A stretch of DNA of 64,000 nucleotides, taken from contig NZ_CP020918.1 of the NCBI RefSeq assembly GCF_003076455.1, forward strand, positions 3,136,001 through 3,200,000. The letters are read 5' to 3'. The stretch is from Flavobacterium faecale. Its GTDB lineage: Bacteria; Bacteroidota; Bacteroidia; Flavobacteriales; Flavobacteriaceae. The translations under genes were made by a program, and so were the position numbers. The stretch's first letter is position 1. Each line of letters starts with the position of its first letter. Of this stretch, positions 1 through 64,000 are shown in pieces. Below the pieces are notes generated by a model. It did not search any database. It was not told where the DNA came from and saw only the letters and a program-made list of their open reading frames with translations.

Positions 1-1339
1 TGAAGGTTTTCTTATCAACAATATCGTATCCATTGCCCGAAAAGAAATCTTCCATATTATCAAAAAATGCATCTCCGCCATACAGGTATTTCACCTGATA
101 CCCTTTCGATTTAAAAACACTTCCGGTAGTAAATTTGTTTTTATTGTCTTTACGTTTTACAACACTTTCTCCAGCAGTAGGAGGTAAGCACAAGGTAACA
201 GCTTCCAATCCACGAACGGTTCTATTTCCTGAGGCATAGAAATTGGTAAATAATAAACTTTTGGTTGCTAAATCGTCTAGAAAAGGAGTGATGTTTTTGT
301 CGTTACCGTACATTTTCATAAATTCAGCACTATAACTTTCGATCGTAATCAAAACGACATTTTTGTGTACCTCGGCACTGTCTGATTGAATTATTCTACT
401 AGAAGAAAAATTTTGTAACCCAGGAATTTGCTTGTCAAGTAAAGCATAAGCTTCCGTTTCGGGCATCATTTTATAGAATTTAAAATAATCTAATTCGCTA
501 TTCATGAAAGCAAGGTAGAAACGATACATTCCATTAGACTGCAACTCATTGGTGAAAACGTTTGTTGCATTTTCCGTTTTAGCCAAATTAGGAATGCACC
601 AAAGCGCTACACCAGCTAGCAGAAAATAAATGACTGTCAACTTAATTTTTTCGAAAAGAGTCGGGATTTTTTCGATATAAATTTTTGATTTTTTTACTAC
701 AAAGTACGTTATCGTTCCTGCAACCAAAAACAGAGCAGAAAAAATTGGAATTACAGGATAGGATTCCATAATATTTCCAATCACTTCATTGGTGTACACC
801 AAATAGTTAACAGCTATAAAATTGTATTTCACTCCAAATTCGTTCCAGAAAAAGTACTCGCTTATTGCATTTTGAAGAATAAGTACCACATACAAGAACA
901 TAACAAAGGAGAACAACCAGAATCTGATTTTATCACGTTTTTTGGGTAGGAATAAAAGAAGGCCAAACAAAAAAGTCTTGATTCCTACAAACACAAGCCC
1001 AACAGTCGCCAATCCTCCACCGTATTCGGTTAAAATAGATTGCCCTGAAAAAATATAAAGCCAAATTGCTATTAAAATTCCGAAATGAATATATCCATAC
1101 GGTTTTTGGTATTTGGCATTTGATATAAATATAAGGTAAAGCCACAAAAAACCACTCGCTAGAATAAAGACAAATACATCTGAAACTAGTCCTAACGAAA
1201 AAATCTTGGCAGTGTCTAGAAACGAAAAAGTAGATTGTGTGATGGGGTGAAAAAGTAATACTACCCTAAGGATTACACTAATAATAACATAAAATAAAGT
1301 AAGTGTATAAAATGGAGCTAATTTTTTGGAGAAATACAT
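1..1339 (-). CDS. LTA synthase family sulfatase-type membrane enzyme (partial, C-terminus outside window)
   Basis: About 446 codons are visible, starting at ATG 1339-1337 and running off the left edge without a stop. The N-terminal half has about five hydrophobic helices (starting MYFSKKLAPFYTLTLFYVII). An extracytoplasmic domain of the alkaline phosphatase/sulfatase fold follows. The segment ITIESYSAEFMKMYG and the later SGNRTVRG fit the metal-binding start and the nucleophile Thr of LtaS-like enzymes. Family members transfer phosphoglycerol or phosphoethanolamine groups at the membrane surface. Gram-negative flavobacteria lack true lipoteichoic acid, so the substrate here is unknown. It is divergent from the thioredoxin gene, and the shared 209-nt spacer holds a tandem CTTAAG box. 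Confidence 0.85.
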   Translation of the reverse strand, partial: MYFSKKLAPFYTLTLFYVIISVILRVVLLFHPITQSTFSFLDTAKIFSLGLVSDVFVFILASGFLWLYLIFISNAKYQKPYGYIHFGILIAIWLYIFSGQSILTEYGGGLATVGLVFVGIKTFLFGLLLFLPKKRDKIRFWLFSFVMFLYVVLILQNAISEYFFWNEFGVKYNFIAVNYLVYTNEVIGNIMESYPVIPIFSALFLVAGTITYFVVKKSKIYIEKIPTLFEKIKLTVIYFLLAGVALWCIPNLAKTENATNVFTNELQSNGMYRFYLAFMNSELDYFKFYKMMPETEAYALLDKQIPGLQNFSSSRIIQSDSAEVHKNVVLITIESYSAEFMKMYGNDKNITPFLDDLATKSLLFTNFYASGNRTVRGLEAVTLCLPPTAGESVVKRKDNKNKFTTGSVFKSKGYQVKYLYGGDAFFDNMEDFFSGNGYDIVDKKTF

Positions 1340-1409
1340 ACTTGTTGTTTTGTTTGTGCACAAAATTAACCTTTTTAGACAAATTACATTGCAATATTCA
1401 AATGGATTT

Positions 1410-1426
1410 CTTAAGGTTGGCTTAAG
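1410..1426. promoter_or_regulatory. Tandem CTTAAG box (putative response-regulator operator), copy 1
   Basis: CTTAAG occurs at 1410-1415 and 1421-1426, exactly 11 bp apart, with spacer GTTGG. Read on the minus strand the box is CTTAAGCCAACCTTAAG, which differs by one base from the box before cusA at 7076-7092. OmpR-family regulators bind direct hexamer repeats about one helical turn apart, so the regulator encoded at 4648-5316 is the natural candidate. The box lies between the divergent sulfatase and thioredoxin genes and could serve either. A possible -7 element TATCTTTG for the rightward operon is at 1465-1472. Confidence 0.6.
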
Positions 1427-1548
1427 ATGTCAATTGGCTATTAAGTAGCAGGAATAATTAAGATTATCTTTGTTTAATAAATGGTTTCAAAGTATTTAAA
1501 GTTAGAAGAATCTACTTTAAGTTTTCTAAATACATAAATTTGTTTAAA

Positions 1549-1983
1549 ATGAATAAAATAGTAATCGTACTTCTACTTTTAATCACACAATTTGGGTTTG
1601 CTCAAGATTGGAAAACTAATTTTGATGCTACTAAAAAAACAGCAATGGCAGAAAATAAAGCTATTGTACTTGTTTTTTCTGGTTCTGATTGGTGTGCCCC
1701 TTGTATAAAACTACATAAAAACATTTGGCAGTCTGATGCCTTTAAAGAATTTGCCACAACTACTGTAATAATCGAAAAAGCCGATTTTCCCAAGAAAAAA
1801 CAAAACCAGCTAAGTCCAGAGATTGCAAAGCAAAATCAAGAATTAGCACAAACATATAATCCAGAAGGTATTTTTCCACTTGTGGTTGTTATGGACAAAT
1901 CAGGAAAAGTATTGGGTAAGGCGAGTTACCAAAATATTCCTCCAAATGAATATATAGCGTTACTACAATCCTTTATAAAATAA
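1549..1983 (+). CDS. Periplasmic thioredoxin-like protein (WCAPC)
   Basis: This is a 144-residue protein with an N-terminal signal peptide (hydrophobic IVIVLLLLITQFGF, likely cleavage after FA-Q). A thioredoxin fold follows, with the redox motif Trp48-Cys-Ala-Pro-Cys52 preceded by VFSGSD, as in the Thioredoxin_7/DUF255-like exported group. The cis-Pro region EGIFPLVVVMD is present. ATG 1549 is chosen; an upstream in-frame TTG at 1540 would only add three residues before the signal peptide. The stop is 4 nt before apbE, so it heads an operon with ApbE, DUF4266, DUF3570 and a response regulator. It probably reduces disulfides, or Cys residues of the DUF4266 lipoprotein, in the periplasm; that last point is inference. 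Confidence 0.85.
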   Translation: MNKIVIVLLLLITQFGFAQDWKTNFDATKKTAMAENKAIVLVFSGSDWCAPCIKLHKNIWQSDAFKEFATTTVIIEKADFPKKKQNQLSPEIAKQNQELAQTYNPEGIFPLVVVMDKSGKVLGKASYQNIPPNEYIALLQSFIK

Positions 1984-1987
1984 CAAT

Positions 1988-2977
1988 ATGAAATTCTTCT
2001 TTTTAAGTTTGTGTTTCTGTATTGCAAATGTAGCCTCGTCTCAAGTTACTAGAAGTCGTACTTTGTATATGCTCGGTAGTCCATTTGAAATGATTGTTGA
2101 AGCAAAAGACAATGCACAAGGCGACCTATACATTGATATGGCTGTTGCTGAAGTGAGTAGGATTGAGAATTTGATTTCAGATTGGATTCCAACCACCTCA
2201 ATTTCTGAAGTCAACAGAAACGCCGGGATACAACCAGTAAAAGTACCAACAGAAGTTTTTGATTTGGTAATGCGTGCAATTAAGATTTCCGAACTGACAT
2301 CGGGAGCTTTTGATATCAGTTATGCCTCGATGGACAAAATATGGAAATTTGATGGAAGCATGACACAAATGCCATCACCGGAAGAAATTAAAAATTCAGT
2401 GGCAAAAGTTGGTTATCAAAAAATAATGTTGAATGCTAAAGAATCTACTATTTTCTTAAAAGATAAAGGAATGAAATTGGGCCTTGGAGGGATAGGACAA
2501 GGCTATATAGCTGACAAAATCAAGACGCTATTAATCCAGAAGGGCGTAGTTGCTGGCATTGTAAATATATCTGGAGACATTAATACTTGGGGAAAACAAC
2601 TCAATGGAGAAAAATGGAAGATAGGAATTAAAAACCCTTTGAATAAGGATAAAGTTTTCGCCACCTTTCCGTTGGAGGATAGCGCTGTAGAAACCTCTGG
2701 CAGTTATGAAAAGTACGTAACTTTTAACGGTATTCGATATTCACACATAATAGATACACGTACGGGATATCCAGCCACGGGTGTAGTGAGCGTATCTGTA
2801 TTTGCTAAATCAACAGAGTTTGCAGACGCATTGGCTACAGGTATATTTGTACTGGGTATAGACATAGGTTTAGACCTTGTTAACCAATTACCAGGTGTTG
2901 CATGTATATATGTAGATGATAAAGGAAAAATATTTGCTTCAAAAAACATTGACCTAAAAAAATATACAAATGATTAA
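1988..2977 (+). CDS. apbE: FAD:protein FMN transferase (ApbE family)
   Basis: This 329-residue exported protein has a signal peptide ending around VASSQ. ApbE enzymes attach FMN covalently to Ser/Thr of target proteins outside the cytoplasm, using FAD and Mg2+. Family landmarks visible are GAFDISYASMDKIW, the glycine-rich GLGGIGQGYIADKI, NISGDINTWG, ETSGSYEKY and the C-terminal HIIDTRTGYPA loop with metal-binding Asp. Length is normal. Its stop overlaps the DUF4266 start by 8 nt, which indicates tight coupling. No protein with a classical FMN-binding domain (NqrC/RnfG type) is encoded nearby, so the flavinylation target is not obvious. Confidence 0.93.
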   Translation: MKFFFLSLCFCIANVASSQVTRSRTLYMLGSPFEMIVEAKDNAQGDLYIDMAVAEVSRIENLISDWIPTTSISEVNRNAGIQPVKVPTEVFDLVMRAIKISELTSGAFDISYASMDKIWKFDGSMTQMPSPEEIKNSVAKVGYQKIMLNAKESTIFLKDKGMKLGLGGIGQGYIADKIKTLLIQKGVVAGIVNISGDINTWGKQLNGEKWKIGIKNPLNKDKVFATFPLEDSAVETSGSYEKYVTFNGIRYSHIIDTRTGYPATGVVSVSVFAKSTEFADALATGIFVLGIDIGLDLVNQLPGVACIYVDDKGKIFASKNIDLKKYTND

Positions 2978-3179
2978 ACTGGCAATTTTAGTAGTTTTAA
3001 TGATAAGCATGCAATCCTGTGTTGCTATTAAAGAGTATGACAAATTATATATCAATGACCCTGATATGAAATTAACTGCAAAAGCAGCAGAAAAGTACGA
3101 AACTACATTTCAAGTCTATCGAGAAGCTGCTGCTGGAGCTAATGGTGGAAAAACAGGTGGTGGTTGTGGTTGTAATTAA
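2970..3179 (+). CDS. DUF4266 small lipoprotein with Cys-rich tail
   Basis: This 69-residue protein has a lipobox-like signal (ISMQSC, lipidated Cys17). A short charged segment with YINDPDMKLTAKAAEKYE, typical of DUF4266, follows, then a Gly-rich tail ending GGKTGGGCGCN (Cys66 and Cys68). It overlaps apbE at its 5' end, and its stop overlaps the start of the DUF3570 gene (TAATG). The family function is not known to me. The exposed CGC tail beside a thioredoxin and a flavin transferase suggests that it carries a metal, disulfide or covalent cofactor, but nothing in the sequence proves this. Confidence 0.85.
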   Translation: MIKLAILVVLMISMQSCVAIKEYDKLYINDPDMKLTAKAAEKYETTFQVYREAAAGANGGKTGGGCGCN

Positions 3180-4636
3180 TGTATCAAATGAAAAAAATAT
3201 ATCCTATTTGTTTCTTATTGCTATCGGTAATTGTGCAAGCACAAGAAAAACAAGAAGCAACTCCTTTTAAGAAAAGAGTACTAGAAACTACCGAAGTTAG
3301 TATTTTACTAAGTTATTACAATCAAGATGGAAACCATTCGGCAGTGAATGGCGGAGTCGGTTCAGAAAAATTAACTGACATAGCGTCAAACATTGTGGTG
3401 GCTTTACCACTCAATGCTGATGATGTACTTACGTTTGATGCAGGTATATCAGCGTATACTTCAGCTTCTTCAAGTAACATAAATCCTTTTATGGCGGGTA
3501 AATCGGGTACGACAACTACCTCTGGAGCATCAGGCACAAAATCAAGCACTACATCTGTAAGTTCAGCACCTTACGGTACACCTTGGCAAGCTTCTTCAGG
3601 CGCTTCTTCAGGCGATCAATTGGCGAATTTGTCTGCAAATTTCAGTCATAATTCAGATAACCGAAACACAATTTTGGATGCAAACGTTTCTGCGTCAAAT
3701 GAGTATGATTATACTTCTGTGGGTTTTGGAGGTGGAATTACTAAATTGTTTAACAAAAAAAATACCGAAATAAGTTTAAAAGCGAATGCCTATTTAGATA
3801 AATGGAGACCCATTTACCCAACAGAATTAAAAGAATATTCACTATATGGTAGTAATTTTCAAAGCAAAGGCTATTTTTCGGGTGTTACAATCATAGATCA
3901 AAACGGTAATAAATCAACTGATTATTTGCCAACTGCTTTTACGACCTATTCCAATTCCAAACGCAACTCTTATTCGGCTTCGTTATCGTTTTCTCAAATT
4001 TTGACCAAAAAAATTCAAATGTCTATTTTTATGGATGTTTTAAAGCAAGAAGGATTATTGGGCACACCTTACCAACGAATTTATTTTGCTGACAAAGTAA
4101 ATTATTATGTTGGGCAATCACAATATATTCCCGTTTACACAACAGCTCAAAATACGGGCGTTTACCAACTAGCAGATGATAAGGAACGTTTACCTAGTTC
4201 ACGATTTAAAATTCCAATTGGTGCCCGAATTAATTTTTATATCAACGAATATGTTGTTGCTAGAACTTATTATCGCTATTATCAAGATAATTGGGGCATA
4301 AAGGCACATACAGTATCATTTGAGCTGCCTGTAAAACTGACTACTAGCTTCACTGTATATCCCATGTACCGTTATTATACGCAAACAGCTTCAGATTATT
4401 TCGCTCCTTATGAAACGCATCTTTCAACTGAAAAATATTATACCTCAGATTATGATTTATCAAAGTTCAAGACGAATCAATATGGGGCAGGTTTTGTTTA
4501 TACCGACATTTTTACTCGAGCAAAAATCTTTTATTTTGGTTTAAAATCAATAGATTTACGTTTGAATCATTATCAAAGAAGCGATGGATTAAATGCAAAT
4601 ATTGCATCATTAGGCTTTAAATTTGAAGCTGAATAA
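3179..4636 (+). CDS. DUF3570 outer-membrane beta-barrel protein
   Basis: This 485-residue protein has a signal peptide (ICFLLLSVIVQAQ). Alternating aromatic and polar strands run to the C-terminus (LGFKFEAE), as in an outer-membrane barrel. The N-terminal part matches DUF3570 (ETTEVSILLSYYNQDG, then a Ser/Gly/Thr-rich loop around residues 100-145). ATG 3179 overlaps the DUF4266 stop as TAATG; ATG 3188 is an equally good start just before MKK. The Ser-rich loop contains SGAS twice, loosely like part of the ApbE flavinylation motif. It is probably the outer-membrane component of the ApbE cassette; function unknown. Confidence 0.85.
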   Translation: MYQMKKIYPICFLLLSVIVQAQEKQEATPFKKRVLETTEVSILLSYYNQDGNHSAVNGGVGSEKLTDIASNIVVALPLNADDVLTFDAGISAYTSASSSNINPFMAGKSGTTTTSGASGTKSSTTSVSSAPYGTPWQASSGASSGDQLANLSANFSHNSDNRNTILDANVSASNEYDYTSVGFGGGITKLFNKKNTEISLKANAYLDKWRPIYPTELKEYSLYGSNFQSKGYFSGVTIIDQNGNKSTDYLPTAFTTYSNSKRNSYSASLSFSQILTKKIQMSIFMDVLKQEGLLGTPYQRIYFADKVNYYVGQSQYIPVYTTAQNTGVYQLADDKERLPSSRFKIPIGARINFYINEYVVARTYYRYYQDNWGIKAHTVSFELPVKLTTSFTVYPMYRYYTQTASDYFAPYETHLSTEKYYTSDYDLSKFKTNQYGAGFVYTDIFTRAKIFYFGLKSIDLRLNHYQRSDGLNANIASLGFKFEAE

Positions 4637-4647
4637 AAGTAGAACGT

Positions 4648-5316
4648 ATGGAAATTTTAATTGTAGAAGATGAAGTTGGAATAGTTCAGTTTTTGACGCA
4701 AGGACTAGAAGAGGAAGGATTCAAGGTCACCAGCACAATTGATGGAATTTCTGGACTTGAATTGGCCCAAAATGGAACCTTCGATCTATTACTTTTAGAC
4801 TGGATGTTGCCCAAACTTTCGGGTTTGGACCTTTGTAAAACCTTTCGAGAAAAAGATAAAACCACACCAATATTGTTCTTGACCGCCAAAGATACAACAG
4901 CTGAAACGATTCAAGGATTGCAAGCCGGAGCCAATGATTACATCAAAAAACCTTTTGATTTTGCCGAATTATTAGAACGTATCAATATTCATTTTCGAAA
5001 TAAAAAAGTAGAAACCAAATTACAATTGGGCGAAATAACGATCAATGTTGCCGAGTATACCGTTACCAATGCGGGTACAGCAGTAGCTTTGACACAAAGG
5101 GAATTTGAACTACTAAAATTCTTGGTCGTTAATAAAGGAAAAGTATGCAACCGCAAACAAATTATAGAAGAAGTTTGGGACATTCATTTTAATTACGACA
5201 CGGGAGTAATAGACGTATTTATTAATGCTATTCGAAAAAAATTAAAACTAAAAGTAGAACAAGATTACATTAAAACGGTTCGTGGGGTAGGGTATATCGC
5301 TTCTGATGTATTTTGA
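4648..5316 (+). CDS. OmpR/CusR-family response regulator
   Basis: This 222-residue regulator has a receiver domain (residues 1-115) with acidic pocket E7-D8, phospho-acceptor Asp51 in LLLLDWMLPK, Thr79 in LTAKD and Lys101 in DYIKKPF. A winged-helix DNA-binding domain follows (LTQREFELLKFLV, then VDVFINAIRKKL and IKTVRGVGYIA). It begins 11 nt after the DUF3570 gene and is probably the last gene of that operon. Cognate kinase is the gene at 5508. It likely binds the tandem CTTAAG boxes at 1410 and 7065 to control the redox cassette and the efflux pump. The signal may be copper, silver or another metal, by analogy with CusRS; that is inference. Confidence 0.92.
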   Translation: MEILIVEDEVGIVQFLTQGLEEEGFKVTSTIDGISGLELAQNGTFDLLLLDWMLPKLSGLDLCKTFREKDKTTPILFLTAKDTTAETIQGLQAGANDYIKKPFDFAELLERINIHFRNKKVETKLQLGEITINVAEYTVTNAGTAVALTQREFELLKFLVVNKGKVCNRKQIIEEVWDIHFNYDTGVIDVFINAIRKKLKLKVEQDYIKTVRGVGYIASDVF

Positions 5317-5410
5317 TAATAAATTAATTGCTCAATAAATAGTTATTACTTTAGTAATATAAATTTGTATAACTGTTATTTTTAGTTTCAAACACTAATG
5401 CGAATTTGTT

Positions 5411-5428
5411 GTCCCGACGCTTCGGGAC
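5411..5428. repeat. GC-rich hairpin between regulator and kinase genes
   Basis: GTCCCGA-CGCT-TCGGGAC forms a perfect 7-bp stem with a 4-nt loop in an AT-rich spacer (5317-5507). It has no T-run, so a simple terminator is unlikely. The core TCGGGAC recurs at 6999-7005 in the spacer before cusA, which suggests remnants of a dispersed flavobacterial intergenic repeat. A candidate -7 element (TAAATTTG) at 5360-5367 may give the kinase gene its own promoter. Confidence 0.45.
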
Positions 5429-5507
5429 GTGTCACCTTTTCAATTCCTGAAAACCCGTATTCATTCTTGTACTAATAAAGATAAAGAATTGTAATAAATT
5501 AATCCTC

Positions 5508-6884
5508 ATGAAACCACTTTCATTCAAAAATAAAATCGCGTTTTATTACCTAATTTCCACAGCTATTTTGATTTTTGTGGTGTTTTTTTTTATTTACACT
5601 ATTGTAAAACAAAATGTGAACTCGCATTTAAATAACGATATTTTAAAGGAAGTGAAAAATCACTTGAACGAAATCAGTATCAAAGACGGCAAATTCCATT
5701 TGATTCATTTTGAAGAATGGAAAGAAAGAGAACACAACACGGTCGATGTGAATCCGGTTTTTATAGAGTTTTTGGATAAAGACAAAAAGCTGATTACTAA
5801 ATCACCCAATCTTAAAAAACACCAATTAGTTTTTGACAATGCTAAAGCTGACACCGAATTATTTGATGCCATATTAGTAAAGGCCAAAATTCGTCAGATT
5901 CAAGTTCCAATTGTAGAAAAAGATGCAATAATTGGGTACTTGGTTATTGCTATGTCTCTTGAAGGAACATTGGTCGTGCTTAACGATTTGTCACATATTT
6001 TAATTGTCTCTTATCCGTTAATTTTATTGGTTTTATTTCTGATTGCTCGTTTTATAGCCGGTAGAAGTATTCAACCTATCAATGCAATTATAAGAACATC
6101 AGACAAAATCACAAAAGACAATCTTTCGAGCCGAATTCCCTTACCAGTAAATAAAGACGAGCTGTTTGTGCTCTCAGATACGATCAATAATTTACTTAAT
6201 CGTATTGAAAATGCTATAGCCCGCGAAAAGCAATTTACCTCAGACGCTTCGCATGAACTTCGTACACCTTTGACAGTAATCAAAGGCACTTTGGAAGTTT
6301 TAATTCGAAAAGAAAGAACCGAAGCAGAGTACCATGAAAAAATTAACTATGTCATCTCAGAGGTAAATCGTCTCAATCATTTGGTAGATCAATTGTTACT
6401 ATTAGCACGGTTTGAACACCAAAAACAATCGGTAAATATTCAATCGTTTGATTTACGACTAGTAGTTAAAGAGATAGCCAATCGAAAGAATATAGAAAAT
6501 CAAAACAGTCGTATTCAAGTGAGACCAGGTGGTAGTGAAGCCTCAATTATTGCTTCAGATGCTTATTTATTAGGAATAATTTTGAACAATATACTATCAA
6601 ATGCACTTAAATATTCGGATAGTTATAGCGAAGTTTGTATTGAGATCCATTCGATAAATCAAAAAATAGAATGCCACATTATCGACTTAGGAATTGGAAT
6701 GCTAGCGCCTGATCTAGAAAAAATATTTCAACCTTTTTATCGAATAAATAATGATGCACAAACTGCAAATAAAGGCATCGGTTTAGGATTATCCATCGTG
6801 AAACGACTAAGTGACTTACTGCAAATAAACATTATGGTGGAAAGTGTTGAAAACGAAGGTACTGTAGTCAAATTAATCTTCTAA
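5508..6884 (+). CDS. Membrane sensor histidine kinase (CusS/QseC-like)
   Basis: This 458-residue kinase has a TM helix at about 12-31, a periplasmic sensor region of about 130 residues, a second TM around residue 165-185 (ILIVSYPLILLVLFLIARFI) and a HAMP linker. The phospho-acceptor is His249 in SDASHELRTPL. The ATPase domain shows the N box (NNILSNALKYSD), G1 (DLGIGM) and G2 (GIGLGLSIVKRL). It is separated from its regulator by 191 nt holding a hairpin, so it may be transcribed separately. By position it senses an envelope signal and controls the neighbouring RND efflux genes. No Met- or His-rich metal-binding cluster is evident in the periplasmic loop. Confidence 0.92.
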   Translation: MKPLSFKNKIAFYYLISTAILIFVVFFFIYTIVKQNVNSHLNNDILKEVKNHLNEISIKDGKFHLIHFEEWKEREHNTVDVNPVFIEFLDKDKKLITKSPNLKKHQLVFDNAKADTELFDAILVKAKIRQIQVPIVEKDAIIGYLVIAMSLEGTLVVLNDLSHILIVSYPLILLVLFLIARFIAGRSIQPINAIIRTSDKITKDNLSSRIPLPVNKDELFVLSDTINNLLNRIENAIAREKQFTSDASHELRTPLTVIKGTLEVLIRKERTEAEYHEKINYVISEVNRLNHLVDQLLLLARFEHQKQSVNIQSFDLRLVVKEIANRKNIENQNSRIQVRPGGSEASIIASDAYLLGIILNNILSNALKYSDSYSEVCIEIHSINQKIECHIIDLGIGMLAPDLEKIFQPFYRINNDAQTANKGIGLGLSIVKRLSDLLQINIMVESVENEGTVVKLIF

Positions 6885-7060
6885 AATAATTTGGACGTCT
6901 CCCTCCGTAACCTCAATGATTATCGGGGACGGTTAAGGCTTGTCATTCCAATCTTTTTTGAGGCAGGAAAAGCCCCGAAAAAGGATTCCTTCTGACGGTT
7001 CGGGACGATGCTTTACGTTAGTTTAAGTAGTATAGAAAGATTCTGATAGAAATATTAATC
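6885..7060. other. Non-coding spacer with decayed repeat-like sequence
   Basis: The 258-nt gap before cusA is less AT-rich than its surroundings in its first 130 nt. It contains short G/C blocks (TCGGGGAC, GCCCCG, GTTCGGGAC) resembling broken intergenic repeats. No open frame of note is present. The promoter-proximal part holds the tandem hexamer box described separately. Confidence 0.35.
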
Positions 7061-7064
7061 TTCT

Positions 7065-7121
7065 CCTAAGCAATCCTTAAGCCAATCTTAAGTCTATTCT
7101 ACTTTGATTCTTTTACTTTTG
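7065..7121 (+). promoter_or_regulatory. cusA promoter region with triple 11-bp-spaced hexamers (copy 2)
   Basis: CCTAAG (7065-7070), CTTAAG (7076-7081) and CTTAAG (7087-7092) are each spaced 11 bp apart. A Bacteroidota -7 element TACTTTTG follows at 7114-7121, 22 nt before the cusA ATG at 7143. The last hexamer sits where the -33 element should be and no good TTG is there. This is the layout expected of an activator-dependent promoter. The last two repeats and their spacer match the box at 1410-1426 (reverse orientation) at 16 of 17 positions. Confidence 0.6.
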
Positions 7122-7142
7122 TAAGAATAAATTAGAATAGAA

Positions 7143-10100
7143 ATGTTAGAAAAAATTATAGCTTTCAGCCTCAAAAACAAATTACTAATTCTCCTTTTTA
7201 CTTTTGGAGTGATGGGATTTGGCGTCTATTCGGTTTTTCAACTCTCCATAGGTGCAGTGCCTGATGTGACCAACAATCAAGTGCAAGTCATTACTACATC
7301 ACGTAATTTGTCTACCCAAGATATTGAGCAATACATTACCTATCCGGTAGAGATAGAAATGGCAAACTTACCTGGTGTCAAAGAAATTAGATCAATTTCA
7401 AAATTCGGTTTGTCGGTAGTGACTATCGTTTTTGAAGATGAAATGGGTACGTACTTGCCTCGACAATTGATTGCTGAAAAAATCAAATCGGCTACAGAGA
7501 AGATTCCACAAGGTTTTGGAGTTCCTGAAATTGGTCCTATCACAACTGGCTTAGGCGAAATATACCAGTACACACTCGAAGTACAACCCGAATACCAAAG
7601 TCAATACACCATAACCGAACTACGAACGATTCAGGATTGGTTGGTTAAACGTCAGCTGTCTGGAATTAAAGGTGTGGTCGAAATCAATACTTGGGGTGGC
7701 TATTTAAAGCAGTATCAAGTAGCGATCAATCCTGCTAGTTTGAAGGCCATACAAGTAACACCTTCGGCTGTGTTTACAGCTTTAGAAAAAAATAATAGCA
7801 TTGCAGGTGGTGCCTATATCGAAAAAGAAAATCAAAGTTATTTTATTCGTGGCGAAGGAAAAATCAATTCATTAGCTGATATCGAAAATATTGTGGTCGA
7901 AAACCGTAACGGAACCCCAATCCTAATCCGAGATATCGCGACAGTAAGTTTTGGAGCCGCCAATCGTTTTGGAGCGATTACGGGTAACGGTCAAGGTGAA
8001 AAAGTGCTAGGACAAGTGATGATGTTAAAGGATGCAAACTCAAAACAAGTAATTCAAGACGTTCACGATCGCATTGCGACCATTCAAAAAACTTTACCAA
8101 AAGGGGTCTACATCAATGGCTTTTTAGATCGAAGTGAATTGGTTGCTAAAACCACCTTTACCGTTGCCGAAAATCTAGTTTTAGGTTGTTTGATCGTTAT
8201 TTTTGTAGTGGTCTTACTTTTAGGTAATTGGCGTTCTGGATTGGTAGTAGCTTCTGTGATTCCCCTTTGTTTGCTTTTTGCTATTTCGCTAATGAATATT
8301 TTTAAAATTGACGCCAATTTGATGAGTTTGGGAGCGATTGACTTCGGGATCATTATTGACGGTGCTGTTATTATTGTTGAGTTTATCGCTTTTCAAATCG
8401 GTCAAAAAGCAAATACACTGCTTCACTTACCAGAATCAGAAAAAAAAGCACAAATTGATACTATTACTTATAAAAGTGCTTCCAAAATGATGACATCTGC
8501 TGTATTCGGACAGTTGATTATTTTGATTGTTTTCATTCCGATACTTTCGCTCACTGGTATCGAAGGCAAAATGTTTAAACCCATGGCGATGACTTTTAGT
8601 TTTGCATTAGTAGGAGCAATGATTTTCTGTTTCACCTATGTACCCGTAATTGCATCTTTGGTTATCAAACCAATTGAAGAAAGTCCGAACTCATTTTCGA
8701 ATCGTCTAATTACTCGCTTACAAAACGGGTATTTACCGATAATTACTTGGTCTTTGGACAATTCCAAAAAAGTGTTGTATGGTGCTGTTGGACTGTTAGT
8801 TTTGGCCATTGTATTATTCAGTAGTATGGGGGGCGAATTTATTCCTACGCTTGATGAAGGTGATTTTGTGATTCAACCTGTACTAAAAACGGGGACAACA
8901 CTATCCAAAACCATTGCTACCACCACTAGAATCGAAAAAATAATCCTGAAAAATTTCCCCGAAGTAGACCAAGTGGTGAGTAGGATTGGTGCTGCCGAAA
9001 TCCCGACCGATCCTATGAGCATGGAAGAGTCTGATGTGATTGTGAAATTAAAGCCACATTCCGAATGGGTTTCTGCAGCTACCAAAGATGAATTGGCAGA
9101 CAAAATAAAAGAAGCCATTTCAAACGAAATTCCGAATATGGAAATCGAATTTACGCAACCAATTGAAATGCGTTTTAATGAATTGATCTCAGGTACGCGG
9201 TCAGATGTGGCGGTAAAAGTATTTGGACCAGATTTAGAAATTTTGGCTAAAAAAGCTGCACAGATTAAAAAAGCAATTGAGCATGTGCCTGGAGCATCAG
9301 ATGTGATTATCGAAAAAACGGAAGGTTTACCGCAAATTACTGTAAATTATAATCGAGCCAAAATTGCACGCTACGGACTTAATATTGAAGATTTAAACAA
9401 TCTTGTAACCCTTGGATTTGCTGGAAAAACGGTTGGAAATGTTTTCGAAGGAGAAAAACGATTTGATTTGGTGTTGCGTTTAGACCAAAGTAAAAGAAGC
9501 TCATTGGAAGATTTAAATAAACTTTATGTGACTGTACCAGCTACAAACCAACAAATACCGTTGGAGGAATTGGCCCTAATTGAATTTACAAAAGGACCAG
9601 CCAAAATTTCGAGAGACAACACCAATAGGCGAGTAGTGGTCGGAATAAATGTCCGCAACCGAGATTTGGAAAGTGTTGTCAGCGATATTCAATCTATTGT
9701 TAAAAACGAAATCAAATTACCCGAAGGCTATTTTGTACAGTATGGTGGTCAATTTGAGAATTTGCAGTCTGCCAAAGCCCGATTGATGGTTGCAGTTCCC
9801 ATCGCATTATTATTGATTTTTGTACTGCTGTATTTTGCATTTGGATCTGTAAAGGAAGCTTTGATGGTGTATTCTGCCATTCCGCTCTCTGCCGTTGGTG
9901 GTATCTTGTTTTTGTGGATTCGAGATTTGCCTTTTAGTATTTCTGCAGGAGTTGGTTTTATTGCTCTTTTTGGTATCGCAGTGTTAAACGGAATAGTACT
10001 TATCGAATGTTTTAAAGAATTAAAAGAAGAAGGAATGAATTCAATAAAAGAGTTAATTATCGAAGGAACTACAAGTCGTTTGCGTCCAGTATTATTGACA

Positions 10101-11477
10101 GCTTTGGCTGCAGCTTTAGGATTTTTACCCATGGCAATTTCGAGCTCTGCAGGTGCAGAGGTGCAACGACCGTTGGCGACAGTGGTTATTGGTGGCTTGT
10201 TTACGGCTACCATTTTGACCATGATTGTACTCCCTGTTTTGTACCAAGTATTTCAACAAAAAGATTTTAAATGGAAAGCGAAGGTTAAAAAAGATGCGTT
10301 ATTGGTAATTCTATTTGTTCTAGGACTTGGATCCGCTTTTGCACAACAAAATCCAGCAGAGTTGGACAGTATCATTGCTATTGGTTTGCAAAATAACAAT
10401 GGAATTAAAGCGAGTCAATTGCAGGTTGACAAACAACAAGCACATATCAAAACCGCTTTTGATTTCGAAAAAACAAACCTCTATTATAATTATGATCAAA
10501 ATAATATAGCACCAAACAATTTGCCAATTCGGGTATTTGGAGTGCAACAAAGTTTTGCTTTCCCAACGGTTTATAGTGCGAACAAAAAATTATATTCGGC
10601 AGAATATGAACGAGAAATGGCAAAACTAGCCGTACAGAAAAACCAACTAATATTGGCCATTTCTATATCGTACTATCAAATTGTTTCCTTACAACACAAT
10701 GAAAAATTATATCGATATTTGGATAGTTTGTATCAGAATTTTTCTAAGGCAAGTGATCGCCGCTTTGAATTGGGTGAAACTAATTATCTAGAAAAAATTA
10801 CGGCACAGTCCAAATACAGACAAATAAAAACCAAGTTAACTCAAATTAAAAAGGAAGTTGCAGGACAGTATTCGGTCTTGAATGGGTTATTACAAACTGA
10901 CAAAAAAGTGGTGATTTATAGCACAACCTTGCTACCCATTATTGAAGTAGCTAATGCAGCAAATGAACAAGCATTGGATAGGTATTATAATTCGGTTTCA
11001 ACAGTTTACGACAATCAAGTTAAAGTACAAAAACAACAATGGATGCCCGATTTACACCTTATAGGTTTCAGAGGAAGCAACATTGGCCTTTCACAGCCTT
11101 TGTATGGTATTCAGCTAGGTGTTTCTGTGCCCATATTATTTTCAGGGGTGGTGGCAAAAAATAAAGTAGCACAGTTGGAAAAAGAAAGTTGGGAAAAGGA
11201 AAAACTGAATCAGCAATCAAAACTCACCAATTATAAAAATCAAAAAATAAATGAGTTAGAACAGTTTCAAGAAGCAATTCAATATTACAGTCAGTATGGC
11301 AAAAAGCTATCTGAGGAGATTATAAAGGTGGCAAATATGAGCTACAAACACGGCGAGATAGACTTTTTTCAATACATCCATAGTTTAGAAAATGCTACTC
11401 AAATACAAGTTAGCTATCTCGAAAATGTATTACTTTATAATCAAACGCAGCTGGATGCGCAATACCTAAATTTTTAA
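7143..11477 (+). CDS. cusA: CusA/CzcA-type RND heavy-metal efflux pump fused to a TolC/CusC-like channel
   Basis: This is a 1444-residue fusion. Residues 1 to about 1040 are a full HME-RND transporter. The TM4 signature D400-FGIII-D406-GAVIIV-E413 carries the acidic proton-relay residues of CzcA/CusA proteins, and the porter domain has MRFNELISGTRSDVAVKVFG. After the last helix and a basic stretch (WKAKVKK) there is a complete signal-peptide-like segment (ALLVILFVLGLGSAFA, possible cleavage after Ala1067). About 375 residues of a TolC/OEP-type coiled-coil outer-membrane factor follow. Similar fusions are common in Bacteroidota. Cleavage would release a separate channel. The adaptor gene follows 10 nt later. 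Metal specificity (Cu/Ag or Co/Zn/Cd) cannot be fixed from sequence alone. Confidence 0.93.
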   Translation: MLEKIIAFSLKNKLLILLFTFGVMGFGVYSVFQLSIGAVPDVTNNQVQVITTSRNLSTQDIEQYITYPVEIEMANLPGVKEIRSISKFGLSVVTIVFEDEMGTYLPRQLIAEKIKSATEKIPQGFGVPEIGPITTGLGEIYQYTLEVQPEYQSQYTITELRTIQDWLVKRQLSGIKGVVEINTWGGYLKQYQVAINPASLKAIQVTPSAVFTALEKNNSIAGGAYIEKENQSYFIRGEGKINSLADIENIVVENRNGTPILIRDIATVSFGAANRFGAITGNGQGEKVLGQVMMLKDANSKQVIQDVHDRIATIQKTLPKGVYINGFLDRSELVAKTTFTVAENLVLGCLIVIFVVVLLLGNWRSGLVVASVIPLCLLFAISLMNIFKIDANLMSLGAIDFGIIIDGAVIIVEFIAFQIGQKANTLLHLPESEKKAQIDTITYKSASKMMTSAVFGQLIILIVFIPILSLTGIEGKMFKPMAMTFSFALVGAMIFCFTYVPVIASLVIKPIEESPNSFSNRLITRLQNGYLPIITWSLDNSKKVLYGAVGLLVLAIVLFSSMGGEFIPTLDEGDFVIQPVLKTGTTLSKTIATTTRIEKIILKNFPEVDQVVSRIGAAEIPTDPMSMEESDVIVKLKPHSEWVSAATKDELADKIKEAISNEIPNMEIEFTQPIEMRFNELISGTRSDVAVKVFGPDLEILAKKAAQIKKAIEHVPGASDVIIEKTEGLPQITVNYNRAKIARYGLNIEDLNNLVTLGFAGKTVGNVFEGEKRFDLVLRLDQSKRSSLEDLNKLYVTVPATNQQIPLEELALIEFTKGPAKISRDNTNRRVVVGINVRNRDLESVVSDIQSIVKNEIKLPEGYFVQYGGQFENLQSAKARLMVAVPIALLLIFVLLYFAFGSVKEALMVYSAIPLSAVGGILFLWIRDLPFSISAGVGFIALFGIAVLNGIVLIECFKELKEEGMNSIKELIIEGTTSRLRPVLLTALAAALGFLPMAISSSAGAEVQRPLATVVIGGLFTATILTMIVLPVLYQVFQQKDFKWKAKVKKDALLVILFVLGLGSAFAQQNPAELDSIIAIGLQNNNGIKASQLQVDKQQAHIKTAFDFEKTNLYYNYDQNNIAPNNLPIRVFGVQQSFAFPTVYSANKKLYSAEYEREMAKLAVQKNQLILAISISYYQIVSLQHNEKLYRYLDSLYQNFSKASDRRFELGETNYLEKITAQSKYRQIKTKLTQIKKEVAGQYSVLNGLLQTDKKVVIYSTTLLPIIEVANAANEQALDRYYNSVSTVYDNQVKVQKQQWMPDLHLIGFRGSNIGLSQPLYGIQLGVSVPILFSGVVAKNKVAQLEKESWEKEKLNQQSKLTNYKNQKINELEQFQEAIQYYSQYGKKLSEEIIKVANMSYKHGEIDFFQYIHSLENATQIQVSYLENVLLYNQTQLDAQYLNF

Positions 11478-11487
11478 ATTTATTACG

Positions 11488-12609
11488 ATGAAAAAAAATA
11501 TAATAGCACTACTAGTTGGAATAGTACTTTTTTCGTGCAAAGATAATACAGCTGAAACAAGCCCTTCTGAAATTAAAAAGGATAACGAAATTGTAGTTAC
11601 CCAATCACAATTTGCTGCATCAAGTATGCAAATTGGAACGGCTAATGAGCAAGAGTTTGACGTAACCGTAAAAACTACAGGAAAGATAGATGTACCGCCT
11701 CAAAACAGAGCAAAAGTGAGTAGTTTTATAGGTGGTTACATTAAATCGACCACATTGTTGGTTGGTGATAAAGTGACCAAAGGACAAGCTTTGCTGACTT
11801 TAGAAAACACAGAATTCCTTGATATTCAAAAAGATTATTTAGAAGTTGCAGAACAAATTAATTATCTAAAATCTGAGTACAACCGCCAGAAAACACTGTA
11901 TGACGAAAAAATTACTTCTCAAAAAAATTACCTAAAGGCAGAGAGTGAGTATCGCAGAGCGTTTGGCATGTATCAAAGTTTGAAGGCTAAATTAAACTTA
12001 GTGCACATTAGTCCATCAAATGTTGAAAAAGGAAAATTGACGAGTGTGATTACGGTATATTCTCCAATTTCTGGCGATATCGTGGTCATGAATGCTAATG
12101 TAGGTATGTATGTTGCGCCATCTGAGGTATTGCTCGAAATCATTGAAACGGATCATTTGCACTTAGAATTAGACGTTTTTGAGAAAGATATTTTGAAAGT
12201 TAGAGAAGAACAGAAAATAAAATTTACAGTTCCCGAAGCCTCCAAGGAAGTTTTTAATGCATCCGTACATCTTGTAGGTAAATCAATTGAAGGCGCCAAT
12301 AGAGTTATTAATGTTCACGGTCATTTGGATGATAATATCAAGCAACGACTGCTTACAGGTATGTTTGTTGAGGCAAATATCATTACGGCTGCTCAAACGG
12401 GTTTGGCAATTCCAATTGGTGCTTTGGTGACCGAAAACAATAAAAATTATGTTCTGGTTTTAGAAAAAAAGACAAATGACTATGTCTTCAAAAAACAACT
12501 TGTCAAAATAGGGGCGAAGACGGAGACTGAAGTCGAAATAATTCCAGATGCTAAAGTTACTGCCACTACAAGAATATTGTTAAAAGGAGCTTATGATATA
12601 ACGGAATAG
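11488..12609 (+). CDS. cusB: RND efflux periplasmic adaptor lipoprotein (CusB/CzcB-like)
   Basis: This 373-residue membrane-fusion protein has a lipoprotein signal (IVLFSCKD). The order is typical: barrel-sandwich half (FIGGYIKSTTLLVGDKVTKG), alpha-helical hairpin (about 100-165), second lipoyl half (VYSPISGDIVVMNANVG), beta-barrel and membrane-proximal domain (AIPIGALV). It links the inner-membrane RND part to the outer-membrane channel of the same tripartite pump. It has no Met-rich N-terminal copper site like that of E. coli CusB, so the metal specificity stays open. Confidence 0.92.
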   Translation: MKKNIIALLVGIVLFSCKDNTAETSPSEIKKDNEIVVTQSQFAASSMQIGTANEQEFDVTVKTTGKIDVPPQNRAKVSSFIGGYIKSTTLLVGDKVTKGQALLTLENTEFLDIQKDYLEVAEQINYLKSEYNRQKTLYDEKITSQKNYLKAESEYRRAFGMYQSLKAKLNLVHISPSNVEKGKLTSVITVYSPISGDIVVMNANVGMYVAPSEVLLEIIETDHLHLELDVFEKDILKVREEQKIKFTVPEASKEVFNASVHLVGKSIEGANRVINVHGHLDDNIKQRLLTGMFVEANIITAAQTGLAIPIGALVTENNKNYVLVLEKKTNDYVFKKQLVKIGAKTETEVEIIPDAKVTATTRILLKGAYDITE

Positions 12610-12718
12610 TATAAAAAAGACATAAAATATATTTTTTATATTTGAAGCCAATTAAAACTATTCTATATTTGAATTCTGATTAAATAAACAACATAGTTTT
12701 ATATAAAAATAGTTATAA

Positions 12719-13201
12719 ATGAACGACGCACATTTGCATTTGATGGTAAACCATTTTCCTATTGTGGGATTAATTATTGGTTTCGGAATATTGATTTCGG
12801 GTTTATATTTTCGAAATAATGGTATAAAGAATACGGCTTATTCTGTGTTTATTGTTGCAGCAGTTGCAGCTTTCCTAAGTATGTATACGGGTGAAGGGGC
12901 AGAAGAGTTAGTGGAGGATATGCCAAATATTGGACACCAAATCATACACGAACACGAGGAATATGCTGAGAAATTAGCTCTAATCTTGTATGCCATGGGA
13001 CTTCTATCTATTGCTGGATTTTATTTGAACGTAAAAGTACATGCAAAAGCGAGATTGGTATCGATAATTGTGTTGGTTACTGCAGCTATCGCCGTTATTT
13101 TTGCTCTAAAAACAGGAGAAACAGGTGGTGAAGTACGACACACAGAAATTAGGGAATCGAATGTAAAGGGAAAACCAGTTCAAAGTGTAGAGGAAGATTA
13201 A
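12719..13201 (+). CDS. Four-helix membrane protein, DUF2231-like
   Basis: This 160-residue protein has four predicted TM helices. It starts HLHLMVNHFPIVGLIIG, the His-rich start seen in DUF2231-like proteins, which may hold heme or metal. A central loop HQIIHEHEEYAE is also His-rich. Function is unknown. It follows cusB by 109 nt with two candidate -7 elements (TATATTTG at 12637-12644 and 12664-12671), so it may have its own promoter. Its position suggests an envelope redox or metal role, which is inference only. Confidence 0.7.
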   Translation: MNDAHLHLMVNHFPIVGLIIGFGILISGLYFRNNGIKNTAYSVFIVAAVAAFLSMYTGEGAEELVEDMPNIGHQIIHEHEEYAEKLALILYAMGLLSIAGFYLNVKVHAKARLVSIIVLVTAAIAVIFALKTGETGGEVRHTEIRESNVKGKPVQSVEED

Positions 13202-13235
13202 GTTTTTAACAAATTAAGGTTATTAAGTGTAAATA

Positions 13236-13270
13236 TTGTTGTTTCATGTTTAAAATAAAAAGTATATTTG
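13236..13270 (+). promoter_or_regulatory. his operon promoter
   Basis: TTGTTG at 13236-13241 is followed after 21 nt by TATATTTG at 13263-13270, matching the Bacteroidota consensus TTG-N19-21-TAnnTTTG. Transcription would begin near 13277, about 30 nt before the leader-peptide ATG and 210 nt before hisG. Confidence 0.65.
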
Positions 13271-13306
13271 CAATCGAAACGAAAATCAAAGTAATTTTAC
13301 AATATC

Positions 13307-13366
13307 ATGTTATCAAATCAAGTACATCATCATCATTTTCATTATTGCTCTCAAGCGATGTGTTAA
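13307..13366 (+). CDS. hisL: His-rich leader peptide of the his operon attenuator
   Basis: The short frame reads MLSNQVHHHHFHYCSQAMC (19 residues) and stops at TAA. Four consecutive CAT codons, then Phe and a fifth CAT, make it a histidine sensor. If His-tRNA is scarce the ribosome stalls at 13325-13342. It lies between a good promoter and a strong terminator hairpin, directly upstream of hisG. This is the classic layout of transcription attenuation, which is best known in proteobacteria. I could not define a convincing antiterminator helix upstream of the terminator. Confidence 0.85.
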   Translation: MLSNQVHHHHFHYCSQAMC

Positions 13367-13394
13367 TGGTATGCGTGTAGTTCATCATATTAAT

Positions 13395-13425
13395 AAACCC
13401 GTTTGAGTACATCAAACGGGTTTTT
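13395..13425 (+). terminator. his attenuator terminator
   Basis: AAACCCGTTTGA (13395-13406) pairs perfectly with TCAAACGGGTTT (13412-13423) around a 5-nt loop, and the T-run reaches 13425. It sits 28 nt after the leader-peptide stop and 62 nt before hisG. A second 12-nt segment at 13443-13454 is the exact complement of 13401-13412, so read-through RNA can refold and break this hairpin. Confidence 0.85.
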
Positions 13426-13486
13426 CATTGTGTGAAAGTCCTATGTACTCAAACACAATCTTTAAAAAATAAAAAAAAATAAAAAA

Positions 13487-14344
13487 ATGAGTACATTAAA
13501 AATTGCAATTCAGAAATCAGGAAGATTAAACGAAGAAAGTATTCAAATTCTTAAGGATGCAGGAATCTCTATCAACAACGGTATTGACCAATTAAAAGCA
13601 GAAGCTTCTAATTTCCCGTTAGAAGTATTGTATTTGAGAAATTCAGATATTCCTCAGTATCTTATTGATGGTGTTGTAGATATTGCCATTGTTGGTGATA
13701 ATTTATTAGTCGAAAAAGGTAAAAACATTGAAGTAATTCAAAAATTAGGTTTTTCGAAATGCAAAGTTTCTGTAGCAGTACCAAAAGCTTTCGAATATAA
13801 TTCTGTTAAAGATTTAAACGGATTGCGTGTTGCTACTTCTTATCCAAACACGGTAATTGATTTTTGCGCAGAGCACGGTGTAACAGTTGATATTCACCAA
13901 ATTTCTGGTTCGGTTGAGATCGCTCCAAATATCGGATTGGCAGATGCAATTGTAGATATCGTTTCAAGCGGTAGTACCTTATTCAAAAACAATTTGAAAG
14001 AGGTAGAAGTGATCTTTAAAAGTGAAGCAGTATTAGCAGTTTCTCCAAAAGTTTCTCCAGAATCTCAAAAAATAATTGATACTTTAAAATTCAGAATCGA
14101 ATCTGTTTTAAGAGCTCGTAAATCAAAATATATCTTGATGAACGTGCCGAACGATAAAATCGAAGCTATTGGTAAAATTTTACCAGTGTTAAAAAGTTTG
14201 ACTGTAATGCCATTAGCTCAGGAAGGTTGGAGTAGTGTACACTCAGTAATCGACAAAGATACTTTTTGGGAAGTAATTGACCAATTGAAAGACGCTGGTG
14301 CCGAAGGTATTTTGGTTTGCCCAATTGAGAAAATGGTTTTGTAG
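13487..14344 (+). CDS. hisG: ATP phosphoribosyltransferase
   Basis: This is the first enzyme of histidine synthesis (ATP plus PRPP gives phosphoribosyl-ATP). The 285 residues make it the long form with a C-terminal regulatory (ACT-like) domain for histidine feedback. Visible motifs are the N-terminal KIAIQKSGRLNEES, DIAIVGDNLL, LRVATSYPNTV and the PRPP loop DAIVDIVSSGSTL. The C-terminal domain contains VMPLAQEGWSSVHSVI. It is the first structural gene after the attenuator. Confidence 0.97.
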   Translation: MSTLKIAIQKSGRLNEESIQILKDAGISINNGIDQLKAEASNFPLEVLYLRNSDIPQYLIDGVVDIAIVGDNLLVEKGKNIEVIQKLGFSKCKVSVAVPKAFEYNSVKDLNGLRVATSYPNTVIDFCAEHGVTVDIHQISGSVEIAPNIGLADAIVDIVSSGSTLFKNNLKEVEVIFKSEAVLAVSPKVSPESQKIIDTLKFRIESVLRARKSKYILMNVPNDKIEAIGKILPVLKSLTVMPLAQEGWSSVHSVIDKDTFWEVIDQLKDAGAEGILVCPIEKMVL

Positions 14345-14433
14345 AGCTATTTGCTTTTGGCTACTAGCCAATAGCAGGAGAAAGTGAAATAAGTGCTAAA
14401 AGCCAATGGCTAAAAGCTAAAAGCTAGAAAATT
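14345..14433 (+). other. Repetitive hisG-hisD spacer
   Basis: This 89-nt spacer is built from short reiterations of the AGCTAAAAGC/GGCTAAAAGC type and a small inverted repeat (GGCTACTAGCC). It resembles low-complexity intergenic sequence common in flavobacteria. No promoter or terminator is evident. Confidence 0.4.
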
Positions 14434-15738
14434 ATGAATAAAATATACAATCCAACACCAGATACTTGGACTTCTATTTTAGAAAGACCCACAAAAACGG
14501 TAAACGATATAGAGCAAACGGTAAAAGAGATTTTTACAGCTGTTCAAAAAGATGGAGACGTTGCTGTAGCTAAATATACCACCCAGTTTGATGGGGTATA
14601 TTTTGAAAATAGTGAAGTTACTGCAGTTGAAATTGAAACTGCTGTAGCTTCAATTCCGAATGATTTAAAAGAAGCTATCGCATTAGCGAAAGCAAATATA
14701 GAAGCCTTTCATCAAGCACAAAAAACATCTCGTGTATCTGTGGAGACAGCACCTGGTGTCCAATGCTGGCAAGAAAAAAGACCAATCCAGAAAGTAGGTT
14801 TGTACATTCCGGGAGGGACAGCACCTTTGTTTTCAACGGTTTTGATGTTGGCAGTTCCCGCTAAAATCGCTGGCTGTAACGAAATTGTTTTGTGTTCTCC
14901 GCCGGATAAAAACGGAAATATAAATCCTGCTATTTTGTATGCTGCAAACTTATGCGGTGTAACAAAAATAATCAAAGTTGGCGGAATCCAAGCCATCGCT
15001 GGAATGACGTTTGGGACGAAAGTGATTCCGAAAGTGTACAAGATTTTCGGACCTGGAAACCAATACGTAACGGTAGCCAAACAATTGGCAACACAGTTTG
15101 GTGTGGCAATTGATATGCCAGCTGGACCATCAGAATTATTGGTGGTGGCAGATGATACTGCAGTACCCGCTTTTGTAGCGTCTGATTTGCTTTCACAAGC
15201 AGAGCATGGAATTGATAGTCAGGTAATTTTGGTAGCTACATCTAAAGTTTTAATTGATGCAGTAGAAAAAGAAATAGAGCTTCAATTGGAGCAATTACCA
15301 CGTAAAGCTATTGCAGAAAAAGCCATAGCAAATTCTAAATTAATCTATGTCGAAAATGATAAAATTGCTTTGGAATTAATCGATGAATATGGTCCAGAAC
15401 ATTTTATAGTTTGCGTGAAAGATGAAGATTTCTACGTCAATAATATTGGTAATGCTGGTTCTGTTTTTATAGGTAACTACACTCCCGAGAGTGCGGGCGA
15501 TTATGCATCAGGTACCAATCATACCTTACCAACCAATGGTTACGCAAAGAATTACAGCGGTGTAAACTTGGATAGTTTTATGAAATCGATGACCTTCCAA
15601 AAAATATCCGCTACAGGAATTCAAAATATCGGTACTGCTATTGAATTAATGGCAGAAGCAGAAGGTTTGCAAGCGCATAAAAATGCAGTTACATTGAGAT
15701 TAGCAGAGATAGAACAAAGAAGTAAGAATATAGAATAA
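14434..15738 (+). CDS. hisD: Histidinol dehydrogenase
   Basis: This 434-residue enzyme oxidises histidinol to histidine in two NAD-dependent steps. Family motifs are VGLYIPGGTAPLFSTV, IFGPGNQYV, DMPAGPSELLVVAD, the zinc-site region LLSQAEHGIDSQ, and EYGPEHFI with YASGTNHTLPTNG near the C-terminus. Length is normal for the family. It is cotranscribed with hisG and hisC. Confidence 0.97.
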   Translation: MNKIYNPTPDTWTSILERPTKTVNDIEQTVKEIFTAVQKDGDVAVAKYTTQFDGVYFENSEVTAVEIETAVASIPNDLKEAIALAKANIEAFHQAQKTSRVSVETAPGVQCWQEKRPIQKVGLYIPGGTAPLFSTVLMLAVPAKIAGCNEIVLCSPPDKNGNINPAILYAANLCGVTKIIKVGGIQAIAGMTFGTKVIPKVYKIFGPGNQYVTVAKQLATQFGVAIDMPAGPSELLVVADDTAVPAFVASDLLSQAEHGIDSQVILVATSKVLIDAVEKEIELQLEQLPRKAIAEKAIANSKLIYVENDKIALELIDEYGPEHFIVCVKDEDFYVNNIGNAGSVFIGNYTPESAGDYASGTNHTLPTNGYAKNYSGVNLDSFMKSMTFQKISATGIQNIGTAIELMAEAEGLQAHKNAVTLRLAEIEQRSKNIE

Positions 15739-15831
15739 CGAAAATAGAACGTTGACATGATGTGTAAATAGTTATAGATTAAAATCTTTTTTCTATTCTC
15801 TATATTCTATTCTCTTTTAAAGATAAGCAAA

Positions 15832-16875
15832 ATGAAATTTGATATAAATAATTTAGTTCGTGAGAATGTAAAAACAATGAAGCCTTATTCATCTGCAAGA
15901 GATGAGTTCAAGGACTTTGATGTTGCTCAGATGATTTTTTTGGATGCGAATGAAAATCCGTATCAAAACGGGGTGAATCGTTATCCAGACCCGCAGCAAA
16001 TATCAGTAAAAGGAGTTTTAGCAAAAATGAAGAATGTAAATCCAAATCAGATTCTGCTAGGAAACGGAAGTGATGAAGTACTGGACTTACTATTTCGAGC
16101 ATTTTGTGAGCCTAAGATTGATAACGTAATCAGTTTACCACCAACCTACGGTATGTATGGAGTTTTGGCAAACATCAATAATGTTGAGAATAAAGAGATT
16201 GTATTGTCGAACGATTTTCAGCCACAAGTAGAACAAATTCTAGATGCGGTTACGCCAAACACAAAAATCATCTTTTTGTGTTCGCCAAACAACCCAACGG
16301 GAAATTCATTTTCTACAGAAAGTGTGATTACCATACTAGAGAATTTTTATGGTTTAGTTGTAATTGATGAAGCCTATATCGACTTTTCAGATAAAGCAAG
16401 TTGGTTAGAAAAATTGGAACAATATCCTAATTTGATAATCACGCAAACCTTATCAAAAGCGTATGGTTTGGCGGGAATTCGTTTAGGGATTTGTTATGCC
16501 TCTGCAGAAGTAATTGCAGTAATCAACAAAATTAAACCTCCATATAACGTAAACGAATTAACACAACAAAGAGCATTAGAGCGTTTGAGTGATCCAGTTA
16601 AAATTCAAAACGAAATAGACTCAATCATAGCACAAAGGACTGCATTATTGCAAGTATTAGGTACGGTTTCTTTTGTAGAAAAAATTTACGCTACTGAAGC
16701 CAATTTCATCTTGATTAAAGTGGATAATGCAAACCAACGTTACGCAGAGTTGATCGCCAAAGGAATTGTAATTCGTAATAGAACGACCCAAGCACTTTGC
16801 GAAAACACCTTACGATTGACCATTGGAACAGAAGAAGAAAATAAGAAGCTGATGGAGGCATTGACAGCGATTTAA
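15832..16875 (+). CDS. hisC: Histidinol-phosphate aminotransferase
   Basis: This 347-residue PLP enzyme of fold type I converts imidazole-acetol phosphate to histidinol phosphate. Motifs are DANENPY near the start, LLGNGSDEVLDLL, FLCSPNNPTGN, VIDEAYIDF and the PLP lysine in TLSKAYGLAGIRLG. The C-terminal arginine region RTTQALCENTLRLTIGT is intact. The 93-nt spacer after hisD contains a reiterated TTCTATTCTC-type run. Confidence 0.97.
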   Translation: MKFDINNLVRENVKTMKPYSSARDEFKDFDVAQMIFLDANENPYQNGVNRYPDPQQISVKGVLAKMKNVNPNQILLGNGSDEVLDLLFRAFCEPKIDNVISLPPTYGMYGVLANINNVENKEIVLSNDFQPQVEQILDAVTPNTKIIFLCSPNNPTGNSFSTESVITILENFYGLVVIDEAYIDFSDKASWLEKLEQYPNLIITQTLSKAYGLAGIRLGICYASAEVIAVINKIKPPYNVNELTQQRALERLSDPVKIQNEIDSIIAQRTALLQVLGTVSFVEKIYATEANFILIKVDNANQRYAELIAKGIVIRNRTTQALCENTLRLTIGTEEENKKLMEALTAI

Positions 16876-16969
16876 TATTGATTCGTAAGATGGTCGTTTT
16901 AATATTTAAAATCTATCTTAGCATAAAAGGAAGGTAGTTGTAGTTGTTAAACACGTAAAAGTATTGATT

Positions 16970-17305
16970 ATGAAGATGAAGGAGTCCATACAAGCAAAAT
17001 TGAGTGAGTTTTTGAATTTGTGCAAGAGTCATAATGTTGTTTCTATTTATGCTTTTGGTTCTGCGGTTAATGATAGTTTTAATGAGGATACGAGTGATAT
17101 AGATTTATTAATCGAAATTGAAAGCCAAAATCCCATTGAAAAGGGAGAGTTATTGATGGATATTTGGGATAAATTAGAATTATTTTTTCAAAGAAAGGTT
17201 GATTTATTAACGAATTCATCTATCAAGAATCCGGTTCTAAGGAGTAATATTGATGCTACAAAAATTTTACTATATGATGGAAAAGAGCAAAAAGTATCTT
17301 TCTGA
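16970..17305 (+). CDS. MNT-type nucleotidyltransferase antitoxin
   Basis: This 111-residue minimal nucleotidyltransferase has Gly30-Ser31 in YAFGSA and Asp43-x-Asp45 in SDIDLLIE. Its C-terminal segment AFF-type core (LELFFQRKVDLLT) fits MntA antitoxins. In MntA-HepT systems the antitoxin adenylylates the toxin's RX4HXY tyrosine. ATG 16970 is chosen; TTG 16964 is a weaker start. It overlaps the HepT frame. The pair lies between hisC and hisB, an unusual place that suggests insertion into the his operon. Confidence 0.88.
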   Translation: MKMKESIQAKLSEFLNLCKSHNVVSIYAFGSAVNDSFNEDTSDIDLLIEIESQNPIEKGELLMDIWDKLELFFQRKVDLLTNSSIKNPVLRSNIDATKILLYDGKEQKVSF

Positions 17306-17609
17306 TATTTTAATGGCAATCGATTTGATTACTGATTTTATGATTGGCGTCGAAGATTTTGAAGCTTATGAAAAGGACTTTAAAACTCAAAGTGCTGTTG
17401 AAAGACAACTGGTTATTATTGGCGAAGCATTAAATAAATTAAGACAACTTGAAACCAAAATTCTAATTGAAAATGATAAGCAAATAATCAGTTTAAGAAA
17501 TCGATTGGTTCATGCTTATGATAGTATCGATAATGCCATTGTTTGGGCAATTGTGAAACGTCATTTAGAAAAATTGCGAATAGAAATAGAAGCTATAAAT
17601 AATATTTAG
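17277..17609 (+). CDS. HepT-like ribonuclease toxin
   Basis: This 110-residue helical HEPN protein carries the catalytic motif Arg74-Asn-Arg-Leu-Val-His79-Ala-Tyr81 (RX4HXY). Tyr81 is the expected adenylylation target of MNT. Upstream in-frame ATGs at 17250 and 17274 exist; 17277 (MEKSKKYLSDILMAI) best fits family starts. It overlaps the MNT gene by 29 nt, so translation is probably coupled. HepT toxins cut RNA (mRNA or tRNA). All active-site residues are present, so the system looks intact. Confidence 0.88.
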   Translation: MEKSKKYLSDILMAIDLITDFMIGVEDFEAYEKDFKTQSAVERQLVIIGEALNKLRQLETKILIENDKQIISLRNRLVHAYDSIDNAIVWAIVKRHLEKLRIEIEAINNI

Positions 17610-17672
17610 TACGATAAATTAATCCTTGTGAAAAATTGTAACTTATATAAACTTTAAATAAAATAGGAAAAA

Positions 17673-18101
17673 ATGGATTCTAATTTTAAAAAAAATGTAA
17701 TAACCGCAATATTATTGGTAGTCGCTTCCTTTTCTGTAGCTGCACAAGACAAAGTAGATACTGGTAAGATTTACTTTTTAAGATCTACTGGTTTTCAGGG
17801 TTCTGCTGCAGCATTTAAAACTTTTATAGATGGAGAATTTGTATGTAAATTGAATAACAAAAAATATTCTGTTCATGAAGTTCCTGTAGGTAAACATGAA
17901 TGTTCTGTTCAATTTGGAGGTAAAGTATCTAAAGAAAAAGCGGAAAAATTTGAAGTAGAAGTAGAAGCTGGAAAAGTAACCTATGTGCAGTTGGTCTTTG
18001 AAACAGGGATGTTTATAAACAATATATATTGCGAAGAAGTTACTGAAAATACTGCCAAAAAGAAAATGGAGATTATGGTAGAAGATACCAAATGTCTATA
18101 A
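17673..18101 (+). CDS. DUF2846-like secreted protein
   Basis: This 142-residue protein has a signal peptide (VITAILLVVASFSVAAQ). A beta-rich domain of DUF2846 type follows: GKIYFLRSTGFQGSA, then TFIDGEFVCKLNNKKY and VPVGKHECSVQFGG. Such domains are found in periplasmic or lipoprotein contexts with unknown function. There is no clear link to histidine synthesis. It sits 63 nt after the toxin-antitoxin pair and before a repeat element, inside the interrupted his operon. Confidence 0.65.
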   Translation: MDSNFKKNVITAILLVVASFSVAAQDKVDTGKIYFLRSTGFQGSAAAFKTFIDGEFVCKLNNKKYSVHEVPVGKHECSVQFGGKVSKEKAEKFEVEVEAGKVTYVQLVFETGMFINNIYCEEVTENTAKKKMEIMVEDTKCL

Positions 18102-18120
18102 TTAACAGATTCTAATTTTA

Positions 18121-18225
18121 CGTGAGCGATAGTAGTGAAGCTCTTTATTATCTTGCTTTTTTGCAAGATTAAAAAAGCGGGAACATCGCGAGGCTTCGAG
18201 AGCCCGACACGTAGGGACACGCCCT
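18121..18225. repeat. Dispersed ~105-nt structured intergenic repeat, copy A
   Basis: It starts CGTGAGCGATAG and ends near AGCCCGACACG...CACGCCC. Copy B at 58112-58214 has the same start (CGTGAGgGATA), the same end landmarks (AGCCCGA, then CACGCC) and nearly the same length, but a different interior. Copy A contains a hairpin with loop TTTTTT (ATCTTGC-TTTTTT-GCAAGAT); copy B contains GACCGGC-TTTTTT-GCCGGTC. Shared ends and a conserved hairpin loop with changed stems indicate a REP-like family. Confidence 0.6.
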
Positions 18226-18296
18226 AATAATGATGTTGAATAAGTAATTAAAGTTAGCTAAAGTTCAAAACCTAGCCGCTAAAAGCAATAAAAATA

Positions 18297-19433
18297 ATGA
18301 AAAAAGTACTTTTTATCGATCGTGACGGAACGATTGTTTTGGAACCAGTAGGCTACCAATTAGATAGTTTAGAGAAATTGGAGTTTTATCCAAAATCATT
18401 TCAATATTTGGCCAAAATAGCCACCGAATTGGATTTTGAATTGGTAATGGTGACCAACCAAGATGGTTTGGGAACAGATAGTTTTCCGGAAGACACGTTT
18501 TGGCCAACGCAAAACTTTATTTTAAAAGCGTTTCAAAATGAAGGAGTATTATTTGATGATATTTTTGTAGACCGCTCTTTTCCCGAAGACAATGCGCCAA
18601 CACGCAAGCCTCGTACAGGTATGTTGACTAAATATATTGATAATCCAAATTACGATTTGGCGAACTCTTTTGTATTAGGTGACCGTTTGACTGATGTCGA
18701 ATTGGCTAAAAACTTGGGTGCGAAAGCCATTTTTATGAACGATTCTGATGGAGCGGGTAGCGAAGAAATTAGTGCCAAAAGAGAAGAGTTAGATGAAATT
18801 ATCGTTTTGCAATCTATGGATTGGAAAAAGATATATGAGTTTTTGAAATTGGAAGAGCGTACTGCGACTATTTCTAGAAAAACACATGAAACAGATATTT
18901 ACATCAAACTAAACTTGGACGGAACAGGTCAAAGTAAAATTGATACCGGAATTGCTTTTTTCGACCATATGTTAGATCAAATTTCGCGTCATGGACAGAT
19001 GGATTTGGAGATAAAAGTGGTGGGTGATTTAGAAGTTGATGAGCATCATACTATTGAAGATACGGCTATTGCATTGGGTGAAGTCTATGCAAAAGCGCTT
19101 GGAAATAAATTAGGAATTGAAAGATACGGTTTCTGTTTACCGATGGATGATTGTTTAGCGCAAGTAGCCATTGATTTTGGTGGAAGAAATTGGTTGATAT
19201 GGGAAACGGAATTCAAACGTGAAATGGTGGGTAAAATGCCGACTGAGATGTTTTTCCACTTTTTCAAATCGTTTTCTGATGGTGCAAAAGCCAACATCAA
19301 CATAAAAGCAGAAGGAGATAATGAGCATCATAAAATTGAAGCCATTTTTAAAGCTTTCGCGAAAGCGATCAAAGTAGCGGTGAAACGTGATACTGAGAAA
19401 ATGATTTTGCCAAGTACGAAGGGAATGCTTTAA
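18297..19433 (+). CDS. hisB: Bifunctional histidinol-phosphatase / imidazoleglycerol-phosphate dehydratase
   Basis: This 378-residue fusion has a HAD phosphatase in residues 1 to about 165 (FIDRDGTIV with the nucleophile Asp, VTNQDGLG, and a loop with RKPRTGM). Residues about 185-378 are the dehydratase, with the metal-binding motifs [22 protein letters not shown] and [15 protein letters not shown]. The bifunctional arrangement is as in enterobacteria. It resumes the his operon after the toxin-antitoxin insertion and a repeat. Confidence 0.97.
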
Positions 19434-19437
19434 AATT

Positions 19438-19553
19438 CCCCTAACCCCCGAAGGGGGGATGTGAATAAATTGAACATAATATACAGTTTTTAGAAATGAG
19501 TCAAGAAAAGAAAGTATCAACTTCAACTCCCCCTTCGGGGGCGGGGGGGATTG
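19438..19553. repeat. Pair of G/C hairpin repeats around the hisB-hisH junction
   Basis: CCCCCGAAGGGGGG at 19445-19458 lies just after hisB. CCCCCTTCGGGGG lies at about 19530-19542, followed by CGGGGGGG. The two resemble one hairpin unit in an AT-rich background. The second copy lies inside the hisH reading frame and encodes its unusual N-terminus. Confidence 0.6.
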
Positions 19554-20137
19554 TAATCATAAATTACGGAGCAGGAAATATTCAAAGTATTATGTTTGCC
19601 ATCGAAAGATTGGGATATACTGCAGTTTTGAGTAATGATCCTGACGAAATTAGAGCAGCGGATAAAGTGATTTTTCCTGGAGTAGGAGAGGCAAGTTATG
19701 CCATGAATATGTTACGCCAAAGTGGGTTGGACAGTTTGATACCGACTTTGACACAACCTGTTTTAGGAATTTGTTTGGGGATGCAATTGATGTGTCATCA
19801 TTCTGAAGAAGGCGATACCACTGGTTTGGGGATTTTTGATGTAAATGTGTATAAATATTCAAATAAGGTAAAAGTACCTCAAATGGGATGGAATACGATT
19901 TACAATTTAAAATCGGACTTGTTTAAAGGTATTGCCGAAAAAGAATATATGTATTTGGTACACAGTTTTTATGCACCATTGTGCAAAGAAACGATTGCGA
20001 CCACCGATTATGAATTGGAATATTCATCGGCTCTAGAAAATAAAAACTTCTTTGGAACGCAATTTCACCCAGAAAAAAGTGGTGATGTTGGGGAACAAAT
20101 TTTGAAAAACTTTCTACTTCTAACCTCTAATTTCTAA
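19496..20137 (+). CDS. hisH: Imidazole glycerol phosphate synthase, glutamine amidotransferase subunit
   Basis: This 213-residue class I amidotransferase supplies ammonia to HisF. The catalytic Cys is in LGICLGMQLM, and His/Glu are in FGTQFHPEKSGD. HisH normally begins around IVIINYGAGN. Here about 18 extra residues (MSQEKKVSTSTPPSGAGG) come first, and most are encoded by a GC-rich repeat. No ATG exists at the usual start (codons ATT GTA ATC), so the extension is probably translated. The rest is normal in length. Confidence 0.95.
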   Translation: MSQEKKVSTSTPPSGAGGIVIINYGAGNIQSIMFAIERLGYTAVLSNDPDEIRAADKVIFPGVGEASYAMNMLRQSGLDSLIPTLTQPVLGICLGMQLMCHHSEEGDTTGLGIFDVNVYKYSNKVKVPQMGWNTIYNLKSDLFKGIAEKEYMYLVHSFYAPLCKETIATTDYELEYSSALENKNFFGTQFHPEKSGDVGEQILKNFLLLTSNF

Positions 20138-20151
20138 CCTAGACTTTAACT

Positions 20152-20892
20152 ATGAGAATAATACCAGCTATAGACATCATCGACGGAAAATGTGTTCGTT
20201 TGTCAAAAGGAGATTACAATACAAAGATTATTTACAATGAAAACCCGCTTGAAGTGGCCAAAGAATTTGAGGCGCACGGAATAGAATATTTGCATTTAGT
20301 AGATTTGGACGGTGCGAAATCAAGCCGCATCATCAATCACAAAATCTTGGAGCAAATTGCTACACAAACTAAATTAAAAATTGATTTTGGTGGTGGTTTA
20401 AAATCTGATGAAGATTTGAAAATTGCTTTCGAATCTGGTGCTAACCAAATTACGGGTGGAAGCATTGCTGTGAAAAACCGAGAAATTTTTGAAAAATGGA
20501 TTTCTAAATTTGGTGCAGACAAAATCATTTTGGGTGCAGATGCTAATAACGAAAAAGTAGCTGTTTCTGGATGGTTGGAAGAATCAGACCAAGAGTTAGT
20601 TCCTTTTATTCAAGGTTATCAGTCGAAAGGAATTCAGTATGTGATTTGTACTGACATCGCTAAAGACGGAATGCTTGAAGGACCAAGTTTTGATCTCTAC
20701 GAAAAGATTTTAAAGTCATGTAATGTCAAATCGAGCGGAGTCGAGATTAAACTAATTGCCTCTGGTGGAATTTCGACCTTCGACGAATTACCAAAATTGG
20801 CAGAATTGGGTTGTGAAGGAACAATTATTGGTAAGGCGATTTACGAAGGAAGAATTTCGATGAAACAATTGGAACAGTATATCATATCGTAG
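20152..20892 (+). CDS. hisA: ProFAR isomerase
   Basis: This 246-residue TIM barrel performs the Amadori isomerisation before HisHF. Catalytic Asp near the N-terminus is in [14 protein letters not shown], and the second catalytic Asp is in [17 protein letters not shown]. Phosphate-binding loops are at [15 protein letters not shown] and [11 protein letters not shown]. It follows hisH by 14 nt. Its stop codon overlaps the left end of a palindromic repeat element. Confidence 0.97.
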
Positions 20893-20985
20893 AGATGTTG
20901 CACTGCAACGTCTTAACGCATCATTTGGGTATATAATAATTGGTAAATTACATAATGTTTGGACGTTGCACTGCAACGTCTCTAC
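20889..20985. repeat. MITE-like element with 24-bp terminal inverted repeats in the hisA-hisF gap
   Basis: The left arm is 20889-20912 and the right arm 20962-20985; they are inverted copies with 22 of 24 matches, enclosing 49 nt. Each arm contains the near-palindrome GTTGCACTGCAAC. It carries no coding capacity. The element starts within the hisA stop codon region and ends 15 nt before hisF. A shorter GTTGCACTGCAA core recurs on the minus strand in the terminator near 43690. Confidence 0.65.
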
Positions 20986-21000
20986 GCAAACAACAAAATC

Positions 21001-21756
21001 ATGTTAACAAAAAGAATAATCCCTTGTCTAGATATTAAAAACGGTCGAACGGTAAAAGGCGTAAATTTTGTAGATTTGCGTGATGCTGGCGACCCTGTAG
21101 AATTGGCCAAAATTTATTCTGACGAAGGTGCAGATGAATTGGTTTTTCTAGATATCTCGGCAACCGAAGAAAGAAGGCGTACATTATTTGATTTAGTTCG
21201 AAAAGTAGCCGCTACGATAAATATTCCGTTTACCGTTGGTGGTGGAATATCAGCTGTAGAAGATGTAGAAGTATTGTTGCAAAATGGTGCTGATAAGGTT
21301 TCTATTAACTCTTCTGCCGTAAAAAACCCGCAGTTAATTAACGATTTGGCTCAGAAATTTGGAAGCCAATGTGTAGTAGTTGCCATTGATGCCAAACAAA
21401 TTGATGGTCAATGGATTGTGCATTTGGTGGGCGGAAAAGTACCAACAGAATTAAATTTATTCGATTGGGCAAAAGAAGTAGAGCAGCGAGGTGCAGGAGA
21501 AATACTTTTTACCTCGATGAACAACGACGGAACCAAAAGCGGATTTGCAAATGAAGCTTTGGCTAAATTGTCAAGTTTAGTTAATATTCCGATTATCGCT
21601 TCTGGTGGTGCAGGAAATGTGCAGCATTTTATCGATACCTTTGTGGACGGAAAATCTGATGCCGCTTTGGCAGCAAGTGTTTTCCATTTTAAGGAAATCG
21701 AAATCAAAGCATTAAAACAAGAATTAAAAAATAATAATATTGAAGTAAGACTTTAG
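21001..21756 (+). CDS. hisF: Imidazole glycerol phosphate synthase, cyclase subunit
   Basis: This 251-residue TIM barrel makes imidazole glycerol phosphate and AICAR with ammonia from HisH. Conserved motifs are [19 protein letters not shown] with catalytic Asp, [33 protein letters not shown] with the second catalytic Asp, and [11 protein letters not shown] 21001 is chosen because upstream in-frame codons fall inside the repeat. Confidence 0.97.
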
Positions 21757-21858
21757 AAATAAGAGGTAGGAAGTAAGATGTTTGAAGTGTGAACAACGAA
21801 CTCGAACTACTGATATTTAATTTCTAAATTCTAATTTCAAAATTTCAAAATTTACATA

Positions 21859-22458
21859 ATGGAGATAGATTTTTCAAAAAGCGCACACGGATTAATTCCA
21901 GCAATTATACAAGATAGTGAAACTAAAAATGTTTTGATGTTGGGGTACATGAATGCCGAAGCGTATCAAAAAACAGTTGAAACAGGAAAAGTAACATTCT
22001 ACAGCCGTTCTAAGCAAAGACTTTGGACAAAAGGAGAGGAGAGTGGTAACTTCTTGAACTTGGTAGATATCAAAAACGATTGCGACGGTGATACTTTGTT
22101 AATTCAGGCACAACCAGTCGGACCAACTTGTCATACAGGTGCCGATACCTGCTGGCAAACGCCAAACGATGAAAGTTATGGTTTTATTTCGAAATTAGAA
22201 AATACTATTGAGTCTAGAATCAAAAATGCTGATTCAGAGAAAAGTTATGTAGCCTCCTTATTCAAATTGGGAATTAATAAAATTATTCAGAAAGTAGGTG
22301 AGGAAGCTGTTGAAGTTGTAATTGAAGCTAAAGACACTAATGATGATTTATTCTTAGGTGAAAGTGCTGATTTATTTTTCCATTACTTGATTTTGTTGCA
22401 AGCCAAAGGATTTAAATTAGACGATGTAGTTTCTATTTTAAAAAGCCGTCAGAAGTAG
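21859..22458 (+). CDS. hisIE: Bifunctional phosphoribosyl-AMP cyclohydrolase / phosphoribosyl-ATP pyrophosphatase
   Basis: This 199-residue fusion has a PRA-CH domain (residues 1-100) with MLGYMNAEAYQKT, RSKQRLWTKGEESGN and the zinc/Mg site DCDGDTLLIQA plus CHTGADTCW. The C-terminal PRA-PH domain is a MazG-like helical domain (KVGEEAVEVVIEAKD, ADLFFHYLILL). It is the last gene of the his operon, followed by a strong terminator. Confidence 0.97.
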   Translation: MEIDFSKSAHGLIPAIIQDSETKNVLMLGYMNAEAYQKTVETGKVTFYSRSKQRLWTKGEESGNFLNLVDIKNDCDGDTLLIQAQPVGPTCHTGADTCWQTPNDESYGFISKLENTIESRIKNADSEKSYVASLFKLGINKIIQKVGEEAVEVVIEAKDTNDDLFLGESADLFFHYLILLQAKGFKLDDVVSILKSRQK

Positions 22459-22483
22459 ATTTACTTTGTAAGAATATAGTATG

Positions 22484-22524
22484 AAAGCCCAATAGTTTTA
22501 ATTTAACTGTTGGGCTTTTTTTTT
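22484..22524 (+). terminator. his operon terminator
   Basis: AAAGCCCAA and TTGGGCTTT form the stem, extended with one mismatch by AGTT/AACT, followed by nine Ts. It lies 26 nt after hisIE. The following promoter-like TACCTTTG at 22538-22545 probably starts the esterase transcript. Confidence 0.85.
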
Positions 22525-22577
22525 AATTTCAAAAAAGTACCTTTGTCACTATAAGATATTTCCAAAATAGTGATAGA

Positions 22578-23702
22578 ATGAAAGTGAATAATACCACAAT
22601 TGATTTTCAAAACAAAAAAGTACCGAATACAAACAGTCTAATCATCGAATTAAAAACAGATGATATTGACGGTAGACCAATTTACATTGCAGGTAATTTT
22701 AATAATTGGAGTACCCAAGATGAAAATTATAAATTAGAGCAGATTTCTGAAAATACGTATCAGTTTAAATTTAATATTGATCATACTTTTCCGGACTTAC
22801 TTTTGTACAAATTTACAAAAGGGGATTGGAGTGCAGTTGAGATTGGAGAGAACGAAGAGATTACAGAAAATCGTTCGACTTCATTGAAATCGGGTATTCA
22901 AAAAGAGTATGTTCCAAAATGGAGACGTAATTGGCTTCCTTACAAACCGAATTTTCTACCCCAAGTTGTCTTGTTGTCTGATGAATTTGAGATTCCGCAA
23001 CTTAATACTACTCGAAAAGTTTGGGCTTTGCTACCTCACGATTATGATCATACAACCGAGCATTATCCTGTTTTGTATTTGCAAGATGCTCAAAATCTAT
23101 TTCATGGTAATGCGGCCTACGGTAATTGGGAAATCGACAAAAAATTGGCTGTTATGGCAGAGTACAAAATTGGAAAAATCATTGTCGTAGCTGTGGAGCA
23201 TGCTGATGGTGATAGATTAACAGAGTACAGTGTCGGAAAAACAGTTTTGGGTAAAGGGCAAGGAAAAAAATACATTCGATTTTTGACCGAAACGTTAAAA
23301 CCTTATGTAGATCAAAATTTTAGAACGAAAAAAGATCGTAAGCACACCGGAATAGGTGGTAGTGCGATGGGAGCCTTGATTAGCATTTTTAGTGGTTTAC
23401 GCAATCCAGAAGTTTTTGGGCGATTGATGATTTTTTCTCCTTCACTGTGGGTAGCGCCTCAACTCAAAATTGATGTTGAAGTTGAAAATACAGATGATAC
23501 AAAAATTTACCTTTATGCAGGTGCAGAAGAGCGTGAGAATATGGTCGATCATGTTCAAAAATTTAGAGAACGTTTGTTGCAAAGCGAATTTGTAAAAAGT
23601 AAAATGGAAATCAATTTGAGCATTAATAAAAATGGCGAGCACAATGAAAGTTATTGGAGTGACGAATTTCCAAAAGCTATTGAGTGGTTGTTTTTTAGAT
23701 AA
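22578..23702 (+). CDS. Esterase-family protein with N-terminal glycogen-binding-like domain
   Basis: This 374-residue protein has two parts. Residues 15-100 look like an early-set/CBM48-type beta domain (RPIYIAGNFNNWSTQD). Residues 130-374 form an alpha/beta-hydrolase of the putative esterase (EstD/Fes-like) family, with YPVLYLQDAQNLF, GNWEID, nucleophile elbow GIGGSAMGA and a C-terminal His region (KNGEHNESYW). No signal peptide is evident. The substrate is unknown; relatives include acyl-esterases for carbohydrate or siderophore substrates. Confidence 0.8.
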   Translation: MKVNNTTIDFQNKKVPNTNSLIIELKTDDIDGRPIYIAGNFNNWSTQDENYKLEQISENTYQFKFNIDHTFPDLLLYKFTKGDWSAVEIGENEEITENRSTSLKSGIQKEYVPKWRRNWLPYKPNFLPQVVLLSDEFEIPQLNTTRKVWALLPHDYDHTTEHYPVLYLQDAQNLFHGNAAYGNWEIDKKLAVMAEYKIGKIIVVAVEHADGDRLTEYSVGKTVLGKGQGKKYIRFLTETLKPYVDQNFRTKKDRKHTGIGGSAMGALISIFSGLRNPEVFGRLMIFSPSLWVAPQLKIDVEVENTDDTKIYLYAGAEERENMVDHVQKFRERLLQSEFVKSKMEINLSINKNGEHNESYWSDEFPKAIEWLFFR

Positions 23703-23808
23703 CAATTCGTTAGTCCGGTTATGGCTATATAGTGTTAGGAAGTTTCTTTGCAATAATGTATAGCTGCTTTAAAATCAATGAAAACTATTTTTTTTGAATA
23801 AAAATATA

Positions 23809-25467
23809 ATGTCTTTTATGAGAAACACAGTTGCTTTATTTTACCTATTATTCTTGAGTATTCAAACAGTTTCATCCCAGGAGCATACTGCTTTGGTTGC
23901 GACCACTTTTACACATCAAGATAGTTTACGTGGTGGAATATCTAAAGAAAGAAGTTGGTGGGACGTAAAGAAATATGAACTTCAAATCAAAGTTAATCCT
24001 AAAGACAGTTCCATTGTTGGTTCTAATAAAGTCATTTACTCCGTTATTAATGAGTATAATACGATGCAGATTGATTTGCAAGAACCTCTCCAAATTACAA
24101 AAATAACTCAAGAAGGTTTACCATTGAAATACAAAAGAGATGGAAGCGCATACTTTATAACCTTAGATAAAAAGCAACTAGTGGGAGCGTTAAATGAACT
24201 TACTATTTATTACGAGGGTAAACCAAAATCAGCAATAAATGCACCTTGGGATGGTGGTATTGTTTGGAAAAAAGATGCAAACGGTCATCCATTTATAGCC
24301 TCATCTTGTCAAGGAATTGGTGCCAGTGTTTGGTGGCCAAATAAGGATCATATGTATGATGAAGTTGAAAGCATGGACATTAGTGTCAACGTACCATCCA
24401 ATTTGATAGCAGTTGCCAATGGTAGATTAAAAAGTAAGCAAGAACAAAATGATGGTACAACTACATTTAAATGGTCGGTTGTTAACCCAATTAATAATTA
24501 TGGGGTGAATTTTAATATAGGTGATTTTGTTTCTTTTTCAGAAATTTATAAGGGAGAGAAAGGAAATCTAGACTGTACCTATTACGTTCTTAGATCGAAT
24601 TTAGAAAAAGCAAAAAACCAATTTAAGGATGTTACTCGCATGCTTAAAGCTTTAGAATATTGGTTTGGAGCATATCCATTTTATGAAGATGGGTACAAAT
24701 TGGTCGAAACACCATTCTTGGGTATGGAGCATCAAAGTGATATCAGTTATGGTAATGGTTTTAAAAATGGCTATCGTGGATCTGATTTAAGCGGTACCGG
24801 TTGGGGATTGAAATTTGATTTTATAATCATTCATGAATCGGGTCACGAGTGGTTTGGAAATAATATCACAAACAAAGATCGCGCTGATATGTGGATACAC
24901 GAGAGTTTTACTAGCTATTCTGAAACTCTTTTTCTCGAATATTATTATGGAAAATTAGCTGCAGATGAGTATGTACGTGGTACGAGACGTAATATTTCTA
25001 ATGACAAGCCCATAATTGGATCTTATAATGTCAATGATCAGGGTTCTGGTGATATGTATTTTAAGGGTGCAAATATGTTGCATACGCTGCGCCAAATAAT
25101 GGACAATGACAAAAAGTGGCGTAAAATGCTTAGAGGATTAAATAGTACCTTTTACCATCAAATTGTTGCATCTCAGCAAATAGAAGATTATTTATCGAAA
25201 GCAGCAAAACGAGATTTAACTCCCTTCTTCGATCAATATTTGCGAGATATTCGTGTTCCAACTTTAGAATATAAAATAATTCAAAATAAATTCCAATATC
25301 GTTGGTCAAATAGTGTGGACGGCTTTGATATGCCAATCAAAATTAATGTAGATGGAAAATTGAAATGTATTCACCCTACATTGGAGTGGAAAGCACTAAC
25401 AATAAGTCGCGGAATTGACAGTATTAAAGTGGATCCTAATTATTATATAAATGTAAAAGCAAATTAG
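23809..25467 (+). CDS. Secreted M1-family metallopeptidase
   Basis: This 552-residue exported aminopeptidase-like protein has a signal peptide (LFYLLFLSIQTVSSQ). The zinc site HESGHEWFG, with the downstream Glu in DMWIHESFTSY, is HEXXH-X18-E. The exopeptidase motif is GMEHQS in place of the usual GAMEN, as in many Bacteroidota relatives. ATG 23809 or 23818 is preferred over the upstream TTG at 23794. It acts in the periplasm or outside the cell on peptide N-termini. Confidence 0.92.
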   Translation: MSFMRNTVALFYLLFLSIQTVSSQEHTALVATTFTHQDSLRGGISKERSWWDVKKYELQIKVNPKDSSIVGSNKVIYSVINEYNTMQIDLQEPLQITKITQEGLPLKYKRDGSAYFITLDKKQLVGALNELTIYYEGKPKSAINAPWDGGIVWKKDANGHPFIASSCQGIGASVWWPNKDHMYDEVESMDISVNVPSNLIAVANGRLKSKQEQNDGTTTFKWSVVNPINNYGVNFNIGDFVSFSEIYKGEKGNLDCTYYVLRSNLEKAKNQFKDVTRMLKALEYWFGAYPFYEDGYKLVETPFLGMEHQSDISYGNGFKNGYRGSDLSGTGWGLKFDFIIIHESGHEWFGNNITNKDRADMWIHESFTSYSETLFLEYYYGKLAADEYVRGTRRNISNDKPIIGSYNVNDQGSGDMYFKGANMLHTLRQIMDNDKKWRKMLRGLNSTFYHQIVASQQIEDYLSKAAKRDLTPFFDQYLRDIRVPTLEYKIIQNKFQYRWSNSVDGFDMPIKINVDGKLKCIHPTLEWKALTISRGIDSIKVDPNYYINVKAN

Positions 25468-25522
25468 AAATAAATTTTACTAATTTTACCACTGCATTGC
25501 AATCTTAACTTGATCAATCATT

Positions 25523-26215
25523 ATGAAAACTTCTGCTACCATTTTATTTCTTTCTCTTTTTAATTTCTTAGCAGTTTTTGCGCAAAATAATGTGAAAGAC
25601 AAAGAGGTAGTAAAAACGGTTGTTGTAGTTAAAGAAACAGAACCATTGCAAGTATTTGATTCCATTGCTTTCGTAAAATCAGCAGAAATGCTTCCAGAGG
25701 ATCAGTATTGGGCCATTATCGAAAAGTCAAAAGAAGCAAATGTTACACAGGCGTATCAAGAAATTTTCATAACAAATGAGCTTGAAAAATTAACTCCAAA
25801 AGAAATCATTGGTTTCCGATTGCGTACAGATAAATTATTATTCGATACCTATAAATCCAATTTGTGGTGTGCCGCATACATCATGAATGGTGGTACAGAT
25901 GGTGGATTTGATTATTTTAGATGTTGGATTATTGCACAAGGAAAAGATGCTTTTAACAAAGCAGTGGCAAACCCTGATAGTTTAGCCGATTTAGTGCAAG
26001 AAGGCAAAGAATCATATGAATTTGAAGGTTTTTGGTTTGTAGCAATGAACGCGTTCATGAATAAAACAGACCATGAAATATACGATTATATTGATTATGA
26101 TACCTTTGTGACTAATGATGAGCATTATCCATTAATTACTTTCAATTGGAGCGTAGATGAACCAAAGTCAATGGAGAAAATTTGCCCTACGCTATTTAAA
26201 AAACTTTGGAAATAA
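25523..26215 (+). CDS. DUF4240 domain protein with signal peptide
   Basis: This 230-residue protein has a signal peptide (LFLSLFNFLAVFAQ) and a DUF4240-like domain. The domain has DQYWAIIEKSKE at its start, then LWCAAYIMNGGTDGGFDYFRCWIIAQGKDAF and EGFWFVAMNAF. DUF4240 proteins are often cytoplasmic and of unknown role, so the export signal is a variation. No enzymatic motif is recognised. It is single and not clearly in an operon. Confidence 0.75.
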   Translation: MKTSATILFLSLFNFLAVFAQNNVKDKEVVKTVVVVKETEPLQVFDSIAFVKSAEMLPEDQYWAIIEKSKEANVTQAYQEIFITNELEKLTPKEIIGFRLRTDKLLFDTYKSNLWCAAYIMNGGTDGGFDYFRCWIIAQGKDAFNKAVANPDSLADLVQEGKESYEFEGFWFVAMNAFMNKTDHEIYDYIDYDTFVTNDEHYPLITFNWSVDEPKSMEKICPTLFKKLWK

Positions 26216-26267
26216 GGGTGGTTTAGATGGAAAGCTTATTCTGTTTTCAGTTATATTCTTTATTAAA

Positions 26268-27161
26268 TTAAATGTCACAAATAGTAACGGCTTGTCGTAA
26301 TGATTTTAGTTTATCTGGATTTTTAGCTAAAAATTCTTGTCCTACATAACCTTTGAATCCTGTTGCGGCTATTGCTTTCATAATTGCAGGATAATTTAAT
26401 TCCTGTGAATCATCAATTTCATTTCGGCCAGGTACTCCTGCAGTATGATAATGAGCAATGTATTGATGATTTTCTTTTATTGTCCGAATCACATCTCCCT
26501 CATCTATCTGCATATGGTATATGTCGTAAAGTAATTTAAAGTTTTCCGAATGCAATCTTTTTGCAAGTTCAACACCCCATGATGTTTTATCACATTGATT
26601 GTCCTTGTGATCTATTTTACTGTTAAGTAATTCCATTACAAGGATTACATTATGTTTTTCGGCTATGGGGATTAATTTTTGTAAACCTATCACGCAATTA
26701 TTCCAACCTTCCTCATCAGTTTTTCCTCTTCGCTTACCGCTAAAACATATTAATTTTGAGTATCCCGCTTGTGCTACCAGAGGAATCATTTCTGTGTAAC
26801 TTTTTATAAGTACTTCATGAAATTTTAAATCATTAAAACCGTCTAATAAATTTATTTCGGCACCATTACACATGGAAGATGTGAGTCCATGTTTTTGTAA
26901 AATTGGCCAATCTTTTGGGCCTACTAAATCAATTCCTGTAATCCCCATATTTTTTGCAGCGATACATAAAGCTTCTAATTCTATATCTTTAAAGCACCAT
27001 CTTGCAACAGAATGATTAATATTTCCATTTAATTTTATAGGTTCATCCTTTGTATAAACACCAGCGGTTGGAAGTGCGAATAAGCGATCAGAAATACCAA
27101 AAGTAATAGTACCTGCTAAAATACTTTTGAGTGCTGATCGTCGATTTGTTGGTCTTTTCAT
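26268..27161 (-). CDS. Exported TIM-barrel sugar isomerase-like protein (hydroxypyruvate isomerase family)
   Basis: This 297-residue protein has a Tat-like leader (NRRSALKSILAG) and an AP-endonuclease-2-type TIM barrel. Metal-site landmarks are VMELLNSKIDHK, LLYDIYHMQIDEG, HYHTAGVPGRNE and YVGQEFL, as in hydroxypyruvate isomerase. ATG 27161 is chosen since it begins right before the leader; an upstream ATG at 27179 adds MIKLRK. A -7 like CAAATATA (minus-strand TATATTTG) lies at 27177-27184. Probably periplasmic; substrate unknown. Confidence 0.82.
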   Translation of the reverse strand: MKRPTNRRSALKSILAGTITFGISDRLFALPTAGVYTKDEPIKLNGNINHSVARWCFKDIELEALCIAAKNMGITGIDLVGPKDWPILQKHGLTSSMCNGAEINLLDGFNDLKFHEVLIKSYTEMIPLVAQAGYSKLICFSGKRRGKTDEEGWNNCVIGLQKLIPIAEKHNVILVMELLNSKIDHKDNQCDKTSWGVELAKRLHSENFKLLYDIYHMQIDEGDVIRTIKENHQYIAHYHTAGVPGRNEIDDSQELNYPAIMKAIAATGFKGYVGQEFLAKNPDKLKSLRQAVTICDI

Positions 27162-27334
27162 TTTCCTTAGTTTAATCAAATATAAGTAATTGTTTTTTTA
27201 TATGATATTTAAGTTTTCCTTCAGCCATTAAAAATTATTAAAGTAACTTGCTTAGAAACAGTAATTAATTTTTTCTATTAGAAAAAAAAATCCTTAAAAT
27301 AATTATTTAAAGCAATTAAAAAATAGCTAGTATT

Positions 27335-27820
27335 ATGAAGAATAAATTTTTATTAGTTTTTACTTTTGTATTTTTAATGATGTGCAATCCATTTTTTGGT
27401 CAGCAAAAAAACCAACTAAAATTAGAGAAGATTTTTATAAAAAGCGCTGCTAAAGCATTATTAGCCATGGAAAAGGAGGCAATTGATGTAAAGGCAGAAG
27501 GAGTAGCAATAGTATGTTTTGTTCCTGGCGATAGCGTTCAGTCTTGGATATCAAAGATGAAAGTTGTAGGTTCTCTATCCGACGAAAAAGCAAATTTGTT
27601 AGCAATTGCAAGTGCAAAGGCATCTGAAATGGCTGAAACACTTAAAAATAGCGGTGAAAAAGGCAGAAAACTTAAAACTGGGGAATTCGGTTGGGCAGGA
27701 GGTGTTATAGTAAAAGTAAAATCAGGATTTGTTTTAGCATCTTTTTCAGGTGCAAAGACGCAACAAGATATTGCTATTTCAAAAATTGGTCTTACTATGC
27801 TCGCTCCTTTTTTTAACTAA
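27335..27820 (+). CDS. Secreted GlcG/HbpS-like small protein
   Basis: This 161-residue protein has a signal peptide (FVFLMMCNPFFGQ). Its domain is reminiscent of the GlcG/HbpS heme-binding family: residues in IKSAAKALLAMEKEA at the start, a central Ala-rich helix (LAIASAKASEMAETL) and a Gly-rich GWAGGVIVKVKSG. HbpS-like proteins bind heme or corrinoids. Assignment is by pattern only. Its stop is 1 nt from the stop of the convergent ATP-grasp gene, with no terminator between. Confidence 0.6.
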   Translation: MKNKFLLVFTFVFLMMCNPFFGQQKNQLKLEKIFIKSAAKALLAMEKEAIDVKAEGVAIVCFVPGDSVQSWISKMKVVGSLSDEKANLLAIASAKASEMAETLKNSGEKGRKLKTGEFGWAGGVIVKVKSGFVLASFSGAKTQQDIAISKIGLTMLAPFFN

Positions 27821-27821
27821 T

Positions 27822-29015
27822 TCATTCTTTTTCAAACAACCCAAGAGTACCACCCACCCAATCTTTGTCTTGATTGTATTTTACACCAATCATTTCGCCA
27901 CGGCTCAGTCGTACCAAATTACTAAGTATAATTGGGTTTTCGTCATCATCCTTCCAAGTACACAACATTCTCACTTCGACCTTTATTTTTTGGTCAGGAG
28001 CTTGTAGAATAGGGAGGTAGTGCACTTTTTTTTGTAAAATATAGTTTTCTTTGTCAACTACTGCTTCAATGTCGGCTTTTGTGACATGAAAAATAACTCC
28101 TGCTCCAGAGAACGAAAAAAGAGGCTTTAAAACATAGTTCTCTAAATCTTCAGGAATTTGTTCTAAATCACTAAGTAAAATGGTATCAATAAAGTATTTA
28201 CCTTTTAATAATGGCAGTATAAATTTACTAATCCTAAAAAACCAATTTGGATGACCTGCCCATTCAACATCCAAATCATCAGTGAAGCTAAACTGTAATT
28301 TCAAATCGGTACGGGCATCGAGTTCGTCAAATATGACGCGGTTATAAATTCGTTTTACAAGAATTTCTTGTCCGTTCTTATTTTTATAGAATAATTGTTT
28401 TCCTTTTTTGATCAGTTCCGTAACACATACAGGGGTAACGCCTAGGTCTCGTTTACAATAATCAAAGTCAATTTTTGTGGGTTGGTTATCAGGTTCTATT
28501 TCGAGTAAAATTACATTTTCAGTTGGATGATTATTGCAAATTACATCTCTCAAAATACCAAGATATTCCTCTTGAGATGCACCATTGACATAAGGTGTAA
28601 AAGATGCTAAAAAAGGATAAACTTCTTTAAATTTTTCGAATAAATTATTTTGAAAATTAAACAAAGACGGAAATCCTTGAACTTCAATTAACTTAGGAAT
28701 GGTGTGTCCGTTTTCTTCGCAAATACCAAAATCAACAGCCATAAAATTAGTATGGCTATCTTCATTGGCGACTTTTTTATTATTTTCTAATGATTTATTA
28801 GTCAGTTTATTAAATCCGTCTCTCTTAATAAAAGCTATAACATCGTTACAACCTTCTATTAATTGGTCTTTTAATGTTTTCGAAATAAAAAAAGGAGTTT
28901 CTGCAATTCTAAATTTGGGTTCACAATCAAAATCACGAGCAATAGCATCCTTAAGATTTTGATAGTTTTCTCCGGAAAATGCCGAGTTGAATTCTTCTCT
29001 ATATTTCGAAATCAT
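27822..29015 (-). CDS. ATP-grasp-like ligase (third gene of GCS2-GATase operon)
   Basis: This 397-residue protein is not a well-named family. Its C-terminal part has YVLKPLFSFSGAGVIF, like the ATP-binding lysine and glycine loop of circularly permuted ATP-grasp enzymes such as glutathionylspermidine synthase. NFMAVDFGICEENG and KLIEVQGFPSLF (acidic residues likely for Mg2+/substrate) and VEVRMLCTWKDD add support. It lies 26 nt after the amidotransferase gene in a three-gene minus-strand operon headed by a carboxylate-amine ligase. It likely joins an amine or amino acid to an acid using ATP; the product is unknown. Confidence 0.65.
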   Translation of the reverse strand: MISKYREEFNSAFSGENYQNLKDAIARDFDCEPKFRIAETPFFISKTLKDQLIEGCNDVIAFIKRDGFNKLTNKSLENNKKVANEDSHTNFMAVDFGICEENGHTIPKLIEVQGFPSLFNFQNNLFEKFKEVYPFLASFTPYVNGASQEEYLGILRDVICNNHPTENVILLEIEPDNQPTKIDFDYCKRDLGVTPVCVTELIKKGKQLFYKNKNGQEILVKRIYNRVIFDELDARTDLKLQFSFTDDLDVEWAGHPNWFFRISKFILPLLKGKYFIDTILLSDLEQIPEDLENYVLKPLFSFSGAGVIFHVTKADIEAVVDKENYILQKKVHYLPILQAPDQKIKVEVRMLCTWKDDDENPIILSNLVRLSRGEMIGVKYNQDKDWVGGTLGLFEKE

Positions 29016-29041
29016 AGTACTTTACATTTATTAAACAGACA

Positions 29042-29863
29042 TTATTTTTTTGTCTTCAGTAAGTCGTTCACGGCTACTTTTAGAAAATTTGGAATGATAG
29101 TTTCATTTGTCATGTAGATTTTATCATCATCTAACAAATCTTCCAACATATTTCTGAATTTTCGCTTACCCTTCATTTTTCTTATTTTGTCTTTCGCTTC
29201 TTTATTTCGAAGATGAGAAATAAAACTAATTGGATCTGCTTCTGGATGAAATTGGGTACCAACAAAATGGTCTGTAAATCGCACCGCCATGATGGCTCGC
29301 TCGTACTGGACTTTGTCTCTCATTTTTTCAAGCGAAAGAATTTTTGCGCCGTATTTTTTAAAAACATTCAGTTTGGGTTGCACTACTTGATAATCTCTCG
29401 AATCAATAGTGTAAAAAGGATTGTTTAATCCCTCATATAAAGGGTCATCTTGTCCGTCGACTGTTTTTTTGATTTTCATCACTCCAAATGAGGTGCCTTT
29501 TCTTTTAGTGATTTCTGCCAATCCAAAATGTTTGCAGGCCATTTGAAAAGAATGACAAATAAATAAAACATGCTTTTTTTCCTCGTTCTCTTTATTCCAA
29601 GCCATCAGCGAATCAATAAATTGGTAGTACTTTGTGTCCCAAATTCCGTCACCTTCCAATGGGTTTCCTGGTCCTCCGGTAGAAATATAAATGTCGTATT
29701 TTTCGATTTCGGGTAATTCACATTTGGAGCGCACGTCAAAGATTTCAAATTTCATAACATTCGAAAATTGCATAATGCTATCAATAATGCACCGCATTCC
29801 TTGATTAGGATGCCCGTCGTACATATCCAATATAGCCAACCTAATAGTGTTATTCTTGTTCAT
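29042..29863 (-). CDS. Class I glutamine amidotransferase-like protein
   Basis: This 273-residue stand-alone GMP-synthase-type GATase domain has the nucleophile Cys in VLFICHSFQMA and the His-Glu pair in GTQFHPEADP. ISTGGPGNPLEG precedes it as the usual glycine loop. About 45 C-terminal residues are lysine-rich and follow the domain. No synthetase domain is attached, so ammonia must be delivered to a partner or the enzyme acts as a glutamyl hydrolase. It is 37 nt downstream of the carboxylate-amine ligase gene. Confidence 0.85.
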   Translation of the reverse strand: MNKNNTIRLAILDMYDGHPNQGMRCIIDSIMQFSNVMKFEIFDVRSKCELPEIEKYDIYISTGGPGNPLEGDGIWDTKYYQFIDSLMAWNKENEEKKHVLFICHSFQMACKHFGLAEITKRKGTSFGVMKIKKTVDGQDDPLYEGLNNPFYTIDSRDYQVVQPKLNVFKKYGAKILSLEKMRDKVQYERAIMAVRFTDHFVGTQFHPEADPISFISHLRNKEAKDKIRKMKGKRKFRNMLEDLLDDDKIYMTNETIIPNFLKVAVNDLLKTKK

Positions 29864-29900
29864 TCTGTGGTATTTAGTGGAACAAATATAAGAATTTCAT

Positions 29901-31007
29901 CTATAAACCCTTGGTGAATTCTGTAGTGATAAAATCAACTACCTTCTTTAAATCTTTTGTTTCCTCAAATACCGCCAATTGTTTGGCTGCTCCAGTGCCG
30001 TTTTTCAGTATTTCATGTACATAATTAATATGATCTCTACTGCCTAATTCATCAACTACCTCGTCAATAAAATCGATTAATTCACGAATTAATACACGTG
30101 TTTCTACTTCTTTCTGCAGACCAAAATCTATCATTTCACCTTCGATGCCGTATCTCGAGGCTCTAAATTTATTCTCCTTTATTAATGCTATCCTATAAAT
30201 ATTAAAACTCATATTGTTCAAGTTCATTTTATATAGTTTTGCTACAACTGCTTGTATGATAGCTACGATACACATTGTTTCGTCTGCAGTGAGACACATG
30301 TCGCAGATTCGAAATTCAATGGTATCATATACCGGATGCAGTCGCAAATCCCACCAAATTTTCTTGGGATCATCAATGCAGTTTGTTTTAACTAAGGTCT
30401 CCAAAAAACCTTCATAAGAACTCAAGCAGTCAAAATATTCGGGTAAACCAGTTCTAGGAAATTTATCAAATACTTTGGTTCGATACGATTTGTAGCCTGT
30501 CTGCCTACCTTGCCAAAAGGGGGAATTAGTCGAAAGTGCAAAAATATGGGGCAGAAAATAACAAGCTTGATTCATTATTTTTAGCGCCATTTCCTTGTTT
30601 TGAATCCCTATATGGCAGTGTAATCCAAAAATTAAATTGGATCGCGCAGCATCTTGTAGTTCTTTGATAATATTATGGTAGCGAGGATCATCTGTGATTA
30701 ATTGATCTTGCCAATTTGCAAAGGGATGTGTACCAGCGCCACCTACAATTAATCCTTGATGATCTGCTAATTCAACGATTTTTGAACGTAAAAATTTTAT
30801 TTCTTTCTCAGCTTCATGTACTGTATTACAAATATTAGTCCCGACTTCGACCGCAGATTGGTGCATTTCGGCTTTTACTTGTTCCTTGAGTAGTATTTTA
30901 CCACCTTCTACAATTTTTGACAAATGAGATCGTAAGTCTCTAGTCTCAGGATCTATAATTTGATATTCCTCTTCGACACCTATTGTGAAAATGGGTAGTT
31001 TTTTCAT
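29901..31007 (-). CDS. Carboxylate-amine ligase (YbdK/GCS2 family)
   Basis: This 368-residue enzyme of the glutamate-cysteine ligase type 2 fold starts with FTIGVEEEYQIIDPETRDLRS, the family hallmark. It has AEMHQSAVEVGTNIC, GLIVGGAGTHPFANW, FGLHCHIGI and TIEFRICDMC with catalytic acids. Family members make gamma-glutamyl amides; E. coli YbdK has only weak gamma-glutamylcysteine activity. No glutathione synthetase (GshB) is adjacent. It heads an operon with a GATase and an ATP-grasp-like gene, which suggests a specialised gamma-glutamyl or related metabolite. Confidence 0.92.
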   Translation of the reverse strand: MKKLPIFTIGVEEEYQIIDPETRDLRSHLSKIVEGGKILLKEQVKAEMHQSAVEVGTNICNTVHEAEKEIKFLRSKIVELADHQGLIVGGAGTHPFANWQDQLITDDPRYHNIIKELQDAARSNLIFGLHCHIGIQNKEMALKIMNQACYFLPHIFALSTNSPFWQGRQTGYKSYRTKVFDKFPRTGLPEYFDCLSSYEGFLETLVKTNCIDDPKKIWWDLRLHPVYDTIEFRICDMCLTADETMCIVAIIQAVVAKLYKMNLNNMSFNIYRIALIKENKFRASRYGIEGEMIDFGLQKEVETRVLIRELIDFIDEVVDELGSRDHINYVHEILKNGTGAAKQLAVFEETKDLKKVVDFITTEFTKGL

Positions 31008-31100
31008 TTATAGAAGTTTTTGATATAAATTAAATAGTTTGGTGTTTTGGTTGGTTAATAGTAAAATGCTCTTTCATGACGAATCATAAAAGAGAAAAAT

Positions 31101-31130
31101 AAATAGGTTTTGTGTATGCAAAACCTATTT
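31101..31130 (-). terminator. Hairpin downstream of the 31170-31574 gene
   Basis: AAATAGGTTTTG and CAAAACCTATTT form a perfect 12-bp stem with a 6-nt loop. On the minus strand it is followed by a T-rich stretch (TTTATTTTTCTC). It fits a terminator for the leftward gene ending at 31170. Confidence 0.6.
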
Positions 31131-31169
31131 ATAATAAAAAATAACAGTTTTTTTATAGTTCAACTGCTC

Positions 31170-31574
31170 TTAAACGCTGGTTTTTGCTTCAAAGAGTTGA
31201 ACTTGGCTTTTGAGTCTTTCTATCAGCATATTCATCATTCGTTTGTTCAAACTTGATGAGTTTTGAATATAAAGACTATATTCTTCTGTTGTAAATAAGC
31301 CTACAACCATCCCTTTCAAAGCATTTCGATACTTAATATCTTTTTGAATAGCATTTTCGATGGTAGCAGTCTTTTTTTCAATAGATTGCGCATAGAAATC
31401 CTTTTTGTACTTGGTGATATAATTTAAAAACGAAGCTACAAAAAGATCGTTTTGTAGTTTTAAAATTGGTCGTAGTACCTGATTTTGAAAATTTTCATCA
31501 GTTGACGATTGCGAATTGATACTACCTATAGATTCTCCTCTAAATTCGGTTAAAAATTGGTCTCTTGGGCTCAT
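31170..31574 (-). CDS. Hypothetical flavobacterial protein (sometimes labelled glyoxalase)
   Basis: The protein is 134 residues from the ATG at 31574 (MSPRDQFLTEFRGES). An upstream in-frame start at 31679 would overlap the divergent thioesterase gene and gives an implausible N-terminus. It is all-helical in character, with charged heptad-like C-terminus (MMNMLIERLKSQVQLFEAK). I see no metal-binding His/Glu pattern of glyoxalase, so that label, which I recall for similar proteins, is doubtful. Function unknown. Confidence 0.7.
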   Translation of the reverse strand: MSPRDQFLTEFRGESIGSINSQSSTDENFQNQVLRPILKLQNDLFVASFLNYITKYKKDFYAQSIEKKTATIENAIQKDIKYRNALKGMVVGLFTTEEYSLYIQNSSSLNKRMMNMLIERLKSQVQLFEAKTSV

Positions 31575-31643
31575 TTTTTTTCTTTTAAAATTAACGAAAA
31601 ATACTTTAGCAAATCGTATTTTAGCAATATTAAATAATGATTT

Positions 31644-32036
31644 ATGAGATTTCACACAAGAAAATGGGTCAAGCCGCAAGACCTAAATCCAAACGGCACT
31701 TTATTTGGAGGACAACTATTAGCATGGATAGATGAAGAATTGGCTTTGTACGCTATTATTCAATTAGAAAGTCCTAGAGTAGTAACCAAAAGCATGTCTG
31801 AAATCAATTTTAGACGATCAGCAAAACAAGGAGATATTATCGAAATCGGAATTGATGTTGTGAAATTTGGCAATACATCGCTCACCTTACAATGTGAAGT
31901 GCGAAACATGATGACGCGCGAGACCATTATCACCATAGATACTACAACCATGGTTAATTTGGGCCCCGATGGAAAACCGAAAGCACATGGGAAAACTAAG
32001 ATTGAATTTGTAAAAGATAGATTGATCGAAAATTAA
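31644..32036 (+). CDS. Acyl-CoA thioesterase (YciA-like hotdog protein)
   Basis: This 130-residue single hotdog domain has the N-terminal VKPQDLNPNGTLFGGQLLAWIDEE, where N-G-T-L-F-G-G and the following Asp/Glu are the family's active-site loop and helix. RRSAKQGDIIEIG and TIDTTTMVNLG complete the pattern. It hydrolyses acyl-CoA esters in the cytoplasm, probably medium or long chain. It is divergent from the hypothetical gene at 31574. Confidence 0.9.
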   Translation: MRFHTRKWVKPQDLNPNGTLFGGQLLAWIDEELALYAIIQLESPRVVTKSMSEINFRRSAKQGDIIEIGIDVVKFGNTSLTLQCEVRNMMTRETIITIDTTTMVNLGPDGKPKAHGKTKIEFVKDRLIEN

Positions 32037-32085
32037 AAAGTTCTACTAGGTACGATACATATACCTGGTAGAACTTTAATTTTAT
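32037..32085. terminator. Convergent-gene hairpin
   Basis: AAAGTTCTACTAGGTA (32037-32052) pairs with TACCTGGTAGAACTTT (32062-32077), with one wobble, followed by a T-rich tract. It lies between the thioesterase gene (plus) and the DUF3817 gene (minus) and may serve both. Confidence 0.7.
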
Positions 32086-32098
32086 TTTTCGAAAGAAA

Positions 32099-32383
32099 TT
32101 AAGCAGTTGCTAAATATTTTTTTTCAATATAAAAAGTACCGAATGGAACTAAAGAAGCTGCAAGGATGATCCCGAAGGTCTTCCAGTCCCAACGTTGTGC
32201 ATTTTTGAGTAAAATAGCTAGAGCAATATATCCTATAAACAATACACCATGACTCATACCAATTGGATATAATAAGGTATGATATAGTTCGAAATTGTTA
32301 GGTTTTATAAAAAGCATGTTCGAAAATAAAACCAAATAGGATATTCCCTCAAGTATAGCTACAATTTTAAACAGTTTTAACAT
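32099..32383 (-). CDS. DUF3817 small membrane protein
   Basis: This 94-residue protein has three hydrophobic helices. It begins LFKIVAILEGISYLVLF and contains YPIGMSHGVLFIGYI and a C-terminal AASLVPFGTFYIEKKY, matching the DUF3817 pattern (Glu in helix 1, His in helix 2). Function unknown. A minus-strand -7 element (CAAAAATA on plus) is at 32407-32414. Confidence 0.88.
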   Translation of the reverse strand: MLKLFKIVAILEGISYLVLFSNMLFIKPNNFELYHTLLYPIGMSHGVLFIGYIALAILLKNAQRWDWKTFGIILAASLVPFGTFYIEKKYLATA

Positions 32384-32479
32384 GGATTGTTTTTTTTAAT
32401 TTCCAGCAAAAATAAGTAATATCGTTGGTTATTAAAACTTTTAAGAAGCTAATTTAACACTAGGTTTACAATTTAAACA

Positions 32480-33004
32480 ATGAGTAAGAGAGATTTAAAA
32501 AAATACTTGTCAGAATTAAATAAGGAACAACTCGAAGAGCAACTTTTGGAGCTGTACGATAAGTTTCCGCCTGTGAAGGTGTATTATAATTTTGTATTCA
32601 ACCCGAAAGAGGATAGCTTACTGCAGGAAAGTAAATTAAAAATTTCTAATGAATATTTCCCTGTAAAAGTGGGTCGAAGAACCAAACCAAAAATGAGACG
32701 ATCGGTAGCCCAAAAGTATATTAAACATTTTTTACTGTTAGGGGTCGATCCATTTATTATTGCCGATTTGATGTTATACAATATTGAAATTGCACAAACT
32801 TTTTCTACCGAAAACCACATCAAGCAAGAGCTGTTTTTTAAAAGTATGTTGAATTCATATCAGCAACTAGTGCAATATGTGATTGCAAACGGAATTATTA
32901 CCGATTTTAAAGGCAGAATTAAGGCAATTCATCAGGAAACGGTAGCTCAAAAGTGGAAGAATCATGCCCTTTTTGGTGCAGTTTTGGAGCCTTTTGATTA
33001 CTAA
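32480..33004 (+). CDS. DUF6155 family protein
   Basis: This 174-residue cytoplasmic protein starts SKRDLKKYLSELNKEQLEEQLLELYDKF, typical of a Bacteroidota/Firmicutes family catalogued as DUF6155. It is helical and charged, with a central VGRRTKPKMRRSVAQKYIKH basic stretch that could bind nucleic acid. No catalytic motif is recognised. It lies upstream of two helicase genes, but with its own spacing. Confidence 0.7.
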   Translation: MSKRDLKKYLSELNKEQLEEQLLELYDKFPPVKVYYNFVFNPKEDSLLQESKLKISNEYFPVKVGRRTKPKMRRSVAQKYIKHFLLLGVDPFIIADLMLYNIEIAQTFSTENHIKQELFFKSMLNSYQQLVQYVIANGIITDFKGRIKAIHQETVAQKWKNHALFGAVLEPFDY

Positions 33005-33107
33005 AACTACTAAATTTCTTATTTATTTAAAGATTCTATTTCTTTTTGTTTAAATATCATGGTTTGCCTGTTTTTTCGACGTATTTTTGCAAAAACTCAA
33101 TAAACGC

Positions 33108-34676
33108 ATGCTCGAAAATTTTATAGAAGTAGAAAAAGAAGATAAAAAGGAACTTTATGCATATCAACAAGGCGATATTGACGCTATTTTTGAACGCATA
33201 GACAATGGACCAAAGCAACATCATTTGTTATACCAATTACCAACGGGTGGAGGTAAAACGGTGATTTTTTCTGAAATTGTTCGTAGATATATTTCTAAGC
33301 ACCAAAAGAAGGTTGTTGTACTAACTCACAGAATTGAGTTGTGTAAGCAAACATCAAAAATGTTGAAAGGCTTTGGTGTGAAAAATAAAATTATTAACAG
33401 TAAAGTTAAGGATCTTCCGGATCAAAACGAATATTCATGTTTCGTGGCGATGGTCGAAACTTTGAAAAACCGTATCAATGACGAAAAGTTACACTTAGAC
33501 AATATTGGTCTAGTGATTATTGATGAGGCGCATTACAATTCCTTTAGAAAATTATTAAGTTCTTTTAAGAACGCCTTTATTTTGGGGGTAACTGCTACGC
33601 CGTTAAGCTCGAATATAAAATTACCAATGCACCAAAGCTATGATGAATTAATTGTAGGAGACACGATCGCCTCTTTAATTGATCAAGGTTTCTTGGCGCG
33701 TGCTGTTACCTATAGTTATGATGTGGGATTGACCTCTTTGAAAGTAGGTATAAATGGTGATTATACTGTAAAATCATCAGATGATTTGTATACCAATACG
33801 TTGATGCAAGAAAAACTATTGCACGCTTACACAGAGCGATCATTGGGTAAAAAGACATTGATCTTTAACAATGGTATTAATACGTCGCTTTATGTTTATG
33901 AAACCTTTAGAGAGGCAGGATATCCCGTGCGTCACCTAGATAATACGAGCAGTAATGAAGAACGTAAAGAAATTTTGCAATGGTTCAAACACACGCCTGA
34001 TGCTATTTTGTCTTCAGTCGGGATTCTTACCACTGGTTTTGATGAACCAACGGTAGAAACTATTATTTTGAATAGAGCTACCAAGTCTTTGACATTATAT
34101 TATCAAATGATAGGTCGTGGTTCTCGTAAACTACCATTAAAAGATGAGTTCTCTGTAATTGATTTGGGGAATAACGCTGCGCGTTTTGGATTATGGAGTG
34201 AGCCTGTAAACTGGCAACATATCTTTAAATCGCCAGAATTCTATCTAGAAAATCTTAGGGATGACTCTGAAATCGAATTGCATTTTAAATACACTATGCC
34301 AGCAGAATTGCGAGCAAAATTTAGTAAAACAGAAGATGTAACATTTGACGTCGATGAAGAACACAAAGCAGCAATAGCACAAAACTTACGTTCGAAAGTA
34401 GTTCTTGAAAAATCATTGGATCAGCATGCTGCCATGTGTGTAGATAATACCGAAGAATTGAGAGATGCTAGAATGCTGTCAAAAGAATTGGCTGCCGATA
34501 TAGAATGCCGTATCAAACGCTACTCAAAATGTTTGAGTCAGTGTAGTAAAAATTACCGTGAGTGGTTGGTAGAAGATTATTCTTTGAAACTAACATTACT
34601 TATCGGGAAAAAATACAGAGAAAAAATATTACGTGAATTAGATGAAGAAGAGGACGAAGACGAAGATCAATCGTAA
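33108..34676 (+). CDS. SF2 DEAD/DEAH-box helicase
   Basis: This 522-residue helicase has motif I LPTGGGKTVIFSEI, motif Ia LTHRIELCKQT, motif II IIDEAHYNS, motif III GVTATPL and motif VI YQMIGRGSRK. It resembles the UvrB/RecQ-like restriction-type SF2 group (COG1061). The C-terminus is very acidic (EEEDEDEDQS). ATG 33108 is chosen over the upstream TTG 33087. A -7 like TATTTTTG at 33082-33089 implies a very short leader. Substrate (DNA or RNA) is not clear. Confidence 0.88.
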   Translation: MLENFIEVEKEDKKELYAYQQGDIDAIFERIDNGPKQHHLLYQLPTGGGKTVIFSEIVRRYISKHQKKVVVLTHRIELCKQTSKMLKGFGVKNKIINSKVKDLPDQNEYSCFVAMVETLKNRINDEKLHLDNIGLVIIDEAHYNSFRKLLSSFKNAFILGVTATPLSSNIKLPMHQSYDELIVGDTIASLIDQGFLARAVTYSYDVGLTSLKVGINGDYTVKSSDDLYTNTLMQEKLLHAYTERSLGKKTLIFNNGINTSLYVYETFREAGYPVRHLDNTSSNEERKEILQWFKHTPDAILSSVGILTTGFDEPTVETIILNRATKSLTLYYQMIGRGSRKLPLKDEFSVIDLGNNAARFGLWSEPVNWQHIFKSPEFYLENLRDDSEIELHFKYTMPAELRAKFSKTEDVTFDVDEEHKAAIAQNLRSKVVLEKSLDQHAAMCVDNTEELRDARMLSKELAADIECRIKRYSKCLSQCSKNYREWLVEDYSLKLTLLIGKKYREKILRELDEEEDEDEDQS

Positions 34677-34723
34677 ACGTTGCTATTCGAAATTAAATTT
34701 ACACTTAAAACAATAAAATTCAA

Positions 34724-36061
34724 ATGCCAAAACAATTCTTAGATTTAGGAATTTCAGCACCAATTCTAAAAGCACTTGCCGAATTGAATATTGTTGAACC
34801 TACAGAAATTCAACAAAAATCCATTCCGCTACTTTTAAGCAACACTACTGATGTGGTAGGAGTTGCCAAAACAGGTACTGGTAAAACAGCTGCATTTGGA
34901 TTGCCATTGTTACAACTTATAGATGTCAAAAATACCGCTGTACAAGCGGTAATTTTGGCTCCAACGCGTGAATTAGGACATCAAATTTTTAATAATTTGG
35001 AGTCGTTTGCAAAGTATTCAACAGAGATTTCTATAGCGGCAACATGTGGTGGAATTCCGATCAAACCTCAAATGGAACGCTTACAATCTGCTACACATAT
35101 TGTAGTGGCCACTCCAGGTCGTTTAATTGATTTAATCGAAAGAAAAGCTATCGATTTGTCTCAAACTGCCTTTTTGGTATTGGATGAAGCTGATGAAATG
35201 GTGAGTATCTTAAAAGAAAGTCTAGATACTATAGTAGCAGCATTGCCCAAAGTTCACAAGACGATTTTGTTCTCGGCCACAATGCCAGGAACAATCAAGC
35301 AGTTGATTCAGAATTATTTGCATAAAAATGTTGTGCAAGTAAGTGCAAGTATGGAAACGGTAGGAAACCAAGGGATAGACCACCAATATATTGTGGTAGA
35401 TCCGATTGAAAAACTAGACGTCTTAATGCATTTTTTGAATAGCAAAGAAGGAGAAAGAGGAATTATCTTTTGCAAAACTAAAGCAGCGGTAAACAAATTA
35501 GCCAAAAACCTAGCGATCAACCGATTTTCTTCAGGAGCAATTCACGGTAGTTTAAGTCAAGGAATTAGAGACCGAATCATGGACCAATTTCGTGAAGGGC
35601 ATATCAATATATTAGTGGCCACTGATTTGGCAGCTAGAGGTATTGATGTCAAAGAAATATCATATGTGGTAAACTACCATCTTCCTGATGCTTACGAGGC
35701 CTACGTGCACCGTAGCGGGCGTACTGCGAGAGCAGGAGCAAAGGGACTTTCATTAACTGTGTTACAACCAGAAGAAGTGAATGAAATTCCTGAATTCGAA
35801 AAAGAATTAGGAATTAAGTTTCATCTTTTTCAAAAACCATCAGAAGCTAGTATTGAAGAAAATAATACACTTTTATGGGCCAAACAAATTTTTAAAACCA
35901 AACCGAACCACGAAGTAGACCAAAATTTAAAAGCAAAAATTAAAACCATCTTTCATCATCTGACCAAGGATGAATTGGTTGATAAAATTCTAGCGAATTA
36001 TTTGCTTCAAAACAAAAATACACCAGCAGAAAAACCGGTGAAAAAATTAAAAAAGAACTAA
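34724..36061 (+). CDS. DEAD-box RNA helicase
   Basis: This 445-residue helicase has the Q-motif (LNIVEPTEIQQKSIPLLL), motif I AKTGTGKTAAFG, PTRELGHQI, motif II VLDEADEM, motif III SATMPG and motif VI HRSGRTARAG. It has a basic C-terminal tail (KPVKKLKKN). It remodels RNA, probably in ribosome assembly or cold adaptation. It follows the SF2 helicase gene by 47 nt, and the NDH-2 gene starts 30 nt later. Confidence 0.93.
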   Translation: MPKQFLDLGISAPILKALAELNIVEPTEIQQKSIPLLLSNTTDVVGVAKTGTGKTAAFGLPLLQLIDVKNTAVQAVILAPTRELGHQIFNNLESFAKYSTEISIAATCGGIPIKPQMERLQSATHIVVATPGRLIDLIERKAIDLSQTAFLVLDEADEMVSILKESLDTIVAALPKVHKTILFSATMPGTIKQLIQNYLHKNVVQVSASMETVGNQGIDHQYIVVDPIEKLDVLMHFLNSKEGERGIIFCKTKAAVNKLAKNLAINRFSSGAIHGSLSQGIRDRIMDQFREGHINILVATDLAARGIDVKEISYVVNYHLPDAYEAYVHRSGRTARAGAKGLSLTVLQPEEVNEIPEFEKELGIKFHLFQKPSEASIEENNTLLWAKQIFKTKPNHEVDQNLKAKIKTIFHHLTKDELVDKILANYLLQNKNTPAEKPVKKLKKN

Positions 36062-36091
36062 AAAACTAAATTAAATATTAATTAAATCTGT

Positions 36092-37375
36092 ATGGAAATC
36101 GTAATTATCGGAGGCGGTTTTGCGGGAATGAATCTCGCAAAAGCACTATTGAATCAAGATGGAGTTCGCGTAACTTTGGTTGATAAAAATAACTATAATT
36201 TTTTTCCTCCACTAATCTACCAAGTAGCTACAGCCTACTTGGAGCCTTCTAGTATCAGTTATCCTTTTAGAAAATTTTTTGCAGGTAAAAAAAATCTACA
36301 ATTTCGCTTAGGCGAATTTCAAGAAGTAATACCTTCAGAAAATAAAGTAATTTTAAGTAATGGCGAATTGTTTTACGACCAACTAATTTTTGCTACTGGT
36401 GCAGAAACTAGTTACTTTGGAATGGAAAACGTTAAAAAGAACGCTATTCCAATGAAGACCTTGAACGATGCAATTGTGATGCGTAATACTTTGTTGAAAA
36501 ACTTAGAAAAAGCAGCCATTACAAAAGATATACGTAAGCGTCGTAAATTACTAACGGTTGTTGTAGCTGGAGGTGGACCAACTGGAGTGGAGATTTCTGG
36601 AATGTTTGCCGAAATGCGTAAGAATATCTTCTTGAAAGAATATCCTGAATTAGCAACTACTGCCAGCAATATTTACTTGGTAGATGGTGGTCCGGCATTA
36701 TTGGCACCAATGAGTAAAAAGTCGCAAGAAGATACTTATAAAGCATTAACCGAATTGGGGGTTGTGGTAAAATTGAACAACAATGTAGTTGACTATGTTG
36801 ACGATACTGTTCATTTTGCAAATGGTGATACCATCCAAACCAAGAATCTTATCTGGGCAGCTGGTGTAACCGCACGAGAGTTTAAGGGCATTGGGGCTGA
36901 ATCATATGGACGCGGTAAGCGTTTGAAAACCGATGCTTATAATAAAATTGAAGGTACGCAAAACATTTTTGCGATTGGAGATACTTGTATTCAATTTAAT
37001 GATCCAAGTTTTGAACATGGACATCCACAAGTGGCACAAGTAGCAATACAACAAGGTATTAATTTGGCCAAAAACTTCAAGTTGAGTATGAACGGTAAAG
37101 CGCAAGTACCTTTTATCTACAATGATAAAGGAGCGATGGCTATTATCGGAAAAAATAAAGCAGTTGTTGATTTACCTAAACCAGAAATGCACTTCAAAGG
37201 TTTCTTTGCTTGGATCATTTGGTTGTTCATTCACTTGATCTCTTTGATTACTTATCGAAATAAAGTAAAAACCTTTTACAATTGGATGGTTGCTTATTTT
37301 TCTAAAGATAATTCATTACGAATGATCATTAGACCTGATAAAAAAGCACCAAAAATTACTACTACAGAATCATAA
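36092..37375 (+). CDS. ndh: Type II NADH:quinone oxidoreductase
   Basis: This 427-residue flavoprotein has two dinucleotide-binding folds: FAD at VIIGGGFAGMNLAKAL and NAD(P)H at VVVAGGGPTGVEISGM. IFAIGDTC is the second FAD contact. The C-terminal region (FAWIIWLFIHLISLI) is a membrane anchor as in NDH-2. It passes electrons from NADH to menaquinone without pumping protons. It is followed by a strong terminator. Confidence 0.93.
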   Translation: MEIVIIGGGFAGMNLAKALLNQDGVRVTLVDKNNYNFFPPLIYQVATAYLEPSSISYPFRKFFAGKKNLQFRLGEFQEVIPSENKVILSNGELFYDQLIFATGAETSYFGMENVKKNAIPMKTLNDAIVMRNTLLKNLEKAAITKDIRKRRKLLTVVVAGGGPTGVEISGMFAEMRKNIFLKEYPELATTASNIYLVDGGPALLAPMSKKSQEDTYKALTELGVVVKLNNNVVDYVDDTVHFANGDTIQTKNLIWAAGVTAREFKGIGAESYGRGKRLKTDAYNKIEGTQNIFAIGDTCIQFNDPSFEHGHPQVAQVAIQQGINLAKNFKLSMNGKAQVPFIYNDKGAMAIIGKNKAVVDLPKPEMHFKGFFAWIIWLFIHLISLITYRNKVKTFYNWMVAYFSKDNSLRMIIRPDKKAPKITTTES

Positions 37376-37397
37376 AACTGTTTTCGTTTATAAAATT

Positions 37398-37434
37398 AAT
37401 GCCCTTCTGAATACGTTTCAGAAGGGCATTTTTT
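37398..37434 (+). terminator. Terminator of the ndh transcript
   Basis: AATGCCCTTCTGA and TCAGAAGGGCATT form a perfect 13-bp stem with a 7-nt loop, followed by a run of Ts. It lies 22 nt after ndh. Confidence 0.9.
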
Positions 37435-37460
37435 ATTTAATCGAAAATGTGAAAACCAAA

Positions 37461-37493
37461 AAAAAACGCTCCGATTAAATCGGAACGTTTTTG
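37461..37493 (-). terminator. Terminator of the ompA-like gene
   Basis: On the minus strand, TCCGATT and AATCGGA flank a tiny loop. The stem is extended by AACG/CGTT around one mismatch and is followed by nine Ts. It lies downstream of the leftward OmpA gene ending at 37535. Confidence 0.85.
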
Positions 37494-37534
37494 ATCTTTT
37501 CAAAAAAGTAATAATTGTACTTTGTGGGTACTAG

Positions 37535-38371
37535 TTATTTACCTTGTTGTTTTTTCATTTCTTTTTCGATCATATCGTAGAATTGATCAATTTTTGGTAA
37601 AATTACGATACGAGTTCTACGGTTACGAGCTCTGTTTTCAGCAGTATCGTTTGATACTAAAGGAATGTAAGAACTTCTACCTGCTGCAATTAATTGTTCT
37701 GGTTTAACACCCAATTGGTTTGTTAAAACACGGATAATTGAAGTAGAACGTTTAACACTCAAATCCCAGTTGTCAAGTAATACACCACTACCTACATAAG
37801 GTACGCTATCAGTGTGTCCTTCTACCATACATTCAAAGTCTGGTTTGTCATTTACCACTTTAGCAACTTTAGCCAAAACACCTTTTGCTTTGTCAGTTAC
37901 GTCATAGCTACCACTTTTAAATAATAATTTATCAGCAATTGAGATGAAAACAACTCCTTTTTCAACGTTGATTTCGATATCTGGATCAGAGATTCCAACT
38001 GAGCTTTTCAAGCTAGATACCAATGCAAGAGTAACACTGTCTTTTCTTGTCATTGCATCTTGCAATCTTGTAATTCTTAAATCTTTCTCTTTTAAGCTTT
38101 CCAAAGATTTCTCTAAGTTTTCAGCTCCTTTAGATGTTAACATTGTTAAGTTTTTAGAGGTTGTCATCAACGTTTCGTTGTGATCTCTTAATCCCTCAAC
38201 TCTTGCAGTAAGACCTGCTTTTTCTTCTAAACAACTGTTTAATTTTACAGTAGCAGAATTCAATAAATCTTGAGTTTCTTTATTTCTAGCTTCAAGATCT
38301 TGGTATTTCTTTTTAGATACGCAAGATGTCAAAAGTGTAAGTACGGATAGTGCGACTACGATTTTTTTCAT
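37535..38371 (-). CDS. OmpA-family peptidoglycan-binding lipoprotein
   Basis: This 278-residue protein has a lipobox (LTLLTSCVS). A coiled-coil segment (about residues 20-115) links to a C-terminal OmpA domain with FKSGSYDVTD, EGHTDSVPY, WDLSVKRSTSIIRVL and NRRTRIVILPK; the Asp and Arg that bind diaminopimelate are present. It tethers the outer membrane to the cell wall. A minus-strand -7 element (CAAATTTA on plus) is at 38397-38404. Confidence 0.92.
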   Translation of the reverse strand: MKKIVVALSVLTLLTSCVSKKKYQDLEARNKETQDLLNSATVKLNSCLEEKAGLTARVEGLRDHNETLMTTSKNLTMLTSKGAENLEKSLESLKEKDLRITRLQDAMTRKDSVTLALVSSLKSSVGISDPDIEINVEKGVVFISIADKLLFKSGSYDVTDKAKGVLAKVAKVVNDKPDFECMVEGHTDSVPYVGSGVLLDNWDLSVKRSTSIIRVLTNQLGVKPEQLIAAGRSSYIPLVSNDTAENRARNRRTRIVILPKIDQFYDMIEKEMKKQQGK

Positions 38372-38445
38372 AAAATTGATTAATTAGGTTCGAATACAAA
38401 TTTAGTTTTTATAGTTCATAAGTTCTCTATAAAACAGTGTTAAAA

Positions 38446-39432
38446 TTAGTTAACAAATATCTTGCCACCTTGTACGTAGTACTTGTAAACAATGGACTTT
38501 TCTTTGTAATAGTGTAATTGTTGCTTTGTGGTTCGTTTGTTGTAATTACTTAAAAATGAACCGTAAAAGCTAAAATGAGCACGTAATATTGCCCAAAAAT
38601 GTTTCCATTTTCCTTCTGAAATAAATTTAAAACCAGCTATTCCGTCTAATATCATTCTAGAGAGAATAATAGGGAAAAGCGATCTAGTGGGTAAGTTTTT
38701 AACTAACATAAACAATGAATTTCTAAAATTCAAGTATGTTTTCTTTGGATTTCCTTGGTCTAAAGTTGCACCGCCTACATGATAAACGGTAGAATAAGGG
38801 GTATATTTAATTTTGTATCCTTGGTTTAATATGCGCCAGCACAAATCAATTTCCTCTTGATGGGCAAAAAAATCATTATCAAACCCTTTTAAATCCTTAT
38901 AAACATTTGATCGAATAAAAAAACAAGCCCCAGAGGCCCAAAAAATTTCTTTCTCGTCATTGTATTGCCCTTTGTCTTTCTCGATTGTGTCAAAAATGCG
39001 ACCTCTACAATATGGGAATCCATATTTATCAATAAAACCTCCTGCAGCTCCTGCGTACTCAAAATTTGCTTTAATTTTGAAGTCTAAAATTTTGGGTTGC
39101 AAAACAGCCGTGTTAGGTTCTTTTTCGAAAGTTGTAATGATGGGCACCAACCAATTTTCGGTAACTTCAATATCAGAATTGACCAAAGCATAGACATCGG
39201 CGTCGATATGTAGTAGCGCTTCGTTATAGCCTTGCGCAAAACCATAATTCTCTTTGTTCTTGACAATTTGTACCGTTGGAAAATGCTCCTTAATATAAGG
39301 TATAGAATTATCCGTTGATGCATTGTCTGCTACATATATAGTAGCTTCCGGTGAATATTGTATCACCGAAGGTAAAAATTGTTTAAGTAAAGCTACTCCG
39401 TTCCAGTTGAGTATGACGACTGCTATTTTCAT
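38446..39432 (-). CDS. Family 2 glycosyltransferase
   Basis: This 328-residue GT-A enzyme starts VVILNWNGVALLKQFL. It has DNASTDNS, the divalent-cation DXD region ALVNSDIEV, the acceptor-site WASGACFFIRS and AHQEEIDLCWR. It is like rhamnosyltransferases (WbbL group) that build surface polysaccharide. Its ATG overlaps the stop of the upstream HsdR-N gene by one base (TAATG on the minus strand), so the two are translationally coupled. Confidence 0.92.
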   Translation of the reverse strand: MKIAVVILNWNGVALLKQFLPSVIQYSPEATIYVADNASTDNSIPYIKEHFPTVQIVKNKENYGFAQGYNEALLHIDADVYALVNSDIEVTENWLVPIITTFEKEPNTAVLQPKILDFKIKANFEYAGAAGGFIDKYGFPYCRGRIFDTIEKDKGQYNDEKEIFWASGACFFIRSNVYKDLKGFDNDFFAHQEEIDLCWRILNQGYKIKYTPYSTVYHVGGATLDQGNPKKTYLNFRNSLFMLVKNLPTRSLFPIILSRMILDGIAGFKFISEGKWKHFWAILRAHFSFYGSFLSNYNKRTTKQQLHYYKEKSIVYKYYVQGGKIFVN

Positions 39433-39881
39433 TAATTTGTTGCGTATTGAGGTAAGTCAGGCATGAAATCATATTTTTCGTTTTCATAATCCATTTGACA
39501 AAAGTAGTGATTCAAACCGTTGGTTACCATTAAATATTCGGCATCCATGGTGAGGTTGTATCTTGCAATTTGGTCAAAGACGCCTTGCGTAATTTTTACT
39601 TCGGGTGCTTTGCATTCGACCAAAATATAAATACTACCATCAGAATTGTAGACTACAGCATCATATCTTTTTCTTAATCCGTTTACTTTTAATACTTTTT
39701 CGACGTTGATTAAGGATTTCGGAATGTTTTTTTCTTCTAGTAAAAAACGAACCACATGTTGACGAACCCATTCTTCTGGTGTGAGAATGATGAATTTTTT
39801 CCTGATTTCATCAAAGATAGACACTTTATTTTCGCTATTTTTGAATCGAAATTGATAAGTTGGGAATTGTAGCTTTTGCAT
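39432..39881 (-). CDS. HsdR N-terminal-like PD-(D/E)XK nuclease-fold protein
   Basis: This 149-residue stand-alone domain is similar to the N-terminus of type I restriction R subunits. The active-site pattern is Asp in RYDAVVY followed by Glu-x-Lys in ILVECKAPEV. There is no helicase domain or modification gene nearby, so it is not a restriction system here. ATG 39881 is chosen. A minus-strand -7 (CAAAAATA on plus) at 39886-39893 is only 5 nt away, which implies a leaderless transcript or an unused match. It lies next to holA, which is divergent; I recall this neighbourhood in other Bacteroidota. Confidence 0.85.
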   Translation of the reverse strand: MQKLQFPTYQFRFKNSENKVSIFDEIRKKFIILTPEEWVRQHVVRFLLEEKNIPKSLINVEKVLKVNGLRKRYDAVVYNSDGSIYILVECKAPEVKITQGVFDQIARYNLTMDAEYLMVTNGLNHYFCQMDYENEKYDFMPDLPQYATN

Positions 39882-40108
39882 TCGGCAAAAATACAAAATA
39901 GTTCCAGCTTTAAAGTTTAAAGTTCCAAGTTGTTTGATGATAGTAGTAATTGTAACCTAGTAATTGGTTGGTTATGTTAGCAAATAGGGGACAGGAGGAT
40001 TTAAATAGTTTGATGTATTTAAAGTAAGAATAGAATATCTAGTTGCTCGCTTCGGGGCGCTCAATGGACAATTGTTTTTTGGAATGAATTTTGAAATAGA
40101 AAAGGTAA

Positions 40109-41113
40109 ATGGACGAGGTAATAAAAATTGTTAATGATATCAAGGCGGGAAATATAAAACCGATTTATTTTTTGATGGGCGAGGAGGCTTATTATATTGA
40201 TAAATTATCGGATTATATTGAGGACACGATTTTGACTGAGGAAGAAAAAGGGTTTAATCAAACCGTTTTGTATGGTCGAGACGTAACTATTGAAGATATT
40301 GTATCAACCGCAAAACGCTACCCAATGATGGCTGATAGACAAGTCGTAATTGTTAAGGAAGCGCAGGAATTGAGTCGTACCATTGATAAAATCGAAGCTT
40401 ATGCCGAAAATCCGATGCCATCGACTGTGCTTGTGTTTGCTTACAAGTACAAAACACTAGATAAACGTAAAAAAGTCACCAAAACATTGGCTAAAAATGG
40501 CTTAGTTTTCGAAAGCAAAAAGTTGTACGAGAATCAAGTAGGTGATTGGATAAAGCGTGTTTTGGCTGGTAAAAAATATGCAATTGAGCCCAAAGCGGCC
40601 GCTATGCTAGTGGAATTTCTAGGTACAGATTTGAGTAAAATTAATAATGAACTAGAAAAGCTAAAGGTGGTTTTGCCTAAAGGAAGCACAATTACAGCAC
40701 ATGATATTGAAGAAAATATCGGTTTTAGTAAAGATTTTAATGTTTTTGAATTGCGTAAAGCAATAGGGGAACGCAACCAACTGAAAGCGTATAAAATTGC
40801 GGAGAATTTTGCCCAGAATCCAAAAGATAACCCAATGGTGATGACCACTGGATTGGTCTTTGGTTTTTTTATACAACTTTTAAAATACCATGGTACAAAA
40901 GACAAAAATCCTAAGGTAGTTGCAGGTGTAATTGGTGTCAATCCGTTTTTCATGAAAGAATATGACGTGGCCCTGAAAAATTATCCTATGCGAAAAGTAA
41001 GTCAAATTATAGCTTCGTTACGAGAAATCGACGTTAAAAGTAAGGGTGTGGGCGCAAATGCACTCTCAAACGGTGATTTGTTGAAAGAAATGCTGTATAA
41101 GATTTTTAATTAG
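40109..41113 (+). CDS. holA: DNA polymerase III subunit delta
   Basis: This 334-residue clamp-loader subunit begins with IVNDIKAGNIKPIYFLMGEEAYYIDKL. Domain II has VIVKEAQELSRTIDKIEAY and TVLVFAYKYK. The C-terminal collar domain contains FNVFELRKAIGERN. It binds and opens the beta clamp. It is followed 47 nt later by a small membrane protein gene. Confidence 0.92.
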   Translation: MDEVIKIVNDIKAGNIKPIYFLMGEEAYYIDKLSDYIEDTILTEEEKGFNQTVLYGRDVTIEDIVSTAKRYPMMADRQVVIVKEAQELSRTIDKIEAYAENPMPSTVLVFAYKYKTLDKRKKVTKTLAKNGLVFESKKLYENQVGDWIKRVLAGKKYAIEPKAAAMLVEFLGTDLSKINNELEKLKVVLPKGSTITAHDIEENIGFSKDFNVFELRKAIGERNQLKAYKIAENFAQNPKDNPMVMTTGLVFGFFIQLLKYHGTKDKNPKVVAGVIGVNPFFMKEYDVALKNYPMRKVSQIIASLREIDVKSKGVGANALSNGDLLKEMLYKIFN

Positions 41114-41160
41114 GGGCAAAAAACACCGATATTTGTTGATGCAAAAATAACATTCGAATT

Positions 41161-41343
41161 ATGTCAATGAATAAAAATACAATTTTGGGATGGGCCACTT
41201 TTATAATGCTATTGATGGGACTCTTATTAATAGGATTAGGTGCATTCAAATATAATCAAGTAGCAGGTTGGGGGTTTGCAGCTGTTGGAGTTGGTTTTTT
41301 GGCTATTTCATGGGTGTTTAATTCATTGAAAGGGAGACTTTGA
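41161..41343 (+). CDS. CAL67264-type small membrane protein
   Basis: This 60-residue protein has two TM helices (ATFIMLLMGLLLIGLGAF and GWGFAAVGVGFLAISWVF). It matches the Bacteroidota-restricted family I know as CAL67264. Function unknown. It is a short, clearly conserved frame between holA and ettA. Confidence 0.8.
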   Translation: MSMNKNTILGWATFIMLLMGLLLIGLGAFKYNQVAGWGFAAVGVGFLAISWVFNSLKGRL

Positions 41344-41470
41344 TTTGAATTTATAAAATAAGTTAGACATGAATTACATTTATTAGCTCGATTTATTCTT
41401 TATAAATCTGTAGAAATTTGCGTAATTTGTGGTACAGAAAAAAAGTAAAAAATAAAAATATAACATAATT

Positions 41471-43165
41471 ATGTCAGACGATAAGAAAGTAATTTTCTCA
41501 ATGTCAAAATTGAGTAAGACCTACACGGGAGCAGATAAACCTGTTCTTAAAAATATCTATTTGAGTTTCTTTTACGGAGCTAAAATTGGTATTCTTGGTT
41601 TGAATGGTTCTGGTAAATCTTCTTTGTTGAAGATTATTGCTGGAGTAGATAAAAATTATCAAGGTGATATTGTTTTTGCACCAGGATACACTGTTGGGTA
41701 TTTGGAACAAGAACCAGCATTGGATGATAGCAAAACGGTAATCGAAATTGTTCGTGAAGGTGTTGCTGAAACCATGGAAGTTTTGGAAGAGTACAATAAA
41801 ATCAATGATCTATTTGGTCTTGAAGAGAACTACTCTGATCCAGACAAAATGGACAAGTTAATGGATCGTCAAGCTTCACTGCAAGATAAAATCGATGCTC
41901 TAGGTGCTTGGGAAATTGATACTAAACTTGAAATTGCAATGGATGCTTTGCGTACGCCAGACGGAGATACGCCAATCAAAAACCTATCTGGAGGAGAGCG
42001 TCGTCGTGTAGCTTTATGTCGTTTGTTGTTGAAACAACCTGATGTATTGTTATTGGATGAGCCTACCAACCACTTGGATGCTGAGTCTGTTTTATGGTTA
42101 GAGCAACACCTTGCACAATATGCAGGAACGGTTATCGCGGTAACACACGATAGATACTTCTTAGATAATGTAGCAGGTTGGATTTTGGAATTGGATAGAG
42201 GAGAAGGTATTCCTTGGAAAGGGAATTATTCTTCTTGGTTGGATCAAAAATCAAGCAGAATGGCATTGGAGGAAAAAGTAGCTTCAAAACGTCGTAAGAA
42301 TTTAGAGCGTGAGTTGGACTGGGTTCGTCAAGGTGCGAAAGGACGTCAAACAAAACAAAAAGCACGTTTACAGAACTACGATAAATTATTGAACGAAGAT
42401 CAAAAAGAGCTAGACGAGAAATTAGAGATTTACATTCCGAATGGTCCACGTTTGGGTACGAATGTAATTGAAGCTAAAGGAGTTGCGAAAGCTTTTGGAG
42501 ATAAATTATTATACGACAATTTGAACTTTACCTTGCCACAAGCAGGAATTGTTGGAATCATCGGGCCAAACGGTGCGGGTAAATCAACAATCTTCCGCAT
42601 GATTATGGGTGAACAAGAAACAGATAGCGGTGAGTTTACGGTTGGAGAAACTGTTAAAATTGCTTATGTCGATCAAGCGCACTCTAATATTGATCCAAAT
42701 AAATCAATTTGGGAAAACTTCTGTGATGGTCAAGAATTGATCATGATGGGCGGACGCCAAGTAAATTCTAGAGCTTATTTGAGCCGTTTTAACTTTGGTG
42801 GAAGCGATCAAAACAAAAAAGTAGCGACACTTTCTGGTGGTGAGCGTAACCGTTTGCACCTTGCAATGACTTTGAAAGAAGAAGGTAACGTATTGTTACT
42901 CGATGAGCCAACCAATGATTTGGATGTAAATACTTTACGTGCACTTGAGGAAGGTTTGGAGCAGTTTGCGGGTTGTGCAGTAGTAATCTCTCACGACAGA
43001 TGGTTCTTGGATAGGATTTGTACGCATATCTTAGCTTTTGAAGGGGAGTCTGAAGTGTATTACTTTGAAGGTGGATTCTCTGAATATGAAGAAAATAAGA
43101 AAAAACGTTTAGGTGGAGATTTGACTCCAAAACGTTTGAAATACAAAAAACTGATCAGAGGATAA
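41471..43165 (+). CDS. ettA: Energy-dependent translational throttle protein EttA (ABC-F)
   Basis: This 564-residue ABC-F ATPase has two cassettes and no membrane domain. Walker A is GLNGSGKSS and GPNGAGKST. Signatures are LSGGERRRVAL and LSGGERNRLHL. Walker B is LLLDEPTNHLD and LLLDEPTNDLD. The linker and arm region fits EttA. It binds the ribosomal E site and gates the first elongation step according to ATP/ADP ratio. The gene is monocistronic with its own terminator. Confidence 0.95.
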   Translation: MSDDKKVIFSMSKLSKTYTGADKPVLKNIYLSFFYGAKIGILGLNGSGKSSLLKIIAGVDKNYQGDIVFAPGYTVGYLEQEPALDDSKTVIEIVREGVAETMEVLEEYNKINDLFGLEENYSDPDKMDKLMDRQASLQDKIDALGAWEIDTKLEIAMDALRTPDGDTPIKNLSGGERRRVALCRLLLKQPDVLLLDEPTNHLDAESVLWLEQHLAQYAGTVIAVTHDRYFLDNVAGWILELDRGEGIPWKGNYSSWLDQKSSRMALEEKVASKRRKNLERELDWVRQGAKGRQTKQKARLQNYDKLLNEDQKELDEKLEIYIPNGPRLGTNVIEAKGVAKAFGDKLLYDNLNFTLPQAGIVGIIGPNGAGKSTIFRMIMGEQETDSGEFTVGETVKIAYVDQAHSNIDPNKSIWENFCDGQELIMMGGRQVNSRAYLSRFNFGGSDQNKKVATLSGGERNRLHLAMTLKEEGNVLLLDEPTNDLDVNTLRALEEGLEQFAGCAVVISHDRWFLDRICTHILAFEGESEVYYFEGGFSEYEENKKKRLGGDLTPKRLKYKKLIRG

Positions 43166-43190
43166 TAGCTCTGAATCTTAATAAAACTGA

Positions 43191-43224
43191 AAAGGATAGT
43201 TCGAGAGAGCTATCCTTTTTTTTT
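43191..43224 (+). terminator. ettA terminator
   Basis: AAAGGATAGTTC and GAGCTATCCTTT form the stem with one G-T type mismatch around GAGA, and a run of Ts follows. It is 25 nt downstream of ettA. Confidence 0.85.
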
Positions 43225-43456
43225 GCTATTTTTTGCAGTCGATGCTCGAAGTTACTAGGTGTTAAAAGACTTAGCTTTGGAATCGGTTGTAGTCCAAGCT
43301 TATTATTGTGCTGCTTTTAGAGTAGTTTCCCATGCTCTTGGAAATAATTTTCTAAATGTAATTACAAAAAACAGTATCAACATTTAGATAATAATAATTA
43401 TTATTTACAAAAAAAACTTAGAAGCTCAGCCTCTTAGCACCTAGAAACTTACTAGA
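43225..43456. other. Non-coding stretch
   Basis: No gene or promoter is evident. The right part holds reiterations of the type CTTAGAAGCTCAG...CTTAGCACCTAGAAACTTA, a low-complexity spacer pattern. Confidence 0.3.
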
Positions 43457-43585
43457 TTACTTCTTCTTTTTATCACCACTCATTAATAAAAAGATGGCGG
43501 CTATTAATCCGATGATTACCAATCCAAAAACAAAGACGATGATGATTGATCCGTTATCCCAATTGACAAGTATTGCGTTTTTCAT
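43457..43585 (-). CDS. 42-residue single-helix membrane protein
   Basis: The frame reads from ATG 43585: MKNAILVNWDNGSIIIVFVFG, one hydrophobic helix (IIVFVFGLVIIGLIAAIFLL) and a basic tail (GDKKKK). The composition and helix plus positive tail are those of a real small inner-membrane protein. Similar short proteins are common in flavobacteria. Function unknown. Confidence 0.65.
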   Translation of the reverse strand: MKNAILVNWDNGSIIIVFVFGLVIIGLIAAIFLLMSGDKKKK

Positions 43586-43660
43586 ATTTTTTTATTTAGT
43601 ACAGCAAAGTTAAAAAACAGATTTTTCTACAACTATGACATTTATCAGGTATTATAAAAC

Positions 43661-43701
43661 CTAAAAAAAGCCCAGTCATTGCAGTGCAACAGCTGAGCTT
43701 T
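43661..43701 (-). terminator. Terminator of the barrel-protein gene
   Basis: On the minus strand AAAGCTCAG pairs with CTGGGCTTT (one wobble), enclosing a nested GTTGCACTGCAA sequence. Seven Ts follow. It serves the leftward gene ending at 43736. The nested core is the same as in the hisA-hisF element. Confidence 0.7.
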
Positions 43702-43735
43702 CTCCTCAATAAATAATAATCTACTAAAAATACAA

Positions 43736-44590
43736 TTATTGAATATCTAAAAATATTCCGCCTGTATACGTTGGGGCGGCATATGTTATTTTTCCGGACA
43801 GGATATCAGTATAGTTCACAGATACTCCAAATTTACTTGAGATATAATACGCCACTTCAATTCCCAAATTGGTAAACTCTACATTATTGGCAAAAATACC
43901 TTGCCCAGTTTCATTATTGAAAGTACCATTATTAAGAGAACGCACATTACTGAATTTTGTTGCAACAAAAAATTTATTAGCAATTTTAGTTCCAACTTCG
44001 GCTCCAAAATGAAACTCATCCGAGAATCCTTTTGTACGATTGTTAAACCCAGAATAGAGTTTTCCGTATAAATTTTGATTGCTAATCTTAAACGGAATAC
44101 CTAAGTCGATTTGTAGTAATTGATTGAATTCTCCATCTCCAGTTTGGAGGCTTCCGTCAGATCCACCTTGACTTTTTCCAGTAGGTAAACCGAATTTTAA
44201 AGTAGCTGAAACTACCAAATGATCATTTTTTAAGAGTCCGTAACGCAATCCTAAATCAATATCTCCAATAGAATTCACAGCTTCACCATTTGCTAAAACT
44301 GAACCTGTTAGTCCAGAAACTTGTTTGTTTTGATACACACGGGCAAGTAGGGGCACGTAGGCAATCGCATCAATCCTATCGGTTAATCCGTATTCTGCGT
44401 AGGCGCTTACAATAAAATTCCCTCGGGTAACATTGGGATCTTTTTGTTTGCTACTCGTGAAATGTTCATCAGCAATAAGCGAACTTGCTGATAATTTGTA
44501 ATACCCGTTTGATTTGCCTTTGGTCCATTGTCCATAAGAGAATTGGGATAGTATAATAAATAGGAAGGATAGTTTTATAATTTTTTGCAT
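43736..44590 (-). CDS. Outer-membrane beta-barrel protein (transporter-like)
   Basis: This 284-residue protein has a signal peptide (LSFLFIILSQFSYGQ) and amphipathic strands through to the C-terminus. TDRIDAIAYVPLLAR, GDIDLGLRYGLLK and LKFGLPTGKS are reminiscent of DUF3187/phenol-MetA-type porin-like barrels. It lies directly downstream of a DM13 lipoprotein gene (11 nt apart), so the two form an operon. Function unknown. Confidence 0.7.
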   Translation of the reverse strand: MQKIIKLSFLFIILSQFSYGQWTKGKSNGYYKLSASSLIADEHFTSSKQKDPNVTRGNFIVSAYAEYGLTDRIDAIAYVPLLARVYQNKQVSGLTGSVLANGEAVNSIGDIDLGLRYGLLKNDHLVVSATLKFGLPTGKSQGGSDGSLQTGDGEFNQLLQIDLGIPFKISNQNLYGKLYSGFNNRTKGFSDEFHFGAEVGTKIANKFFVATKFSNVRSLNNGTFNNETGQGIFANNVEFTNLGIEVAYYISSKFGVSVNYTDILSGKITYAAPTYTGGIFLDIQ

Positions 44591-44601
44591 CTTGATGAAG
44601 T

Positions 44602-45324
44602 TTATTTGTTTTTAATTTCGGCTTGTCCAACTTTGATTCTAAAGGGTTCACACCAATGTGTTAGGTAGCCAAAATCATTTATTCCCACTCCAATTACATC
44701 AATAGAATGTATTCCTTTATATATTACACCATCTGAATCTCCTTGGGAGTCAATTTTTAATGCTCCACTAATACTATTTGGATTATTGGTAAGATACATT
44801 GCAAAGCCGGGTAGCGTTTGATCGGCTACATAATTACTGGCAAATGTGATTCTAATTCCGTTTGCAATTGCTACAATTTCAAAATCACCCGCAGAAGCAT
44901 AGGAGCTAGTTTTTGTAATTGTTCCCACTTTTGCAGTGCTATTTGTAGGCATGGTACCACCTGGATTCACGGTAACTGCATTAACTGTAACTGTAGTTTC
45001 TTTTGTTGTCGTTACACCTGCATATAGTGTAGATACCGTGATAACGGCAGTACCTAAGGCTTTCCCTGTGATTATCTTGTTTGCATTATCTACTTCAACT
45101 GTAGCAGGATTAGAACTTTTTAGGTCGAAAGCAACGGTTTGTCTCATTCCTAAATTATCAAAAAAGAATGCATCTAGAGCAACTTGATCATTAACTTTAA
45201 AATTCGAAAAAGAATTATTTATTCTAATAGAAGCATCGATCTCGTCATTTACAATATCCTCTTGAATGCAAGAGCTAAATCCCACTATAATAAATAGGAG
45301 TAAAAAAGGCTGATAGATTTTCAT
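44602..45324 (-). CDS. Lipoprotein with Ig-like (BIG2) and DM13 domains
   Basis: This 240-residue protein has a lipobox (IVGFSSCIQ). A BIG2-like repeat lies at about residues 28-115 (SSNPATVEVDNANKIITG and GTAVITVST). The C-terminal domain (about 130-235) looks like DM13: AGDFEIVAIANGIRITF, GFAMYLTN and the end GYLTHWCEPFRIKVGQAEI with the invariant Trp-Cys. DM13 domains are proposed to act in extracellular electron transfer or hydroxylation. It is the first gene of a pair with the barrel protein. Confidence 0.72.
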   Translation of the reverse strand: MKIYQPFLLLFIIVGFSSCIQEDIVNDEIDASIRINNSFSNFKVNDQVALDAFFFDNLGMRQTVAFDLKSSNPATVEVDNANKIITGKALGTAVITVSTLYAGVTTTKETTVTVNAVTVNPGGTMPTNSTAKVGTITKTSSYASAGDFEIVAIANGIRITFASNYVADQTLPGFAMYLTNNPNSISGALKIDSQGDSDGVIYKGIHSIDVIGVGINDFGYLTHWCEPFRIKVGQAEIKNK

Positions 45325-45560
45325 GGTTATAAGGTTTTGGGTTTATATAATTGAAGAGTCGTTGTAAAAGTGAGAACCTGACACATTATTTACGATCTTT
45401 TTTGTCAAATGGTTTTTAAGATCATATAATAAGGTAGAAAGTAGTAGGGTTATTTAATAAGTTACTGTTATGTAAATCAGTGATTTGGCTAGTTTTGAAT
45501 GCGTTTAATTTCTTTTCTGATTGTTTTTGATACTTTAAATAGTGATTATCAGAAGTTTAT
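45325..45560. other. Intergenic stretch between divergent DM13 and rpsA units
   Basis: This is the left part of a 386-nt gap. It is AT-rich and holds the upstream region of the leftward lipoprotein operon. I see no gene, clear -7 element or repeat in it. Confidence 0.3.
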
Positions 45561-45561
45561 T

Positions 45562-45591
45562 TTGTAATTAAGTAAAAAAGAGTTAATTTTG
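45562..45591 (+). promoter_or_regulatory. rpsA promoter
   Basis: TTG at 45562-45564, a 19-nt spacer and TAATTTTG at 45584-45591 match the Bacteroidota consensus closely. Transcription would start near 45598, leaving about 110 nt of leader before the ATG at 45711. Confidence 0.75.
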
Positions 45592-45597
45592 CACACC

Positions 45598-45710
45598 TTT
45601 TGGTGAATAAGAGTTTCCTTTAGGTATCAATTAATTATACAAACAACTTCTGTTGTTTTCTATCACATTAAGAAGCTCGAGAGAATACAGAATACAAATT
45701 TTTAATCAGC
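45598..45710 (+). promoter_or_regulatory. rpsA 5' leader with short hairpins
   Basis: The leader contains AAACAAC-TTCT-GTTGTTT (perfect 7-bp stem) near 45650 and ACCTTTTGGT near 45596. Ribosomal protein S1 represses its own mRNA in other bacteria, so structured leaders are expected. No known motif is recognised here. Confidence 0.35.
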
Positions 45711-47492
45711 ATGTCTGAACAAATCCAATCACAAGAAGAGTTTTTAGCAAATTTTAACTGGCACAATTTCGAAGAAGGTATTGATGTAGTTGACGATCAG
45801 CACTTAAAAGAATTCGAAGAATTAGTAACTAAAACTTTTATCGCTACTGACCAAGAAGAAGTAGTTGATGGTACCGTAGTTAGAATTACAGATAGAGACG
45901 TAATCGTTGATATCAATGCTAAGTCTGAAGGTGTAATCTCTTTAAACGAATTCCGTTACAACCCAGCTTTAAAAGTTGGTGATACTGTAGAAGTATTAAT
46001 TGACATCCGTGAGGATAAAACAGGTCAATTGGTATTGTCTCACAGAAAAGCACGTACTATCAAATCATGGGATAGAGTTATCGCTGCAAACGAAACAGGT
46101 GAAATCGTTAATGGTTTTGTAAAATGCAGAACTAAAGGTGGTATGATCGTTGACGTTTTCGGAATCGAAGCTTTCTTACCAGGATCTCAAATTGATGTTA
46201 AACCAATTAGAGATTACGATGTTTACGTAAACAAAACAATGGAATTCAAAGTTGTGAAAATCAACCACGAATTTAAAAACGTTGTTGTATCTCACAAAGC
46301 GCTTATTGAAGCGGATATTGAAGTACAGAAAAAAGAAATTATCGGTCAATTACAAAAAGGACAAGTATTAGAAGGTGTTGTTAAAAACATTACTTCTTAT
46401 GGTGTCTTTATTGACTTAGGTGGAGTAGATGGATTGATTCACATTACTGACCTTTCTTGGTCTAGAATCAACCACCCATCTGAAGTTCTTGAATTAGATC
46501 AAAAATTAAATGTTGTAATCCTTGATTTCGATGATGAGAAAACAAGAATTCAATTAGGATTGAAACAATTAAACGCTCACCCATGGGATGCATTAGATGC
46601 TAACTTGGCTATTGGAGATAAAGTTAAAGGAAAAGTAGTTGTTATTGCTGATTACGGAGCTTTCATCGAAGTTGCTGAAGGTGTTGAAGGTTTAATCCAC
46701 GTTTCTGAAATGTCATGGTCTACTCATTTACGTTCTGCTCAAGATTTCGTAAAAGTAGGTGATGTTGTTGAAGCTGTTATCTTAACATTAGATAGAGATG
46801 ACCGTAAAATGTCATTAGGTATCAAACAATTATCTCAAGATCCTTGGACTGATATTACTTCTAAATACCCTGTAGGTTCTAAACATTCAGGTATCGTTAG
46901 AAACTTTACAAACTTTGGTATCTTCGTAGAACTTGAAGAAGGAATTGATGGATTAATTTACATCTCTGACTTATCTTGGACTAAGAAAATCAAACACCCA
47001 TCTGAATTCGTTAACGTTGGTGAAAAACTTGACGTTGTTGTATTAGAATTAGATGTTGATGGACGTAAATTATCTTTAGGTCACAAACAAACTACTCCTA
47101 ATCCATGGGATCAGTACGAAGATTCATTCGCTGTTGGAACTATCCACAACGGAGAGATCTCTGAGATCGTTGACAAAGGAGCTACTGTAGAATTCGGAGA
47201 AGATATCGTTGCTTTCATTCCTACTCGTCACCTTGAAAAAGAAGATGGTAAGAAATTGAAAAAAGGAGAATCTGCTGATTTCAAAGTAATCGAATTCAAC
47301 AAAGAATTTAAAAGAGTTGTTGCATCTCACACTGCTATCTTCCGTGAAGAAGAAGAGAAAAATGTGAAAGCTAACAATGATAACAATTCTTCAGCTTCAA
47401 GCTCAACTAATGCACCTGCATCTACTTTAGGAGATAGCAATGATGTATTAGCTGCATTGAAAGCTAAAATGGAAAAATCAGAGAAAAAATAA
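45711..47492 (+). CDS. rpsA: 30S ribosomal protein S1
   Basis: This 593-residue protein carries six S1 (OB-fold) repeats. Recognisable units are VVDGTVVRITDRDVIVDINA, EIVNGFVKCRTKGGMIVDV, LEGVVKNITSYGVFIDLGG, VKGKVVVIADYGAFIEV, HSGIVRNFTNFGIFVEL and IHNGEISEIVDKGATVEF. The N-terminal tail binds the ribosome and the later repeats bind mRNA. S1 is important in Bacteroidota because starts lack strong Shine-Dalgarno pairing. The Ser/Ala-rich C-terminal tail is short. Promoter and terminator are both clear. Confidence 0.97.
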   Translation: MSEQIQSQEEFLANFNWHNFEEGIDVVDDQHLKEFEELVTKTFIATDQEEVVDGTVVRITDRDVIVDINAKSEGVISLNEFRYNPALKVGDTVEVLIDIREDKTGQLVLSHRKARTIKSWDRVIAANETGEIVNGFVKCRTKGGMIVDVFGIEAFLPGSQIDVKPIRDYDVYVNKTMEFKVVKINHEFKNVVVSHKALIEADIEVQKKEIIGQLQKGQVLEGVVKNITSYGVFIDLGGVDGLIHITDLSWSRINHPSEVLELDQKLNVVILDFDDEKTRIQLGLKQLNAHPWDALDANLAIGDKVKGKVVVIADYGAFIEVAEGVEGLIHVSEMSWSTHLRSAQDFVKVGDVVEAVILTLDRDDRKMSLGIKQLSQDPWTDITSKYPVGSKHSGIVRNFTNFGIFVELEEGIDGLIYISDLSWTKKIKHPSEFVNVGEKLDVVVLELDVDGRKLSLGHKQTTPNPWDQYEDSFAVGTIHNGEISEIVDKGATVEFGEDIVAFIPTRHLEKEDGKKLKKGESADFKVIEFNKEFKRVVASHTAIFREEEEKNVKANNDNNSSASSSTNAPASTLGDSNDVLAALKAKMEKSEKK

Positions 47493-47512
47493 TTCTCATT
47501 TTCTAATATTAG

Positions 47513-47543
47513 AAAGCCTCACAGCAATGTGAGGCTTTTTTTT
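47513..47543 (+). terminator. rpsA terminator
   Basis: AAAGCCTCACA and TGTGAGGCTTT form a perfect 11-bp stem with a GCAA tetraloop, followed by a T-run. Confidence 0.92.
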
Positions 47544-47597
47544 GTTGTTATTTCTGATAAAATCTATATATTTGAATCTAATTGTAAATTTATAAAA

Positions 47598-48062
47598 ATG
47601 GAAGAAACTACTTTTCAAGAAGATGGCAGATTGTATTTAGGCCAAGAGGCACAAGGATTTTTAAAAGAAACAGCTAAGTGGGCTTACTTCTTATCCATAT
47701 TGGGTTTTATCGGAATAGCATTTATTGTGATAATTGCATTATTTATAGGTACTATTTTTTCTACCTTAAACAGTATGAGTGGGAATTCGAATCCAATTAT
47801 GGGAATTGGAACGGGAGTAATTACAGGTTTATATTTAGTACTTGCTGTATTGTATTTTTTCCCTGTTTTCTATTTGTTTCAGTTTTCATCTAAAATGAAA
47901 AAAGCTTTTAAAGAAAACGATAATGATTTGATTAGTTCTTCTTTTGAATACTTAAAATCACATTACAAATTTATTGGGATTATGGGGCTTGTATTAGTAG
48001 TAATTTATTCTGTAATAATTTTATTTTCTATAATTGCAGGTGGAATAGCGGCATTTAATTAA
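47598..48062 (+). CDS. DUF5362-like membrane protein
   Basis: This 154-residue protein has four hydrophobic helices. It starts MEETTFQEDGRLYLGQEAQGFLKETAKWAYFLS, a start I associate with flavobacterial DUF5362 proteins. ATG 47598 is preferred to an upstream in-frame start at 47529, which lies in the rpsA terminator. Function unknown. Confidence 0.72.
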   Translation: MEETTFQEDGRLYLGQEAQGFLKETAKWAYFLSILGFIGIAFIVIIALFIGTIFSTLNSMSGNSNPIMGIGTGVITGLYLVLAVLYFFPVFYLFQFSSKMKKAFKENDNDLISSSFEYLKSHYKFIGIMGLVLVVIYSVIILFSIIAGGIAAFN

Positions 48063-48070
48063 TAAAATAT

Positions 48071-48122
48071 AAAAGTGCTTTCAGTCTACTATTTTAATGT
48101 AGAACTAAAAGCACTTTTTTTT
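48071..48122. terminator. Bidirectional terminator
   Basis: AAAAGTGCTTT (48071-48081) pairs with AAAGCACTTTT (48108-48118), with T-runs on both strands. An inner CTACATT-type stem adds stability. It serves both the DUF5362 gene (plus) and the ExbD-like gene (minus). Confidence 0.82.
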
Positions 48123-48654
48123 ATCCTTTATATTTTTTCAAAAGTACTCTCTCTTCTGGAGTAAATTCATTTACGATTGAATAATTATCAATTTTATTTA
48201 TTTCGAGTAAATCTAAAACTGCAATTAGATTTCCATATTTTGAAGTGGAGCTAGGTTTGATAATAACGATTGCTCCTCTATCTGGTTTTCCTAAGGCAGC
48301 AGAATATTTAAGAATAAGTTTATTTTTAGATTTTATGTCAAATGCCATATCATTTTGCTGTAAATCAAATTGCTTTGGTTTGAAAACAGGATACTGTATT
48401 GTGCCTTGATAAGCAGTAGCTGTATCTTCTTCTCCCAAAAGAATTGTAATAATTCTACTTGGATCAGGATTATAACAACCAAAATTACCACAAGTCCAGT
48501 CGTTACCGCTTGTGTATTCTATCATTCGCGATTTCCCCATTTCCTTACTTACCATAAAGAACATGAGTAATAGAAACGAAATGCTAGTCATAGCCGTTAA
48601 GTCAACTCTATTATTTAATTTTTTACTTCTAATTTTAGAATTTAAATTTTTCAT
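48121..48654 (-). CDS. Orphan ExbD/TolR-like protein lacking the membrane Asp
   Basis: This 177-residue protein has one N-terminal TM helix in NNRVDLTAMTSISFLLLMFFMV and a periplasmic domain ending in KYGNLIAVLDLLEINKIDNYSIV, as in ExbD. The usual Bacteroidota motif is VDMTPMVDLGFLLITFFM, where the Asp carries protons. Here that position is Ser24 (TAMTSISF), so proton coupling is probably lost. A long insert with CGNFGC and an unusual loop precede the domain. No ExbB or TonB gene is adjacent. ATG 48654 is chosen; an upstream in-frame start at 48717 adds a doubtful segment. Confidence 0.8.
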   Translation of the reverse strand: MKNLNSKIRSKKLNNRVDLTAMTSISFLLLMFFMVSKEMGKSRMIEYTSGNDWTCGNFGCYNPDPSRIITILLGEEDTATAYQGTIQYPVFKPKQFDLQQNDMAFDIKSKNKLILKYSAALGKPDRGAIVIIKPSSTSKYGNLIAVLDLLEINKIDNYSIVNEFTPEERVLLKKYKG

Positions 48655-48968
48655 TATCGAATGTAAATTAGTGGTTAGTAGAATATAGTTGTTTCTTCTG
48701 AATCTAAATATAAGCAATTATTGGTATGTATTTATAAGCGGTTATCTTTATTTTATGCCAAATTCAGATAGTAGTAGATATTACTTTCAGCAAACGAACT
48801 GATATTACATGCCGTTATTATGATTCTTTTCTATTTCGAATAAAAAAAAAGAAGTTTTAAAGCGTTGATTACTAGAGTAAAGAAAAAAACTTTCAAAAAA
48901 AGATGCTTTTTTTAAATCCAAATCGAAAGTGACAGCGTAAATGGATATATAACTTAATAAATAAATTT

Positions 48969-49523
48969 ATGAAAACTAGAAAATTTTTATCAGTAGCAAT
49001 TCTTGCATTAGTATTTGGAGCAACATCTTTCGCTCAAAAAACAAAAATGGTTGGTGGAGCCGAAATGTTTCCAACTAAAAACATCGTAGAAAATGCGGTA
49101 AATTCAAAAGACCATACAACATTGGTAGCAGCTGTAAAAGCAGCAGATTTAGTTGAAACCTTACAAGGCAAAGGACCTTTTACGGTTTTTGCTCCAACAA
49201 ATGCAGCTTTTGATAAATTGCCAAAAGGAACGGTTGAAACTTTATTGAAACCAGAAAACAAAAAAATGTTGCAATCAATTTTGACTTACCACGTTGTAGC
49301 AGGAAAAATGAGCGCAATGGACATTATGAATGCTATCAAAAAAGGTAATGGAAAAGCAACTCTTAAAACTGTAAGTGGTGGAACTTTGACTGCTTGGATG
49401 AAAGGGAAAAAATTGTACATTACTGACGAAAAAGGTGGAATGTCAATGGTTACAATTGGTGATGTAAATCAATCAAATGGTGTAATTCATGTTGTTGACA
49501 CTGTACTTTTGCCAAAAGCATAA
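48969..49523 (+). CDS. Secreted fasciclin (FAS1) domain protein
   Basis: This 184-residue protein has a signal peptide (SVAILALVFGATSFAQ). A single FAS1 domain has NIVENAVNSKDHTTLVAAVKA, GPFTVFAPTNAAFDKLPKGT, TYHVVAGKMSA and NGVIHVVDTVLLP. FAS1 proteins act in adhesion or as secreted envelope proteins. The gene is monocistronic, with a bidirectional terminator after it. Confidence 0.93.
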   Translation: MKTRKFLSVAILALVFGATSFAQKTKMVGGAEMFPTKNIVENAVNSKDHTTLVAAVKAADLVETLQGKGPFTVFAPTNAAFDKLPKGTVETLLKPENKKMLQSILTYHVVAGKMSAMDIMNAIKKGNGKATLKTVSGGTLTAWMKGKKLYITDEKGGMSMVTIGDVNQSNGVIHVVDTVLLPKA

Positions 49524-49542
49524 TTTACAAACAACCTTATTC

Positions 49543-49578
49543 AAAAAAAGCCAATTCTGAAAAGAATTGGCTTTTTTT
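49543..49578. terminator. Bidirectional terminator between fasciclin gene and pheT
   Basis: AAAGCCAATTCT and AGAATTGGCTTT form a perfect 12-bp stem with a GAAA loop, with T-runs in both directions. Confidence 0.9.
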
Positions 49579-49595
49579 GTATCATTACATTTTGA

Positions 49596-52016
49596 TTATC
49601 TCAAAGTTGCTCCTAATTCGGTTTCAAAATTAGTTTGCAATTTCCCCATTAATTTATCAATCTGTACATCTGTCAATGTTTTTGTACTGTCTTGAATAGT
49701 GAAACTGATAGCATATGATTTTTTTCCTTCAGGTAATTTTTCACCTTCGTATACATCAAACAAATTGATATTCTTAAGTAAATTTTTCTCTGTTTTCTTT
49801 GCCAAAGCATATATTGAGTCGTAAGTAACGGCTTGATCAACTAACAAAGCCAAATCTCTTCGAACTTCTGGATATTTTGGAATTTCAGTATATTTAATTT
49901 TTAAAGCAATTGCCTTTAAAATTTCATCCCAATTAAAATCAGCATAAAATACTTCTTGCTTGATTCCAAAATGTTTTAAGATAGATTTTTTTACCACTCC
50001 AAATTCCACTAACGGAATATGTGTAGTTCCAATTGCTATTCCTTCAGAAAAAACATCTGAAGTTACAGGAGAGTTAATTGTTTTGGTTATTCCAAGACGG
50101 TGAAAAATAGCTTCGACATATCCTTTAAACAAAAAGAAATTACTAGGAGTTTGTGCTTTTGCCCAACTTTCTGCATTTCTGCTTCCTGTTTGGAATAACG
50201 TTAAATGCTTGTGTTCTTCAAAACCAGATAAATATTTATGATACGTTTTACCGAATTCAAAAAGTTTTAAATCATAATTTCTTCTATTAATGTTGTATGA
50301 AACGGCTTCTAATCCTGAAAATAACAACGATTGACGCAAGGTAGCCAAATCATTACTCAAAGGATTCAGCATGGTAACATTGTGCTCTTCCTTTAAATTT
50401 CCTGAAAGTTTTGCGTATTCAGCAGTGGTTAGCGAATTGGCCATCATCTCATGAAAACCTTGTGAGTTTAACTGAGATGCAACAATATTCTGAACTTTGT
50501 AATCTTCATTTTTAGGTGAATTACTTACCGTAGCATTCATCTTTCCAGAAAACCCAATATTGTTGTAACCGTATACTCTTAAAATTTCTTCGATTACATC
50601 AATTTCTCTTTGTACATCTACGCGGTAGGCAGGAATCGTAATTCCAAGACCAGCTTCAGAAACACTGTTTACTTTAATATCCAAAGAAGCCAAAATTTGC
50701 TTAATGGTATCTTTTGGGATTTCTTGTCCAATTATTTTTTTAACGTTACTGAAATTTACAAATACTGTAAAATCCTCAATTTTCTTTTGGTATACATCGC
50801 TCACATCAGATGTTACGATTCCACCAGCCACTTCTTGAATCAAAATAGCAGCACGTTTCAAAGCATAAACAGTAATGGTAGGATCAATTCCTCTTTCAAA
50901 ACGGAAAGAAGCGTCGGTACTTAACTGATGTCTTTTGGCTGTTTTACGAATGCTTACTGGATTGAAGTAGGCACTTTCTAAGAAAATATCTTTAGTATGC
51001 TCGCTTACACCTGAATTTTTTCCACCAAAAACACCTGCGATACACAACGGACCCTTTTCGTCACAAATCATTAAATCTTCTTCGTGTAACGTGCGTTCAA
51101 CATCATCGAGAGTAGTAAATTTAGTTCCAGCTTCAGCAGTTTTTACTATAATTTTACCATTAATTTTTGAAGCATCAAAAGCATGCAACGGTTGACCAAG
51201 ATCATGTAAAACATAATTGGTAACATCGACTACATTATTTTTTGGTGTTAAACCAATCGCTTTCAATCGGTCTTGCAACCAGGCTGGAGATGGTTTAATA
51301 GTAATACCAGAAATTGTCACACCACAATAACGTGGCGCCAAGGTGATGTCTTCTATGACAGTATCAATTTTTAAAGTACGCATGTCAACTCTAAAATTAG
51401 AGATAGATGGCGTAATTAACTCTGTATTAATTCCTTTTTGCATCAGTCCTGCTCTAATATCACGAGCAGTACCCATGTGACTCATTGCATCCGCACGGTT
51501 GGGTGTTAGACCAATTTCAAAAACTTCATCATCTTCAATCTTGAAAACTTTTGCAGCTGGAGTACCAGGAACCAAGGCTTCGTCTAGAACCATAATTCCG
51601 TCATGACTATTTCCAAGTCCCAATTCGTCTTCGGCGCAAATCATACCATGACTTTCTTGACCACGAATTTTTCCTTTTTTAATTGTAAATGGGTTTCCAT
51701 CTGCGTCATATAATACAGTTCCAATCGTAGCAACAGGCACTTTTTGACCAGCAGCAACATTGGAAGCACCACATACTATTTGAACAGGCGCTTCAGCACC
51801 AATATCGACAGTAGTAACTTTCAATCGGTCGGCGTCTGGATGTTGCTCACAAGTTAGAACATGTCCTACAACAATTCCTGCCAAGCCTCCTTTTACAGAT
51901 TGGTATTTGTCTACACCTTCTACCTCAAGCCCTAAATCCGTTAGTAAGTTGGATACTTCCTCTGAATTCCAGTCTGTTTTTATAAATTGTTTCAGCCAAT
52001 TATATGATATCTTCAT
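49596..52016 (-). CDS. pheT: Phenylalanine-tRNA ligase beta subunit
   Basis: This 806-residue enzyme starts MKISYNWLKQFIKTDW. It has the tRNA-binding EMAP-like domain (VVGHVLTCEQHPDADRLKV, CGASNVAAGQKVPVA), the B3/B4 editing region (GKIRGQESHGMICAEDELG nearby), the B5 domain (VDVQREIDVIEEILRVYGYN) and the C-terminal ferredoxin-fold anticodon domain (YPEVRRDLALLVD). Together with PheS it charges tRNA-Phe. The pheS gene is not in this window. A consensus promoter lies upstream. Confidence 0.97.
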   Translation of the reverse strand: MKISYNWLKQFIKTDWNSEEVSNLLTDLGLEVEGVDKYQSVKGGLAGIVVGHVLTCEQHPDADRLKVTTVDIGAEAPVQIVCGASNVAAGQKVPVATIGTVLYDADGNPFTIKKGKIRGQESHGMICAEDELGLGNSHDGIMVLDEALVPGTPAAKVFKIEDDEVFEIGLTPNRADAMSHMGTARDIRAGLMQKGINTELITPSISNFRVDMRTLKIDTVIEDITLAPRYCGVTISGITIKPSPAWLQDRLKAIGLTPKNNVVDVTNYVLHDLGQPLHAFDASKINGKIIVKTAEAGTKFTTLDDVERTLHEEDLMICDEKGPLCIAGVFGGKNSGVSEHTKDIFLESAYFNPVSIRKTAKRHQLSTDASFRFERGIDPTITVYALKRAAILIQEVAGGIVTSDVSDVYQKKIEDFTVFVNFSNVKKIIGQEIPKDTIKQILASLDIKVNSVSEAGLGITIPAYRVDVQREIDVIEEILRVYGYNNIGFSGKMNATVSNSPKNEDYKVQNIVASQLNSQGFHEMMANSLTTAEYAKLSGNLKEEHNVTMLNPLSNDLATLRQSLLFSGLEAVSYNINRRNYDLKLFEFGKTYHKYLSGFEEHKHLTLFQTGSRNAESWAKAQTPSNFFLFKGYVEAIFHRLGITKTINSPVTSDVFSEGIAIGTTHIPLVEFGVVKKSILKHFGIKQEVFYADFNWDEILKAIALKIKYTEIPKYPEVRRDLALLVDQAVTYDSIYALAKKTEKNLLKNINLFDVYEGEKLPEGKKSYAISFTIQDSTKTLTDVQIDKLMGKLQTNFETELGATLR

Positions 52017-52037
52017 TTTATGTTTTTTTCAAGATTG

Positions 52038-52067
52038 CAAATATAAACATTGTCAACCGAGGTTCAA
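52038..52067 (-). promoter_or_regulatory. pheT promoter
   Basis: On the minus strand TTG, a 19-nt spacer and TATATTTG match the Bacteroidota consensus (on the plus strand CAAATATA at 52038-52045 and CAA at 52065-52067). The start site would be 12-15 nt before the ATG at 52016. Confidence 0.7.
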
Positions 52068-52114
52068 AGTTATTAAAGCCCATTTTTAGGAATAATACTG
52101 ATGATTTTTAGTAG

Positions 52115-52295
52115 TAGAAAAGTAGTTTATACCCACAAAGACTGTCCCTGCCATCCGTTTCAAGCTTTCCGGCTTCAAGCTCTTTTTCTAAGGTACTGCA
52201 GGAGCTTCTTTCAGTCGCTCTGCACCACCAAGAAAAAAGTAGCTTTCTTTCCGCAAAGGCTTTTCACTATTGTCAGGACTAACCAGATAGTTTAG
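52115..52295. repeat. GC-richer non-coding element, probable repeat remnant
   Basis: In the 427-nt gap between pheT and the next gene, this part has noticeably higher GC. It is made of short related units (TTTCAAGCTTTCC, CTTCAAGCTCTTT, GGAGCTTCTTTCAG). A 64-codon frame at 52101-52295 is probably chance: no family or composition supports it. Its look is like other dispersed flavobacterial intergenic repeats. The rest of the gap shows nothing. Confidence 0.4.
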
Positions 52296-52443
52296 TGTTA
52301 TCAATATCATTCCAAAATTAGTATGCTATTTTTAGATCCTAAATAACAGCAATGTGAATTTTATAAAATAAAAAAGCAATCCGTTTAGAATCGTATTCCT
52401 AAACTGACTGCTAAATTTCACTTAAATTCTTTATTTCTATTGA

Positions 52444-53688
52444 TTATTGCGCTCCATTTTTCATGGCTTCCAGTATTTTTACATTTAATTCCTCTTGCGT
52501 CATTATAGGATATCCTGCTGGAATTTGGAACTCGCCCTTATCTATTTTTTGAAGTGCTTTAAAATTCTCCATTTTATAAGTCACACCATTTCCAGCTTCA
52601 TCCTTTAGTATTGCTCCAACAAAATAACCGCCTGCATTGAGTTTGTTTTTTTGTGTAGTTAGGGCTTTAGGCAGTACGTTATCCAAATCATGGGTATAAT
52701 ACAGCTCCATTATTATCTTGTACTTAGGGTCATAATTAGTATTGACCAAATCATCAAAATTGACATTAAGCAGGCAGTGGAACCACAGTGAGCTATTATC
52801 GACATGATTTTTTCTTTCTTGTTCCGGTTGTACAGGAATAATAATTCTGGCTACATTGCAATTATAACCAAATGCTTTTTGGTTTAGTATCACCTCCGAT
52901 GTTGCACCTTTTTTTTCAATATTTTTTTCTGCCAACTTTGCCATTGCAAATAGGGAACCTACATTAAAATCTTTTTCAATTAGGGTGTAATTTACGCCCA
53001 TAATGGTACCAACAGTTTTAGCAGCGTTTTGCTGTAAATCAACCAAACTAAAACCATCTATTTGAAAACCTACAAGAAAAATAGGCTTTTGCTTTGAGCT
53101 ACCAATACCTTTAATAGTAGACTTCACAAAATCGTTTGTAATCAATACAGAGGTGCTAGCCAATGCCATTGCTTCAAAAGTAGCTGCAATCTGAAATTTT
53201 TTCTGAATCTCAAGAGCGTCTGCAGGAAGCGGACCTTTCATTAATTCAGTCCAAATTTTGGTTACTGTTGTACTATCCGTTCGGGCATTGTTAAAAACTT
53301 CTTTATTAGTTCCCGTAAAACCATTTTTTCTTGCAATCGCAATTGCTTTTTGTCCCAATGAATGTTGGAGAAAAAAGTCATAATCAACAGCGTATGTTAA
53401 TTTGGAACCTAAATCAAATTTTCCAGTTTTAGGGAAAGTTATTGGCGCCATTTCTGGGAAACCTACTTTTTCTTTTTGTTTGGCTGTTGTTTGACTTGTT
53501 TCATCGTAAACAACTACACCTTGAGTGGTTGCAATTGTATCTGCAGCAATCTCTGTTGCTTTTGGAGTAATTAGCTTCTCTAATTTGGTATTGATTTTAT
53601 CTTTTAACTTTTTTGTAAGCGAGCCAAATTGGGCTTGAGCGGTACAAATAATAAAAAATAAGAACAGAAAAGTTAGTTGTTTTTTCAT
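52444..53688 (-). CDS. Hypothetical secreted protein
   Basis: This 414-residue protein has a signal peptide (LFLFFIICTAQAQ). A short helical basic part (LTKKLKDKINTKLEKLI) follows, then a mixed domain with no family I can name. Features are one conserved-looking pattern FGYNCNVARIIIPV and a C-terminal PAGYPIMTQEEL. No catalytic motif is visible. It looks stably folded and full-length. It is possibly a periplasmic or surface protein. Confidence 0.6.
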   Translation of the reverse strand: MKKQLTFLFLFFIICTAQAQFGSLTKKLKDKINTKLEKLITPKATEIAADTIATTQGVVVYDETSQTTAKQKEKVGFPEMAPITFPKTGKFDLGSKLTYAVDYDFFLQHSLGQKAIAIARKNGFTGTNKEVFNNARTDSTTVTKIWTELMKGPLPADALEIQKKFQIAATFEAMALASTSVLITNDFVKSTIKGIGSSKQKPIFLVGFQIDGFSLVDLQQNAAKTVGTIMGVNYTLIEKDFNVGSLFAMAKLAEKNIEKKGATSEVILNQKAFGYNCNVARIIIPVQPEQERKNHVDNSSLWFHCLLNVNFDDLVNTNYDPKYKIIMELYYTHDLDNVLPKALTTQKNKLNAGGYFVGAILKDEAGNGVTYKMENFKALQKIDKGEFQIPAGYPIMTQEELNVKILEAMKNGAQ

Positions 53689-53815
53689 AATTCTTCGTTT
53701 TCTAGTCTTGGTTTGTTAACTAGCTCGTTGATAATGAAGTAAAAGTATAAAAAATACTAATGTTCTGATGTTATTTTAGCTTTTCAAATTTTAAAAAATG
53801 ATTAAGAATTGACAT

Positions 53816-54679
53816 CTACAGTAATTCTTCAACATGTTTTTTAATGTTTTCTGCTATTTTACGGGTAGGTAGATCATTAGCATCATGTCCAAATGGTTCT
53901 TCAATTTCTTCAGCAATAAGTTCTAAGCTAGCCAAAACATAAAATATAAAAACTACTACAGGAACAACATAATACCCTAGATTGAAAACGTAACCAAAAG
54001 GCAATGTCATCACATAAAAAAAGATAAATTTTTTCAAGAATACACTATAAGAGTAGGGAATAGGTGTGTTTTTTATTCGCTCGCAAGCACCACATATATC
54101 GGTAAAAGATTGCAGTTCACTATTAAGAATAATCAATTGATCACCAGTGATTTTTTGTTTTTTATATAATTCATTAACTCTCAAGAACATCATTTTGGCT
54201 ACTTGATTGGGACGATGCGTGTGATGATCCTCGGTAAAGGAGATTTCTTCGAATAATTGCTTACCAGTTTCTTCATCTTTTAGATGTTTGTTCAGAATGG
54301 CTGCGTAACTAGGTATCATTTTTCGAAAGAAAGTTTTGTCTTTTTCGTCATCCAAAATGGCGTGCAATTTCAAGGCTAAGTTGCGGCTGTTGTTGACCAA
54401 CGCGCCCCATAGTTTACGGCCTTCCCACCAACGATCGTAAGCGGTATTTGTTCTGAAAACGAGCAGCAGTGAAATCACAAACCCCAGCATTCCGTGCATC
54501 ATGGAGATGTTTTTTACATGGCTACTATCGGGTAATTGCCAGTATTCAATTTCGAGATAGGCTACTCCAGCGGCGTAGAGTCCAATAAGGACCATCATTA
54601 CAAATAATTGTCTAAAAGTATCTGCTTTATGAAAACGAAATATAAAAGTAATCCAGTCTTTAGGGTTGTAGCTTATCAT
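53816..54679 (-). CDS. Bestrophin-family anion channel (YneE-like)
   Basis: This 287-residue protein has four TM segments. It begins ISYNPKDWITFIFRFHKADTFRQLF. GFVISLLLVFRTNTAYDRWWEGRKLWG is the family hallmark helix and loop, and the C-terminus has LIAEEIEEPFGHDANDLP. Bacterial bestrophins are pentameric anion or cation channels. It lies 4 nt after recG and is probably cotranscribed. Confidence 0.92.
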   Translation of the reverse strand: MISYNPKDWITFIFRFHKADTFRQLFVMMVLIGLYAAGVAYLEIEYWQLPDSSHVKNISMMHGMLGFVISLLLVFRTNTAYDRWWEGRKLWGALVNNSRNLALKLHAILDDEKDKTFFRKMIPSYAAILNKHLKDEETGKQLFEEISFTEDHHTHRPNQVAKMMFLRVNELYKKQKITGDQLIILNSELQSFTDICGACERIKNTPIPYSYSVFLKKFIFFYVMTLPFGYVFNLGYYVVPVVVFIFYVLASLELIAEEIEEPFGHDANDLPTRKIAENIKKHVEELL

Positions 54680-54683
54680 GTTT

Positions 54684-56789
54684 TTAACTTATATAATTCC
54701 AAATATTTTTCTTCTTGGTCAATTGAATGTAAATGCTTTTAATAATTTCGTTTTCAGGTTTCGCCAGTGATTTATCATTTGCAAGTACACGTTGTGCGTG
54801 ATTGCGTGCTAGTCCTAGAATATCCTTGTCACGCACAATATCTGCAATTTGCAGATTAAGCACACCGCTTTGTTGTTTCCCCATAAGATCACCAGGTCCA
54901 CGGAGTTTGAGATCGACTTCGGCAATTTCAAATCCATCATTGGTTGCAACCATAGTTTCCATTCGGATTTTACTATCGGTACTCATTTTGTGACTAGTCA
55001 TTAAAATGCAATAACTTTGTTCGGCACCACGTCCTACGCGTCCGCGTAATTGGTGCAATTGTGAGAGGCCAAAACGTTCTGCACTTTCGATAATCATTAC
55101 ACTCGCATTGGGCACATTGACACCAACTTCAATTACTGTTGTAGCCACCATAATATTGGTCTTTCCTTCAGAGAAACGTTTCATTTCGGCATCTTTGTCA
55201 GCGGGCTTCATCTTTCCGTGTAAAATCGAAATAGAGTAGGTAGGCAAAGGAAAATCACGAGAAATACTCTCATAACCATCCATTAAATCCTTATAATCCA
55301 TATTTTCAGATTCTTGTATCAAGGGGTAAACAATATAGATTTGTCGTCCTTTGGCAATTTCGTCTCTCAAAAATTTCCAAACTTTTAATCTATTACTGTC
55401 ATAGCGATGCACGGTCTGAATGGGTTTACGTCCAGGTGGTAATTCATCAATCACTGAAATATCTAAATCACCATATAAACTCATGGCCAAAGTACGTGGA
55501 ATAGGAGTGGCGGTCATCACCAATATATGCGGCGGAATCACATTTTTTCGCCATAATTTTGATCGTTGTTCAACACCAAAGCGATGCTGCTCATCAATAA
55601 CAGCAAGACCTAAATTTTTGAATTTAACTTTGTCTTCTAGTAAAGCATGTGTTCCGATGATGATTTGTAAACTTCCGTTTTCAAGTTCTTCATGTATGAC
55701 TCTTCGAGCTGCGATTTTGGTCGATCCGGTAAGGATTTTTATGTTTAAGTTCAGTTTTTCTGCCAGTTCAGAGAGTCCTATATAATGTTGATTGGCCAAA
55801 ATTTCGGTTGGAGCCATTAAGCAAGTCTGAAAACCATTGTCGAGTGCCAAAAGGATACTCATAAAAGCGACAATTGTTTTTCCAGAGCCAACGTCACCTT
55901 GCAGCAAGCGGTTCATTTGTGCATTGCTTCCCATATCAGTTCTAATTTCTTTGATCACTCGTTTTTGAGCTCCAGTTAGATTAAAAGGAAGATGATTTTG
56001 ATAGAATTCATTAAAAAGCTCACCGACTTTGGTAAACGGGTGTCCTTTAATTTTATGTTTCTGAATCAAGTTTTTCAGAATCAACTGAATCTGAATATAA
56101 AATAATTCTTCAAATTTTAAACGGAATTCAGCTTTCGCCAAAGCGTCGGTGCTTTTAGGGAAATGGATATTGAAAAGCGCTTCTTTTTTCGAAATTAACT
56201 TCAACTCATCAATTAAGTAATCGGGTAAAGTCTCTGTAAATAAGGCTTGTGTTTCAATAAACAATTGTTGCATCAGTTTATTTACCGTGCGGTTAGTAAT
56301 ACCTCGATTTGTCATTTTTTCGGTCGAGGGATATACAGGTTGCATGGCCGAACGTAAGCTTTGTTGGTGCTCTGCAAATTGTTCAATCTCCGGATGCGCC
56401 ATATTGAAGGCTCCGTTGAAAGAAGTACATTTTCCAAAAATAACGACTACTTCATTAACCTTTAATGATTCTTTTATCCATTTTTGACCCTGAAACCAAA
56501 CTAGCTCCATTTGGCCTGTATCATCGATAAAAGTTGCTACTAAGCGCTTTTTATTTTTACCAAACTCAACCGTTTTTATATGTACAATTTTGCCAATAAT
56601 TTGTACCTCGGCAGTTGTATTTTGTAGCTCGTTAATTTTGTAATACCGAGTACGATCGATGTAACGATTGGGATATAAATTAATCAAATCAGCATATTTA
56701 TGAATCCCAAGTTCTTTCCTGAAAAGTTCGCCCCTGCTTGGGCCAACGCCTTTGAGGTATTCGATTGGAGTGAGAAGGATATTGGTCAT
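54684..56789 (-). CDS. recG: ATP-dependent DNA helicase RecG
   Basis: This 701-residue protein has the N-terminal wedge (OB) domain (TPIEYLKGVGPSRGELF) and the SF2 helicase core: motif I LLQGDVGSGKTIVAF, II VIDEQHRFGV, III MTATPIPRTLA and VI QLRGRVGRGAEQSYC. It rescues stalled forks and recombination intermediates. The bestrophin gene follows directly. Confidence 0.97.
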   Translation of the reverse strand: MTNILLTPIEYLKGVGPSRGELFRKELGIHKYADLINLYPNRYIDRTRYYKINELQNTTAEVQIIGKIVHIKTVEFGKNKKRLVATFIDDTGQMELVWFQGQKWIKESLKVNEVVVIFGKCTSFNGAFNMAHPEIEQFAEHQQSLRSAMQPVYPSTEKMTNRGITNRTVNKLMQQLFIETQALFTETLPDYLIDELKLISKKEALFNIHFPKSTDALAKAEFRLKFEELFYIQIQLILKNLIQKHKIKGHPFTKVGELFNEFYQNHLPFNLTGAQKRVIKEIRTDMGSNAQMNRLLQGDVGSGKTIVAFMSILLALDNGFQTCLMAPTEILANQHYIGLSELAEKLNLNIKILTGSTKIAARRVIHEELENGSLQIIIGTHALLEDKVKFKNLGLAVIDEQHRFGVEQRSKLWRKNVIPPHILVMTATPIPRTLAMSLYGDLDISVIDELPPGRKPIQTVHRYDSNRLKVWKFLRDEIAKGRQIYIVYPLIQESENMDYKDLMDGYESISRDFPLPTYSISILHGKMKPADKDAEMKRFSEGKTNIMVATTVIEVGVNVPNASVMIIESAERFGLSQLHQLRGRVGRGAEQSYCILMTSHKMSTDSKIRMETMVATNDGFEIAEVDLKLRGPGDLMGKQQSGVLNLQIADIVRDKDILGLARNHAQRVLANDKSLAKPENEIIKSIYIQLTKKKNIWNYIS

Positions 56790-56910
56790 AAATGCTTAAA
56801 TAATCATTAAAACACGAAGATAGTTTTTTAAAGAGGATTTTAAAAATAGAATAATTGTAATTTGTACCTAGAATTGGTAAGTTTGGTTGAAATATAAAAA
56901 ATAAACAACA

Positions 56911-57357
56911 ATGAAAACCAGTCTATATCTTCTTTTATTACTTTGTACCTGTACTTTGAGTTTTGCTCAAGCTTCTCCATCAAAAATAGCGGCTATTAAA
57001 GAATTACTTGACCGTACTGGATCTGGCAAGCTAGGCGTCCAGGTAGGACAAGCTATTATAGCAAATTTTAAAAAAAGTCAGCCGAATGTTCCAGAAGGAT
57101 ATTGGGTAGAAGCGGCAAAAGAATTTAATGCAGAAAATTTATTAGAACTTCTAATACCTATTTATGATGAAAATTTTACAGAAAGTGAGATTAATGGTTT
57201 GATTGCCTTTTACAAAACAACTTTAGGTGAAAAAGTAATTGCCACTTTACCAAATATAATGACACAATCCATGGAAGTTGGTAGAAAATGGGGTACGCAA
57301 ATGTCATTTAAAATTTATCAACAATTAAATGCAAAGAAACTAATTATCAATGAATAG
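56911..57357 (+). CDS. DUF2059 domain protein
   Basis: This 148-residue secreted protein has a signal peptide (LLLLLCTCTLSFAQ). A helical DUF2059 domain follows: AAIKELLDRTGSG, ENLLELLIPIYDENFTESEINGLIAFYKTTLGEKVIATLP. The family is common in Gram-negative periplasms with no known function. Confidence 0.88.
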   Translation: MKTSLYLLLLLCTCTLSFAQASPSKIAAIKELLDRTGSGKLGVQVGQAIIANFKKSQPNVPEGYWVEAAKEFNAENLLELLIPIYDENFTESEINGLIAFYKTTLGEKVIATLPNIMTQSMEVGRKWGTQMSFKIYQQLNAKKLIINE

Positions 57358-57485
57358 TATGTGAGTACTACACTATATTTTCACAATTGCAAAATGTAGT
57401 GATTGGCAAAAAATAGTAAAGAAAACGAATCTATTCGGGTGTTTTACGAAAAAGACAATATCTTTGAAAAAATTAAAATAAGACA

Positions 57486-58028
57486 ATGACAACTCACTTA
57501 GTACTACTTAGAGGAATAAACGTATCAGGCCACAATATGATGAAGATGGAAGCTTTGAAAAGCTGTCTTGAAGCTGCTGGTTTTGAGAACGTAGTAACTT
57601 ATATTCAGTCTGGTAATGTATTTGTTGATACCGATGATGACAGTACGGCTGCAGTGGGGTTTAAAATCAAGCAAGAAATTTTTAAGGTATTTGGTCATGA
57701 AGTTCCAGTAATTGTAGTAAATAAGCAAGATCTTGAAGCCTGTTTACAAAATCCATTTTTAAATGAGAAAGATGTTGATCTCAAGAAGTTGTACGTCGCA
57801 TTTGTCTCTACTACTTTGCGTTCAGATAGTATAAATGATTTAAAAATTAGTCAGTTCAAACCTGACGAGGCTCGAATAGATCAAAATCGTATTTTTATAA
57901 AATATGCAGTAGGAGCTGGTAAAACCCGTTTTGACCAAAAGTATATTGAGAAAAAACTAAATGTCTCGGCTACAATACGTAATTGGAATACCGTCATGCA
58001 ATTGTTGAAAATGTATGAGGAGCGATAA
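57486..58028 (+). CDS. DUF1697 family protein
   Basis: This 180-residue protein starts HLVLLRGINVSGHNMMKMEALK. It has NVVTYIQSGNVFVDT and ends with TIRNWNTVMQLLKM, the consistent DUF1697 pattern. Function unknown. A -7 like TATCTTTG at 57459-57466 probably starts transcription. It is single. Confidence 0.9.
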   Translation: MTTHLVLLRGINVSGHNMMKMEALKSCLEAAGFENVVTYIQSGNVFVDTDDDSTAAVGFKIKQEIFKVFGHEVPVIVVNKQDLEACLQNPFLNEKDVDLKKLYVAFVSTTLRSDSINDLKISQFKPDEARIDQNRIFIKYAVGAGKTRFDQKYIEKKLNVSATIRNWNTVMQLLKMYEER

Positions 58029-58111
58029 TAAGTAGCATTAAGAAGCAATTATTCTTTATTATCAAAAAATAAGTAGTTTTGGAGTACTTAAGAAGTAATA
58101 TGCACGATTTG

Positions 58112-58214
58112 CGTGAGGGATAAAAGCAAAAAGCCCGGAAACAAGTGAAGCGGTAGCGGAACTTGTTGAGGACTTGTAGCGAATAGCCCGACCGGCTTTT
58201 TTGCCGGTCACGCC
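58112..58214. repeat. Dispersed ~105-nt structured intergenic repeat, copy B
   Basis: It starts CGTGAGGGATA and ends AGCCCGACC...CACGCC, matching the landmarks of copy A at 18121-18225. It contains the hairpin GACCGGC-TTTTTT-GCCGGTC and inverted ACAAGT/ACTTGT segments. It lies in the gap between the convergent DUF1697 and ald genes. Confidence 0.6.
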
Positions 58215-58251
58215 AAACACTTTATTATTATAATTTTCTGTTTTTAAGGGA

Positions 58252-59331
58252 TTAAAAACCTTCCATGATTCCAGGGTAAACGCATTCTCCACCTACAACA
58301 TTCAGTCCTAATGCTAGACCTTTATTTTGATCCAAGGCATCTTTCCAACCTTTGTTTGCGATTTGCAATACATACCCAACGGTTACATTGGTCAAAGCTA
58401 GGGTAGAAGTACGAGGTACTGCACCTGGCATATTGGCAACGCAATAGTGTACAACATCGTCAATAATATAAATTGGATCTTGGTGAGTCGTAGCTACTGT
58501 ACTTTCAAAACATCCACCTTGATCTACTGCAACATCAACAATTACAGTTCCTGGGCGCATATCTTTAAGCATGTCGCGTGTAATTAATTTTGGTGCTTTT
58601 GCTCCTTTTACCAAGACTCCACCGATAATTAAATCGTGCGTTTGAATGTTTTTTCTAATGTTGTATTCGTTAGAAAATTCTGTGATTACATTGTTTGCCA
58701 TTACGTCATTGATGTAACGTAAACGCTTCATATTAACATCCATAACGGTTACTTGTGCTCCTAATCCCGCCGCTTTTTTAGCCGCTTGAATTCCAACAAC
58801 TCCAGCTCCTAAAATTAAAACTTTTGCAGGAGGTACTCCAGGTACTCCACCTAATAAGATTCCTAGTCCACCGTATGTTTTTTCCAAATATTTGGCACCT
58901 TCTTGAATTGACATTCTACCTGCCACCTCAGACATTGGTGTTAATAATGGTAAACTACCATCTGGATCTTCAACAGTCTCGTACGCGATGCAAATTGCAT
59001 TACTTTTCATCATTGCTCTTGTTAGCGTTTCGCTACCTGCAAAGTGAAAATAAGTGAATAGAATTTGTTCCGGTTTAATTAAAGCATACTCCGATTCAAT
59101 TGGCTCTTTGACTTTAACAATCATGTCGCTTATTGCATAGACCTCCTCTATAGTTGGGAGAATATGAGCACCAGCATCAATAAAATCCTGATCCGAAAAT
59201 CCGCTACCCAAACCAGCTGTATGCTGAACGTAAACAGTATGATTACTTTTTACTAATTCAAAAACACCTGCAGGTGTCATACCAACGCGATTTTCATTGT
59301 TTTTAATTTCCTTAGGAACTCCTACTATCAT
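58252..59331 (-). CDS. ald: Alanine dehydrogenase
   Basis: This 359-residue enzyme reversibly deaminates L-alanine with NAD+. It starts MIVGVPKEIKNNENRVGMTP (Arg of the substrate site). Other sites are KVKEP (Lys), LFTYFHFAG (catalytic His), NAD loop LILGAGVVGIQAA, and IVDVAVDQGG (catalytic Asp). An in-frame upstream extension to 59421 is not like the family start. It ends at YPGIMEGF, about 15-20 residues earlier than B. subtilis Ald, near repeat copy B; all catalytic residues remain. Confidence 0.95.
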   Translation of the reverse strand: MIVGVPKEIKNNENRVGMTPAGVFELVKSNHTVYVQHTAGLGSGFSDQDFIDAGAHILPTIEEVYAISDMIVKVKEPIESEYALIKPEQILFTYFHFAGSETLTRAMMKSNAICIAYETVEDPDGSLPLLTPMSEVAGRMSIQEGAKYLEKTYGGLGILLGGVPGVPPAKVLILGAGVVGIQAAKKAAGLGAQVTVMDVNMKRLRYINDVMANNVITEFSNEYNIRKNIQTHDLIIGGVLVKGAKAPKLITRDMLKDMRPGTVIVDVAVDQGGCFESTVATTHQDPIYIIDDVVHYCVANMPGAVPRTSTLALTNVTVGYVLQIANKGWKDALDQNKGLALGLNVVGGECVYPGIMEGF

Positions 59332-59695
59332 ATATTCTTTTTTAAGTGTTAATTTGTAGCATATACTCATCATAATAAGCAATGCGTTGTTAAATTTACA
59401 AAAGAGATACCATATAAACAATGTTTTTTAAGAATAATGTAGTGCTAAATCCAAATACTAAATTGCATTTTATTTTGCATTAAATAGAAAAATAGTAACG
59501 ATATTTCAGTGAAAAGTAGGAATTCAAAATTTTAATTCACTTATTTTTTTAGTTAACATTTTTTTAATCATTTGTTAGAAAATAAAAATAATAAAATGTT
59601 AACGTCTTTTTGTTGTAAATTTTCCTATATTTCAATATGGACAGTGTTTTTGGATTCTAATTTAAGTGTTTCATAATGGTAGCATAGAGCTCTTT
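59332..59695. other. AT-rich gap with an 11-bp inverted repeat
   Basis: The gap holds no gene. GTTAACATTTT at 59552-59562 and AAAATGTTAAC at 59593-59603 are a perfect inverted repeat around a 30-nt AT-rich loop. It may be an operator, a structured RNA part or chance in AT-rich DNA. No confident promoter was found for ald. Confidence 0.3.
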
Positions 59696-60424
59696 TTACA
59701 ATAGGTCACAATACCAAAATCCGAAGTCAAAGGCAGTGTCGTCTGTTGTGCAGGTACTGTCTTGAGAGGTTTCTGATTTGGTTTTTTCATATTTTCTATA
59801 AATAATTTCACCGATTGTGAACGGAATCGCTTTCGAAAAAATAGGACCGTCAAAGGTAAAGGTGTGAAACTCTCCATTCTCTCCACAAACATCCACATTA
59901 TCAGGTAGATCATTAATGAAATCTTGATCTAATAGGCGCCCCACAAAGCTTTTGTCCAAAAATTTCTCATTTACACATACGACTATAGTTTTGAATCCTA
60001 GTGCTAAAAATTCTTGGATCAATGTTGATGTCGAAATTTTCCAGAGCGGAAAAATACCTTTAAATCCTTGTGTAGCTAGTTTATCTTCGCGGTATTGCCT
60101 TAAATCTTCGAGAAAAATATCGCCAAAGATGGAATGTGTTACTCCTCTTTCTTTTAATCGAATAAGATGTTGGTTTACTACGGCTTCATAGGCTTCCATA
60201 GTTGGCATTTCTGGAATCATCATGATTTGTAGCGGAATACCAATACTCTCTGCTTGTTTTTGCAGTAGTTCTACCCGTACGCCGTGCATGGATATGCGCT
60301 GGTATTGCACACTCACGCTCGTGAGTAGGCAATCAATTTCGAATTCTGGATTTTGTAGTGTTTTGAATAAAGCTAGCGCAGAATCTTTGCCGCTACTCCA
60401 ATTAAAAATGGCTTTTGTCTTCAA
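59696..60424 (-). CDS. Dph6-like ATP-pyrophosphatase (COG2102)
   Basis: This 242-residue alpha-hydrolase starts MKTKAIFNWSSGKDSALAL with the PP-loop SGGKDS variant. MHGVRVELLQKQAESIGIPL and GDIFLEDLRQYRE with DVCGENGEFHTFTFDGP fit the Dph6 family. In archaea and eukaryotes Dph6 makes diphthamide on EF-2, which bacteria lack, so the substrate must differ. It precedes, on the same strand, no clear partner. Confidence 0.88.
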   Translation of the reverse strand: MKTKAIFNWSSGKDSALALFKTLQNPEFEIDCLLTSVSVQYQRISMHGVRVELLQKQAESIGIPLQIMMIPEMPTMEAYEAVVNQHLIRLKERGVTHSIFGDIFLEDLRQYREDKLATQGFKGIFPLWKISTSTLIQEFLALGFKTIVVCVNEKFLDKSFVGRLLDQDFINDLPDNVDVCGENGEFHTFTFDGPIFSKAIPFTIGEIIYRKYEKTKSETSQDSTCTTDDTAFDFGFWYCDLL

Positions 60425-60486
60425 AGGATATGAATAGAATTATATTAGGTCACTAAAATAAGACTATTTTTTTTGAAAAGTAATAA

Positions 60487-61431
60487 TTATCCTTTTTTGA
60501 AAATTTCGATTACTGCAGCATCATAATTTCTAAAGGTTTTTGCTTTTTTAATTTGCTTTAAAACTTTGTGTGGATCTGAAAAAGTAGTTGAAAAATATTC
60601 CCATAAGTGGTACATTTTTAATAAAATATGAGTTTGTCCTGATAAAGATTCACTATATATTTCGTATAAAGTATCATGAAATTGCTTGAAGACTTCAAGT
60701 TTGTTTGCAGGATATTCGTGTGTGTTGTTTTTGATCATGGTTGGCAAGAAAGGATCAGCTATCAAAGCACGTCCAATCATCCAGTGGTCAATAGTTGGGA
60801 AACGCTCTTGCATTTCGTGAAACTTAGCCACAGACGTAATGTCACCGTTGTAGTATAGTTTATGTTTTGCCGTATCAATACAGTTTTGAAAAGCATCCAA
60901 GTGTACGCCTCCTTTGTACAATTGCTTACCTAGTCGTGCATGAATCGCTATGTTTTTAAGCGGATATTGGTCTAAAATAGGCATTACGTCAAGAATTTCT
61001 TGCGCATTATCATACCCTAATCGCATTTTCATCGAAACCAGAATGTCACTCTCTGAATGTGCACGGTCAAGAATGGTATTAATTTTTTCGGTATTACTTA
61101 TCAATCCTGATCCCATACCGCTTTTGGTCACCATTGGGTAGGGGCAACCTAAATTCCAATTTAGTTCTTTGTACCCTAACTCCTTTACATATTTTGCAAC
61201 GAACAAAAATTCGTCTGCATCATTAGTGATTACTTGCGGAATCACTTCTAGACCCGTATTATTTTCTGGTAATAGGTCACGTTCATACGATGATTTGATC
61301 ACCATTTTTCCGTTTAATCGAATGTAGGGAGAATAGAAGGTATCAATACCGCCAAAGAATTTATTTTGGGCATTTCTAAATCTAAAATCGGTAAAGCCTT
61401 GTAATGGGGAAGATAATAATGTGTAATCCAT
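60487..61431 (-). CDS. dus: tRNA-dihydrouridine synthase family protein
   Basis: This 314-residue FMN enzyme starts MDYTLLSSPLQGFTDFRFR. It has the catalytic Cys in NWNLGCPYPMVTKSGMGSGL, SMKMRLGY, IAIHARLGKQLYKG and LYYNGDI and GRALIADPF, all typical. It reduces uridines in tRNA. Exact position specificity is unknown; the C-terminal recognition region resembles the DusC type. A minus-strand -7 (CAAATATA on plus) lies at 61449-61456. Confidence 0.93.
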   Translation of the reverse strand: MDYTLLSSPLQGFTDFRFRNAQNKFFGGIDTFYSPYIRLNGKMVIKSSYERDLLPENNTGLEVIPQVITNDADEFLFVAKYVKELGYKELNWNLGCPYPMVTKSGMGSGLISNTEKINTILDRAHSESDILVSMKMRLGYDNAQEILDVMPILDQYPLKNIAIHARLGKQLYKGGVHLDAFQNCIDTAKHKLYYNGDITSVAKFHEMQERFPTIDHWMIGRALIADPFLPTMIKNNTHEYPANKLEVFKQFHDTLYEIYSESLSGQTHILLKMYHLWEYFSTTFSDPHKVLKQIKKAKTFRNYDAAVIEIFKKG

Positions 61432-61543
61432 ATGAAATTTAAGTTGTGCAAATATAGTGTACTTTCTAGTTTATTGATGCTAGTTTGATTTTATAATCAT
61501 CAAAAACGTACCAATCAAACGTGCTACAAAATAACTAGTAGAA

Positions 61544-62059
61544 CTACCATTCTCTCCATAAATCTGCGATACCTTCGCCTTTAGCATAGTTTTTTGGGTT
61601 TAAACCTGCAGCAATAGTGATTTTGTCGATGAGTTCACATAAATCTTCACGTTCTCCGGTTTCAATCAATCCTTGTTCAACATCATTCAATTCATTTAAG
61701 GCCAAGACGGCAATCTCAAAATATTTCTCTTTCTTTTTAATTTCGCCATTTTCACCCGTTTTAATAAGCTTTTCTAGTAAGGTGTCAAAAATATTTTTGG
61801 CAGCTGTGCAATTGTCTTCGGTATACTGCAGTAATCCATATTTAGAGGATTTCTCGCGCCATTTTTCAAAAGGATAATACTGCTTTGTAGCAATTAGCGC
61901 TTCAATATAACTTAATTTATCCTTTTCGGGTGTGTTTAAAAATTCTGCTTTTTCAAAAGCAATATTCGAATCTCCAAGGTCTTTATTTAAACTTTTCGAA
62001 ATATAATAAGCCACTCCAATAATTAGTGCGGCCAACGAACCTATAAAAATGTTATTCAT
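61544..62059 (-). CDS. Hypothetical membrane-anchored protein
   Basis: This 171-residue protein has one N-terminal TM helix (IFIGSLAALIIGVAYYI). A charged helical cytoplasmic or periplasmic domain with many Lys and Glu follows, ending GIADLWREW. No family is recognised. A minus-strand -7 (CAAAGGTA on plus) is at 62133-62140, so the transcript starts about 65 nt before the ATG. Function unknown. Confidence 0.65.
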   Translation of the reverse strand: MNNIFIGSLAALIIGVAYYISKSLNKDLGDSNIAFEKAEFLNTPEKDKLSYIEALIATKQYYPFEKWREKSSKYGLLQYTEDNCTAAKNIFDTLLEKLIKTGENGEIKKKEKYFEIAVLALNELNDVEQGLIETGEREDLCELIDKITIAAGLNPKNYAKGEGIADLWREW

Positions 62060-62257
62060 GATAGTGGTGCTATTTTAACTTGTTATTCCAATAAAATCCT
62101 AACTTTCTTGAAGCGATCTCTATTTCTTGGCGCAAAGGTACTTAAAGAATGGAAAAGGAATGTCGTCTCTTTGTTGGCAAATCATTAAACTATTTTTGCT
62201 AATGTAGCACTTCCTTTTTTTTTTAGATAGAAAGGAAGCAGTCTATAAAGATTGGAC

Positions 62258-62287
62258 AAAAAAACTCCTAACAGTTAAGTTAGGAGT
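62258..62287 (-). terminator. Terminator of the DUF4258 gene
   Basis: On the minus strand ACTCCTAAC pairs with GTTAGGAGT (9 bp) around TTAACT, followed by seven Ts. It lies 54 nt downstream of the leftward gene ending at 62341. Confidence 0.8.
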
Positions 62288-62340
62288 ATGATTTAATGTA
62301 TAACAGTAATTGTATGTAATTCATTATCAGTATAATGTGC

Positions 62341-62718
62341 TTATTTTTTTATAATTTCTTCAAGTGTAGCACCACCGGCTTTGTTGCTAACCTTTAAGAT
62401 TATAGCTTGATTTTTGGTTGTTTTACCTTCGATTACATACAGTTTGGTGTTTTTACCAAATTCGGTGTTGCTTTGATCAAAATCAACGTCACCATATTGT
62501 AAACTATTTTTAATATCAATAGTATCAATCCATGGTTCAGCTAGAACTGCTGATGCTTTTTCGGAATAAGAAAATGGTTTAGAGCGTAAATCATTTAAAA
62601 CTCTAGCATTTGGAAAATAGTTGCAACGGGTGTCTTTTCCGCTGAAAATCATACCCACAAAGAACAGACCAAGTACTAAACCTACCAAATAGTAGGCGAA
62701 ACGGTGAAAAAATTTCAT
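62341..62718 (-). CDS. DUF4258-type small membrane protein
   Basis: This 125-residue protein has an N-terminal TM helix (YYLVGLVLGLFFVGMIF). A domain follows with DTRCNYFPNARVLNDLRSKPFSYS and LYVIEGKTTKNQAIILKVSN. I recall closely similar flavobacterial proteins labelled DUF4258. It lies just downstream of the Ald-like gene. A consensus promoter (62736-62767) overlaps the end of the Ald-like gene. Confidence 0.7.
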   Translation of the reverse strand: MKFFHRFAYYLVGLVLGLFFVGMIFSGKDTRCNYFPNARVLNDLRSKPFSYSEKASAVLAEPWIDTIDIKNSLQYGDVDFDQSNTEFGKNTKLYVIEGKTTKNQAIILKVSNKAGGATLEEIIKK

Positions 62719-62735
62719 GTATTATTATTTTGGTG

Positions 62736-62767
62736 CAAAGGTAAAATAAAGATTCCTTAAAAAACAA
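62736..62767 (-). promoter_or_regulatory. Promoter of the DUF4258 gene
   Basis: On the minus strand TTG, a 21-nt spacer and TACCTTTG fit the Bacteroidota consensus (plus strand CAAAGGTA at 62736-62743, CAA at 62765-62767). It overlaps the last codons of the upstream gene. Confidence 0.6.
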
Positions 62768-63962
62768 TTAAATTGATATCGTTATTGGGTAAATTGAACC
62801 AATCTCCAACCGCTTTGTTTGTTAGGATGCCGTGGTAAAGATAAACGCCATTTTTCAACCCCACATCACAACGTATTGCCGACTCAATTCCGCCATCGTC
62901 TGCAATTTGCATCAGGTAGGGAGTAAGAATGTTGCTAATTGATAATGATGCAGTTTTAGAATAACGAGAGGCAATATTTGGTACGCAATAATGCAAAACA
63001 TTGCTTCTTATAAATGTTGGTTTTTCGTGAGTCGTAACTTCGGAGGTTTCAAAACAACCACCTGTATCAATACTCACGTCTACGATTACTGCACCTTTTT
63101 TCATGTGTTCAACCATGGTTTCAGACACGACTACAGGACATCGCTCAACCCCGCGTAAGGCACCAATAGCCACATCACAACGACGCAAGGCTTTGGTTAA
63201 TGCTTTAGTTTGAATTGTAGAAGTGAATATCCTCTGGTTCAGTGTGTTTTGTAATCTTCTAAGTTTGGTAATTGAATTATCAAAAACCTTGACACTTGCT
63301 CCAAGACCAAGTGCAGTTTTGGCAGCAAATTCGGCAACTGTACCTGCACCTATAATCACAATTTCAGTTGGTGGCACTCCTGTTATATTCCCAATCAGTA
63401 ACCCTTTTCCAAAATCATTTGTAATCATCAATTCGGCTGCAATCAATATAGATGCTGTTCCTGCTATTTCGCTTGTAGAACGAACAGCTGGATACGAGCC
63501 ATCTTCGTCTTTAATATATTCGAAAGCCAACGCAGTGATTTTCTTTTTGCTCAGTGCTTCAAAGTATGCTTTGCTTTTTGTCTTTAATTGGATGGAAGAA
63601 ATCAAAATCGTTTTTGAATTCATCATTTCGATTTCGTCAATCGTAGGAGCACCGATTTTTAAAATCATCGGACAGCTAAAAACTTTCTTGGTATCGTGAG
63701 TAATTTCGGCACCAGCATCACTGTACTCTTTGTCTGTGTAACTAGAGTTTTCTCCAGCGCCAGATTCAATCATCACGCGATGTCCGTGGTGCGTAAGCGT
63801 GTTCACGGCATCTGGAGTCAAACAAATACGACGTTCTTGATAACTGGTTTCACTAGGAATACCAATGAAAAGTTCGCTCTTGCGCTTTGATACTTCAAGT
63901 TTTTCTTCTTGTGGCATCAATTGCTCTTTGGTAAATGGTGTAATCGCTATAGATATTGACAT
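62757..63962 (-). CDS. Alanine dehydrogenase/transhydrogenase-alpha paralogue
   Basis: This 401-residue protein is the second Ald-type protein in the window. It has IGIPSETSYQERRICLTP (substrate Arg region), LKIGAP (Lys), NAD loop VIIGAGTVAEFAAKTALGLGA and IVDVSIDTGGCFE (Asp). At the position of the catalytic His (LFTYFHFAG in ald) it reads ISSIQLK, so the His is replaced. A 25-residue N-terminal extension (FTKEQLMPQEEKLEV) is typical for the flavobacterial long form, so ATG 63962 is kept. Catalysis may differ; it could act as a different amino-acid dehydrogenase. Confidence 0.88.
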   Translation of the reverse strand: MSISIAITPFTKEQLMPQEEKLEVSKRKSELFIGIPSETSYQERRICLTPDAVNTLTHHGHRVMIESGAGENSSYTDKEYSDAGAEITHDTKKVFSCPMILKIGAPTIDEIEMMNSKTILISSIQLKTKSKAYFEALSKKKITALAFEYIKDEDGSYPAVRSTSEIAGTASILIAAELMITNDFGKGLLIGNITGVPPTEIVIIGAGTVAEFAAKTALGLGASVKVFDNSITKLRRLQNTLNQRIFTSTIQTKALTKALRRCDVAIGALRGVERCPVVVSETMVEHMKKGAVIVDVSIDTGGCFETSEVTTHEKPTFIRSNVLHYCVPNIASRYSKTASLSISNILTPYLMQIADDGGIESAIRCDVGLKNGVYLYHGILTNKAVGDWFNLPNNDINLIVF

Positions 63963-64000
63963 TGTATACGGTACTTATTGAAAGGTAAAATTACATAAAA

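What the first reader, a model, noticed from the sequence alone, without database searches (positions are those of the whole stretch)
27822..31007. Carboxylate-amine ligase, glutamine amidotransferase and ATP-grasp-like operon: candidate new pathway
Three enzymes for ATP-driven amide formation and ammonia handling are encoded together with 26-37-nt gaps: a YbdK/GCS2 ligase, a solitary class I GATase and a protein with ATP-grasp-like motifs. No glutathione synthetase, asparagine synthase or known acceptor gene is nearby. Together they could make and process a gamma-glutamyl or iso-peptide metabolite, or modify a protein tail. I recall similar neighbourhoods in other Bacteroidota but no established product.
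Basis: partly seen in the sequence, partly recalled or inferred. Interest (0 to 1): 0.74.

Follow-up and report, generated by a model that had tools for sequence, protein, structure and literature searches.

The report
Trimmed gamma-glutamyl peptide-making gene cluster
Three neighbouring bacterial genes look like a small assembly line that joins glutamate to other building blocks and trims the result, the surviving part of a larger, widely shared cluster whose product I could not find described.

Summary

Elsewhere a further ligase (AG2, RimK-like) sits directly upstream: all 29 other loci shown among relatives have it, the window does not. In 118 genomes of the phylum GCS2, AG2 and the glutathione-synthetase-like protein occur together in 32; in nine of these no two are neighbours. 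GATase is missing from 13 of the 32, against an obligatory ammonia supplier.

Best explanation (0.55): gamma-glutamyl oligopeptide synthesis, GATase trimming gamma-glutamate. Substrates and product are unknown. New variant of a known kind, multi-ligase peptide clusters.

The parts
29901..31007 (-). GCS2 / YbdK-type carboxylate-amine ligase (PRK13515), 368 aa
   Evidence: PF04107 202 bits (cut-off 21), NF010039 511 bits (cut-off 371). GhExE signature G10-V-E12-E-E14: 98 of 99 homologues from fetched loci have G, E and E there, one has a gap. Only GCS2 match in the genome.
29042..29863 (-). Solitary class I GATase-fold protein, likely gamma-glutamyl peptidase or transferase, 273 aa
   Evidence: PF00117 42.1 bits (cut-off 22.8). 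C103, H206, E208 in 95 of 95 homologues from fetched loci. Model pLDDT 89.3, best Foldseek hit Arabidopsis gamma-glutamyl peptidase 1, E 1.7e-12.
27822..29015 (-). ATP-grasp ligase of the glutathione synthetase / GspS / YgiC fold (called ATPG here), 397 aa
31008..31169 (.). Site where EST2 and AG2 lie in other Flavobacterium loci but are absent here; no remnant found
   Evidence: Synteny with L003, L010, L014. tblastn of this stretch with the cluster proteins gives nothing below E 0.2.
31099..31132 (-). Terminator-like hairpin (14 pairs, then T-rich tail) between the upstream gene and GCS2
   Evidence: consensus match only, 4 terminator-like sites found in the region against 2.7 (sd 1.8) in shuffles
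22578..23702 (+). EST1, PF00756 esterase, cluster partner in other genomes and retained here about 4 kb from ATPG
   Evidence: PF00756 98.4 bits. Next to LAP and AG1 in L003, L004, L010, L014, L015.
23703..23793 (.). Site where AG1 (L-amino acid ligase-like) and LAP (M17 aminopeptidase) lie in other Flavobacterium loci but are absent here
   Evidence: Synteny with L003, L010, L014. No match in the window; none in own genome (no positive control).

Best explanation
A gamma-glutamyl oligopeptide biosynthesis module. Step 1: GCS2 phosphorylates the gamma-carboxylate of glutamate and joins it to an amino acid or amine (family and signature residues shown; reaction and substrate inferred from the family). 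Step 2: ATPG, of the glutathione synthetase/GspS fold, activates the free carboxylate of that product and adds a second amine (fold and conserved residues shown; substrate inferred). Step 3: the GATase-fold enzyme cuts or moves the gamma-glutamyl group through a cysteine acyl-enzyme, as plant gamma-glutamyl peptidase 1 does (fold and triad shown; reaction inferred). In most relatives AG2 (RimK-like), and in many AG1 (L-amino acid ligase-like), a peptidase (M17 or M29) and esterases, would add or trim further units. This genome lacks AG2, and AG1, LAP and EST2 are gone from the locus, so it probably makes a shorter product.
For: Fold. Conserved residues in 113 of 113 ATPG, 95 of 95 GATase and 98 of 99 GCS2 homologues from fetched loci. 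Linkage in 73 of 80 loci. In 118 genomes GCS2 is in 33 of 36 with ATPG and 4 of 82 without, AG2 in 34 of 36 and 9 of 82 (counts). In nine genomes no two of the three ligase genes are neighbours, yet all three are present, so operon linkage alone does not explain it; in five of the nine AG2 and GCS2 are still on one contig 9-25 kb apart. AG1's nearest solved relative is an L-amino acid ligase, 4wd3 E 6.8e-22. A peptidase often accompanies the ligases: M17 in 62 of 80 loci, M29 in L117 and L134. The same ATP-grasp fold makes homoglutathione, peptide-spermidine conjugates and the first amide of E-64 (PMC12568646, passages).
Confidence: 0.55

Rival explanations
1. Polyamine or protein conjugation: ATPG is a peptide-spermidine-type ligase (like YgiC/YjfC/GspS) joining a gamma-glutamyl peptide to a polyamine or a protein tail.
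Against: Z differences below 1 are ties, and human GSS stands at 24.9. ATPG falls below the GSP_synth cut-off (17.1 vs 29.3 bits). I noticed no polyamine gene or acceptor protein by eye in the neighbour listings, but ORFs below 70-80 aa were not listed and no systematic search was made.
Confidence: 0.15
2. Glutamine-dependent amidation: the GATase supplies ammonia to ATPG or GCS2, which makes a terminal amide (as in a glutathione-amide-like compound).
For: Class I GATase fold with an intact triad; adjacency with an ATP-grasp enzyme, as in carbamoyl phosphate synthetase (recalled).
Against: No GATase match in 13 of 32 genomes with ATPG, GCS2 and AG2. Nucleophile elbow is L/F-x-C-H-S-F-Q, not GxCxG (canonical form recalled). 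Seven genomes have a strong GATase match without ATPG.
Confidence: 0.1
3. Ordinary glutathione synthesis: GCS2 makes gamma-glutamylcysteine and ATPG adds glycine.
For: GCS2 plus a protein of glutathione synthetase fold in one operon. No GshB seen: the one PF02955 hit lies in a Zn_protease-RimK fusion protein.
Against: The genome encodes BshC, so bacillithiol is the likely thiol (PMC6282198 predicts it for Bacteroidetes, passages); BshA and BshB were not searched. The core normally includes AG2, which glutathione does not need. ATPG lacks the conserved arginine.
Confidence: 0.08
4. Relic: after the loss of AG2, AG1 and LAP the three genes here no longer make anything useful and are on their way out.
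For: AG2 is missing only here among the 30 loci shown for relatives. L002 and L005 also lack EST2 and AG2 at the locus, and L005 lacks AG1 and LAP too.
Against: All three frames are intact with their conserved residues. ATPG dN/dS against L002 is 0.11-0.14, in two lineages that both lack AG2 at the locus; it covers only the time since a likely recombination, and no usable value was obtained for the other genes.
Confidence: 0.12

Closest known systems
Glutathione biosynthesis by gamma-glutamylcysteine ligase (GCS2 type) and eukaryotic-type glutathione synthetase
   Same: A glutamate gamma-carboxylate ligase family member paired with an ATP-grasp of the same fold; E-x-[NQ] motif and the K-P of the ATP-grasp region present.
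   Different: ATPG has ELQGFPS-like sequence in place of the usual E-x-N motif and no R-x-D arginine; a further ligase (AG2) belongs to the core; the genome has a bacillithiol gene.
YgiC/YjfC and glutathionylspermidine synthetase (PF03738)
   Different: About 12-14% identity; below the Pfam cut-off; no LEFNADTP motif.
Cp1B, stand-alone ATP-grasp amide ligase of E-64 biosynthesis (9cjn)
   Different: Fungal; acts with an ANL-family enzyme rather than a GCS2; keeps R139/D141/E163/N165 (PMC12568646, passages).
Arabidopsis gamma-glutamyl peptidase 1
   Same: Best Foldseek hit of the GATase protein; removes gamma-Glu from glutathione conjugates (PMC6243137, passages).
   Different: 14-18% identity; in Z (22.1) it lies 1.2 below TM1158 (23.3) and ties with homoserine transacylases and DnfC.
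Multi-ligase peptide operons (Iyer et al. 2009, cited in PMC4431377; the 2009 paper itself could not be read)
   Same: Linked ATP-grasp and COOH-NH2 ligases, inferred to do successive peptide ligations (PMC4431377, passages).
   Different: I cannot say whether this exact cluster is described there.

Membership tests
GCS2 / YbdK carboxylate-amine ligases | PF04107 and PRK13515 above curated cut-offs | tested here: met
   202.3 vs 21 bits; 511.5 vs 371 bits
GCS2 / YbdK carboxylate-amine ligases | GhExE Mg/ATP signature (PMC2588565, passages) | tested here: met
   G10-V-E12-E-E14 in the window; 98 of 99 homologues, one gap
GCS2 / YbdK carboxylate-amine ligases | gamma-glutamyl ligase activity | not testable with these tools
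   needs enzyme assay
Class I glutamine amidotransferases | PF00117 above cut-off and Cys-His-Glu triad | tested here: met
   42.1 vs 22.8 bits; C103, H206, E208 in 95 of 95
Class I glutamine amidotransferases | canonical GxCxG nucleophile elbow (recalled) | tested here: not met
   position 101 is L (72) or F (23) and 105 is S in 95 of 95 homologues
Class I glutamine amidotransferases | ammonia supplied to a partner synthase | tested here: inconclusive
   no match in 13 of 32 core genomes, so not obligatory
Gamma-glutamyl peptidase 1-like | fold | tested here: met
Gamma-glutamyl peptidase 1-like | hydrolysis of gamma-glutamyl peptides | not testable with these tools
   needs enzyme assay
Homoserine O-succinyltransferase (PF04204) | Pfam cut-off | tested here: not met
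Glutathione synthetase / GspS ATP-grasp fold | full-length structural match | tested here: met
Glutathione synthetase / GspS ATP-grasp fold | R-x-D ... E-x-N active-site residues (Cp1B R139, D141, E163, N165; PMC12568646, passages) | tested here: inconclusive
   D95 and E111 invariant, Q113 for N, Arg never seen at 93 in 113 homologues; mapping shifts by two in hhalign
Glutathionylspermidine synthase family PF03738 | Pfam gathering score | tested here: not met
   17.1 vs 29.3 bits

The most novel reading that the evidence does not exclude
GCS2, AG2 and a divergent glutathione-synthetase-fold ligase family (signature ELQGFPS, no R-x-D arginine) are a co-inherited three-ligase core, found in 32 of 118 sampled genomes of the phylum, linked or apart. 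It makes an unknown gamma-glutamyl peptide used widely by the Bacteroidota alongside bacillithiol, and the window is a natural variant that makes a truncated form.
Probability: 0.4. Interest if true: 0.75.

Novelty: new variant of a known kind. Interest (0 to 1): 0.52.

Why it matters
If right, a sizeable part of the Bacteroidota makes a gamma-glutamyl metabolite for which I found no name, from an enzyme set that can be expressed and assayed directly. It would also define a family of glutathione-synthetase-fold ligases that no Pfam model reaches above its cut-off, and the window offers a natural experiment in which one ligase of the set is missing.

Tried and rejected
Tried without result. Own-genome searches for AG2, AG1 and LAP were empty. 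AG2 absence is backed, where an AG2 profile found 43 of 118 genomes but not this one; AG1 and LAP have no such control, and EST2 was sought only in the window. PHROGs and PADLOC gave nothing for the three proteins, so a phage or defence role has no support. hhalign of ATPG with the circularly permuted ATP-grasp that replaces it in some genomes was insignificant (probability 1.2%, E 0.042). dN/dS by YN00 failed for all pairs but ATPG window-L002, and NG86 failed for GCS2 and GAT. Trees of the three proteins do not resolve whether L002, L005 and the window share one loss: L004, which has AG2, falls between them with support 0.57. The PF02955 hit was rejected as GshB: the same protein carries PF05618 Zn_protease and RimK at 214 bits. 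GshA type 1 and GshF were not searched.

The YgiC-like alignment A6 used 4 of the 7 proteins found: a script kept those with a recalled motif, so its motif is selected for. A1 used 19 of the 80 loci and A2, A3, A4, A5 12, 9, 7 and 4 sequences. The homologues come from fetched loci and were not made non-redundant by species. Of the seven genomes with AG2 and GATase but no ATPG, four genes between the two were aligned (L147, L148, L149, L151) and two scanned: L147 passes PF14403 (37.5 vs 32), L148 is below it (23.7). The rest were not examined closely; the listing was cut.

Literature: of ten searches, searches were aimed at the cluster or its enzymes (17, 62 and 80 returned no paper at all), at thiols and at gamma-glutamyl peptidase. 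No listing (title and start of abstract) pointed to this cluster. The library is open-access only. Iyer et al. 2009 (doi 10.1039/b917682a) is not held, was not read, and may contain it. PMC2588565, PMC4431377, PMC8939145, PMC3765264, PMC12568646, PMC6243137 and PMC6282198 were seen as passages only; the second last two of these named first in the list of unused ones, PMC8939145 and PMC3765264, gave nothing that bears on the case.

Full report
What is there. On the minus strand three genes follow one another: GCS2 (31007-29901, 368 aa), a solitary class I GATase-fold protein (29863-29042, 273 aa) and an ATP-grasp protein (29015-27822, 397 aa), with gaps of 37 and 26 nt. A terminator-like hairpin lies upstream at 31132-31099 (consensus match only), and a convergent gene on the other strand ends at 27820. 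The window lies in a single-contig genome of 4.62 Mb rated 100% complete; the nearest named relative of the third protein is in Flavobacterium sp. 7A at 92%. The genome has one GCS2 match.

Linkage and the larger cluster. One search found 160 relatives of ATPG in a one-genome-per-species collection and kept the best 80. Of these 80 loci 77 have GCS2, 76 a GATase gene, and 73 the order GCS2-GATase-ATPG on one strand; the others are L011, L012, L013, L018, L025, L050 and L052, of which L011 and L013 come from contigs that start inside the cluster. AG2 is in 74 of 80, in 73 with GCS2: of the six without, L011, L013, L015 and L063 begin too late to show it, and L002 and L005 lack it. AG2 (about 315 aa) passes no Pfam cut-off and has a weak RimK-family match (27.3 vs 143.4 bits). 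EST2 (alpha/beta hydrolase) is in 70, AG1 in 71, an M17 aminopeptidase in 62 and EST1 (PF00756) in 6 of the 80 loci, which reach only 6 kb to each side; AG1's nearest solved relative is an L-amino acid ligase, 4wd3, E 6.8e-22. In two loci an M29 peptidase sits between GCS2 and ATPG (L117, L134). In L003, L010 and L014 the order is EST2-AG2-GCS2-GATase-ATPG, then, on the other strand, the DUF4240 and M1 peptidase counterparts, AG1, LAP and EST1 (and 83 for L003). The window keeps EST1, the M1 peptidase, DUF4240 and the three genes, but AG1-LAP and EST2-AG2 are missing at those two places, with no remnants. L005 lacks the same four genes at the same places. AG2 is absent from the whole genome at the search's sensitivity. 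Among 198 relatives searched with GCS2, 48 matched (one weakly) and 30 loci were given, the best-scoring ones and the window's own among them; all 29 others have AG2 next to GCS2. The 18 matches without a locus were not looked at in this way.

Co-occurrence. In 118 genomes of the window's phylum (unnamed; Bacteroidota by inference), at least 90% complete and drawn evenly, ATPG is in 36 (one, G047, a 25-residue fragment; another, G066, split over contigs), GCS2 in 37, AG2 in 43 and GATase in 31 (two weak and partial). GCS2 occurs in 33 of 36 with ATPG and 4 of 82 without (Fisher 2.1e-21); AG2 in 34 of 36 and 9 of 82 (5.9e-19); GATase in 22 of 36 and 9 of 82 (4.4e-8). All three ligases are together in 32 genomes of 15 families; 13 of these 32 have no GATase match. 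ATPG and GCS2 are neighbours on one strand in 22 of 33. In nine genomes (G079, G086, G105, G027, G023, G101, G113, G059, G043) no two of the three ligase genes are neighbours, yet all three are present; in five of them (G086, G105, G027, G101, G059) AG2 and GCS2 are on one contig 9-25 kb apart. Related genomes are not independent, so these values are descriptive. ATPG without GCS2 occurs in G037 and G064 (and the fragment G047); the first two have AG2 and GATase. Of five same-genus genomes in this sample other than the window's, none has ATPG, so the cluster is patchy.

How it most likely works. GCS2 makes a gamma-glutamyl amide; ATPG, of the fold that adds glycine, beta-alanine or polyamines to gamma-glutamyl peptides, extends it; AG2 and AG1 where present add more; the GATase protein removes or transfers the gamma-glutamyl group, as gamma-glutamyl peptidase 1 does to glutathione conjugates (PMC6243137, passages). 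Families, folds, conserved residues and co-inheritance are shown; reactions, substrates, order and product are inferred. Selection has kept ATPG intact: dN/dS 0.11-0.14 against L002, which also lacks AG2 at the locus, although this measures only the time since a likely recombination. The genome has BshC, and its one GSH-S_ATP hit is in a Zn_protease-RimK fusion, so this is probably not the cell's general thiol route.

Novelty. Linked peptide ligases are a known kind (PMC4431377 citing Iyer et al. 2009, passages; the 2009 paper was not readable). The literature searches listed under Tried and rejected found no description of this cluster, but the library is open-access only. I file it as a new variant of a known kind.

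Noticed in passing
window 23700-32200 against L002: Identity to Flavobacterium sp. 7A is 66-83% per 250 bases down to about 28950, then 88-100% through ATPG, DUF4240 and the M1 peptidase: a likely homologous recombination tract whose edge lies near the start of the ATPG gene.
   Followed up: partly
window 26268-27820: A xylose-isomerase-like TIM-barrel gene (26268-27179) and a 161-aa gene (27335-27820) are present here but not in L002, where ATPG is directly followed by the DUF4240 counterpart.
   Followed up: partly
L147, L148, L149, L151: AG2 and the GATase gene flank a different gene, apparently a circularly permuted ATP-grasp (L147 above the PF14403 cut-off, L148 below, the other two not scanned), in place of GCS2 and ATPG.
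   Followed up: partly
L137, L139, L140, L142, L143, L144, L145: Distant ATPG homologues (32-38%) lie directly beside an amidohydrolase-like gene in all seven by eye; two of the seven were scanned and pass PF07969.
   Followed up: partly
L168:601-1974 (own genome, near C1:4140229): One protein joins a PF05618 Zn_protease domain (126 bits) to a RimK ATP-grasp (214 bits).
   Followed up: partly
L119, L124: AG2-GATase-ATPG clusters (with EST2 in L119) in genomes without any GCS2 match (G064, G037), so another enzyme may do the first step there.
   Followed up: no
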